A DNA stretch of 37,801 bases from a virus: the IMG/VR virus record IMGVR_UViG_3300015189_000009, positions 1-37,801 of that record, one strand, 5' to 3'. Within the stretch, counting starts at the first letter, position 1. Each line of letters opens with the position of its first letter. The notes beneath the pieces were generated by a model that did not search any database, was not told the origin of the DNA, and was given only the letters and a program-made list of their open reading frames with translations. Of this stretch, positions 1 through 37,801 are shown one piece after another. The translations under genes were made by a program, and so were the position numbers.

Positions 1-11
1 GTATTCGTGCC
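1..11. repeat. 11-base terminal overlap with the window end
   Basis: Bases 1-11 (GTATTCGTGCC) are identical to bases 37791-37801. Joining the ends at this overlap keeps the tape measure reading frame open across the junction, so the record most likely represents a closed circle, or a circularly permuted genome, of about 37,790 bp. The overlap may be an assembly residue rather than a biological repeat. Confidence 0.85.
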
Positions 12-443
12 GGTGTAGAAGGTGGCTGGAAGGTTATCTCAGACAAGGTTCGCGAAGGTGTCAACTGGATGATTGGAAAGCTAAACGGCTTTGTAAACGG
101 TATCAACAACCTATTCAAATCGATCAACGACAAGGGCGCAGCGCTGGGGATTCGTGTTGACTTTAAACTAGGCAATATCCCCTATCTAGCAGAAGGTGGC
201 GTTGTGAACTCCCCAACATTAGCAATGATTGGTGAAGCCGGTAAAGAAGCTGTAGTACCTTTGGAGAATAATACCGAGTGGATAAAGCCAATTATTGACG
301 AATTAAGACAAAGTGGCGGTGGTGGCCGTATGGATAAACAGCCTATTGTGGTCAAGATCGGCGAAAGAACTATTTACGAAGGAGTAATTGACTATATTAA
401 TGATGTAGCTACTCAGAGTAGCGAAATAGCAATAAACCTATAA
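3..443 (+). CDS. Tape measure protein, C-terminal part (continues from window end)
   Basis: This is the last part of the tail tape measure protein, which sets tail length and is ejected with the DNA. The frame is open from base 3 with no start codon needed, because it continues the gene that begins at 35264 and runs off the other end. The C-terminal signature AEGGVVNSPTLAMIGEAG followed by KEAVVPLE is typical of tape measure proteins of phages of Gram-positive bacteria. The segment contributes 143 residues beyond the 11-base overlap, for a total of about 989. A Met at base 69 is internal, not the real start. The distal tail gene follows 3 bases after the stop, as usual for a siphovirus tail module. 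Confidence 0.93.
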   Translation: MRAGVEGGWKVISDKVREGVNWMIGKLNGFVNGINNLFKSINDKGAALGIRVDFKLGNIPYLAEGGVVNSPTLAMIGEAGKEAVVPLENNTEWIKPIIDELRQSGGGGRMDKQPIVVKIGERTIYEGVIDYINDVATQSSEIAINL

Positions 444-446
444 ATT

Positions 447-818
447 ATGGCAATACCATACTTACTAAAAATAAACGGTCAGGATATAAATAAAATCGCG
501 TCATATAAAGTTGAGCGGAATAAGCTTTGGAAGGACGCTAATCGCAATATGCGCGGAGAGCTTAAGACTACCAAAATTGGAGTATTCCCAAAGATCCTAC
601 TAAAAATCAACCCTACTACTGAAGATGAATATTCCGACCTTATCGCGTTACTAGATCTAGACTCATTCAATGTTGCTTGGTATGACGCAGGTAGCAAAGG
701 AATCAAAACAGGAGTTTACTACGCTAGCGATTTTGGGGCCAATATCATGAGCCTACACAAAGGCGGTATGCACGAGGCATTTGAGGTCAACCTTATTCCT
801 TACACACGCCTATCATGA
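447..818 (+). CDS. Distal tail-type protein (DUF6711-like)
   Basis: A 123-residue protein directly after the tape measure gene, the normal position of the distal tail (Dit) protein that joins the tail tube to the tip. The N-terminus (PYLLKINGQDINKIASYKVE) and the remainder resemble the small phage tail proteins grouped as DUF6711: a short β-strand start, a central conserved stretch on measured displacement, and a C-terminal strand ending in VNLIPY. There is no galectin-like C-terminal extension, so it corresponds to a short Dit. Its stop overlaps the next start by 4 bases (ATGA), which suggests translational coupling. The family assignment is from memory of the pattern; position and size support it. 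Confidence 0.7.
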   Translation: MAIPYLLKINGQDINKIASYKVERNKLWKDANRNMRGELKTTKIGVFPKILLKINPTTEDEYSDLIALLDLDSFNVAWYDAGSKGIKTGVYYASDFGANIMSLHKGGMHEAFEVNLIPYTRLS

Positions 819-1813
819 TAGAAACATCACCCGAATTCAAAACTGCAGTACGTGGCTACGCTAAGCAGATAAATTTCATTATCACCGACGGTACTGACGA
901 AATCACCTCAGATGACGATATTAAGTCCGTAGAGATAAGCGAGATAGGCAATATCTGTAAAACCTTAATGAGAATGGCCACTATTGAGTATTTTGGAGAT
1001 CACAGCTACCTAGACAAATACGTGCAATTATCATTCGGTCTTGGAATACCAGAAGCTGTAAACCTTGGGTCGGTAACTATCAGTACAATTACATCTATTC
1101 TGACATTAACTAGTCATGGTCTAATCACCGGCGAGGAATTAAGCCTCACTACAACGGGCGCATTCCCTAACGAAATAGAGTCAGGTACGCACTATTACGC
1201 AATTGTTATCGACGAAAATACTTTCTACTTAGCTGATAGCTACCAGAACGCAATGAGCAATATGCCGTTAACCTTAACCGGTAGTAGTACTGGCACAAAC
1301 ACGCTATACCATTACCCACACGATAGCATAGGTTCAACCGAGTTCATTAGTTACGGCAGCTTTAAAGTTACTAATCAGAGGACTACAAAAGGGAGTGATG
1401 TAGTTACACTCACAGCTTACGACAAAATGGTTGAAGCTCTGCAAAAATATGACTTAGAACTATCTTACCCGATGTCTATGCTTGAATTTCTACAAGCGGT
1501 ATGTGATCGATTCGGTTGGACATTGGCAACTACAAGCTTTCCTAATAATGATTTAGTAATAACGGCTGAACTATTCTCAAATCTAAACTTACCATTTCGG
1601 GACATCCTAGATCAGGTAGCCGAGGCTTCCGGGTCAATAATTCGATTTAATACAAGTGATGAACTAGTCGTAATACAGATTGGCGATACAGTGCTTGAAA
1701 CTCTAGACTCAGGTGATCTTAATAAATTAGACCTTGAGGAAATTTACGGTCCAGTTGCGGCGGTAATTCTAAGCCGTCAGCCTCAGGGCGACGATATTAT
1801 TCAATCAATCTAA
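815..1813 (+). CDS. Tail hub protein, N-terminal half (prophage tail endopeptidase-type)
   Basis: A 332-residue protein that resembles the N-terminal half of the tail-tip hub (Tal/gp44-like) of Gram-positive phages. Residues about 1-85 and 175-330 carry the family pattern, including LTAYDKMVEALQKYDLELSYP, a segment FLQAVCDRFGWTL, and YGPVAAVILSRQPQGDDI near the end. In usual hubs the chain continues after the SRQPQ motif into a second half; here it stops after seven more residues. The missing half is recognisable in the gene at 4374. Residues about 88-170 look like an inserted β-domain with TSHGLITGEELSLTTTGAFP, a pattern common in phage adhesins. Function as one half of a two-chain hub is inferred. 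Confidence 0.72.
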   Translation: MIETSPEFKTAVRGYAKQINFIITDGTDEITSDDDIKSVEISEIGNICKTLMRMATIEYFGDHSYLDKYVQLSFGLGIPEAVNLGSVTISTITSILTLTSHGLITGEELSLTTTGAFPNEIESGTHYYAIVIDENTFYLADSYQNAMSNMPLTLTGSSTGTNTLYHYPHDSIGSTEFISYGSFKVTNQRTTKGSDVVTLTAYDKMVEALQKYDLELSYPMSMLEFLQAVCDRFGWTLATTSFPNNDLVITAELFSNLNLPFRDILDQVAEASGSIIRFNTSDELVVIQIGDTVLETLDSGDLNKLDLEEIYGPVAAVILSRQPQGDDIIQSI

Positions 1814-1819
1814 ATAACT

Positions 1820-4129
1820 ATGGCTACAGACAAAAAAATCACACAATTAATCGAGACAGTAACCCTTAATCCAACCGACATTGTGCCTATCGTGCAATTA
1901 GGAGAGGATGACGCTCCTGACGTCACAAGGAAGGTTCCACTTTCTGAATTAGACGCTCGTTTCGGTCGAACTCCTGCAGACTCGGTGCTTGATGGTGAGG
2001 TCCCAGTATTTGATGGTGTAGACGGCGTACTGCTAAGAGGTAGTGGGCTTCAAATACTCGATGAACTCCTGCAGCAATTGGCTTTCGTTATCAACGGACA
2101 GGATGCTTACTCCGACTATAAATTTACTACTGAAGATATTACCCCAGGCGGTGACGGCCGAGTCCACTACGCTATATTTGGTGAGTCTGATAGCCAAGAT
2201 AAGGTTAAGCTAACCGAGAATGATATCTACGGCATTCACGGTATGATCCGACAAGTGCCAGGGTCACATATCGAGGGCTTTGTCGCAAAACCTAGTCCAA
2301 AATCATCCAACCCGAATTATAGAATAAACTCTTCCCCTCAGGGAATGATGAAGATCGAACTTGGTAATGGTTTCGACGAAACAGATGTTTACTTCTCCCG
2401 CGTTGCTAAATCTCTAGCCGCAATAATGATCAATAAGGATAGCGACATTAAAGATATGCCGTTACTTGCGGATTTTGATAATGTAATGCTCAAGAACCCA
2501 TACTCTCTAGGTGATCTTACAGTTATTGGACTCGTAGCAGGAGATAAAGTAAGCAGTACTTGGACCGGAAACGACTCTACAGGTTCGGACTTAATAACTA
2601 ATGGCGACTTCGCAACAGGTGGAACGTGGACACTGGGAACCGGCTGGGCAATAAGTGCGGGCAAAGCGACACACACAACTAAGCAGGGTAGCGTAAGCAA
2701 TGGAGCAAATCTTTATCAGGATGTCACACTAACTGCAGGCTCAGTGTATGAGTTCAAAGTGACCGTCAGCGGAATGGCAAAGGGATCATTAGAACTCGGG
2801 CTAGGAACTAGTAAGGCCGAGATTATTCGATCGGACGGTACTTACACCAAGTACATCACAGCAACTAGCGGTGGAAGTGCTCAGGCGATTCTTAAAGCAA
2901 GCTACAAATTTGATGGTAGTGTTGATGATGTCTCACTTAAAGAATGTGCTAACTGGCATAAGAGTAATCACTTATTTAATGGGTTCGTACACAATCCCGT
3001 TTCTGGTAGCGTAGTCGTACTTGAGAACGCATCCAGCACAGTATCTGCCGAGACATACCTCCTATATTTTACGGTTGGTTCAACTCTAGACGATGCGACC
3101 CTTGTAGGTAGTATCACCCCATCTATTGGCGGCACAAACGGCACAGTAATTACTGCTAAGGGTACTTATAAACAGGTGATTACTGCAGCGAATACTAATA
3201 ATTTGAAATTTACTCCAAGTAGCGGTTTTAACGGATTTATTCAAAGCATATCGATGCGAAAAGTTACCAATGGTAACGTATACGCAGATAATATCAGGGC
3301 ACGAACTGCCGATGGGCTTCGTTTAAGTCGTATGGACGGGCAAGGTGGATTATTCTTAGACAATAACGGACGAATTGGTTATGGAACTGATACTCCGAGT
3401 GTTAACGTAGACTTCTACAGCAATAATACTAGCACCACACCTTTCCAAAGTATTGAGCAGGACGGCAACGGGGATGCGGTATATCGATTACTATTGACTG
3501 CGACTAGAGCTTATTCATTTGGTATCGACAACTCAGCAACCGGTGATCCTTACCGCATATCAGCATCTTCCGGAGGATTATCAGATGCTAACTACATATA
3601 CGAACTAACCGCCGCCGGTTTAGCTACTAACCTAGCTCACCGAACGTTGATTACGGATCGAGCAACTCCGAGTTATGCGCGCACAGGCGGGGTATTATTC
3701 TCAAATATTACACCGGTTGGAAATGTTGGTACCGGTGAGGATGACTTGATGCAGTCCAGTATTGCAGCAAATATCCTAAGTGCCGACGGTCAAGCCCTAG
3801 AGATAGAGGCCGCAGGTACGTTCGCAGCAAACGCCAATAATAAGCGTCTTAAACTATACCATGGCAGTACAACGTTGATTGATAGTACAGCACTTGCACT
3901 TAATGGGGGTGACTGGCATCTATCTTGCAAAATCGTTCGCACAGGTAGTAGCAATCAAGTAGTAGTGACCACGTTAAGAAGCTCAAACGCTTTACTTGTT
4001 AGCATGGTGAAAGTCACTGCAGCAACTGAGGACCTGACAGCCGCACACACTCTTAAGTTGACGTTCGCAGGTACTGCAGATAATGACGGCATTTGTTCAA
4101 TGTTACATATCAAATGGCTTCCAGCCTAA
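1820..4129 (+). CDS. Tail fibre / receptor-binding protein with carbohydrate-binding-like domains
   Basis: A 769-residue adhesin-type protein. The N-terminus (ATDKKITQLIETVTLNPTDI followed by VPIVQL) is the attachment motif seen at the start of many phage fibres. Residues about 255-370 (LITNGDFATGGTWTLGTGW onward) resemble a CBM4_9-type jelly-roll carbohydrate-binding module, and a second similar block follows at about 375-480. Around 510 there is a GRIGYGTDTPSVNVDF stretch of the kind found in fibre shafts, and the last 160 residues (GTFAANANNKRLKLYHGST) match a common fibre tip domain. It lies between the two halves of the hub. It probably recognises cell-surface glycans; the target is unknown. 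Confidence 0.75.
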   Translation: MATDKKITQLIETVTLNPTDIVPIVQLGEDDAPDVTRKVPLSELDARFGRTPADSVLDGEVPVFDGVDGVLLRGSGLQILDELLQQLAFVINGQDAYSDYKFTTEDITPGGDGRVHYAIFGESDSQDKVKLTENDIYGIHGMIRQVPGSHIEGFVAKPSPKSSNPNYRINSSPQGMMKIELGNGFDETDVYFSRVAKSLAAIMINKDSDIKDMPLLADFDNVMLKNPYSLGDLTVIGLVAGDKVSSTWTGNDSTGSDLITNGDFATGGTWTLGTGWAISAGKATHTTKQGSVSNGANLYQDVTLTAGSVYEFKVTVSGMAKGSLELGLGTSKAEIIRSDGTYTKYITATSGGSAQAILKASYKFDGSVDDVSLKECANWHKSNHLFNGFVHNPVSGSVVVLENASSTVSAETYLLYFTVGSTLDDATLVGSITPSIGGTNGTVITAKGTYKQVITAANTNNLKFTPSSGFNGFIQSISMRKVTNGNVYADNIRARTADGLRLSRMDGQGGLFLDNNGRIGYGTDTPSVNVDFYSNNTSTTPFQSIEQDGNGDAVYRLLLTATRAYSFGIDNSATGDPYRISASSGGLSDANYIYELTAAGLATNLAHRTLITDRATPSYARTGGVLFSNITPVGNVGTGEDDLMQSSIAANILSADGQALEIEAAGTFAANANNKRLKLYHGSTTLIDSTALALNGGDWHLSCKIVRTGSSNQVVVTTLRSSNALLVSMVKVTAATEDLTAAHTLKLTFAGTADNDGICSMLHIKWLPA

Positions 4130-4154
4130 TTAATTTATTATTACTAACCTAGTT

Positions 4155-4373
4155 ATGAAAACAGACATGAATATCGAGGGGATGAGCTTGGTGGACCTTA
4201 AAGCATTATCTTTTGACATCACTCAAGAAACGATGCACTTAACCGATTTAGGGCGCAAGGTAATCGCTAGAATTGTAGCTATGCAGATGCAGGAGAAAGC
4301 GGCTAAAGCTAAACAATCCGAAGCGCTTGAAGAACTCTCAGATGTAATTAACACTGAACAAAATCAAGGTTAA
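4155..4373 (+). CDS. Small helical protein next to tail fibre
   Basis: A 72-residue, largely α-helical protein with the pattern MSLVDLKALSFDITQETMHL followed by an amphipathic helix rich in Gln, Glu and Lys. Similar short helical proteins with an L-K-A-L-x-x-D-x core often sit beside phage fibre genes, where a chaperone or spacer role is suspected but not shown. Its stop codon is immediately followed by the ATG of the next gene. It is preceded by TAACCTAG upstream of the start, a context repeated before two other genes in the window. Function not established. Confidence 0.6.
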   Translation: MKTDMNIEGMSLVDLKALSFDITQETMHLTDLGRKVIARIVAMQMQEKAAKAKQSEALEELSDVINTEQNQG

Positions 4374-5747
4374 ATGGAAAAATCATATCTACTACAAGCT
4401 GAAGGGGGAAAGTTGCTCCAAGAGGACGGTGGTGGATTGTTATTGGAGCAATCGACTGTAGAGATTAAGATCGTAAACAACCAGTTCGTTGACGCCAATA
4501 GAGAAACCTACATAACGCCAATATTCGAGACTCTAGAGGGGCTTACCTTCTATCCTTTTGAGGCCGAAACTACTGGATTTGGTTACTTTGAGATTGGCGA
4601 TAGAGTAGTTGTTCAGGACCCGGCAGGAAACCCATTCGAGGTAGTAATCCTCTCGATCAATATGAAGTTTGACGGTGGCTTCAGGGAAGTAATTAAGGCA
4701 GCTATACCACCTCAAACAGAAAGTAATTACGCTTTGGGTGGAGTGCTGGGGCGCAGAATTACCAAGACAGAAATTAATGTTGATAAGCAAAATGGCAGAA
4801 TCGACTTGATAAACCAGACATTGCAAGAGGACTACCTTACTTCCGAGCAGACTACCGCACAGATCTCACTCGCTAACGAGTCGATAATTTCTTCCGTAGA
4901 GACAGTAACTAGCCAGGTAAATAATGCCGTGCTTCAGGGAGAGCAGAACGCAGACGCGATCACCACGATCCAATCCGATATTACACAAATAGAGCAGACT
5001 TCCGACCAAATCAATTTGAAAGTTGAGCGTACGGGTGGTGTGAACCTATTCAAGAATTCAACGGGTTTAAAAGGTAATGTGGTTGAGTGGCAAGAGTACT
5101 TAGATAACATCCTTATTGACTCAAGAAATAACGCAACGATCGATCAAAGTACCGAGGTTTCACAGAATTCAGAAAGTGGATCAGCTTTGGTAATCAATGA
5201 TCAATTTATAGAGCAGACTTTTAATTCAATCGTCGGGAATGTCTATACCTTCTATTGTCGATACAAAAGTGTAGGCGAAACCCGCCTAAATATCACCGGC
5301 GTCGATAGTGTGGTGATAATGCCTGAAAGTGCGGAATGGGCAGTATTCAAATATCAATTTACTGCAACCGATGTAACGACCACGGTTAGAATCGAAAATC
5401 TAAGTGATTGCACAGCGTACTTGTCCGACCTTGTGACTAAGATTGGCGAAGTCAGCGGTTGGGTCCAGGCACCAAATGAAGTCTATGGGTCAAATTTCAG
5501 TTTCGACAAAGATGGATTTAGGGTCAGATCACTAACTAGTAGTTTTGAATCCTTACTTGATAATGAGAAGCTGCAGGTAAAAGATACGGCCTCAAATAAG
5601 GTAGTAATGTTGGTATCTAAGGATTCAGGCAAGATCACAAAGTTAATAGTGCAAGAAGAACTGACGATTCAACGTTACGAAAACTCGGAAGCAAGTACCC
5701 GCGTAATCCCTACTGAGACTGGCTCAATGATAGTTATTAACGACTAA
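4374..5747 (+). CDS. Tail hub protein, C-terminal half with repetitive leader
   Basis: A 457-residue protein. Residues 1-25 are a glycine/leucine repeat (LLQAEGGKLLQEDGGGLLLE), a motif found in phage fibre and tip proteins. From about residue 28 the chain matches the second half of the hub family: IVNNQFVDANRETYITPIFE, then a FYPFEAETTGFGYFEIGDRV segment, DGGFREVIKAAIP, and RRITKTEINVDKQNGRIDLI, leading into a coiled region. In related phages these segments continue one chain from the SRQPQ motif, so this is the partner of the gene at 815. The C-terminal 250 residues look like β-rich baseplate sequence with another carbohydrate-module-like block at about 220-365. It probably assembles with the N-terminal half at the tail tip. 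Confidence 0.72.
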   Translation: MEKSYLLQAEGGKLLQEDGGGLLLEQSTVEIKIVNNQFVDANRETYITPIFETLEGLTFYPFEAETTGFGYFEIGDRVVVQDPAGNPFEVVILSINMKFDGGFREVIKAAIPPQTESNYALGGVLGRRITKTEINVDKQNGRIDLINQTLQEDYLTSEQTTAQISLANESIISSVETVTSQVNNAVLQGEQNADAITTIQSDITQIEQTSDQINLKVERTGGVNLFKNSTGLKGNVVEWQEYLDNILIDSRNNATIDQSTEVSQNSESGSALVINDQFIEQTFNSIVGNVYTFYCRYKSVGETRLNITGVDSVVIMPESAEWAVFKYQFTATDVTTTVRIENLSDCTAYLSDLVTKIGEVSGWVQAPNEVYGSNFSFDKDGFRVRSLTSSFESLLDNEKLQVKDTASNKVVMLVSKDSGKITKLIVQEELTIQRYENSEASTRVIPTETGSMIVIND

Positions 5748-5752
5748 ATATA

Positions 5753-7486
5753 ATGGCAAGAATAGACGGCGTTTTCACAGGTGCGAATCAACAATACAAT
5801 AAACCTTATCTGGAATACGATATTGTCCAGAATCTTGTGGATAACTATAGCGACATCACTGCTCGGTTATATTTTACCAAGACTCCCGTTACTGGGCGCG
5901 CCTCGTTTAACTTGAATACTAGCGTTGATGCTCACCAATGTAATTCCAACATTAACAACAATCAGAGCCAGGGTCCTTTCCCTTTTGACCTTAGAAGCAC
6001 TAATCTAGCGTTAATAAGAACAAGAACGCTGAGGGTGGATCATAACGTAGACGGCACTAAGACTAGTTGTTATATCGGTTTTAACGGAAGTACATTGACT
6101 AGTCTGGGCAACTACAATTTTGGACAAACAGTTACCTTACCTGCTATCCCTAGAGAAGCGACAATCACCAATCCCAACTTAAGTTTTGTAGTTGGTGAAG
6201 CCATTTCGCTTGCTATAAGCAATCCTGGGAATATGTACGTTAGAGCACTACTTTACGTTAATAGTGTTCTTATCAAAACCGTAGATCTAGATAGAGTAGT
6301 CTCCGCAAATATTGTTTTGGAACCCGCAGAAATGAACGCTATCTATGAGCAAATGCCAAACGCCCTATCTATGCCTATGTTTATCCGATTAAAGAGTTAC
6401 CAAAACTCTGCCTATTCGATTGTGATTGGCAGTGATAAAGATAAAGCCGGTACTGTTTATATTGATAGCTACATTAATACCCCGACATTTACGACATTCA
6501 CAATTGAGAATATAAGCAAGTTAGTACGTGTTACGGATAAATACGGTAATAATCTCCTAGAGAGTTACACAGACATACTGCTAGGTGCTAGTAGCCGCAT
6601 AATAAAGGGGTACTCTAAGATCAGAGCTACTATCTCGGTTGCTAATAAGGCCATCGCGAAGAACTTTGCAACTATGAATCGTTACCGATTTGTCGCTGGC
6701 AATAAGCAATCGGAATCAGCTTTCAGTGATGACGAAGATGTAATCATTGAGCTTGATAATGTAGATGTTGCTACTAATTCAGTATCAGCGCTTGATAGCA
6801 GAAGTCTAGCAACTACAGCGACTGGCTTATTTAATCTAATGGCAGAATACACACCAATTTCACTATTCAATTTAGTAGTCTCTAGAGCAAATAGCGTAGA
6901 TGCACTGACAACTCTAGAATTCTCTGGACTATTTTGGAATAAATACTTTTCATCCGGTACCACAAGCAACCCCGGCAGCGGAGTATTGAATACACTTAAA
7001 GTCGAGTATCGTTTTAAGGAAACATTAACTCCTTGGGGTAGCCAACCGTGGGCCGAAATCACTCCTTCAGTTGATTCTGAGGGTGTAGTGACGTTTAGCG
7101 ATACGGTAGATGGGGACCTAGGTATTACTGGCTTCGATGTTGATAAGTCGTTTAATATTGAAGTCCGTGCTTACGATAAATTATCAGCTACGATAATCGA
7201 GGGTCTGCTAGATGTCGGTACGCCTCTTATCGATCAAACTAAAAACGCAATAGGCATTAAGGGCAAAGTCGATTTAGATGATACCTCTGTGCTACAAATA
7301 GACGGGGGTGTTACTTTGCGACAAGCAGATACACCTTCAGACCCGAACGCTGATAGCGAGGCTAAACTATACATCAAAGGCAGTAAAGTAATACTCCAAT
7401 ATAACGATGGCGGTACCGTTCGATATAAATATATCGACATGGCCGGCACTGGCGACGTTTGGATTCACACCACCACAGCACCGTAA
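5753..7486 (+). CDS. Minor tail / tip fibre protein (DUF859-like)
   Basis: A 577-residue β-rich protein at the end of the tail module. The organisation resembles the DUF859 family of siphophage tail-tip proteins from streptococcal and related phages: an N-terminal β-sandwich (PYLEYDIVQNLVDNYSDITA), a central immunoglobulin-like region (LPAIPREATI), and a C-terminal strand region with GNAIGIKGKVDLDDTSV-type sequence (NAIGIKGKVDLDD). The chain ends in WIHTTTAP, a short terminal motif often seen in trimeric fibres. Start ATG lies 3 bases after the previous stop. It is likely a structural or receptor-contact component; enzymatic motifs are not visible. Confidence 0.7.
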   Translation: MARIDGVFTGANQQYNKPYLEYDIVQNLVDNYSDITARLYFTKTPVTGRASFNLNTSVDAHQCNSNINNNQSQGPFPFDLRSTNLALIRTRTLRVDHNVDGTKTSCYIGFNGSTLTSLGNYNFGQTVTLPAIPREATITNPNLSFVVGEAISLAISNPGNMYVRALLYVNSVLIKTVDLDRVVSANIVLEPAEMNAIYEQMPNALSMPMFIRLKSYQNSAYSIVIGSDKDKAGTVYIDSYINTPTFTTFTIENISKLVRVTDKYGNNLLESYTDILLGASSRIIKGYSKIRATISVANKAIAKNFATMNRYRFVAGNKQSESAFSDDEDVIIELDNVDVATNSVSALDSRSLATTATGLFNLMAEYTPISLFNLVVSRANSVDALTTLEFSGLFWNKYFSSGTTSNPGSGVLNTLKVEYRFKETLTPWGSQPWAEITPSVDSEGVVTFSDTVDGDLGITGFDVDKSFNIEVRAYDKLSATIIEGLLDVGTPLIDQTKNAIGIKGKVDLDDTSVLQIDGGVTLRQADTPSDPNADSEAKLYIKGSKVILQYNDGGTVRYKYIDMAGTGDVWIHTTTAP

Positions 7487-7493
7487 AAATTAA

Positions 7494-7534
7494 TAGTTGC
7501 AGCTGCAACTATCTGGTAAGATATAGGAGAATAA
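7494..7534 (+). promoter_or_regulatory. Palindromic late-type control site 1 with -10 box and RBS
   Basis: A perfect 16-bp palindrome AGTTGCAGCTGCAACT occupies 7495-7510. TAGTTG (7494-7499), 17 bases of spacer and TAAGAT (7517-7522) form a plausible promoter in which the palindrome covers the -35 region. A good ribosome-binding site AGGAG (7525-7529) stands 5 bases before the ATG at 7535. The same GTTGC-N4-GCAAC element occurs at 21380, 25622 and 30946. An activator or repressor of late transcription binding here is inferred. Confidence 0.6.
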
Positions 7535-7723
7535 ATGTCGAACGAAATCTTGAAAGTTCAAGAATATATGACAAAGGCGCAGGGGAAGAGACTAACCAGG
7601 CTGAGACAATACAATCTCCTAGCCCTGGAAGTACTTATAATGATAGCTTGTGCCTTCGGAATTCTCTACTGGATCACCTTGCTCGCATATTTATTCGGAA
7701 TTCAATTACCAGTGATTATATGA
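7535..7723 (+). CDS. Small membrane protein, candidate holin
   Basis: A 62-residue protein with a polar, basic N-terminus (about residues 1-25) and a strongly hydrophobic second half (LLALEVLIMIACAFGILYW, then ITLLAYLFGIQLPVII), enough for one long or two short membrane segments. It opens the gene group that leads to the lysin and has the clearest Shine-Dalgarno sequence in the region. Size, membrane content and position fit a holin, but holins have no conserved sequence motif and the resolvase gene between it and the lysin is unusual. Its TGA overlaps the next ATG. Confidence 0.55.
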   Translation: MSNEILKVQEYMTKAQGKRLTRLRQYNLLALEVLIMIACAFGILYWITLLAYLFGIQLPVII

Positions 7724-8118
7724 AGCAGAAGATTACTATCGAATACTCGGGCAGACTGCCATCCGTTAACCACATGTACGGGCGTAACCCGTGGGGATCT
7801 ACTTACCTAAAAGAGGAAGCAAAGGCTTTAAAACGCTATGTCGCAGCCTCACTACCATTCAATGAACGATTGGAACTAGATAGAGAAATAGGCTACAAGT
7901 TGCAAATTAGAGCTAACTGGTATAACGCCAAAAACTCAAAGACTAGAATCAAGAAAAGAGATAGCAATAACCTTGTAAAGTTAATTATTGATGCTTGCTG
8001 TGAGGCAATAGGCATCGATGACAGTCAGATCTTCAACGAGTTCGTTCAGAAGGTCCAGGAGTCAGATTCGGCTAAAGAAGGTTTCAAAATTGAGCTATTT
8101 GAACTACCTAAATTTTAA
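7720..8118 (+). CDS. RusA-like Holliday junction resolvase
   Basis: A 132-residue protein resembling the RusA endonuclease family, which cuts four-way junctions as dimers during phage recombination or before packaging. The N-terminal SGRLPSVNHMYGRN and the core KKRDSNNLVKLIIDACCEAI followed by GIDDSQIFN match the family layout. In Escherichia coli RusA the catalytic set is D70, D72 and D91. Here the first and last are present (RD and DDSQ), but the middle position is Asn (RDSNN instead of xDxDN), so activity is uncertain. I chose the ATG overlapping the previous stop: a longer frame to 7459 has no family similarity and overlaps two genes. RusA near lysis genes is unusual but not unknown. Confidence 0.75.
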   Translation: MKQKITIEYSGRLPSVNHMYGRNPWGSTYLKEEAKALKRYVAASLPFNERLELDREIGYKLQIRANWYNAKNSKTRIKKRDSNNLVKLIIDACCEAIGIDDSQIFNEFVQKVQESDSAKEGFKIELFELPKF

Positions 8119-8132
8119 CTAAAACTGATATA

Positions 8133-8456
8133 ATGACAGATATAATCAACCCTCGTACTCTTACTAATGACACGCTCCAAAAAGTCGTTTTTTCCCGCCT
8201 GGCTACGTGGGCACTGTCAAACTATATTGGTAGGTTTTCTGTCTTTGTTCTTGCTTTTGCTGGTACCTTTTTTTCTGGATATATTCTTTCGGCTGCTACT
8301 CTGGTTCCAACTGTTAACACTACTACTGGGAGAGTTGCGGCATTAGAGGAAGTGGTACCCGAACTTATGACAAAGAAACAATTTGACGAATATAAAGAGG
8401 ATGAAAATAAATACTGGGAGAGGTTATTCCAAGGGCTAAATATAAATAAGCCCTAA
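8133..8456 (+). CDS. Single-pass membrane protein of the lysis region
   Basis: A 107-residue protein with one clear membrane segment at about residues 33-57 (RFSVFVLAFAGTFFSGYI) and a charged, coil-prone C-terminal half (TGRVAALEEVVPELMTKKQF). Between a candidate holin and the M23 lysin, it could be a second holin, an antiholin or a spanin-like accessory. No lipobox or signal-peptidase site is evident. The start at 8133 lies within a TATAATG string, so a -10 box there cannot serve this gene. The call rests on topology and position only. Confidence 0.55.
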   Translation: MTDIINPRTLTNDTLQKVVFSRLATWALSNYIGRFSVFVLAFAGTFFSGYILSAATLVPTVNTTTGRVAALEEVVPELMTKKQFDEYKEDENKYWERLFQGLNINKP

Positions 8457-8467
8457 ATAGTAAGTAG

Positions 8468-8570
8468 CTGATAACTTTGGTTATCAGTTGCCAACTGTTT
8501 GAGCACAGTTGAGCCGATAGTCTGCACGGCTGACAGGTGGCGGCAGTTTGTTAGAAATCGATAGTTCTAA
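8468..8570 (+). ncRNA. Non-coding segment with four consecutive hairpins
   Basis: The 148-base gap before the lysin holds four inverted repeats in a row. CTGATAAC/GTTATCAG (8468-8475, 8480-8487) has a 4-base loop. CAACTGT/ACAGTTG (8492-8498, 8505-8511) has a 6-base loop. AGCCG/CGGCT (8512-8516, 8527-8531) has a 10-base loop. TTAGAA/TTCTAA (8551-8556, 8565-8570) has an 8-base loop. All arms pair perfectly. No T-tract follows, so a simple terminator is unlikely. It may be a structured leader controlling lysin expression or a small RNA. I recognise no known family. Confidence 0.45.
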
Positions 8571-8604
8571 TAACGGCTGTGCAGCGCATAAAATACAAAA
8601 CAAT

Positions 8605-9915
8605 ATGCCATACAATCGTTTCACTAAAAGAGAGGAGTCGGTTACGTCAGGTTTCGGATGGAGAAAACATCCAATTACCGGTTTACTGCAGCATCATAAC
8701 GGCATTGACACTAGTAGCCCAGAAAATACTAAAGTAGAAGATGCTGAACCATCTACGTCAGAAGGAGTAATTAATAATTGGACTGATTCACTTGGTGGCA
8801 ATATCGCCAGTGTTACTTATCGTCGACTAAAGAAAAGATTACAGATTCACCATAATAATAGCTTCAGAAGCAATAGCGGAGACAAAAGCTTCCTAGGAAT
8901 GCTTATATCACTAACCGGCAAAACAGGGAACGTGACTGGACCACACGCACACTGGGAGCTTCACGAAGGCGCCGACATACAACCGAATGGCGTTATTCCT
9001 AAGGACAAGAAAGGAAAGCCCATTGATCCAACCCCTTTTATTTTTCAAGGACCACAACCAACTATGCCACAAGATCAAACTTCAAGTAAATTTGTTACTG
9101 TACAGGACGGATGGGGATTGTCTAATGTAGCAAAAGCTGCAGGATTACCAAATCCCGGCAGCCCTGACACCTGGGCCTATGTTTACCACCTCAATCCAGG
9201 TTATCGAGGCGCTACTGACTGGGATAGTCTTAATAAACGAATGGGTAGCGGAGATATTCTACGTGTTCGACCGGACGACCAAACACCGGCGCCACCTCAA
9301 CCAGTAGATCAAAGAGATCAGAAAATTATTGATTTACAAACAAAGCTAGCTGCAGCTAATGAAGCAGCTCGATTAGCCAACGAAGCTGCAAAGCTAACGG
9401 AATCTGAAATGAATGCTAAGCTAGCCGAAGAGCGCGAGATTCAACAAGCACAGATTAACGATGCCGAAATTAAGCATCAACAAGAAGTCCTTAATATGAA
9501 GGGTCGATTAGCGGAAATAGAGAAAGGAATGAACATCGATGTAACCGAGTCAATCCGTAAGATTGAGGAAAAGACCGGGATTTTTAAGCTAATTCTAGGC
9601 AGTATTATCACTAAATGGGGTGACTTAGTGGACCGATATTTCAGTGGTACCGATTACCTTGGGCTTCCTGGTTGGTTTATAAGAGGTCAATTAAAATATA
9701 ATGCGCCGGTCGTATTCTTTGGTATAGTGACTTACCTATCTACTCGTATTCCACTTCATTTAGTTGGAGTAGAGTGGAACCCAGCAATAGAATCCGCTCT
9801 AGGAATCTTCTCTGCAGGAATAGGTTTCGTTGCTAAAGACATTGCATCTCAGTTCTACGATACCAATAAGGACGGTAAAATAGATCTCGATGATTTAAAG
9901 ACTATTACTAACTAA
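8605..9915 (+). CDS. M23-family peptidoglycan endopeptidase with membrane and EF-hand-like tail
   Basis: A lysin of 436 residues from the ATG at 8605; a TTG 19 codons upstream would fall in the hairpin region. Residues about 14-135 form an M23 metallopeptidase: GFGWRKHPITG, HHNGID (zinc ligands H31 and D35) and GPHAHWELH (the HxH). Residues about 155-225 resemble a LysM-type wall-binding domain (FVTVQDGWGLSNVAKAAGL). Residues about 230-335 are a long Ala/Glu/Gln coiled coil. Hydrophobic stretches at about 365-385 and 398-415 could be membrane segments. The end carries DTNKDGKIDLDDL, an EF-hand/dockerin calcium-loop pattern. Cleavage of cross-links in host peptidoglycan is expected. The anchored C-terminal half is atypical for an endolysin. 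Confidence 0.8.
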   Translation: MPYNRFTKREESVTSGFGWRKHPITGLLQHHNGIDTSSPENTKVEDAEPSTSEGVINNWTDSLGGNIASVTYRRLKKRLQIHHNNSFRSNSGDKSFLGMLISLTGKTGNVTGPHAHWELHEGADIQPNGVIPKDKKGKPIDPTPFIFQGPQPTMPQDQTSSKFVTVQDGWGLSNVAKAAGLPNPGSPDTWAYVYHLNPGYRGATDWDSLNKRMGSGDILRVRPDDQTPAPPQPVDQRDQKIIDLQTKLAAANEAARLANEAAKLTESEMNAKLAEEREIQQAQINDAEIKHQQEVLNMKGRLAEIEKGMNIDVTESIRKIEEKTGIFKLILGSIITKWGDLVDRYFSGTDYLGLPGWFIRGQLKYNAPVVFFGIVTYLSTRIPLHLVGVEWNPAIESALGIFSAGIGFVAKDIASQFYDTNKDGKIDLDDLKTITN

Positions 9916-9919
9916 GATA

Positions 9920-10153
9920 ATGCACAAAAAAGGCGAAATATTGCTAATAACTCACGAACTCAAAGGTATTTTTATCGGTACGCTTAAAGAGGATTTTCAT
10001 CCGGCTGAGAATACATACAGAGTTACTGTATTGGAACCTCTAGGGTCTAGAGTACATAAAGGCGACTTTGAACCGTGTTCGGCCAATCGTTGTAAAGTAA
10101 AAAGTATTCGACAAGAAGATATTAAGAGCTTCAAGCAAAATGTGGAAAACTGA
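9920..10153 (+). CDS. Small hypothetical protein, SH3-like β fold possible
   Basis: A 77-residue protein starting 4 bases after the lysin stop. The pattern KKGEILLITHELKGIFIGTL with alternating hydrophobic strands and a later VTVLEPL strand suggests a small β-barrel of KOW or SH3 type, but I do not recognise a family. It contains two cysteines without a zinc-ligand arrangement. It overlaps the next gene by 14 bases. Function unknown. Confidence 0.55.
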   Translation: MHKKGEILLITHELKGIFIGTLKEDFHPAENTYRVTVLEPLGSRVHKGDFEPCSANRCKVKSIRQEDIKSFKQNVEN

Positions 10154-10421
10154 GCTAAGCCATATCGCCGGTATGGCGGTAGTTCATGTGACGCCCCTCA
10201 ACGATTTATTTCCCCATGTCGATGATAGTGAGTGCGACTGCCATCCTAAGGTCCAATATCAGGCAAATAAGACTGATAACTCCATAGGGAATTCTACTGT
10301 ACATTTGGACAGTAGTAGCTCGTTAGTGCCAATATTTGTACATAACTCGTTTGATAAAAGAGAGTTGGTAGAGCAGAAGACAAGCCAAAAGAAAATCAAC
10401 TACACCACAACCTACATTTAA
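10140..10421 (+). CDS. Conserved phage protein with PLND and VHNSxD motifs
   Basis: A 93-residue protein with HVTPLNDLFPHVDDSECDCH near the N-terminus and VPIFVHNSFDKRELVE near the end. Many phages and mobile elements carry small proteins with this arrangement: a PLNDL start, a Cys-containing middle, and a (V)VHNSxDxRE end. Their function is unknown. Here the middle contains a longer Asn/Ser-rich insertion (about residues 42-60). The TGA/ATG overlap with 9920 implies coupling. It ends just before the promoter at 10425. Confidence 0.6.
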   Translation: MWKTELSHIAGMAVVHVTPLNDLFPHVDDSECDCHPKVQYQANKTDNSIGNSTVHLDSSSSLVPIFVHNSFDKRELVEQKTSQKKINYTTTYI

Positions 10422-10423
10422 GA

Positions 10424-10457
10424 ATGTCTTGACATTCAGCCCCGACAGCGATACGAT
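10424..10457 (+). promoter_or_regulatory. Promoter with TGTCTTGACA operator
   Basis: TTGACA (10429-10434), 17 bases, then TACGAT (10452-10457) make a near-consensus sigma-70-type promoter. The palindrome ATGTCTTGACAT (10424-10435) covers the -35 box. The same TGTC-N2-GACA palindrome lies at 15571 and 16554, also at promoters. GATACGAT (10450-10457) recurs at 15561. Binding by a phage repressor is inferred. Confidence 0.65.
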
Positions 10458-10482
10458 TGAGTATATTTTAACCCCTGAAGAA

Positions 10483-10821
10483 ATGGTCGAATTGGAGAAA
10501 ACAAATAGAGGTTTTGATATATCTAAGTTTAAAGATCGAGATGGTGAAGAGTGTAGCTTACAGAAATCTAGTATTGCCACTGAAGACGCTATTTGGTTGG
10601 GCATGGATAATCCTGACATTAAAGAGTTTTTCCCTATGCCAAGAGATACAGATGAATCATGGTTCAAAATCGGCAAAGAGGAGTTGCAGGGCCTTAGAAA
10701 GAGACCACAAAATGAGATTCACGCATTTAGTCGAATGCACCTTACGCGAGAGCAGGTTGCTAACCTACTGCCATTCTTAATCAAATTTGTTGAGACTGGA
10801 GAACTTCATGAGCAAGGATGA
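10483..10821 (+). CDS. Conserved phage protein with CSLQKSS motif
   Basis: A 112-residue protein from ATG 10483. The core KDRDGEECSLQKSSIATEDA followed by IWLGMDNP, and the end SRMHLTREQVANLLPFLIKF with ETGEL, match a small protein family spread over many phage accessory regions; its function is unknown. The frame is open upstream to a TTG at 10429, but that codon is the -35 box of a strong promoter, and family members begin shortly before the FKDR segment. The ATG at 10483 lies about 19 bases after the expected transcription start. It overlaps the next gene by 14 bases. Confidence 0.65.
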   Translation: MVELEKTNRGFDISKFKDRDGEECSLQKSSIATEDAIWLGMDNPDIKEFFPMPRDTDESWFKIGKEELQGLRKRPQNEIHAFSRMHLTREQVANLLPFLIKFVETGELHEQG

Positions 10822-11020
10822 CATGGCGAACGCGCCAAAAGGCGTAAGACTTCCATTTAAACGAGTTAAAGAGCTTAAGCCGTTTTGCCCCGATTGTGAT
10901 AGTACGCTCGGTGGGAATAACTCGTTAGCGTTTCCGTACAGATGCTATCAATGCAATGTCTACTGGGAGTCGAAAATTACAGAGGAAACGCATCTATTCT
11001 ATAAGCGCCAAATAACTTAA
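10808..11020 (+). CDS. Small zinc-ribbon protein
   Basis: A 70-residue protein from ATG 10808 (ATG 10823 is possible). CPDC and CYQC, separated by 14-17 residues (FCPDCDSTLGGNNSLAFPY then RCYQCNVYW), form a four-cysteine zinc ribbon. The N-terminus is basic (RLPFKRVKELK). Such small ribbons can bind nucleic acid or support protein contacts. No specific function can be assigned. The longer frame from a TTG at 10787 overlaps the previous gene and is not favoured. Confidence 0.6.
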   Translation: MSKDDMANAPKGVRLPFKRVKELKPFCPDCDSTLGGNNSLAFPYRCYQCNVYWESKITEETHLFYKRQIT

Positions 11021-11037
11021 CATCTAACCTAGAGATT

Positions 11038-11340
11038 ATGGGGCGATTTATATTCAAAATCAGCGTAAAAGGCAAGCCGTACTACGGAGAGTGGAGCACT
11101 ATAGTCGATGCGCCCATCTCCAATCTAATGGAATTAGAAACCTTTAAGGACTATTATCGACTGAATTACGGTTTAGTTGGATTTAGAGAACTAGATGAAA
11201 GACTCTCAAGAGTCGAGGAGACAGGTTGTAGCGGCTTTGACCACACCTTGAAAGATTTGTTGAGCTGGAACCGCGCAGGTAAAAACGAGGGACCTATCAG
11301 GACAGAATTAGGATTATATAGAAAATACAAATTAACCTAG
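11038..11340 (+). CDS. Hypothetical protein
   Basis: A 100-residue protein of mixed α/β composition beginning RFIFKISVKGKPYYGEW and ending in a basic YRKYKLT. I recognise no family. Its start is preceded by TAACCTAGAGATTATG, a context repeated almost exactly at the next gene. Coding is supported by tight spacing within the accessory gene string. Confidence 0.55.
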   Translation: MGRFIFKISVKGKPYYGEWSTIVDAPISNLMELETFKDYYRLNYGLVGFRELDERLSRVEETGCSGFDHTLKDLLSWNRAGKNEGPIRTELGLYRKYKLT

Positions 11341-11345
11341 AGATC

Positions 11346-11504
11346 ATGAAGTCAAAAACGGCAAGTGGTGTAGGAATAATATATATATTGCCTAAAACAC
11401 TCTTGAAGGTAGAGTCGAAGAGAAGGAAAAGAATTAATAAAAAGATAAATGCAGCAATGGGGAAACGGTTGGCCTTGTGGAGAAAAGCCGTCTCTGGTAT
11501 TTGA
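11346..11504 (+). CDS. Short basic hypothetical protein
   Basis: A 52-residue frame, ATG 11346 to TGA 11502-11504, with a basic centre (ESKRRKRINKKINAAMGKRL). The start follows the previous stop by 5 bases and sits in the context TAACCTAGAGATCATG, matching the one at 11038 except for one base. That repeated context is the main support. It overlaps a longer upstream start for the next gene (11449), which would have to be wrong if this one is real. Confidence 0.4.
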   Translation: MKSKTASGVGIIYILPKTLLKVESKRRKRINKKINAAMGKRLALWRKAVSGI

Positions 11505-11514
11505 TATTGATCTA

Positions 11515-11826
11515 ATGATTATGGGGAATCACGAATATCCAACACTTGAAGAACTAGACACTATTGAAGAATGGGATTTTAAGGACTTTGATGGATTAGC
11601 AAATTATATCGGCGATCTTTGGCACCACAAAGACTGGGGCTATAGTTACGAAGGCAAGTCCACTAAGCGACTACAATTACATACTGGCGGTTGGTCAGGC
11701 AACGAAAGCATAATCGATGCCTTGCAAAAGAACGGCATGTTCTGGGGCTTAACATGGCAGAAAAGTGTGAGGGGTGGACATTTCTGGTTTAAGTGGAAAG
11801 CTCTCGACTTTACTGAGTCTAAGTAA
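11515..11826 (+). CDS. Conserved phage protein with HTGGWSGNE motif
   Basis: A 103-residue protein from ATG 11515 (ATG 11521 also possible; an ATG at 11449 would add 22 residues). EYPTLEELDTIEEWDFKDFD at the start and LHTGGWSGNESIIDALQKNG, then MFWGLTW and RGGHFWFKW, match a small conserved family in phage accessory regions with unknown function. The later start is preferred because family members begin near the YPTEEEL segment and because it leaves room for the 52-residue gene upstream. Confidence 0.65.
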   Translation: MIMGNHEYPTLEELDTIEEWDFKDFDGLANYIGDLWHHKDWGYSYEGKSTKRLQLHTGGWSGNESIIDALQKNGMFWGLTWQKSVRGGHFWFKWKALDFTESK

Positions 11827-11837
11827 GGTTATAACCG

Positions 11838-11923
11838 AATATTGCTAGGGGAAATAGTATGTAGCTCTACATTTTCCGAGCTAACTCTGTAAGAGGCGGA
11901 GTTTCCCTAGCAGTATTTGCTGC
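11838..11923 (+). ncRNA. Branched RNA structure in the intergenic region
   Basis: A long imperfect outer stem pairs 11841-11854 (ATTGCTAGGG and following) with 11902-11915 (TTTCCCTAGCAGTA), with one bulged G. Inside are two hairpins: ATGTA/TACAT around 11859-11872 with loop GCTC, and AACTCTG/CGGAGTT (11883-11889, 11897-11903) with a 7-base loop. The 7-bp GCTAGGG/CCCTAGC closure and about 69-base span recall a tRNA, but the T-loop consensus and proper D and T arms are absent. A small GCAG/CTGC hairpin and T6 (11930-11935) follow and could end transcription. Its role is unknown. Confidence 0.45.
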
Positions 11924-11948
11924 GATTAATTTTTTAGCTAGCTAATTT

Positions 11949-12182
11949 ATGCCACCAGAGCAAAAGCCTAGTATTGGCAGGATTGTCCATTTCGTAGGAG
12001 AACGCGATAGTATCAACTTAGCCGCGCTCGTTACGGCAGTTAACGAAGATGATACTATTAATCTAGCTGTATTTGGACCAAACGGAGGATACGGGTTTCG
12101 TCAAAACGTTAAACATGTTGAAGGCCCAGTACAGACGACAGAAGAGGCATCGGGTACTTGGCATTTTCCAGAACGAATTTAA
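11949..12182 (+). CDS. Conserved phage protein with GRIVHFV start and WHFPER end
   Basis: A 77-residue protein. KPSIGRIVHFVGERDSINLA at the start, AVFGPNGGYGFRQNV in the middle and GTWHFPER at the end match a small β-strand protein family very common in phages of many hosts (GRIVHY, AAIVT, NPxG, GTWHWPER). No function is known. It stands alone between the branched RNA segment and a strong hairpin. Confidence 0.7.
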   Translation: MPPEQKPSIGRIVHFVGERDSINLAALVTAVNEDDTINLAVFGPNGGYGFRQNVKHVEGPVQTTEEASGTWHFPERI

Positions 12183-12191
12183 TAGTTAGCA

Positions 12192-12229
12192 TATGGTCCG
12201 GACATAAGTGTCCGGACCATAAATATAAT
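12192..12229 (+). promoter_or_regulatory. 13-bp perfect inverted repeat with adjacent TATAAT
   Basis: TATGGTCCGGACA (12192-12204) and TGTCCGGACCATA (12209-12221) form a perfect 13-bp stem with loop TAAG, located 10 bases after a stop codon. No T-tract follows; instead TATAAT occupies 12224-12229, 16 bases before the next ATG. It could be a terminator for the upstream gene or an operator covering the -35 region of a promoter for the downstream gene. The second reading is suggested by the -10 box. Confidence 0.55.
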
Positions 12230-12245
12230 TGACTCATTACATGCA

Positions 12246-12551
12246 ATGACATTCACAACAACACCGGAAGATATTGAACGAATCAGAACCAGTAGTAATC
12301 CACACGCAGAGCTCCTTCAACTTGCTGATAGTAAGATTGTTTACCATGTACCAACGGTTGGTTCATGGGATCCATTCAGAGCTAATCTAATTAATGGTGT
12401 TTATCACGATTTTCGCAGTGAATTAGCTATGCCTAAAGGACAAATGATAAATGATTTAAGAGCGCTAGGTGAGCCAGAGTTAGCTATTTTAGTGATCGAT
12501 GGGATATTTGATGAAGATCCAGGGACTAGCTGGGAAAACAAGAAAGAATAA
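12246..12551 (+). CDS. Hypothetical protein
   Basis: A 101-residue acidic protein with predicted helices and the segment LLQLADSKIVYHVPTVGSWD. I recognise no family. The gene has its own candidate -10 box (12224) and is followed by an AT-rich promoter-like gap, so it may be transcribed alone. The C-terminus ends in a charged SWENKKE tail. Confidence 0.5.
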   Translation: MTFTTTPEDIERIRTSSNPHAELLQLADSKIVYHVPTVGSWDPFRANLINGVYHDFRSELAMPKGQMINDLRALGEPELAILVIDGIFDEDPGTSWENKKE

Positions 12552-12553
12552 GG

Positions 12554-12600
12554 TATAATATCATAAAGTGTCTTATAGTAAATATAATCCGCATTATACT
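12554..12600 (+). promoter_or_regulatory. AT-rich promoter region with three -10-like boxes
   Basis: TATAAT at 12554-12559 and 12583-12588, and TATACT at 12595-12600. The last ends 8 bases before the ATG at 12609, so transcription from it would begin at or next to the start codon, giving a leaderless or nearly leaderless message. No clear -35 box is visible for any of them. Confidence 0.4.
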
Positions 12601-12608
12601 CAGTAAAT

Positions 12609-12923
12609 ATGTCAACAGACGATCCATTATTACAAAAAGTCTTTAAGGACGTACCAATACAAGCTTATACACAACTAAAACGGGCAGTATCTACTTTAGT
12701 CGAACAATGGCAATCTACCGATATGTGGGGGATCTCTTCTGCTAATATAATCCATAAAGATAAGTGTTTACACTTGAACCGTAAAACTAGACTTGTTAAT
12801 GGCTCCGGTAACTCAAAAGGCGATAAAGATTACTTCATGCCTTACTGTGACAATTGCGGAACTTGTTTCCCTACAGAGGGCCGTTTCCGCTGCTCTGTAA
12901 TTCCTATTAACGACATGCAATGA
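12609..12923 (+). CDS. Hypothetical protein with a CxxC motif
   Basis: A 104-residue protein. The C-terminal half has HKDKCLHLNRKT, YCDNCGTCF and FRCSV, giving several Cys and His residues that could bind a metal, although the spacing does not match a standard ribbon. The N-terminus is helical (VPIQAYTQLKRAVSTLVEQW). No family is recognised. Its stop overlaps the next start (ATGA). Confidence 0.5.
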   Translation: MSTDDPLLQKVFKDVPIQAYTQLKRAVSTLVEQWQSTDMWGISSANIIHKDKCLHLNRKTRLVNGSGNSKGDKDYFMPYCDNCGTCFPTEGRFRCSVIPINDMQ

Positions 12924-13450
12924 CCGACTTCAAGATAGTAAAAAGTGGACCAAGGCTCATACCTATATTTGAGTTTGTACATCTTGAGATCAAATTTCGG
13001 GGTAAAGCGGTTTCCGATAATCAATGGGTTTATGGTTACTACGTATTCCGCGATGGCTACAAGAAAGGGATGATCTACGAGCCAAATGGTCTCGGTCATG
13101 ACGTCATTATCGGCACAGTAAGTCAATTCACAGGTTTAAATGATAAGAAAGACACAGAGATTTACAGAGGAGATATTGTGCAAGCGCAGAACGAGTGCTG
13201 GGGGAATAAACCTCCTGAACCGTTTATTGTCGATTATGATAATGAGCTTGGAGGCTGGAAACTAGATAGAGATGAAGATGCACTGCCAAGATTCTATACT
13301 GACTGGGTAGTTATTGGTAATATTTATGATAATGTGGAATTGTTAACCTTCAAAGGGAGGTGTGATGATTGCGGGAAACCTTTACCTAAGGGCTACTCCA
13401 TCGAATGCCCAAGATGTGAAGCCGCCAGTTTTGAACGCACTCTACACTAA
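12920..13450 (+). CDS. YopX-type protein with C-terminal zinc ribbon
   Basis: A 176-residue protein. Residues about 22-145 match the YopX domain of phage proteins: IKFRGKAVSDNQWVYGYYVF, a GTVSQFTGLNDKKDTEIYRG segment ending in GDIV, and VIGNIYDNVELL. Residues about 150-170 add a zinc ribbon, CDDCGKPLPKGYSIECPRC. YopX proteins form ring-like oligomers in crystal structures, but their role is unresolved. A second YopX gene without the ribbon lies at 20926. The added ribbon and a divergent N-terminal 20 residues suggest a specialised version. Confidence 0.78.
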   Translation: MTDFKIVKSGPRLIPIFEFVHLEIKFRGKAVSDNQWVYGYYVFRDGYKKGMIYEPNGLGHDVIIGTVSQFTGLNDKKDTEIYRGDIVQAQNECWGNKPPEPFIVDYDNELGGWKLDRDEDALPRFYTDWVVIGNIYDNVELLTFKGRCDDCGKPLPKGYSIECPRCEAASFERTLH

Positions 13451-13455
13451 AAAGC

Positions 13456-13549
13456 TTGACTTCTCTACTCTTCTCTGTTTCACTATAAGAGTACTTTAAT
13501 TATTAAGAGGTAATTTCAGACAAAGACGCTAAGCGTTTGCCTGAAATTA
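13456..13549 (+). promoter_or_regulatory. Upstream region of the partition operon: -10 box and long hairpin
   Basis: TATAAG at 13484-13489 is a plausible -10 box. TTGACT at 13456 is 22 bases away, too far for a normal -35. Between them TTCTCT is repeated at 13461 and 13471, exactly 10 bp apart. A hairpin follows: TAATTTCAG/CTGAAATTA (13511-13519, 13541-13549) with inner CAAA/TTTG and CGC/GCG pairing, ending 10 bases before the parA start. An operator or leader control element for the partition genes is inferred. Confidence 0.5.
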
Positions 13550-13559
13550 GACATCAACA

Positions 13560-14336
13560 ATGATCATATCAGTTGCTGCCCAAAAGGGAGGCTGCGGTAA
13601 AACAACCACAGCTATTTCAATCGCTGCTTACCTAGCAAGAAAAGGTAAGAATGTTCTAATTATTGACCTAGACGGTCAATGCAATACCAGTTTTGTTCTA
13701 CTTAAGAACTACACTACCCTATCCCGTGCGTTAACTCCGGATAAAACAGTGGCATCAATCCTAGATGATAACTTGCCGCTTCCGATATACGACACAATAA
13801 TCCCAACACTAAAATTAGTGCCCTCTCATGCTAACCTTTCAGACGCTAACTCTATATTGCCGACGCTAATTGATAAAGAACGCCGGTTACTGTATGCGTT
13901 GGAAGAACCTTCCAAGGAGTTTGACTACATCATAATCGACTGTCCGCCGGACCTTAGCTTTCTACCCTACTCTGCTCTAGTCGCTTCGGACTATGTACTT
14001 ATTCCGAGTAGCCCTAGCCGTTTCGATCTACAGGGACTAAAGAAGCTAATTGACAAGGTCGTGTCTGCTCAAAGCCCAAGACTTAATCCTAAGCTAAAGA
14101 TTCTCGGCCATTTAATGACCCTACGTGACCAAACCAATATGAGCAAAGAGGTTTACGAAACGATTGTGAAGCTCTTTGGCGATAATGTATTCAAGACTCA
14201 AATACCACGTAATGTAAAGGTATCTGAAGCTAACTCCAAAGGACTTGATATATTTGCTTATGCTGCAGACTGTCCGGCTGCATTAGCATATAAAAAACTA
14301 ATCGAGACAGAAATATTACCCAAATTAAGCAACTAA
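13560..14336 (+). CDS. parA: ParA-family partition ATPase
   Basis: A 258-residue deviant Walker ATPase. QKGGCGKTTT (residues 8-17) is the KGGxGK[TS] Walker A with the signature lysine, LIIDLDGQCN the A' motif (Gly replacing the usual Pro), and YIIIDCPPDL Walker B. It lacks the N-terminal helix-turn-helix of P1-type ParA, so it is a short type Ib-like form, which acts with a small ribbon-helix-helix partner. It moves low-copy replicons to daughter cells by ATP-dependent binding to nucleoid DNA. The partner follows 2 bases after the stop, then a replication initiator. With no integrase in the genome this indicates plasmid-like maintenance. Confidence 0.92.
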   Translation: MIISVAAQKGGCGKTTTAISIAAYLARKGKNVLIIDLDGQCNTSFVLLKNYTTLSRALTPDKTVASILDDNLPLPIYDTIIPTLKLVPSHANLSDANSILPTLIDKERRLLYALEEPSKEFDYIIIDCPPDLSFLPYSALVASDYVLIPSSPSRFDLQGLKKLIDKVVSAQSPRLNPKLKILGHLMTLRDQTNMSKEVYETIVKLFGDNVFKTQIPRNVKVSEANSKGLDIFAYAADCPAALAYKKLIETEILPKLSN

Positions 14337-14338
14337 CT

Positions 14339-14764
14339 ATGGCATCTAAAAAAAGTAAACATATCGATACCGATTCATTAATGAGTGAGTTTATGAACGG
14401 CAACTCCTTAGTTACAACTAACCCAGAAGTACTGCCTGGCCAGATGGAGATTCAGAGCGACGGAGGCATTACAGAAACGGATCGCTTTTATACACCTAAG
14501 AAAGAAGAAAGGAAGGAAGGAAGAAAAGAAGAAACCAAGGAAGATATATTCCAAGATTTATATACTCCTACCTACGAAGTTAACAAGGAAGAAATAAAGG
14601 AAGATAGAAGGCTATCTATGAATATAGATATATTCCCTTATAACTTGAAAGGAATAAAGCGGTTAATTGTTGCTAAGTCCGATCGTGGTGAGAAGGTCAA
14701 ACAGTGGCAAATAGTAAACAAAGCCATTGAGGAATATCTAACAAAGGAATTCAAAAAGCTATGA
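14339..14764 (+). CDS. Probable ParB-type partner with ribbon-helix-helix C-terminus
   Basis: A 141-residue protein. Residues 1-45 are polar, the middle is a highly charged, probably disordered linker encoded by a purine-rich run (KKEERKEGRKEETKED), and residues about 90-141 fit a ribbon-helix-helix domain: LSMNIDIFPYNLKGIKRLIV, then KVKQWQIVNKAIEEYLTKEF. Position directly after parA matches small centromere-binding partners such as ParG or omega, whose flexible basic N-terminus stimulates the ATPase. Here the flexible part is long and central. The centromere could be the phased repeats at 15264. Partner function is inferred from context. Confidence 0.68.
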   Translation: MASKKSKHIDTDSLMSEFMNGNSLVTTNPEVLPGQMEIQSDGGITETDRFYTPKKEERKEGRKEETKEDIFQDLYTPTYEVNKEEIKEDRRLSMNIDIFPYNLKGIKRLIVAKSDRGEKVKQWQIVNKAIEEYLTKEFKKL

Positions 14765-15219
14765 AAAGCGCCACAGAACTTGCCCAACAAATGACGCCTG
14801 CAGAGCTATTGAAACGTGCTCGTGGCGGTGATTACCGCATCGACGCCGATGATCAACAAGCAGGGGTCATTATTCCTAACTCAACACAAATACCAAATGA
14901 AGTTCTTGATACTTGGATGGCAGCATTATCAGGAGCGGAGTTGAAGGTTTTGATGTACATAATCCGTAAGACTTTCGGATACAACAAGGCCAATGAGGGC
15001 GACCAAATACCGCTATCCCAAATTATGTCCGGCACGAAAAGAGCCGATGGGAAAGTCGTGGACTGTGGTACTGGCTTGTCCAAGAGTACAGCTCTAGCAG
15101 CTATTAGGGTCCTGGAAAATGCCGGGTTAATAGCTGTAGTCCGCGAAAAGATCAACAAGGATACCAATGAAATTAATTATTACAAGCTAGTAACGCGGGG
15201 ATTGTATAACCGCAAATAG
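14761..15219 (+). CDS. Winged-helix replication initiator-type protein
   Basis: A 152-residue protein. IPNEVLDTWMAALSGAELKV then LMYIIRKTFGYNK, a segment of switch-like residues, GLSKSTALAAIRVLENAGLI and a β-wing fit the winged-helix N-domain of phage and plasmid initiators (RepO/replisome organiser type). The usual C-terminal helicase-loader domain is missing, so this is either a short initiator or a regulator. The start overlaps the previous stop (ATGA). A hairpin and phased direct repeats follow at once, the expected layout for an initiator and its origin. Confidence 0.7.
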   Translation: MKSATELAQQMTPAELLKRARGGDYRIDADDQQAGVIIPNSTQIPNEVLDTWMAALSGAELKVLMYIIRKTFGYNKANEGDQIPLSQIMSGTKRADGKVVDCGTGLSKSTALAAIRVLENAGLIAVVREKINKDTNEINYYKLVTRGLYNRK

Positions 15220-15246
15220 GGGTAGTACGATTTTTACTACTACCCC
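15219..15246 (+). repeat. Hairpin after the initiator gene
   Basis: GGGGTAGTA (15219-15227) pairs perfectly with TACTACCCC (15238-15246) around a 10-base loop. The stem starts on the last base of the initiator stop codon. No T-tract follows. It may be a terminator of weak type or part of an origin, since phased repeats begin 18 bases further on. Confidence 0.6.
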
Positions 15247-15263
15247 GTATGAAAACTGTACAC

Positions 15264-15313
15264 TCAATAATAATCAAACAAGTTCAATAAATATCAATAT
15301 TGATCAATAGCAA
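15264..15313 (+). repeat. Five 10-bp-phased TCAAWA repeats: candidate iterons or centromere
   Basis: TCAATA, TCAAAC, TCAATA, TCAATA and TCAATA begin at 15264, 15274, 15284, 15294 and 15304, exactly 10 bp apart, so all lie on one face of the helix. An AT-rich run (about 15311-15327) follows. The array lies between the initiator gene and the next gene, a typical place for an origin or a partition site. RHH partition proteins usually bind short tandem repeats of this kind. Which protein binds is not shown by the sequence. Confidence 0.65.
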
Positions 15314-15367
15314 TTTTAAAAAAATTTGTTACAATCATCTAATTTAGTATTAATTATATATAACGCA

Positions 15368-15535
15368 ATGTCATCTCAACACACAAATTCACTTACTCAG
15401 GAGCAGTATAATGACTTCGGTAGACTTGGTTTACAGTTAGTAGTTAGTGGCCTAATGATCGTGGTAGTAGGCATCTCCTTTGCAGTATGGCTGGTAGGTT
15501 CTGTAATTGCTATGTTTAGGGGAACTGTCCTTTAA
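15368..15535 (+). CDS. Small membrane protein
   Basis: A 55-residue protein from ATG 15368. The N-terminal 25 residues are polar (SSQHTNSLTQEQYNDFGRLG) and the rest is one long hydrophobic helix (LVVSGLMIVVVGISFAVWLV followed by GSVIAMF). The upstream 42 bases in frame from a TTG are AT-rich, with TATATA 3 bases before the spacer to ATG, so the ATG is preferred. A membrane protein beside plasmid-like maintenance genes could serve entry exclusion or replication anchoring; neither is shown. Confidence 0.6.
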   Translation: MSSQHTNSLTQEQYNDFGRLGLQLVVSGLMIVVVGISFAVWLVGSVIAMFRGTVL

Positions 15536-15542
15536 GACATTC

Positions 15543-15580
15543 TTGACATTTATTGTAAAAGATACGATAGTGTCATGACA
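15543..15580 (+). promoter_or_regulatory. Promoter with TGTCATGACA operator, near-leaderless start
   Basis: TTGACA (15543-15548), 17 bases, GATAGT (15566-15571). The palindrome TGTCATGACA occupies 15571-15580, and its last base is the A of the ATG at 15580. Transcription would begin within a few bases of the start codon. GATACGAT at 15561 is shared with the promoter at 10429. The palindrome suggests that the downstream RHH protein or another repressor controls this gene. Confidence 0.6.
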
Positions 15581-15771
15581 TGAATGAGCATAAAGAACAA
15601 CAAGACAACCAAACGGAAAAGAAAAGAGATCGCATCAGTATCAATGATGTCTCTGAGGCCACAAAAGATAAATTCTTGAAGTTTAGAGCTTTGCTTACTA
15701 TTCAGAAACGTAATGTGCCTGAAGCTTTTGACGAAGCTCTAGACCTCTATCTGCAAAGATACTCAGCCTAG
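15580..15771 (+). CDS. Small RHH-type DNA-binding regulator (candidate repressor)
   Basis: A 63-residue protein with a charged N-terminus and a C-terminal RHH-like pattern: RISINDVSEATKDKFLKFRA then VPEAFDEALDLYLQRYS. RHH dimers bind 10-12-bp palindromes by inserting a two-stranded ribbon in the major groove. Its own promoter carries the TGTCATGACA palindrome, and the same palindrome with TT in the centre lies at promoters 10429 and 16558. It is therefore the best candidate for the regulator of these early promoters. That link is inference from position and palindrome size. Confidence 0.6.
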   Translation: MNEHKEQQDNQTEKKRDRISINDVSEATKDKFLKFRALLTIQKRNVPEAFDEALDLYLQRYSA

Positions 15772-15793
15772 TTATCAGTTAAACCGATTCTCC

Positions 15794-15822
15794 TTGATAT
15801 ATCCCTTTGTATATACTACTAT
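15794..15822 (+). promoter_or_regulatory. Sigma-70-type promoter
   Basis: TTGATA (15794-15799), 17 bases, TACTAT (15817-15822). It reads toward the winged-helix gene at 15883 with a leader of about 55 bases. No TGTC palindrome is present here, so its control differs from the neighbouring early promoters. Confidence 0.5.
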
Positions 15823-15882
15823 GGTGTAATTTCGCTGATAGCTGAAAACTACAATCCTACTTTACTGCTCAAAAAGTGGATT

Positions 15883-16296
15883 ATGTCTGGCTATCGAAAA
15901 ATACTGAATGCTTCTCCTTACGCACCCTATTTGCGTAAAAATCACCTTGAAAGTAACGTCCTTGACGTCTGCAGCGAACGTACTAACCCGTTCATTGTGC
16001 CGCGCAGTGGACTTGCACAAGGCCAATTTTCTATCTCGATCTATGAGGGCGATATGTTTGGCGCTACCGTGTCCGAAATGCGTACAGCTCTCAAGAACCT
16101 AGAGAAGTTAGGATTCATCACATATACAGGTAAAAAGCTCCGTAGACAGAAAATCTACCGATATAATAACCTACACATCGTTGTCGGCTACGAATCACCG
16201 GCGCAGAATCTCATAAATAAGTTTAGTTCGCACATTAGCGGCGCCCAACAACGTCCAGTTAGCGGGCATTATCAATCCTCCGCGGCTATGGGTTGA
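15883..16296 (+). CDS. Second winged-helix protein, initiator- or regulator-like
   Basis: A 137-residue protein. The start (SGYRKILNASPYAPYL), a central block and the winged-helix segment FGATVSEMRTALKNLEKLGF followed by ITYTGKKLRRQKIY resemble the DNA-binding domain of phage replication (O/DnaD-type) proteins and related regulators. A C-terminal helicase-loader domain is missing; the last 40 residues are Ser/Gln-rich. It has its own promoter (15794). Two initiator-like proteins may divide plasmid and lytic replication, or this one may be a regulator. Confidence 0.6.
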   Translation: MSGYRKILNASPYAPYLRKNHLESNVLDVCSERTNPFIVPRSGLAQGQFSISIYEGDMFGATVSEMRTALKNLEKLGFITYTGKKLRRQKIYRYNNLHIVVGYESPAQNLINKFSSHISGAQQRPVSGHYQSSAAMG

Positions 16297-16553
16297 CACA
16301 CCCAGGGGAGAATTAGCACAAACGATTCACCCGAATTAGTAGTATCAGTAACGAAAACAAAGAACATTAAAAAACCAAATTAGCACATAATATAAATACT
16401 TCCCTGTAATACATATAGTAAATAGGAGCATGTGTATAAGTGGATAAGTATGCTCAAGACTCCATATAAGACTAAGCCAGAAAGGACGATTGCAAATTTC
16501 TACTATGTGCATAAGTCAGTGTATAAGGTAAATAATGATAATAATGTAATCAA
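16297..16553 (+). other. AT-rich stretch between the winged-helix gene and the early promoter
   Basis: AT-rich with the direct repeat AATTAGCACA at about 16311 and 16378 and an AGGAG at 16424-16428. It may carry further replication or control sites. Apart from the doubtful frame at 16432, I see no convincing gene. Confidence 0.4.
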
Positions 16554-16677
16554 TGTCTTGACATTCATTACAAACTTGATACACTTTATTAACCTGAGAT
16601 CTGGACAAGGAACTGCTATCAGCGAAATTGATTGTAGAAGTCCTGTCTGGGTCCAGGCTAATATTACTTTTTACTGA
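16432..16677 (+). CDS. Doubtful open frame
   Basis: An 81-codon frame from a GTG with AGGAG 3 bases upstream. The predicted protein is rich in Lys, Asn, Ile and Tyr and matches nothing I know. A near-consensus promoter and operator (16554-16585) lie inside its second half, which argues against it being a gene. It is listed because the ribosome-binding site is better than most here. Confidence 0.25.
   Translation: MYKWISMLKTPYKTKPERTIANFYYVHKSVYKVNNDNNVINVLTFITNLIHFINLRSGQGTAISEIDCRSPVWVQANITFY
16554..16585 (+). promoter_or_regulatory. Early-operon promoter with TGTCTTGACA operator
   Basis: TTGACA (16558-16563), 16 bases, TACACT (16580-16585). The palindrome TGTCTTGACA (16554-16563) covers the -35 box as at 10429. 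It reads into the membrane protein gene at 16684 and the compact gene string to 21372, with no other strong promoter seen in that string. Confidence 0.6.
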
Positions 16678-16683
16678 CCTTGT

Positions 16684-16824
16684 ATGGAGTTTTTAGTCTA
16701 TTTCGCCTTCGGTATATTTGCCGCAAAGTGTATCGATTACCTTCTTTTGAAAATATTTGAAGGTGTTGATATGAACGCTGATTCGGACAAGTATTCGGAG
16801 CTTACCAAAGTTTTAACTTACTAA
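16684..16824 (+). CDS. 46-residue membrane protein
   Basis: A short gene, ATG 16684 to TAA 16822-16824. The first half is hydrophobic (EFLVYFAFGIFAAKCIDYLL, then LKIF), followed by a polar tail of about 20 residues. It fits a single-pass protein with a cytoplasmic tail. It is the first gene after the early promoter, and the next ATG begins 1 base after its stop. Such leading small membrane proteins often act on the host envelope or on superinfection, but no motif shows which. Confidence 0.55.
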   Translation: MEFLVYFAFGIFAAKCIDYLLLKIFEGVDMNADSDKYSELTKVLTY

Positions 16825-16825
16825 T

Positions 16826-17116
16826 ATGGCAAACGATCTGGACCAAGTAATGGACTCGGTTCCTCTGCAGACATTCGACGATAGTGCCGTAAGCCTTAGC
16901 TTGCAGCAAGACATTCAGAATTCAATCAACGAATTCATTAGCGGCAGTCTTAAGTTCGCAAATAAGTTAGACCTTGACGCCGCCCACGCAATCGCGACAG
17001 AGAATGTACGGCAGCTATTTAACGAAGGGTTCATCCAAGATTCTGCAGAGATGAATAGCCAGGTTGCCAAGATAGACAGTGCCCAAATAAATTACTTATC
17101 AACATTAAAGCCATGA
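16826..17116 (+). CDS. Hypothetical acidic helical protein
   Basis: A 96-residue, mostly helical, acidic protein with LSLQQDIQNSINEFISGSLK and AHAIATENVRQLFNEGF. No family recognised. It overlaps the next start by 4 bases (ATGA) and precedes the ssDNA-binding gene by one gene, so it may be part of early DNA metabolism. Confidence 0.5.
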   Translation: MANDLDQVMDSVPLQTFDDSAVSLSLQQDIQNSINEFISGSLKFANKLDLDAAHAIATENVRQLFNEGFIQDSAEMNSQVAKIDSAQINYLSTLKP

Positions 17117-17364
17117 AAGTTTTGTCGACTAAAGAGCCATCCGCTCTGAATGATCTAGATAGGGAAGTCGCTAATAACATTTCCCGCATCAAAGACGCGG
17201 TAAGAGTCGCTACTCCTAAAGCAGTAAGCGGGGAACTTCATAATATCTATTCACATAAAGAACTAGCAGACTTGATTGTCCTAGCTGCAGTACAGAAAAG
17301 AATTGATAAACGGGACCCGAGAAGAGTAGAGGACATCCGTAAATTATTGAAGGTTGGAAGTTAA
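17113..17364 (+). CDS. Hypothetical basic helical protein
   Basis: An 83-residue, helix-rich protein, basic near its end (KRIDKRDPRRVEDIRKLL). No family recognised. It is translationally coupled to the gene before it and lies 9 bases before the ssDNA-binding protein gene. Confidence 0.5.
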   Translation: MKVLSTKEPSALNDLDREVANNISRIKDAVRVATPKAVSGELHNIYSHKELADLIVLAAVQKRIDKRDPRRVEDIRKLLKVGS

Positions 17365-17373
17365 TTAATCGCC

Positions 17374-18135
17374 ATGATCCCATCAAGAATTTCAGGACTA
17401 CAAAAGATATTTATCCACAAAAATCCAGGCACGTACAGATTGCGTATCCTACCGGTAGAACCTATTAGCGGCATCCAATACTGGAACCATGAGGATAAAG
17501 TGGTCCGCGTTAGATCCTTAGCACAGGTAGTAAATAACGATATTAACCGTAGTAAGCCCGGTGATGGTCCAAAGCAGTTTTATGGCTACATCATTTACAG
17601 CTACGATGAAGAATCAATTCAAGTATGGACTTTTACTCAGTTCAATATCTTAAGAAAACTAGAGCAGTTTGAGGCGGACCCAGCTGCAGGAGATCTGACA
17701 AATTATGACATCGAGATAGTCAAAACGATCGAGGAAGGTATCGAGGAGTACAATGTGACCCAAATGGAGCCTTCTGATATTTCTAGCGACATCCTGGCTC
17801 GATTGTCGCTACTAAAAATTGATCTTGAGATGCTATTTTCGACAGAATCTAATCCGCACCCGGTAAGTTCAGAAGTATTCGTTGATGTGTTAACTGAGCC
17901 GGAAGCCAGGATTACAGATATTAACGATGTCGTTACCGATCAGATAAGAAAACCAGTATCGGAACTTGTAAGTAAAATCAAGTTATTTACAACACTTGAG
18001 GAGTATAAGGCATGGGACGCCAACTATGACTTTGAGCTTAAAAAACTGGGCGTAATTAACCGGGCCGAACGTGCCCTAATTGAAGATACTTGCTTGGAAA
18101 AGCAGGGCGAATTTAATAACTACTTACCTTTATAA
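17374..18135 (+). CDS. gp32-like single-stranded DNA-binding protein
   Basis: A 253-residue protein. The start PGTYRLRILPVEPISGIQYW, then KPGDGPKQFYGYIIYSYDEE, SIQVWTFTQFNILRKLEQFE and NYDIEIVKT, follows the core of T4 gp32-like proteins in many phages (RILP-x-G-x-YW, KPKxFWAxxVYNY, xIQVLEITQ). These coat ssDNA during replication and recombination. No zinc ligands are seen. The C-terminal 110 residues are acidic and helical, fitting the protein-interaction tail of this family. Its place in the early operon supports the call. Confidence 0.6.
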   Translation: MIPSRISGLQKIFIHKNPGTYRLRILPVEPISGIQYWNHEDKVVRVRSLAQVVNNDINRSKPGDGPKQFYGYIIYSYDEESIQVWTFTQFNILRKLEQFEADPAAGDLTNYDIEIVKTIEEGIEEYNVTQMEPSDISSDILARLSLLKIDLEMLFSTESNPHPVSSEVFVDVLTEPEARITDINDVVTDQIRKPVSELVSKIKLFTTLEEYKAWDANYDFELKKLGVINRAERALIEDTCLEKQGEFNNYLPL

Positions 18136-18136
18136 A

Positions 18137-18325
18137 ATGACAACTGAACAATGGAGTACATTAATCACAAGAACTAATATCGAGCGATATACAGCTATTC
18201 AGGATTTAGCAGAGCAGGTATGGCAAGGTTTATTTACTCCAGATCAAGCTATTGAATTAGGAGTCATGCTGTTCGATAATCAGGAAGAGATCGATAAATT
18301 TAAATCATTATTTAGAGAGCCATGA
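18137..18325 (+). CDS. Small helical hypothetical protein
   Basis: A 62-residue protein from ATG 18137 (TTEQWSTLITRTNIERYTAI, then AEQVWQGLFTPDQAIELGVM). A longer frame from 18080 overlaps the ssDNA-binding gene by 56 bases and is rejected. Helical throughout; no family recognised. It overlaps the next gene by 4 bases. Confidence 0.5.
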   Translation: MTTEQWSTLITRTNIERYTAIQDLAEQVWQGLFTPDQAIELGVMLFDNQEEIDKFKSLFREP

Positions 18326-18579
18326 GTCATCAATCGGAGGTAAGCGAGGAATTTGAGAATTACACATGGGGGAAAGATAAGAAATCGGCGGAGACGGAGA
18401 TTAAACCGATGAAGTACTTTAACGGGATGGTAGTTGGTACTCTTGAAGAGTTTGTTTTGGGTAACCTATCAAATAGAGCTGTAGCCTATCAACTAGATGG
18501 GCAGCTCCTATATTCGTCAGAAGCAGTCAGGAATATGATCGTAGCGGTCAAGAAATCAACTAAATTACAGCGTTTATAA
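18322..18579 (+). CDS. Hypothetical protein carrying a terminase-like segment
   Basis: An 85-residue protein. Residues about 6-22 (EVSEEFENYTWGKDKKSAE) nearly repeat the large terminase segment EVCEELENYTWKKDKKSGE, and the match is visible in the DNA (18337-18391 against 25441-25495, about 87% identical). The rest (GTLEEFVLGNLSNRAVAYQL) resembles nothing I know. The segment may be a recombination scar or a functional mimic. It is translationally coupled to its neighbours. Confidence 0.5.
   Translation: MSHQSEVSEEFENYTWGKDKKSAETEIKPMKYFNGMVVGTLEEFVLGNLSNRAVAYQLDGQLLYSSEAVRNMIVAVKKSTKLQRL
18337..18391 (+). repeat. Partial copy of a large-terminase segment
   Basis: About 55 bases match 25441-25495 in the large terminase gene with roughly 7 differences in the first 53 positions, in the same reading frame. 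In the terminase the segment lies just before the conserved DHxxDAxRY-like nuclease motif (NHTIDAIRYG), which is not copied here. Confidence 0.6.
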
Positions 18580-18582
18580 GCC

Positions 18583-18825
18583 GTGACCAAACAGAAATAT
18601 AAGAAAGGTGATGTAGTAATAAGGATTGAGAAGCATAGAAGTTATGATCATGGTTTTCATATCTTCTTGTGGTATGTAGTCGGCGATCACGCCATTAACC
18701 AGTCAGGAGGTGTTTGTAAAGTTGGAGTTAGATTCTCGGGCACTATTATTAAGCGTGATGTGGAGGTAGGTGGATACCTCAGTACTAGCGTATATCTGAA
18801 AGATTTAATTAAGAAACTTATTTAA
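18583..18825 (+). CDS. Hypothetical small β-strand protein
   Basis: An 80-residue protein from a GTG start. KKGDVVIRIEKHRSYDHGFH and VGDHAINQSGGVCKVGVRF give an alternating strand pattern with a basic N-terminus. No family recognised. The GTG lies 3 bases after the previous stop, and no ATG is available before residue 60. Confidence 0.45.
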   Translation: MTKQKYKKGDVVIRIEKHRSYDHGFHIFLWYVVGDHAINQSGGVCKVGVRFSGTIIKRDVEVGGYLSTSVYLKDLIKKLI

Positions 18826-18834
18826 GGATAAATA

Positions 18835-19095
18835 ATGTCATCAACAATTGATAAACTAGCTGAGCTATGTGGATTCAAGGACGTTCCGAGCTTTTGTAAT
18901 CGTTTGGAGTTTGATAGCGAACTATTAGAGAAAGCAGTTAACCAGTTGATTGCTGAGAATACTAGAGAACAAAAGGATGCTTGCTGGACAAGGATGAAAG
19001 ATTACATCGATGAACGGCTGCCGATTGATCAGAAGTATACACTGACTTTGCGTAAGTCGTTATTGATTGGCATTACTAAACAACTCAATAAATAA
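18835..19095 (+). CDS. Hypothetical helical protein
   Basis: An 86-residue helical protein (STIDKLAELCGFKDVPSFCN, then KYTLTLRKSLLIGITKQLNK). AAGGA (18824-18828) stands 6 bases before the ATG, one of the few Shine-Dalgarno sequences in this genome. No family recognised. Confidence 0.5.
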   Translation: MSSTIDKLAELCGFKDVPSFCNRLEFDSELLEKAVNQLIAENTREQKDACWTRMKDYIDERLPIDQKYTLTLRKSLLIGITKQLNK

Positions 19096-19096
19096 T

Positions 19097-19357
19097 ATGG
19101 CAAATAACAGAATGCTTGTAACGTGTCGCGTTTGCAAAAGGTTTAAGATGATAGCAACGTTTTACCCGCCACAATGGTCTATGTTTGAGGGCGCAGACCG
19201 TTCCTTCGATAAATTCGGCGAAGATCATGCACAGTGTGGAATAGATAGTAATGAAGGTGGGCGAGGTGAGAATATTACGGTCTGTACTGAAGGTGACAGT
19301 AGAATTAAGTTCCTTGATTATCCTAATAATCAGATACATTTTAAGGAAGATATATGA
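19097..19357 (+). CDS. Hypothetical protein with CxxC motif
   Basis: An 86-residue protein from ATG 19097, 1 base after the previous stop; a frame extending to 19067 overlaps that gene and is not favoured. VTCRVCKRFKM supplies one CxxC pair; two later cysteines (QCGID, VCTEG) could complete a metal site, but the spacing is irregular. Function unknown. Confidence 0.45.
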   Translation: MANNRMLVTCRVCKRFKMIATFYPPQWSMFEGADRSFDKFGEDHAQCGIDSNEGGRGENITVCTEGDSRIKFLDYPNNQIHFKEDI

Positions 19358-19917
19358 TCCGTAAAGTAAAGTGGCAAGGCATGGAAGTAACAAATGAGCT
19401 AATTGATGCTTTGCTAGATATTGACCTAACCGATGAACAACAAGAGAAGTTGGCGATAGGAATTAGATCTATGAGCGATGATCACTACTTATTGCCGGTT
19501 AGACTAGACAATGAGCTTGATTCATTAGTAGGTGATATCTTAGGACCTGATGATAAAGGTGACCTTATTGCCGGATTTAAGTCCATAATTCATAAGGTAA
19601 AAAGAGAAGAGCGAAAAACAAAGAATAAAATCTACAGGGAGCGTAATAGTCTTGTGGCAGTATTAGCTAAACTATATCCGTCATATCGAGCAGTACACGA
19701 AGAATCTGATACTAGCTGGGAAAAGGACTGGCGAAATATCATTGTTATCAAAATCCCGGTAAATAACGGATTAGAAAGGGAGTGGAAGCAGTGTTCTTGG
19801 CATATCCATGACAGTGAACTACCAGACTTTGCTCACCTACGTCTGGAGACCAATCACGTTTGGGATGGTCATACAATGGAGGTGAAGTACGAACGGTTAC
19901 GTAATATCGATATTTAA
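19354..19917 (+). CDS. Conserved phage protein with SWHIHDSEL motif
   Basis: A 187-residue protein. Its C-terminal half matches a conserved family in phage genomes: RNSLVAVLAKLYPSYRAVHE, then DTSWEKDWRNIIVIKIP, CSWHIHDSELPDFAHLRLE and WDGHTMEVKYERL. The N-terminal half is helical and acidic with a lysine-rich stretch at about 85-100. The function of the family is unknown; His, Asp and Glu in SWHIHDSEL could bind a metal. It overlaps the previous stop by 4 bases. Confidence 0.6.
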   Translation: MIRKVKWQGMEVTNELIDALLDIDLTDEQQEKLAIGIRSMSDDHYLLPVRLDNELDSLVGDILGPDDKGDLIAGFKSIIHKVKREERKTKNKIYRERNSLVAVLAKLYPSYRAVHEESDTSWEKDWRNIIVIKIPVNNGLEREWKQCSWHIHDSELPDFAHLRLETNHVWDGHTMEVKYERLRNIDI

Positions 19918-19934
19918 CTCATTAACTAAATAGA

Positions 19935-20264
19935 ATGTCACAAAGAATTGAGGTAGGAGATAAAGTCAAATTCACAGATTTACACGCATTCCAAATGCGT
20001 GAGGATGGCGAAACCGCAAAGGAAATAGAGAGGTATATGCAACAATCTTACTATGTTGTTGAGGTTACTTTAGACTGGGCTGATTATAATATAGGGTGTG
20101 TGATTATAAGCGATAAGAAATTCAAGTGTACGAATGGAACACTACCAAAACAAGTTGAGGTCGGATGGAATTTCGTATCAAGAGTTCACCCAAATGAAAT
20201 TCGTAAAATTGCCGAGGAAGTTCATTTATTTCCGATTAACCAGAAAAATAATGAAACGGATTAG
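19935..20264 (+). CDS. Hypothetical protein
   Basis: A 109-residue protein with a β-rich start (RIEVGDKVKFTDLHAFQM) and central strands (YYVVEVTLDWADYNIGCVII). The VGDKVKF opening is typical of small β-barrel domains but no family is clear. It overlaps the next gene by 14 bases. Confidence 0.5.
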   Translation: MSQRIEVGDKVKFTDLHAFQMREDGETAKEIERYMQQSYYVVEVTLDWADYNIGCVIISDKKFKCTNGTLPKQVEVGWNFVSRVHPNEIRKIAEEVHLFPINQKNNETD

Positions 20265-20535
20265 AACTTACCTATTCTTACTTAGTCACCTAGAATTTAA
20301 ATTTGTGCTTAGAAACTTTAGATACGACATTAAAGCTCTATGGTTTACCTTTTTATATCGCCTAGTTTCTACTAAATCGGATAGCTATCAGCACGAGAAT
20401 GGTAAATTTATTGTGACTGAGGACAAGTATACTTTCATAAACCGAATCACAGGCAGACATAGGGATATCTCTCATAAACGTACACACGTACTACTTGATG
20501 TCGGGGAATTAATTTTGCCGGGAAAATCACTATGA
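20251..20535 (+). CDS. Hypothetical basic protein
   Basis: A 94-residue basic protein from ATG 20251 (KRIRTYLFLLSHLEFKFVLR, then YDIKALWFTFLYRLVST). The N-terminal 45 residues are aromatic and hydrophobic enough for membrane association. A frame from 20134 would overlap the previous gene by 131 bases and is rejected. It is coupled to the next gene. Confidence 0.45.
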   Translation: MKRIRTYLFLLSHLEFKFVLRNFRYDIKALWFTFLYRLVSTKSDSYQHENGKFIVTEDKYTFINRITGRHRDISHKRTHVLLDVGELILPGKSL

Positions 20536-20924
20536 AATTTTCAAGAGAAAAGCCGCCGATTTATGCTGACTGCGCGGCCAAGTTCAGCGTTAGTTGGAAG
20601 CATACAATATTCACCTATGGAGATACGATCCACTCTAAGCATAAAATTAGTCCCGCCAAAATAGCTCACGAGCAGGTCCATATATCCCAGCAATTGGCTT
20701 ACGGTGTTTCCGAGTGGTGGCAGCGTTATCTAAATGACGACAGTTTCCGGTTATCTCAGGAGGTAGAGGCGTATACTGCAGAAATTGCCTGGATCAGGGC
20801 GAATGTTAGGGACTATAAACTCAAGACTCTGAAGTTAAACACTATTCTTATGGATATTTGCGGTGCGATGTATGGCTACCTAGTCACTCCAGAATCAGCT
20901 AAATTATTATTAGGTTTATCTTAA
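20532..20924 (+). CDS. Small HExxH protein, metallopeptidase-like
   Basis: A 130-residue protein. AHEQVHISQQ (about residues 43-52) holds an HExxH zinc motif, and QEVEAYTAE about 30 residues later supplies a possible third ligand, the order found in gluzincin-type peptidases. A surrounding WWQRYL and RLSQEVEAY pattern is shared with small proteins in many phage genomes that have not been characterised. No signal peptide. Its place in the early operon suggests action in the cytoplasm on host or phage proteins, not on the wall. Confidence 0.6.
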   Translation: MKFSREKPPIYADCAAKFSVSWKHTIFTYGDTIHSKHKISPAKIAHEQVHISQQLAYGVSEWWQRYLNDDSFRLSQEVEAYTAEIAWIRANVRDYKLKTLKLNTILMDICGAMYGYLVTPESAKLLLGLS

Positions 20925-20925
20925 T

Positions 20926-21372
20926 ATGAGGACAATTAAATTCAGAGGTAAACGAAAAGATAACAGCGAGTGGGTATACGGTTCGTTGGTTATTAGAGAG
21001 CAGGACGCTCACGGAACGCTCGGCTACTTTATATCTACACCTAATGGTGAGTGGGTGCCAATCGACCCAAAGACGGCCGGGCAATTTATTGATAGACTGG
21101 ACAAAACGGGCATGGACGTTTACGAAGGAGATATACTATCCACTACTTCTATTCCAAAACCGGGGATAGATTATATACACGCAGCGATCTTCGAGATATC
21201 AGAGTCTTACGATAGCAATGAAGGGTATGACGTTGACGGGTTTACCGGCTTTCGTATAGACGGCACGTTTGATTATGAAGAAATGTACGTCATTGGCAAT
21301 ATCTACGATAATCAAGACCTGCTTGAGTTATTCCCTACTTATATAGTCGAGCAAATCCGCAGCTATTTATGA
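20926..21372 (+). CDS. YopX-family protein
   Basis: A 148-residue YopX domain protein: RTIKFRGKRKDNSEWVYGSL at the start, IDPKTAGQFIDRLDKTGMDV then YEGDIL, and YVIGNIYDNQDLLEL near the end. These are the standard blocks of the family. Unlike the copy at 12920 it has no zinc ribbon. Function unresolved in the family. Its TGA overlaps an ATG that would open a longer version of the next gene. Confidence 0.82.
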   Translation: MRTIKFRGKRKDNSEWVYGSLVIREQDAHGTLGYFISTPNGEWVPIDPKTAGQFIDRLDKTGMDVYEGDILSTTSIPKPGIDYIHAAIFEISESYDSNEGYDVDGFTGFRIDGTFDYEEMYVIGNIYDNQDLLELFPTYIVEQIRSYL

Positions 21373-21379
21373 TAGAATG

Positions 21380-21410
21380 GTTGCAGCCGCAACTATTTCA
21401 ATCTAACTAT
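21380..21410 (+). promoter_or_regulatory. Palindromic late-type control site 2
   Basis: GTTGCAGCCGCAAC (21380-21393), followed by TAT as in site 1. A weak -10 (TAACTA, 21404-21409) lies directly before ATG 21411. The site lies between the early operon and the packaging genes. Confidence 0.5.
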
Positions 21411-21767
21411 ATGCGAACTCACTCAGCTGACAGGGCTAAACAGCGCTTCGGCTTCAAATTAAAAGGTAAGCAGTTGAAAACTATCTGGCGTAGTATAGAC
21501 AACAATACCGCAATAGAGTCTCCATTCCACAACGAAGTAGTAACTTCGCGTAAAGCATTCCTAATCAAGCAAAAAAATACCGTGGCTAAGCTCATAGTGG
21601 ACCTGGTAGCCCGCAAAATTATTACCGTAGTATGGCCCTCAGTAAACGAGCGTGGTCTTATGATGGACCAACGTGGCGGGAAAGCGGACCCTATGCCATA
21701 CCACCAACAGAAAGTTTATAAACAACATTTTAAAGAGAAATGGGGAACAAAATGGCAACAAAGATAG
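21411..21767 (+). CDS. Small protein, possibly DUF4258-like
   Basis: A 118-residue protein from ATG 21411. THSADRAKQRFGFKLKGKQL and KAFLIKQKNTVAKLIVDLVA, then KIITVVWP, recall the H-x-x-x-R start and β-strand end of DUF4258-type small domains related to RelE-like folds; the match is weak. An ATG at 21369 would add 14 residues, but those bases hold control site 2. It overlaps the glycosyltransferase start. It may open the late packaging operon. Confidence 0.5.
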   Translation: MRTHSADRAKQRFGFKLKGKQLKTIWRSIDNNTAIESPFHNEVVTSRKAFLIKQKNTVAKLIVDLVARKIITVVWPSVNERGLMMDQRGGKADPMPYHQQKVYKQHFKEKWGTKWQQR

Positions 21768-23662
21768 ACATCACAATCGGAATACTTTTCTGCAATAAAC
21801 CGGAGCAGACAATCGAGTGTCTCCAGAGCTTCAAAGACTATCCTATTTATCTCGTAGACAACGGCTCAGACGAAGCTGCAGTTAAAAAGGTACTGAAGTA
21901 TATCGAGACTACAAAGAACGTCGATTACCACCGGTTACCAAAAAATATCGGTGTTGCAGGGGGTAGAAACAAGATAATCAATCAGATTAAATCGGAATGG
22001 ATTTTCTTCGTGGACAACGATATTACTATCAAGACTGAGAACTGGGGTTCTTTGCTGCAGCAAGCAATTAAGGATCATCCTGAAACTCTTGTCTTTGCTC
22101 CAAAATTGTTTAACGTCCACCTGAAAGCTTTGGAACATTTCTACTCATTTTCCGTACAGGGAAATAAGGCGGTTACCTACGTCTCAAAGACTGGGGAGTC
22201 AAATAAACTCAGCGGCGGAGCGGCCATCGTTAATAGGAAGTTATTTGAAATCAATGGTAGTTATGACGAAAGATTCTTCGTAGGATTCGAGGACTTTGAG
22301 TTCTGTCTACGTGCAATTAAGGCAGGCAGGGACCTAAGGGTAATCGAACTACGTAATATTGTACTTAACCATGACCACAGACAAGTCACCAATAACTACG
22401 ATAATGATTATTTACAGGTAAGATACAACGCTGAGAAAATCCAGAAGTCGTATAACCTGATTAAGGAGATTCATAATCTAACGTTGCCGGATAATGGTGT
22501 TAAATGGTCCCAGAAGAAAATAGAGCAAATGTCGGCCGATGTAACCTCAGACAAAAAGGGCAAGAATACTAGGATCATGCTATACCATCATGCTCAGTCA
22601 GGTATCGGAGGAGTAGAAACGTTTAACCGCAACTTCTGTAAACGACTTAGCCCGTACTACGATATAACTTTCCTTTGTCAGAGTATTGATAGTGACAATC
22701 TTGCCGCTATTGGTAAATATGCTGATATTGTTATCTACAAAGGCCAGGCAGTTGAAACAGATATATTTATTCATGGGGTAAGCTGGGGAATAAGACCTGA
22801 CAAGGTCAAGGCTCCAATGATGCTACAAATGATTCATGGCGACTTTGAGTGGATGAAAAACGATCTTCACTTCACATATAAGCCGATGCCTGGCGTTACT
22901 CACCACGTAGCAGTAGGAAAGAACGTAGCCGATAAGTTTAAGAAAGTAACCGGCATGGAAGCGAGTGTAATTTACAACGTACTTGATCTTGACGTAAAAC
23001 CAACAAAACTCCTTAAAATCATCTCTGTGATGCGCCTAGGAAGGGAGAAAGGTCTCGATAGGATGGAGATCATGGCAAGGAAATTCAAAGCGGCAGGAGT
23101 TAAATTCAGGTGGTTAGTATATGGCGACGGGACGGACAAGGCTTACGTCAAGGAAATGAAAGCTAAGTTTGACGATTTACCCGAAGTCATTTTTGCTGGC
23201 ATCAAGAAAGATACTGTCAGCGATGTAGCCGACGCAGATTACTTGGTTGCACTGAGTAAGAGCGAAGGCTTCTCTTATTCAATTTATGAGGCTCTGCAGG
23301 CGGGCACACCTTGTATCGTTACCAACTTCCCTAGCGCCTATGAGCAGGTTGAGGATGGTGTAAACGGCTTTATTGTTGATATGAAACTATCAAATTTAGA
23401 TGTAGATAAAGTTTACAATTCAAATCTTAAAGGCTTCAAATTCGAGGAGAAATCAACCGAAAAGGATTGGATTAAACTATTTGGTGGTAATGGAAAAATA
23501 GTAAATAAAACTACTAGGAAAGTAAGTACTATGAAGATTAAAGTTAAACGTCCCTACATGGATGTAGTATTGAATAGAAAGGTAATGAGCGGAGAAGTTC
23601 TTAATGTCATCAACACTCGCGGGCTGGAACTCATAGGTAAGAACCTAGCTTCAGCTATTTAA
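21740..23662 (+). CDS. Two-domain glycosyltransferase (GT2 + GT4) with C-terminal structural-type domain
   Basis: A 640-residue protein (636 from ATG 21752). Residues about 8-215 are a GT-A fold family 2 transferase: ITIGILFCNKPEQTIECL, VDNGSD, GVAGGRN, FFVDND (the DxD), GGAAIV and VGFEDFEFCLR. Residues about 278-570 are a GT-B family 4 transferase: GIGGVETFNRNF, SVMRLGREKGLDR, VYGDGT and SEGFSYSIYEALQAGTP (the EX7E motif). From M598 a 43-residue block resembles the whole N-terminal part of the next gene. It transfers sugars, probably to virion proteins or to host surface or DNA; the target is unknown. A transferase leading the packaging genes is unusual. Confidence 0.85.
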   Translation: MGNKMATKIDITIGILFCNKPEQTIECLQSFKDYPIYLVDNGSDEAAVKKVLKYIETTKNVDYHRLPKNIGVAGGRNKIINQIKSEWIFFVDNDITIKTENWGSLLQQAIKDHPETLVFAPKLFNVHLKALEHFYSFSVQGNKAVTYVSKTGESNKLSGGAAIVNRKLFEINGSYDERFFVGFEDFEFCLRAIKAGRDLRVIELRNIVLNHDHRQVTNNYDNDYLQVRYNAEKIQKSYNLIKEIHNLTLPDNGVKWSQKKIEQMSADVTSDKKGKNTRIMLYHHAQSGIGGVETFNRNFCKRLSPYYDITFLCQSIDSDNLAAIGKYADIVIYKGQAVETDIFIHGVSWGIRPDKVKAPMMLQMIHGDFEWMKNDLHFTYKPMPGVTHHVAVGKNVADKFKKVTGMEASVIYNVLDLDVKPTKLLKIISVMRLGREKGLDRMEIMARKFKAAGVKFRWLVYGDGTDKAYVKEMKAKFDDLPEVIFAGIKKDTVSDVADADYLVALSKSEGFSYSIYEALQAGTPCIVTNFPSAYEQVEDGVNGFIVDMKLSNLDVDKVYNSNLKGFKFEEKSTEKDWIKLFGGNGKIVNKTTRKVSTMKIKVKRPYMDVVLNRKVMSGEVLNVINTRGLELIGKNLASAI

Positions 23663-23689
23663 ACATTTTTATTTTTTATCCATCTACCC

Positions 23690-23935
23690 ATGAAAGTAGA
23701 AGTAATTAAGCGCTATTTCGATAACGCAGAGGGTCGTAAGGTTAATCTAGGCGAGATTTTAACAGTTGATAGTGATCGAGCAGCAATGCTTGAAGGCAAG
23801 AAACTAGTTAAGCGAGTTGCTAAAGAAGTAAAACCTAAGAAAGACACCACTCCTGCATTACCTAAAACTGAAAGTAAAAATGGCAAAAAAGCAGGTCCCA
23901 AAGAAAGCCCCAAAACCGGCAAAAAAGGGAAATAA
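23690..23935 (+). CDS. Small packaging-region protein with lysine-rich tail
   Basis: An 81-residue protein. Residues 1-43 (KVEVIKRYFDNAEGRKVNLG, then EILTVDSDRAAMLEGKKLV) follow the pattern of small proteins found in head-gene regions of Gram-positive phages, with a β-start and a D-x-x-R-A helix. The rest is a Lys/Pro-rich tail. The last 43 residues of the glycosyltransferase upstream have the same pattern, suggesting duplication. It overlaps the next gene by 56 bases. Confidence 0.55.
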   Translation: MKVEVIKRYFDNAEGRKVNLGEILTVDSDRAAMLEGKKLVKRVAKEVKPKKDTTPALPKTESKNGKKAGPKESPKTGKKGK

Positions 23936-24362
23936 AAAGGAAGAAAAGAAGCAGAAGAAAGGTGTCAAAAAAGAGACGAAACGTGGGAAAAAACGTGGAA
24001 ATATCAAAAATTTGACTCCTTTCTCTGCAGAGAACCAACCTACTTCGGAGCAGAAGAAAGAAGGTTGGGAACGTAAACGTTATGCTCAGTCCATCGCGAA
24101 TAAAGTGGCTGAGTTTATGTCTATGGACATGAAAACGTTACTCGATATGCAGAAAGATATGCAGAAGAATCCTAAGAATTACTCCCTACAGGACGCAACA
24201 TTACTCCATTATGCTGTCGCTGGGCTAAGGGATATTAAAATCACTATTGATTGGATTAATCGCAATTTACCTTATGCCCCACAAAAGACCGAAATTGGTG
24301 GTAACGACGGCAACCCTATAGAGATCATTATCGGTGGGGACGACGACGAAGACGATGATTAA
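23880..24362 (+). CDS. Terminase small subunit-like protein
   Basis: A 160-residue protein. After a very basic first 40 residues, NIKNLTPFSAENQPTSEQKK followed by EGWERKRYAQS resembles the start of phage small-terminase-type proteins (NLxPF-x-SEx-S-x-EEA-x-KG). A helical region and an acidic tail (GGDDDEDDD) follow. Small terminases bind the packaging site and regulate the large subunit. Directly preceding the large subunit supports the call. No clear helix-turn-helix is seen. Confidence 0.6.
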   Translation: MAKKQVPKKAPKPAKKGNKKEEKKQKKGVKKETKRGKKRGNIKNLTPFSAENQPTSEQKKEGWERKRYAQSIANKVAEFMSMDMKTLLDMQKDMQKNPKNYSLQDATLLHYAVAGLRDIKITIDWINRNLPYAPQKTEIGGNDGNPIEIIIGGDDDEDDD

Positions 24363-25617
24363 AATCAAGATAGTAAACTGGAAAAAGGTTTTTAACTCCT
24401 ATATCTACAAGAGTCTATTTGACTATTCCGAGCGCTTTGAAGTCTATTACGGCGGCGCATCTTCAGGTAAATCTCATGGCGTATATCAAAAGGTGATAAT
24501 GAAGGCTATGAATAATAACTGGAAGAAACCCCGCAAGGTACTGGTATTACGTAAGGTCGGTGCCAGCATCCGCGAAAGTTGTTGGCAGCACGTTAAGGAT
24601 ATCCTCGAGGAGTTTAAAATAATCGAGTACTGCAAAGTACATAAATCGGAGTTTACTATCACGTTACCTAATGGTGCGTTACTGATATTTACCGGACTAG
24701 ATGACGTCGAGAAGATGAAGTCGATCAAGGGTATTTCTGACATTGTTATGGAGGAAGCCACAGAGTTCACGCTAGACGACTTCACACAGCTTAATCTGCG
24801 TCTTAGAGATAGAAAGCACCACAACAAACAAATGTACTTAATGTTCAACCCTGTCTCTAAGAAGAACTGGGTATTTACATATTTCTTCCAACCAGACGGC
24901 AAGCCTAATCCTGATTCGGGAGCAAAACTATTTTGGTCCACATACAGAGATAATCGGTTCCTAGGTGATGACGTAGGGGAAGAGCTGGAGAAGCTAAGAA
25001 TCCGCAATCCCGCATACTACCGTATCTATGCCTTAGGTGAATTCGCTACGTTGGATAAATTAATATTCCCTAGGTATACGAAGCGCTTGATTACCGCTGA
25101 GGATATCAAGGGCCTACCTGGTTGGCAAGGTCTCGACTTTGGTTACACTAACGACCCTAGTGCCTTATGCTGGGGATATGTTGATATCCCAAATAGGAAG
25201 GTATTTATCAAGGGTGAGTACGTAAAGAAGGGAATGACTAATCCCGAAATAGCTCAAACTATTATCGACTTGGCCCTGCAGAAGGAGAAGATATACGCCG
25301 ATGCTGCAGAGCCTAAGTCAATTCAGGAAATCAAGAATGCCGGGGTAAATATTGAGTCTGCGTCCAAAGGCCCTGATAGTCTGATTCATGGCATCCAATG
25401 GCTACTACAGTTTGATATCATCGTGGATGAACGTTGCTTCGAGGTATGCGAGGAATTAGAGAATTACACATGGAAAAAAGACAAGAAATCGGGGGAATAT
25501 GTCAACGAACCAGTGGACAGTTACAACCACACTATTGACGCCATTCGTTACGGTTTGAATAAGTTCATAAATGCTTTAGGAGGACTGAAGGCAGTGACTG
25601 GCTTCTCTTTCCGCTAA
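24355..25617 (+). CDS. terL: Terminase large subunit (Terminase_3 type)
   Basis: A 420-residue packaging motor from ATG 24355 (a GTG at 24334 would add 7 residues inside the previous gene). YYGGASSGKSHGVYQ is the Walker A region, DIVMEEATEF the Walker B with catalytic Glu, and MFNPVSKKNW the coupling motif. The nuclease part has GLDFGYTNDPSALCWGYVD, YADAAEPKSIQEIKNAG and NHTIDAIRYG, the three acidic sites. This matches the Terminase_3/3C family of SPP1-like phages, which usually package by headful cutting; that would fit the circular record. Confidence 0.93.
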   Translation: MIKIKIVNWKKVFNSYIYKSLFDYSERFEVYYGGASSGKSHGVYQKVIMKAMNNNWKKPRKVLVLRKVGASIRESCWQHVKDILEEFKIIEYCKVHKSEFTITLPNGALLIFTGLDDVEKMKSIKGISDIVMEEATEFTLDDFTQLNLRLRDRKHHNKQMYLMFNPVSKKNWVFTYFFQPDGKPNPDSGAKLFWSTYRDNRFLGDDVGEELEKLRIRNPAYYRIYALGEFATLDKLIFPRYTKRLITAEDIKGLPGWQGLDFGYTNDPSALCWGYVDIPNRKVFIKGEYVKKGMTNPEIAQTIIDLALQKEKIYADAAEPKSIQEIKNAGVNIESASKGPDSLIHGIQWLLQFDIIVDERCFEVCEELENYTWKKDKKSGEYVNEPVDSYNHTIDAIRYGLNKFINALGGLKAVTGFSFR

Positions 25618-25619
25618 GA

Positions 25620-25649
25620 TTGTTGCGCCTGCAACTTTAGTGATATACT
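25620..25649 (+). promoter_or_regulatory. Palindromic late-type control site 3 with -10 box
   Basis: GTTGCGCCTGCAAC (25622-25635) is the palindromic site. TTGTTG (25620-25625), 18 bases and TATACT (25644-25649) form a plausible promoter, again with the palindrome over the -35 region. The portal gene begins 26 bases later. Confidence 0.6.
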
Positions 25650-25675
25650 AGAATAAATTACGAAATTCCCAGTAA

Positions 25676-27094
25676 ATGTATACAATTCCAGCAAATACGA
25701 AAATTACTAAAGAGGCAGTCGCCCAGGCAATAATAGCGAATGAACAATTAAAAACGAATCTAGATAATTTGCATGACTACTACACAGGTGATCACCCTAT
25801 ACTTAACCGTGTCAAACATGATACATATCAGAATGAGAAGTTAGTAACTAACCACGCAAGTTACATTACCGATGTTAATGTCGCTTATCTTCTCGGTAAT
25901 CCAGTAGATTATAAATATATTCCCGCTAAAGAGTCCGACGACAAAATCCCTGACTTAAGTCCGGTGCTGGACGAATATCAGAAGCAAACTATTGCAGATA
26001 TCGACCATGAGATCTCAATTAAGGCTTCAATCATGGGATACTGCTACGAATACGTATACGCAAGTGGCAATAATCCGAAATCGCGCCCTATTGACCCTAG
26101 AAACGCCATAATCGTCTACGACGATACAATGGACCACAATAAATCGTTCGCAGTAATGTATCAGAGCTGCGTGAAGAGAAAAGACCCAAAATCTCCTTCA
26201 AATTTACTAACTGATAAATATGAATTTAATGGGGTAATGGTAGTTGATAAAAAGAGAGTTTTAACTTACAAGAAAGATGATTTATCAGACAGAACTGAAG
26301 CAGCTCACTACTTTGACGACATTCCACTTATCGAGTACCCAAATAACAGCAATCGCCGAGGTGACTTTGAGGATGTCACTACTTTAATCGATGCCTACAA
26401 TATTCTGCAGTCAGATCGAGTAAACGACAAGATTCAGTTAGTCGAGTCATTGCTTATGTTTAAGGGGACTGCGATCAATGATGACGTGATGCGAGACATC
26501 AAGAAACATCGTGCATTCTCTATAGATAAAGAAGCCGACGCCGAGTTCCTGTCAAAAGTATTGAGTGAGTCAGAAATGGAAGTACTTTGCGCCAAAATAG
26601 AGACAGATATCCACAAGATTGCAAAAACACCTAATTTAAGTGATGAAAACTTCGTAGGTAATTCTTCTGGAGTAGCCATCCGCTACAAGTTGTTTGTATT
26701 CGAGCAGAATACACTCAATAAAGAAAGATACTTTGAACGTGGCTTAAAGCAGCGCATTACTCTCTATAATAATTATCTCAAGCATAACAATAGAGGGCTT
26801 GATACTAAGGTTGATCTATGGCGTGTTGATGCCGTATTCAAGCGTAATTTACCTCAGAATGACTACGAGACATCTCAAATGATACAGAACCTCAAGGGCG
26901 AAGTAAGTCACGAAACGCGCATAACACAGCTATCTTTTGTTGACGATGCTAAGTCTGAAATCGAGGCGGTCGAAAAGGAGACACTTGCCACTATGAATCA
27001 GTTATCGCCACAGTTTGGTACTGGCAAGCCTACTTATAATGAGGATGATCCGACAAGCGAGGATCCCGCTAAAGCAAAGGAGAACGATCAATGA
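25676..27094 (+). CDS. Portal protein (SPP1 gp6-like)
   Basis: A 472-residue protein following the terminase. LHDYYTGDHPILNRVKHDTY, KLVTNHASYITDVNVAYLLG, PIDPRNAIIVYDDTMDHNKS and a C-terminal TLNKERYFERGLKQRITLYN fit the Phage_prot_Gp6 family of SPP1-type portals, which form the dodecameric DNA gate at one capsid vertex and dock the terminase. The acidic, disordered C-terminus (last 25 residues) is normal. Length matches the family. Confidence 0.93.
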   Translation: MYTIPANTKITKEAVAQAIIANEQLKTNLDNLHDYYTGDHPILNRVKHDTYQNEKLVTNHASYITDVNVAYLLGNPVDYKYIPAKESDDKIPDLSPVLDEYQKQTIADIDHEISIKASIMGYCYEYVYASGNNPKSRPIDPRNAIIVYDDTMDHNKSFAVMYQSCVKRKDPKSPSNLLTDKYEFNGVMVVDKKRVLTYKKDDLSDRTEAAHYFDDIPLIEYPNNSNRRGDFEDVTTLIDAYNILQSDRVNDKIQLVESLLMFKGTAINDDVMRDIKKHRAFSIDKEADAEFLSKVLSESEMEVLCAKIETDIHKIAKTPNLSDENFVGNSSGVAIRYKLFVFEQNTLNKERYFERGLKQRITLYNNYLKHNNRGLDTKVDLWRVDAVFKRNLPQNDYETSQMIQNLKGEVSHETRITQLSFVDDAKSEIEAVEKETLATMNQLSPQFGTGKPTYNEDDPTSEDPAKAKENDQ

Positions 27095-27444
27095 AACCAT
27101 ACACATATAACTTCACAATTCAGCAAGGCGAGACATTCCGCCGCACCTTCATTAACGAAAGTGAGGAACTAGATCTTGCAGATTATGAGTCGGTAAGGAT
27201 GCAGATAAGGTCCAGACCACAAGATCAGACTATTATCTGGGATAGCGAAGTTGATGGCTTACTAGAGCTGCAGGCTGATAGAATTGTGCTAATTATCTCC
27301 GCTGAGCTTACAGCTGCTTTCAATTTCACTACCGCCGGTTATGATATCGAACTAGTTAAAGCTGACGGCACAGTAGAGAAGTTGGCTAGGGGAGCAATTT
27401 CCCTAGTTCGCGAATATACTAAAGTACAGGAAATATCAGCATGA
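27091..27444 (+). CDS. Fibre-associated β protein
   Basis: A 117-residue protein. TYNFTIQQGETFRRTFINES, a YESVRMQIRSRPQDQTIIWD block and a central ISAELTAAF strand match a small phage family (FTIxQGxTFxxTF, ARMQIRS, LTISxxxTA) usually next to fibre genes, thought to be a structural adaptor. It overlaps both neighbours by 4 bases. Its place directly after the portal is unusual for a tail fibre adaptor. Confidence 0.65.
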   Translation: MKPYTYNFTIQQGETFRRTFINESEELDLADYESVRMQIRSRPQDQTIIWDSEVDGLLELQADRIVLIISAELTAAFNFTTAGYDIELVKADGTVEKLARGAISLVREYTKVQEISA

Positions 27445-29075
27445 ACGTAGAAGAAACAGTTGTCGAGTTTACAGTCACAGAGGACCCAGAAGTCGTCCTA
27501 ATGAGCTTCAACGTTGTCGGCTGGGCTGAGTCAGACCCTATCTGGCAGGCCGAAAAACCCGACTATTTAAGAGTCGATGACTTTAATGCTGACATTGATG
27601 AACATATTGAGAGTAACGAAGCCGTCGCTGCAGCAACTGAGCATATAAGTGATCTAGAAAACCCCCATCAAACAACTAAAGCACAGGTTGGATTATCTGC
27701 AGTAGACAATACTTCCGATCTAAACAAGCCAATAAGTAATCTAATGCAGGCGGCGTTAGATGATAAATCTGACGTAGGCCATACGCATATAGCTACTGAC
27801 ATTACCGACCTACAAGCTTTGCTCGACGATAAGCAAAACGCCCTTGGTTTCACTCCTGAGAATTCAGCAAATAAGAATCAAAATGACGGTTATGCTGGGC
27901 TTGATAGTTCCGGCTTAATCCCTACCGCTTTACTACCTGGCTACGTTGATGATGTATTGGAGTATGCTAATCTCGCAGCCTTCCCGGTAACCGGTGCCAC
28001 CGGCAAGATGTACATCGCGCTAGATTCAAATAAAACCTACCGCTGGAGTGGATCTGTATATGTCGAAATCTCGGCAAGCCCTGGCTCAACTGATTCGGTA
28101 ACTGAAGGAAGTGTAAATCTGTACTTCACAGCATCTAGAGTCCTAAGTACCGTTTTGACAGGCTTATCGTTACTAACAGGCGGAGTTATTTCTGCAACCG
28201 ATACTATCTTAGTAGCTCTAGGCAAATTACAGAAGCAAATCACTGACAATTTGGCAACATTAACCTCGCATACTAGCAATACTAGTAATCCTCATTCAGT
28301 AACTAAAGCACAAGTCGGACTATCTCTGGCAGATAATACCGCTGATAGCGCTAAGGTTGTAGCCTCGGCTGCAGTACTTACTACGGCAAGGAATATAGAC
28401 GGCCAATCATTTAATGGTAGTAATGATATTACAGTCATTGCGCCCGGCACTCACGAGGCCACAGGCAAGACAACGCCGGCGGATGCCGACGAACTACCCT
28501 TGGTAGATAGTGCCGCATCAAATGTCCTTAAAAAACTAACATGGGCTAATCTTAAAGCCACATTGAAAACCTACTTCGACACGCTTTACTTGCCTGTTGG
28601 AAGTTATGGCAATATGTATTCAAACATGCTTAATAGTGGTTCAGCACCAACCGGCACGGTTCTAACGACTATCACTGGTAGTCAGGATACTTATGTGGGG
28701 CTGTTGGGTGTAACACTTGCGGGAGCTAATCTAAACGGCTTCACAGTAACACCGGGCGACGCTACCAGTGTAGTTGGTCGCATTACGTATACAGGCCCAG
28801 CCACAAAGCTATTTCGTGTAGAGTGGACCTACTCTGCATCTACCTCAGAAACTACTATGTGGTATAAATTCGGACTATTGAAAAGTGGTACATTTGACCC
28901 AACGGCCGGAACTTCAAGAAATAAAGGAAGTGCTAATGTATTCAGTGGTGGCGGAAATGGAATAATATCACTGGCTCAAAATGGATACTTACAGCTTGCG
29001 TGTGCGCCATCTACAACAACGGCCGGGCAGGTAAGATTATTTGATGTAACAATCAGAGTCACAGCCATTAATTAA
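27441..29075 (+). CDS. Fibre-type adhesin in the head module
   Basis: A 544-residue protein with fibre shaft repeats. NPHQTTKAQVGLSAVDNTSD (about residue 72) recurs as NPHSVTKAQVGLSLADNTAD (about residue 280). GHTHIATDITDLQALLDDKQ, SVNLYFTASRVLSTV and ADELPLVDSAASNVLKKLTW are widespread fibre blocks. The last 150 residues form a β-rich tip (LLGVTLAGANLNGF). These features mark a host-contact fibre, but it lies between portal and minor head protein, so it may decorate the head or neck. Confidence 0.75.
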   Translation: MNVEETVVEFTVTEDPEVVLMSFNVVGWAESDPIWQAEKPDYLRVDDFNADIDEHIESNEAVAAATEHISDLENPHQTTKAQVGLSAVDNTSDLNKPISNLMQAALDDKSDVGHTHIATDITDLQALLDDKQNALGFTPENSANKNQNDGYAGLDSSGLIPTALLPGYVDDVLEYANLAAFPVTGATGKMYIALDSNKTYRWSGSVYVEISASPGSTDSVTEGSVNLYFTASRVLSTVLTGLSLLTGGVISATDTILVALGKLQKQITDNLATLTSHTSNTSNPHSVTKAQVGLSLADNTADSAKVVASAAVLTTARNIDGQSFNGSNDITVIAPGTHEATGKTTPADADELPLVDSAASNVLKKLTWANLKATLKTYFDTLYLPVGSYGNMYSNMLNSGSAPTGTVLTTITGSQDTYVGLLGVTLAGANLNGFTVTPGDATSVVGRITYTGPATKLFRVEWTYSASTSETTMWYKFGLLKSGTFDPTAGTSRNKGSANVFSGGGNGIISLAQNGYLQLACAPSTTTAGQVRLFDVTIRVTAIN

Positions 29076-29086
29076 CAATTACTCCA

Positions 29087-30904
29087 ATGGCAACAGGAGA
29101 CCGCTTAGAAAGCAAAAGAGCTGAGCAGAAAGCTTACTGGAATAAGAGAGCTATAGCTCGTATGTCTAGATCTGAAAAGCTAGGCAATGAGGCCATACTA
29201 CGCACCTCAAAGATCTATCAAGACGCTCTGAAAAATATCAATGATATGGTCGAGAGTATTTACCGCAATTACTCTAAGAATGTCGGGAATATTACTGTAC
29301 TGGATACAGCTAAGCTTAAACAAGCACTGGACCCACAATTCCGTAAACAATTCCTTGCTGAGGTCACTAAGAAAGCTATGCAGCTAGGACTAGACCCAAA
29401 GAAGATATTCGACGAACGTTATCTATTCAGACTTTCGCGACTTGAGGCATTAAAGACTCAGATACAGCTAGAGGCATACGCCACCGCGCCACGTAACGTC
29501 GCTATTGCAGAGCAATCGTTCACTGAAATCCTGCAGGATACATACAAGTACTTCAATGCGGATATTACTAATGCTGCCATCAAGCCTGCATTCTCCTATT
29601 TAGATCCAGAGATGACTGACGTGATCTTAAGGTCCGAATGGGTGGGCGGTAACTACTCGACTCGTATATGGACCAATACAGACGTTTTGGCAGAGAAATT
29701 GCCGGCCATTATCGGGTCCGCAATTAACTCAGGCGCTAGCGTCCAACGTACATCGGCTTTACTTAGACAGCAATTTGATGTCAGTAAGTACGCTGCAGCT
29801 AGAATCATCCGCACAGAAACGGCATACATGAATAACCACGCCCAGGCACAAGCGTTTGTTGATAACGGCGTAGAGACCTATACCCTCGATGTCACTATGG
29901 ACAATAGGACCTCCGATATTTGCACAAAAATAGAGGAAGAAAAGAAGATCTATAAGGTATCTGAAATGTCAGTAGGTGAGAACTTCCCCCCGCTTCATCC
30001 ACACTGCCGGACAGTCCCAGTCGCTAACTATGATGACGCTACTGAAGATAAGCCTAAAACGCTAAAAGAAAGATCCGACCGCTTTGAGAAGCTTGTCCCA
30101 ACTAATAAAGAGATCCAGAAAGAACGTGCTACATCTATTCAGGAAAATATAACAGGTGTTAAGAAACCAACGCTACCAACACCAAAAGCCACTAAACCTA
30201 GTAAGGTCAAATCGAGTACACAAGTTAATGGTATTGATTACGGAGACTATCGGAAGTTTGGTGAGGAGTGGAAACAGAATCTTAACAAGGTAATGTCAGT
30301 AGTCCCGTCTCGCGCAGTGCCAGACTTTCTAGGTACCGGAGCAGAGTGGAAGCGCGCCACTGACCGCACGCTGGATAGACACGCAAGTGCCTGGGGCGGG
30401 GTATCAGTGCAAGCAGACGTCCTACGCGTGGATAAAGATGCGCTCAGTGCAAAACAAGTAGCCGAATATAAAGCTTCGCGCTTATACCCGGGAGACGAAA
30501 GATTTGCCCAAATGAAAATGATACCCATGATAGCTACTGGTAGTAAACCAATTTATGAAGCGGTGGCGATTAATATCCGTGAATATAAAACGCCTGCAGA
30601 TTGGACTAAAAAAAGGGAGTCAATTAATGAAAGCTACCAGAAGAGAAATAACCGCCCTTACTACTTTAATACTAGCGGTGAAATGGTAATAGCCCATGAA
30701 TTCGGCCATGTATACGATCGCAGAAACTACGGTGCAAGTGGCAGGCAATGGGGTGATATTGTCAGTAATTGGCGCAAAGAAGATAAGTCAGCCATCCTCG
30801 ACAGCGAGACAGAATCCTTTGCCGAAGCGTTCGCAGACTACCACATGAATGCCGGTAAAAACCTTCCAGTTTACGTAAAAGAGTTTTTCTCCAAACTAAA
30901 ATAG
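29087..30904 (+). CDS. Minor head protein (SPP1 gp7/Mu F-like) with metalloprotease-like domain
   Basis: A 605-residue protein. Residues about 1-330 are a Phage_Mu_F-type minor head protein: ASVQRTSALLRQQFDVSKYA, AARIIRTETAYMNNHAQAQA, then DNRTSDICTKIEEEK and FPPLHPHCRT, a family motif. A linker follows at about 330-375. Residues about 470-605 are an added domain with IAHEFGHVYDRRN (HExxH) and ESFAEAFADY, the order found in gluzincin/anthrax lethal factor-like peptidases. The head protein is ejected or binds DNA at the portal; the added domain might be injected and cleave host proteins. That is inference. Confidence 0.85.
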   Translation: MATGDRLESKRAEQKAYWNKRAIARMSRSEKLGNEAILRTSKIYQDALKNINDMVESIYRNYSKNVGNITVLDTAKLKQALDPQFRKQFLAEVTKKAMQLGLDPKKIFDERYLFRLSRLEALKTQIQLEAYATAPRNVAIAEQSFTEILQDTYKYFNADITNAAIKPAFSYLDPEMTDVILRSEWVGGNYSTRIWTNTDVLAEKLPAIIGSAINSGASVQRTSALLRQQFDVSKYAAARIIRTETAYMNNHAQAQAFVDNGVETYTLDVTMDNRTSDICTKIEEEKKIYKVSEMSVGENFPPLHPHCRTVPVANYDDATEDKPKTLKERSDRFEKLVPTNKEIQKERATSIQENITGVKKPTLPTPKATKPSKVKSSTQVNGIDYGDYRKFGEEWKQNLNKVMSVVPSRAVPDFLGTGAEWKRATDRTLDRHASAWGGVSVQADVLRVDKDALSAKQVAEYKASRLYPGDERFAQMKMIPMIATGSKPIYEAVAINIREYKTPADWTKKRESINESYQKRNNRPYYFNTSGEMVIAHEFGHVYDRRNYGASGRQWGDIVSNWRKEDKSAILDSETESFAEAFADYHMNAGKNLPVYVKEFFSKLK

Positions 30905-30943
30905 TAGCTGTTTTTCTTTTGTGATATTATGATCTTAAGTAAA

Positions 30944-30961
30944 TTGTTGCACCCGCAACAA
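30944..30961. promoter_or_regulatory. Palindromic late-type control site 4
   Basis: TTGTTGCACCCGCAACAA (30944-30961) has 7-bp arms. No good -10 box follows at the right distance; TATTAT lies upstream (about 30925). The 107-base gap before the scaffold gene otherwise holds nothing I recognise. A binding site is more likely than a hairpin terminator, as there is no T-tract. Confidence 0.5.
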
Positions 30962-31011
30962 TCATCACACCCGACGGGGGATAAACGGCTTAATTCAATC
31001 TACCAATAAAA

Positions 31012-31563
31012 ATGGCAGAAGAAATCACTCCTCCAGCACCAACGCCCGGTGATGGAAAAACCGGAGGTAATGGCGGAAAGGGTCAGGAAGATCCAAAAAA
31101 TCCACCTGCAGCACCCAAGACTTTTACTCAAGAGGAACTCGATAAAGTTGTCGCTGATAGACTCGACAGAGAGAAGAAAACCAGAGACAAGGATATAGCA
31201 GATGCCGCAAAGAAAGCTCGCGAAGATGCTTTAAATGAGGCAAAGCTTTCCGATGAGGAGAGGACAAAAAAACAGCGAGAGAAAGATGAGCAGGAACGTC
31301 GTGAGCGTGATCTTAAGATCACTCTTAGGGAGAATAGGGCAGAAGCTCTTGAAGAGCTTGCAACCCAAGATATCCCTAAAGAGTTAGTTGATTTTGTTGT
31401 TGATCCAGATTTGGAAAAACAAAAGACAAAAATCACCACTCTAAAGAAAGCCTACGATGTAGCAGTTGAGAAGGGCATTGCCAAGAAAACTGCGGGTGAT
31501 CCTCCCGTCGATCCTCAAAAACCAAACCAAACAAAGAAGTCTGGCGTCAAAACTACCTTCTAA
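31012..31563 (+). CDS. Scaffold protein (DUF4355/GP20-like)
   Basis: A 183-residue protein with a Pro/Gly-rich start, KTFTQEELDKVVADRLDREK, then a long charged coiled coil (SDEERTKKQREKDEQERRER) and a Lys-rich end. This layout is typical of phage scaffolds, which direct capsid assembly and leave before packaging. It lies directly before the major capsid gene. Confidence 0.88.
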   Translation: MAEEITPPAPTPGDGKTGGNGGKGQEDPKNPPAAPKTFTQEELDKVVADRLDREKKTRDKDIADAAKKAREDALNEAKLSDEERTKKQREKDEQERRERDLKITLRENRAEALEELATQDIPKELVDFVVDPDLEKQKTKITTLKKAYDVAVEKGIAKKTAGDPPVDPQKPNQTKKSGVKTTF

Positions 31564-31593
31564 GTTGGTTACTAATTTTTACATCAACTAACA

Positions 31594-32442
31594 ATGGCTA
31601 AGACAGAAGCCCTATCAATTTTTAAAGCAAATGGTACCGACGAAGACGAATTGGCAGAATCGTATACCTCGATTACCGACCAGATTCAGAAGGCAGCAAT
31701 CTCTATGCAGCTTAAGAGTCAGGAATCTCAGATCACGGGTGATCCTCATACCGGTTCTGTGGTAGTTCGTCGTTTGAAAACATCGACTGTAAAAGACTAC
31801 AAAACTGCACGTACTGCAGGCGAAGGTGACAACATCAAGAATAATGGTGTAACTGTTAACCTTAACGTACGCAAAGAAATCGTGGAGGAAGTGAATAAAT
31901 TCGACTTGGATCAGTATGGCTTGCCAGGTATGATCGCAAGACGTGCAACCAACTTTGCATTGTCATTCGCAGCATTTATGGACCGCGCGTTCTTCACTGC
32001 CGCAGAAACTGCAGGTACTGAAGTAGACGTATCTGACGGTTCTGATACATACGATCAGGTTGAATTATTAATCCAAGAGGCTGAGAACACACAAAACGAC
32101 AACGTTGACGGTGTAGATCGTAGTTTATTGAGACTTACTTTAAACACTGCTACATACGGTAAGCTGAAGAAATTCATGCAGAATCAGCCAAATCCTACTG
32201 AGCAAGGTGGCACTATTGAGACTTTCAATGGTGTACGCGTTTTCTCTAATACCCGTCAGACAAAGAGTGCTATCTGTATGGTAGTAGGATCGGTTGCTCA
32301 ACCAGTAGCCATCATTGACTTCAAGCAAGAGGATATTCCTCTAAGTGCTGAAGTTGCCCTAGAAATGTTCTTCAATTACGGCGTGCAAGCTGTAATGGCA
32401 GATCTTATTTTCTGGGCTGATATGGACGAAATTAGCGCTTAA
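31594..32442 (+). CDS. Major capsid protein
   Basis: A 282-residue protein after the scaffold. VNLNVRKEIVEEVNKFDLDQ, GLPGMIARRATNFALSFAAF, MDRAFFTAA and KSAICMVVGSVAQPVAIIDF with the end LEMFFNYGVQAVMADLIFWA match capsid proteins of Gram-positive siphophages with HK97-type fold. Codons are somewhat more uniform than in neighbours, as expected for a highly expressed gene. It forms the shell hexamers and pentamers. Confidence 0.9.
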   Translation: MAKTEALSIFKANGTDEDELAESYTSITDQIQKAAISMQLKSQESQITGDPHTGSVVVRRLKTSTVKDYKTARTAGEGDNIKNNGVTVNLNVRKEIVEEVNKFDLDQYGLPGMIARRATNFALSFAAFMDRAFFTAAETAGTEVDVSDGSDTYDQVELLIQEAENTQNDNVDGVDRSLLRLTLNTATYGKLKKFMQNQPNPTEQGGTIETFNGVRVFSNTRQTKSAICMVVGSVAQPVAIIDFKQEDIPLSAEVALEMFFNYGVQAVMADLIFWADMDEISA

Positions 32443-32444
32443 AC

Positions 32445-32906
32445 ATGGACGAGATCATTGCCAGAATCAAGGCCAAATCCATAGTACTTAATCAATCCCT
32501 AGACGGGACGGATAAAGAGGACTTGCTTGATATGGTAATTGAGAGTGTAGTTGATAGAACATTGATATTCACGAATAGGGACGCTTACGTAGCTGCTTAC
32601 GAGGCTGCAATAGCAGACTTGGACGAAGATGAGGAACTAGATCCTTGCGTAACGGTCCCTATTCCTAAACCTTTAGAGACAGTTCTTGCCCAGATCGTAG
32701 TGAAGTCATTTAGGAGCATTTCTAATGAGAATGCTGCCATAAATGGACGTGTAACTAGGGTCGTTGATAAGGGGCAGGAAGTCAACTTCTCAGATAAGGC
32801 TATGAATTTCTTTGCTTCTGGCAATGACTCGGAAATATTTAGCGGGGCGGAGACTTTGCTTAGACGTTATTTATTACCTAAGACAATTGCGAGTCGATCT
32901 TACTGA
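32445..32906 (+). CDS. Head-tail connector (adaptor) protein
   Basis: A 153-residue protein 2 bases after the capsid stop. LLDMVIESVVDRTLIFTNRD, an acidic loop and ETVLAQIVVKSFRSISNENA fit small helical connectors (gp15/gp6-like adaptors) that bind under the portal. The position supports an adaptor role. It overlaps the next gene if the TTG start is used there. Confidence 0.7.
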   Translation: MDEIIARIKAKSIVLNQSLDGTDKEDLLDMVIESVVDRTLIFTNRDAYVAAYEAAIADLDEDEELDPCVTVPIPKPLETVLAQIVVKSFRSISNENAAINGRVTRVVDKGQEVNFSDKAMNFFASGNDSEIFSGAETLLRRYLLPKTIASRSY

Positions 32907-33255
32907 GTTTAAACAAGCAATCCAAGACACTTTCTACGATAAGGAAGTCCTAGTCTATAGCTCTGAATTAATACAAGATCCAGAACTATTTACAAGACTT
33001 TCCGTAAGTGAGCAACAAGTTGATAGCTTCCTAGGCAATGTAAGCTTTGACAGTTTCGATACAATTCAGGAATCCTACGGTATTAAGGAAAGCTTTGATA
33101 TAGCTATCACTACTGATAAGAGCCTGAGTAACGAAACAATAATTGGCTACCAAGGTAAATACTATAAAGTCTCCAGGGTATTCGCCGAAGATACTCACTT
33201 TTTGATTATTGCAAAGAAATGGTTATCCAGATCCTCAACCTCGATAAGTGCTTAA
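32887..33255 (+). CDS. Head closure (stopper) protein
   Basis: A 122-residue protein, probably from TTG 32887. VDLTEFKQAIQDTFYDKEVL, SFDSFDTIQESYGIKESFDI and YQGKYYKVSRVFAEDTHFLI with AKKWLSRSSTSIS match head-tail joining proteins of the gp16 type, which seal the portal after packaging. The frame is open to 32812, but that would overlap the connector gene by 95 bases; homologues I recall begin near xVxLxEFxQA. Confidence 0.72.
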   Translation: MRVDLTEFKQAIQDTFYDKEVLVYSSELIQDPELFTRLSVSEQQVDSFLGNVSFDSFDTIQESYGIKESFDIAITTDKSLSNETIIGYQGKYYKVSRVFAEDTHFLIIAKKWLSRSSTSISA

Positions 33256-33776
33256 AAAAGTTCAAAAGTATGGAAGGCGTGAATATCATGCCGGAAATAC
33301 GTAAAGGTACATTTAAGGTCCAGAAAGCAGCGGTGAGTTTAGCCCCTGTAGGAACTCCGGAAAGCACCGGGATAAAAGGATACGTAGGAGGCACATTGAA
33401 AGGTTCTATTCGTGTAGGTTTCCAGAAGAAATCACAATCCGGCATAGTTTACACGAACGTAGAATACGCAATTTATCAAGAGTTCGGAACTAGGTTCCAA
33501 AAAGGCAAAGCATTCCTATTACCGGCGCTCAAGCAAGAACGCGCGGGAATAAGAAAGAGCATTGAAAATTCTATCAGAACGCAACTTAAGGCAGCCAAGA
33601 ACGGGGCTAAATTAAGTCCAGAATCCACTAATGGATCAGATACATTCATTAGGGAGACCACTGTGACCGGTGCTAAGAAGGTACGCGGAATCAAGGGGTT
33701 CAGGAGTAGCAAGAAGATCGATAAGGCAGAGCAGAGGAGTAATAAGAAAAAACTCAGTTATTCAAGGAAAAAATAA
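33219..33776 (+). CDS. Head-tail joining protein (HK97 gp10-like)
   Basis: A 185-residue protein. QILNLDKCLKKFKSMEGVNI, TFKVQKAAVSLAPVGTPEST, GGTLKGSIRVGFQKK, YTNVEYAIYQEFGTRFQKG and AFLLPALKQERAGI match the gp10 family. The C-terminal 70 residues are an unusually basic extension (GFRSSKKIDKAEQRSNKKKL). The start overlaps the previous gene by 37 bases but gives the family N-terminus. Confidence 0.82.
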   Translation: MVIQILNLDKCLKKFKSMEGVNIMPEIRKGTFKVQKAAVSLAPVGTPESTGIKGYVGGTLKGSIRVGFQKKSQSGIVYTNVEYAIYQEFGTRFQKGKAFLLPALKQERAGIRKSIENSIRTQLKAAKNGAKLSPESTNGSDTFIRETTVTGAKKVRGIKGFRSSKKIDKAEQRSNKKKLSYSRKK

Positions 33777-34105
33777 TGGAAGAACCAAAAGCGGAAGTAT
33801 CCGCAATACTAATTCAATTAGACGGTGTCAGTACATATCAGGAGCGACCTGAAGTCATTGAGAATCGTCCTTGTGTAACTTATGCAATTGCTGACAATCG
33901 ACCGGAGTATTCTCTAGATAAAGACGTGGCTAATCAAAACGTTGAAGTAGACGTTGATATCTGGGGTGATAATTCTGCGGAAACTGGCTCAATTCTTAAG
34001 GATTTGGAGCGTTTAATGATAGCTGGCGGGTATCGATGTTCATTTGCACAAGATATACCGGACCCGGATGGCGGGAGTCATATAGCAACTAGATTTATAA
34101 AATAA
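33776..34105 (+). CDS. Tail terminator / completion protein
   Basis: A 109-residue protein. RPCVTYAIADNRPEYSLDKD, VANQNVEVDVDIWGDNSAET and SILKDLERLMIAGGYRCSFA fit small tail-terminator proteins (DUF3168-like α/β), which cap the tail tube and dock to the head. Position between gp10-like and tail tube genes is standard. Start overlaps the previous stop (TAATG). Confidence 0.72.
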   Translation: MEEPKAEVSAILIQLDGVSTYQERPEVIENRPCVTYAIADNRPEYSLDKDVANQNVEVDVDIWGDNSAETGSILKDLERLMIAGGYRCSFAQDIPDPDGGSHIATRFIK

Positions 34106-34129
34106 TTTTAATTTTTACTTTCTTAGCTC

Positions 34130-34537
34130 ATGGCAGCAGAGAAATCAATGGGTACTACTCTAGAAGTAGGCGCAACTGCAATCGCAGGTTTAACTTCAAT
34201 CGGAGCGTTCGGTGTCTCAAGTACTGAGATCGACATCACTTCGTTGGATTCACCTGACGGTTACAAAGAGTTTTTATTGTCTCTAAAGGACTCAGGTGAA
34301 GTTCCAATTAAAGGTTTCGTTAAAGACGATACCAACATGGACGAATTGTTTGCTATCGCTGAAGCACAGACATTAGAAGATTGTGTTGTTACATTCCTAA
34401 GCGGAGTTAACTATACATTCGAGGCTTATGTCAAAGAGTTCAAAGAAGCAGAAACCACAGTTGAAGGCGCTCGTGGTTTTGAAGGTTCTTTGAGAATCTC
34501 TGGCAAGGTGGACAAAGCAAGCGAAGTTAGCGCTTAA
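34130..34537 (+). CDS. Major tail (tube) protein
   Basis: A 135-residue β-rich protein. STEIDITSLDSPDGYKEFLL, KDSGEVPIKGFVKD and ETTVEGARGFEGSLRISGKV match tail tube proteins of siphophages (EIDVTxLxSxxGYKEFxxGLxDxGEV). It forms stacked rings around the tape measure. A strong hairpin follows, which fits the need to make this protein in excess over the downstream ones. Confidence 0.88.
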   Translation: MAAEKSMGTTLEVGATAIAGLTSIGAFGVSSTEIDITSLDSPDGYKEFLLSLKDSGEVPIKGFVKDDTNMDELFAIAEAQTLEDCVVTFLSGVNYTFEAYVKEFKEAETTVEGARGFEGSLRISGKVDKASEVSA

Positions 34538-34543
34538 ACATTT

Positions 34544-34582
34544 AGGCTCCGGGTAACACCGGAGCCTACCTATTAATTTTTT
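34544..34582 (+). terminator. Rho-independent-like terminator after the tail tube gene
   Basis: AGGCTCCGG (34544-34552) pairs perfectly with CCGGAGCCT (34559-34567) around GTAACA. TTTTTT occupies 34577-34582, 9 bases further, so termination is probably partial. It would reduce expression of the chaperones and tape measure relative to the tail tube protein. Confidence 0.7.
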
Positions 34583-34593
34583 ACCTATCGAAA

Positions 34594-34920
34594 ATGCTAC
34601 TTAGATTCACATCATTAGCAATCGCTCAAATTGAAGCAGCCAACAACAACCAGGCATATTACCGTCTTTTTGAACCGCCTAAAATGCACATCCTTGCACA
34701 GTTTATTCAAAAGGGTCTTAATCTTCCAACCATTATCGACGCTCATAAAGAGATCGATGTATTTCTTGCCAGTGGAAAGGATGTCTTTGAATTAGCGACA
34801 TTAATTGGAGATGCTTTACGCAGCAATGGTTTTTTTCAGAAGGAGGAGGCACCGGAGACGGAGAGCCAGAGAGCGGACGAGGAGACAGCTCAATACGCTC
34901 CAAACGAGGTAGCCGCTTAG
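34594..34920 (+). CDS. Tail assembly chaperone, short form (gpG-like)
   Basis: A 108-residue protein between the tail tube and tape measure genes. The folded part is LLRFTSLAIAQIEAANNNQA to about residue 80 (DALRSNGFFQ); the last 27 residues are acidic. It holds T7 at 34830-34836, read TTT TTT in frame after GGT, a -1 slip site. The short form is the product without slippage. Such chaperones coat the tape measure during tail assembly. Confidence 0.82.
   Translation: MLLRFTSLAIAQIEAANNNQAYYRLFEPPKMHILAQFIQKGLNLPTIIDAHKEIDVFLASGKDVFELATLIGDALRSNGFFQKEEAPETESQRADEETAQYAPNEVAA
34830..34836 (+). other. Programmed -1 frameshift site T_TTT_TTT
   Basis: Seven T bases form a T TTT TTT slippery heptamer in the gpG-like frame. 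The -1 frame has no stop from here to 35264, where its TGA overlaps the tape measure ATG. A purine-rich AGGAGGAGG follows after 4 bases and GC-rich sequence after that may help pausing. Confidence 0.8.
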
Positions 34921-35267
34921 AAACTTTTACAAAGCAGTGGGAACGTGCCGAAGAGGTAGCAGTACTTATCGGAATAGATCTGAATTACTTTTGGAATTTA
35001 AACCCTAAGCAATTCCTTAAATTTGTAAAGATCTACGAAGATAAAGAGAAAAGACGTGCGCTTGAAGCAGATAGTAATAACTTTATGCTTGGTAGGTATA
35101 TCCGTATTGCAGCCAATGACGCATTTACCGGAGTGAACAACTATCCTGATAAACCATTCTTGGCTAAAGAGGAGAAGAAACCAAAAGTAATGACTGATAG
35201 TCAAATGGAAAGGATATTTGGCAAAATTGCAAACGCACTTAATAAAAAGGTTAGTCCTAAAAAATGA
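34836..35267 (+). CDS. Tail assembly chaperone frameshift extension (gpT-like part of gpGT)
   Basis: The -1 frame from TCA (34836) to TGA 35265-35267. It encodes 143 residues that join to the first 81 of the gpG-like protein, for a 224-residue product. The start of the extension is Gly/Ser/Arg-rich, then KQWERAEEVAVLIGIDLNYF, WNLNPKQFLKFVKIYEDKEK and MLGRYIRIAANDA, which look like real protein sequence lacking a credible start codon before 35085. The GT form binds the tape measure and recruits tail tube subunits. The small frame from ATG 35085 is only its end. Confidence 0.78.
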   Translation, partial: SEGGGTGDGEPESGRGDSSIRSKRGSRLETFTKQWERAEEVAVLIGIDLNYFWNLNPKQFLKFVKIYEDKEKRRALEADSNNFMLGRYIRIAANDAFTGVNNYPDKPFLAKEEKKPKVMTDSQMERIFGKIANALNKKVSPKK

Positions 35268-37801
35268 AGATTGAAGAACTACAAGTTCTAATTTCAGCAA
35301 ATACAAATCAATTTACTAGCGAACTTAAGAAAGTCAACGAAAGCTTAAGTAAGCTAAATACCAATGCTACCAAAACAGGGGAGTCCATAGAGAGTAGCTT
35401 ATTCTCCAATGTGTTCGGCGCCAATGTCGCTGGAATGGCTTTCAGTAAAGGTATGGGAGTAATAACTTCCGGTATGACTAAGGTAATTGATGTATTTGAG
35501 ACAGCTAGCAAAGCTATTATTGAGAATGGATCAGCCTACTCGAGAATCAAGATCGCCACAGATACTGTCACCCAGAACTTAGGACTTACCCGAAAGGAAG
35601 TAGACGGACTTCGTGTTTCGCTGCAGGAAGCGAACGTATACGGTATACAAACAGAGCAAATTATCAAGACGCTAGCTCAATCAGGACTGTATAAAATGGC
35701 ACAGGGCCTCAAGGGAGTCGATGCAAGAACCGGCGAGACAGTAACCGGCGTTAATGCCCTGGTTCTATCCATGAAAGATTTATCCGCTGCAGCTGGGGTA
35801 GACTCGGCCGATGGTATCGAAAGACTTACCAAGTTTATCCGTCGTGGAGAAGCTACGTTTGCTGACGGTATTATCGAGATTGGTGAAATCAATCGTGAGT
35901 ATGGCGCCTACGCCCGAACTGTAGGTAAAACTACCGACACAATATCCGAGCAAGAACGTGCCCAGGTCCGATTTAATGTAGTAATGCGTGAGTCTAAAGC
36001 TACTTTCGGTGCTTACGCCAATACAATGATTAGTTCCGGTAAAGTATTCGACTCAATCGGTAATCGATTACAAGCAATGGCGACAACGATCGGCGCTGCC
36101 CTTGAGCCTATCTTCTCCGTAGTTGGAAACGCGATGTTTCAATTCCTAGGTGGACTAATGGGATCACTTAATGACAGTTCTGACGGAATTAGAGACTGGG
36201 CTACTCAAATAGCAGGCTATATCATGGGACTTGTCAGAGTGATTGGTCGAATGTTTAGCTGGGTTCCAATCTTAGGAGCTGGCTTCCAGAAGTTAGCTAA
36301 TTTCACCCTACAGCCTGCCAAGGGCCTAGGTAACGTAAAGAACCAGGCAACCGGAGCCGGCGGCGCTATGGACAAGCTAGCTGACAGCACTGCAGCGGCT
36401 AAAAAAGAACTAATGGGACTTGCAGGCTTCGATCAAATGGAAGTATTGAATCCACCAAGTGACTCAGGATCAGGCAGTAATAGTGGTGGGCTAGGTGGCG
36501 GTCTAGATGTCGCCGGTCTCGGCGGTAGCATCGATAGCGGACTTGACTTCGATACCATCAATAAACTAGCCGATGAAACCACGGCAAAATTTACTGAAAT
36601 GGGGCATTCCTTTAGCAATATGTTTAATCCTGCATACCTGCTACCACGACTACCAGGCCTAGTTAACTCCTTAGTCAATAGCTTTGGTAATGCCTTTGGC
36701 AGCATAGAGAATACAATGCAAAAGGTATTCGGCTTTGGTATCTCTGACTTAATTGCAGTGAACTTAATTGGTCCAATTTCAATGATACCTAAACTTATGG
36801 ATAGGTTAGGTGTATTCGACTTCTTTAAGCAGGGCAAGTCACAGGCGCTAAGTGAAGTGAAAGCCTTATCGAATGGCGCGCAATATGAAATCATTCAAAT
36901 GGCTGAAGGAATTACAGGTTATTTGGTCGTCCTGCAGGCTAACTCTGGGAGAATAACGAAGGTTAGTGCTGACAATATGATCAAAACGATCAACGATATG
37001 CGCGATAAGACAATTAAAGCTTCTGAGGACCGCACAAGCCGCACAATATCAGATCTGGAGCTACTAAGAGATAAATCTAAGGCAATAAATGATGATACTT
37101 ATAATCAGTTAGTTGCTAAGACTACCGACGCCGGCACTAAGCAAAAAGAGGCTACTAAACAACTGGCCCTAGACGTTGAAACGGAATTACGCAGACTGCA
37201 GGAGAGTGGCATCACTATTACCGATGAAATGCGCGCAGGAGTAACTGAGAAACTAACCAAACTCCGTGATGACGGGATTGTAGTAATGTCAGACAACCAG
37301 GTCCAACAAACGGCAATACTTGAAAAATTGCGTCAATCTTCTGACAAAATCTCTGCAGAGCAAGCCGCGTTTGCTATCGCTAAAAGTATGGAAAATACAA
37401 ACGCACAGATAGCCAACGCTAATAAGACCTATGATGACAGCGTCGCAGCGATTATCAGACTACGTGATGAATCCGGTACTATTACTAGCGATCAGGCTGA
37501 CGAAATGATCCGCAATGCCACAAGAACCCGCGACGAACAAGTAAAACTTGCCCAGGACGGACATACAAAGGTAGTTGATGAAGTAACTAAAATGGCTGGG
37601 GACAATATCAATCAAGTGGACCTAATGAGCGGCAAGGTAAAGAGTGGTTTCGAGTTAATGTTCTCCAATGTAACAAAGGGGCTAAATGACTTCGGTAATG
37701 ACTTTAAGAAGAAATGGGACGAATTCTGGGGGGTAAAGATACCTGAAGGTGTGGGCAAGCTGCGTTCCAAAATGGACGAAGTTTGGAATGGTATTCGTGC
37801 C
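35264..37801 (+). CDS. Tape measure protein, N-terminal part (continues at window start)
   Basis: 846 codons without a stop up to the last base; it continues at the window start to 443. The start KIEELQVLISANTNQFTSEL is a standard tape measure opening. Residues about 50-400 contain the typical Gly/Ala helices with MATTIGAALEPIFSVVGNAM; the stretch about 405-430 (SGSGSNSGGLGGGLDVAGLG-like, Gly/Ser-rich) is a flexible linker; the rest is helical with amphipathic repeats (LLRDKSKAINDDTYNQLVAK-like). The ATG overlaps the previous TGA. It sets tail length; at about 989 residues a tail of roughly 150 nm would be expected. Confidence 0.92.
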   Translation, partial: MKIEELQVLISANTNQFTSELKKVNESLSKLNTNATKTGESIESSLFSNVFGANVAGMAFSKGMGVITSGMTKVIDVFETASKAIIENGSAYSRIKIATDTVTQNLGLTRKEVDGLRVSLQEANVYGIQTEQIIKTLAQSGLYKMAQGLKGVDARTGETVTGVNALVLSMKDLSAAAGVDSADGIERLTKFIRRGEATFADGIIEIGEINREYGAYARTVGKTTDTISEQERAQVRFNVVMRESKATFGAYANTMISSGKVFDSIGNRLQAMATTIGAALEPIFSVVGNAMFQFLGGLMGSLNDSSDGIRDWATQIAGYIMGLVRVIGRMFSWVPILGAGFQKLANFTLQPAKGLGNVKNQATGAGGAMDKLADSTAAAKKELMGLAGFDQMEVLNPPSDSGSGSNSGGLGGGLDVAGLGGSIDSGLDFDTINKLADETTAKFTEMGHSFSNMFNPAYLLPRLPGLVNSLVNSFGNAFGSIENTMQKVFGFGISDLIAVNLIGPISMIPKLMDRLGVFDFFKQGKSQALSEVKALSNGAQYEIIQMAEGITGYLVVLQANSGRITKVSADNMIKTINDMRDKTIKASEDRTSRTISDLELLRDKSKAINDDTYNQLVAKTTDAGTKQKEATKQLALDVETELRRLQESGITITDEMRAGVTEKLTKLRDDGIVVMSDNQVQQTAILEKLRQSSDKISAEQAAFAIAKSMENTNAQIANANKTYDDSVAAIIRLRDESGTITSDQADEMIRNATRTRDEQVKLAQDGHTKVVDEVTKMAGDNINQVDLMSGKVKSGFELMFSNVTKGLNDFGNDFKKKWDEFWGVKIPEGVGKLRSKMDEVWNGIRA
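37791..37801. repeat. Terminal overlap, second copy
   Basis: Identical to bases 1-11; supports circular closure through the tape measure gene. Confidence 0.85.

Follow-up and report, generated by a model that had tools for sequence, protein, structure and literature searches.

Sequence comparisons confirm that two proteins of 332 and 457 residues represent the front and back parts of a single gp27/Mu-gp44-type tail hub whose gene is split by genes for a putative adhesin and a small protein. They are encoded in IMG/VR virus record IMGVR_UViG_3300015189_000009, of which we analysed a stretch of 37,801 nucleotides, called the window here. The hub is probably made as two chains that co-fold into each subunit, with the gap between their genes serving as a slot for adhesin cassettes.

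The split locus stands directly after the genes for the tape measure and a small tail protein, the position of gp27/Mu gp44-type hubs, and its four open reading frames lie where the original prediction had placed them (Table 1). The small tail protein gene shares 4 nt with the hub start, and the same gene precedes the hub in relatives. The front half ends SRQPQGDDIIQSI, and the back half consists of a leader followed by IVNNQFVDANRETYITPIFE. The hub fold is spread over two open reading frames 2.6 kb apart, departing from the single polypeptide that is usual, if not strictly defining, for hubs of this type.

Table 1. Features of the split hub locus, in positions of the window
Feature	Position	Strand	Evidence
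Small tail protein, DUF6711-like, phrog_1194	447..818	+	PHROG/family match; between tape measure and hub
Front half of gp27-type tail hub, 332 aa	815..1813	+	phrog_6616 match and 39% to single-chain L151
Module of ~90 residues within front half, residues ~83-172	1061..1330	+	Alignments
Break point: stop codon of the front half plus 6-nt spacer ahead of adhesin start	1811..1819	+	Sequence
Putative adhesin/tail fibre, 769 aa	1820..4129	+	Open reading frame; weak phrog_12940 tail-fibre match
72-aa protein	4155..4373	+	Open reading frame
Gly/Leu leader (LLQAEGGKLLQEDGGGLLLEQ) opening back half	4374..4457	+	In-chain in loop of single-chain relatives
Back half of tail hub and C-terminal extension, 457 aa	4374..5747	+	phrog_6616 match; 47-51% to relatives
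Hub-fold segment, back-half residues 29-143	4458..4802	+	C-half profile match
Long helix after hub fold, back-half residues 157-202	4842..4979	+	Predicted model
Carbohydrate-binding-module-like jelly roll, back-half residues ~255-357	5136..5444	+	Predicted model, fold matches
Downstream tail protein, 577 aa, phrog_372	5753..7486	+	Conserved behind hub in relatives

Several lines of evidence tie the two halves to one hub. Both match the PHROG tail family phrog_6616 with their order kept, the front half at positions 99-217 of 991 (E = 1.9e-18) and the back half at positions 263-342 (E = 3.3e-13). Further, a single homologue, the single-chain hub L151 of G041, covers both halves in order: its residues 1-323 align with residues 1-323 of the front half (39%, E = 9e-79) and its residues 339-446 with residues 6-107 of the back half (37%, E = 2e-16), leaving 15 residues between the matches. 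This search and alignment to an intact homologue had been suggested as a check on the claim that a hub gene has been split in two, and they bear it out. Both halves also align in order to the single-chain hubs of Oenococcus phage phi9805, Lactococcus phages TP712 and PLgT-1 and faecal phage contigs, and the back half matches at 47-51% the hubs of two other split loci, L169 and G036, as well as single-chain L163 and L161. Both reading frames are open, retain the invariant hub residues and are conserved about as well as the neighbouring genes.

The presence of an intact hub elsewhere would have spoken against a split; a search of the whole record found one copy of each half and no second hub. 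An 11-bp sequence (GTATTCGTGCC) stands at both ends of the record, 1-11 and 37791-37801, and the tape-measure frame is continuous through the join, from which we take the genome to be circular or circularly permuted, with a length of ~37,790 bp.

Relatives were reached by terminase and portal scans of viral contigs, whose whole records were then searched with each half, and further scans added records that include MAG and Saccharibacteria contigs. Hubs were called split or single-chain by whether profiles of the segments before and after the break both fell in one frame. They did so in 50 of 53 records and were broken in the other three; with three more single-chain records found later, 53 single-chain hubs stand against 3 split ones in 56 records, a count that includes near-duplicates and is not one of independent lineages. 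As the original prediction had stated, the two segments form one chain in related phages, with few exceptions. When either half served alone as the query against viral contigs, no usable locus was obtained, and plasmids gave no match. Only the already known genome was recovered from 287 sampled genomes of the phylum of G054, and likewise from 296 of the phylum of G051.

To place the break in three dimensions we used a predicted model of the single-chain relative L163, to whose fold the window halves are tied by sequence. This model, with pLDDT of ~82-96 over residues 1-330, has the hub fold, matching Mu gp44 with a Z score of 20.7 and T4 gp27 with 16.8; residues 16-334, a range that spans the break, match structures of Mu gp44, T4 gp27, VgrG and siphophage Tal. 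By alignment to L163, front halves stop after the strand at 234-239 and back halves start at the strand at 251-255, so that the break (about 240-250) replaces the short stretch between these strands, inside the hub fold. When the window back half was modelled alone, its residues 41-110 reached pLDDT of ~44-70, against ~87-95 for the L163 equivalent in a run that used a different alignment; the low values agree with a need for the front half and may partly reflect the alignment of the isolated chain. The predicted jelly roll of the back half (pLDDT ~85-94) matches the folds of CBM16, CBM4 and CBM61. Neither the hub nor the adhesin gave a sequence match to solved structures.

The loop that holds the break varies in length among single-chain family members. 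Most have 11-20 residues between the two profiles, with larger in-chain gaps of 43 residues in G041 and ~41 in L216, both containing a leader of the LLxEDG type that opens the window back half, and of ~151-158 residues at the same loop in G040, G042 and L191. The leader had been described as new to the split gene; its in-chain presence in single-chain L216 and L151 identifies it instead as a pre-existing loop element. The leader-like and the ~150-aa inserts are possible in-chain precursors at the break loop. By eye, the G040 and G042 inserts resemble carbohydrate-binding jelly rolls, a reading that a Pfam search of the G040 insert did not confirm.

Other parts of the hub vary as well. In the 996-aa G042 hub (L150), the match to the back-half profile falls into two separate stretches, as though that half had taken up an additional domain. 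The ~90-residue module of the front half is missing from many hubs and common to L151, L162 and L166. The same module, with its TLTSHGLxTGE... pattern, is also found within the downstream tail protein in both L169 and G036, and is apparently a shuffled domain.

All three split hubs are broken at the same loop, and the end points of their front halves differ by no more than a few residues. At the L169 locus, a 244-aa front half is followed by proteins of 364 aa and 397 aa and then by a 454-aa back half with the same type of leader; a second assembly of this locus, L160, is 99.95% identical over 14 kb. In G036, a 246-aa front half precedes a 970-aa chain of which the first ~540 residues are adhesin-like (MANRYWVGGTGTW...) and the rest is the back half. 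The leader is thus found on the back half in both phages with free-standing break proteins, while G036 has a fused adhesin in its place, which offers a hint, from three cases, that the leader caps or docks something. The split hubs are nested in a clade (96/88) of otherwise single-chain hubs, and their ancestry is single-chain. The best trees join the three splits, weakly (40/7 and 72/35 in two trees), and a single origin of the split is favoured on these sequence trees. As the three may share one origin, they do not amount to three independent confirmations.

Finally, the genes within the break differ among the three phages. No similarity was detected among the contents of the three breaks except between residues 4-76 of the window adhesin and the N-terminus of the L169 364-aa protein (33%, E = 5e-6 in a small comparison set), which itself has a tail-fibre PHROG match. 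The C-terminal part of the window's 769-aa protein matches a Microcystis phage protein, and we consider the whole a putative adhesin or tail fibre on the basis of weak family matches and the shared N-terminus. No protein similar to the 72-aa protein was found in the other two split loci. The GC3 of the adhesin gene, 0.388, is inside the range of the genome, so its composition carries no sign of recent import, and the repeats beside the break look like chance. The original prediction had proposed that host-range cassettes could be exchanged at this site. The break is common to three related phages while its genes differ between them, which lends the idea direct comparative support; no actual exchange between close relatives was observed.

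The main live rival to a two-chain hub is a separate role for the back half, in which the front half would be a truncated hub and the back half, rather than completing it, would have been re-purposed as a fibre base or carbohydrate-binding protein. The back half does have its own long helix and CBM-like domain, and its G036 counterpart forms one chain with an adhesin, but the back half still contains the hub-fold segment, invariant residues included, and the break falls within the fold; we regard this reading as unlikely, though deserving of attention. A good deal less probable is gene debris, in which an insertion broke the hub and left non-functional pieces, or the phage is defective. Such a history would fit the disruptive look of the arrangement and its rarity among the records, but not two open halves that keep their invariant residues at a conservation like that of their neighbours, the same break in two other phages, or a genome that closes into a circle and holds no other hub.

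We give very little credence to a continuous hub still arising through read-through of the stop, frameshifting, or splicing of RNA or protein. In the window, the front half and the adhesin do lie in one reading frame, with a single TAA between them, but by coordinates L169 and G036 do not preserve this relation, and read-through would join the adhesin rather than the back half to the front half; moreover, Rfam gave no intron in the break and the family matches include no intein. That the break arose in assembly is barely plausible, even for a record that derives from a metagenome and lacks a cultured phage: the genes around the site keep their order and their reading frames, the record closes into a circle, and the same break recurs in two other phages, one of them in two near-identical assemblies.

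The two-chain hub that we favour can be set against known systems. The likeness to gp27, Mu gp44, VgrG-N and siphophage Tal hubs lies in the predicted fold of the single-chain relative and in the place after the tape measure, and sequence relatives occur in Oenococcus, Lactobacillus and Lactococcus phages. Those of these known hubs that were examined run through the fold as one polypeptide, whereas the window has two genes with adhesin-like genes between them. The Tal hubs of Brussowvirus SW13 and TP-778L carry lysin modules in-chain between sub-domains 3 and 4 (PMC9437275). Like the window locus, they place extra modules inside a gp27-like domain; unlike it, their chain is continuous, that of the window being interrupted by a stop at 1811-1813 and a new start at 4374. 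Genes in pieces are known from T4-like phages, in which Aeh1 nrdA is split by mobE, with the enzyme staying functional, and the T4 topoisomerase gene by mobA (PMC2988022). There as here, one ancestral gene that is continuous in relatives has been split by inserted genes, but the T4-like insert is a homing endonuclease, whereas the window break has adhesin-like contents, among which family searches found no match to a homing nuclease. The mitochondrial cox2 gene of Campsomeris likewise underwent insertional fission into two complementary genes (PMC5374615), in a different protein and with an insert that carries a putative nuclease. Within the part of the literature that was covered, we found no account of a gp27-type hub encoded by two genes with adhesin-like genes lodged between them.

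Relatives of the hub are found in contigs classified as Saccharibacteria, Bacillota and Fusobacteria and in one Bacteroidota MAG, a spread that does not fix the host of the window. Hubs of the window's family were seen in the Candidatus Saccharibacteria contigs L191, L193, L198, L199 and L202, several of which exceed 100 kb and one of which is in Nanosyncoccus alces; the family appears to be widespread among phages or prophages of these tiny bacteria. In the window itself, a weak Shine-Dalgarno-like match was seen at 6 of the 41 gene starts. Elsewhere in the genome, a 544-aa protein at 27441-29075, between the portal and minor head genes, has small-segment matches to many tail, fibre and head PHROGs, and a 640-aa protein at 21740-23662 has two glycosyltransferase PHROG matches.

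As the front half ends directly after one beta strand and the back half restarts at the next, we propose that an exposed loop in the ancestral single chain has given way to the break. The halves would co-fold, three of each, into a trimeric hub under the tail tube. The break genes would encode adhesins, made beside the hub and mounted on or near it, where they may bind receptors; these genes could then be replaced at the slot with the hub core untouched. Because the break is tolerated, the site may work as an adhesin slot. We lean slightly towards the more specific form of this proposal, a two-chain gp27-fold hub whose break loop is a dedicated slot for exchangeable adhesins that was reached via in-chain loop inserts.

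Few parts of tailed phages and related injection machines are as conserved as the tail hub. If the proposal is true, a subunit built from two chains broken inside its fold would mean that the hub tolerates more than has been assumed, and the break would provide a concrete evolutionary route for swapping whole receptor-binding genes. Split hubs would then also be missed or mislabelled by gene-calling programs and structure surveys built on the expectation of a single hub gene.
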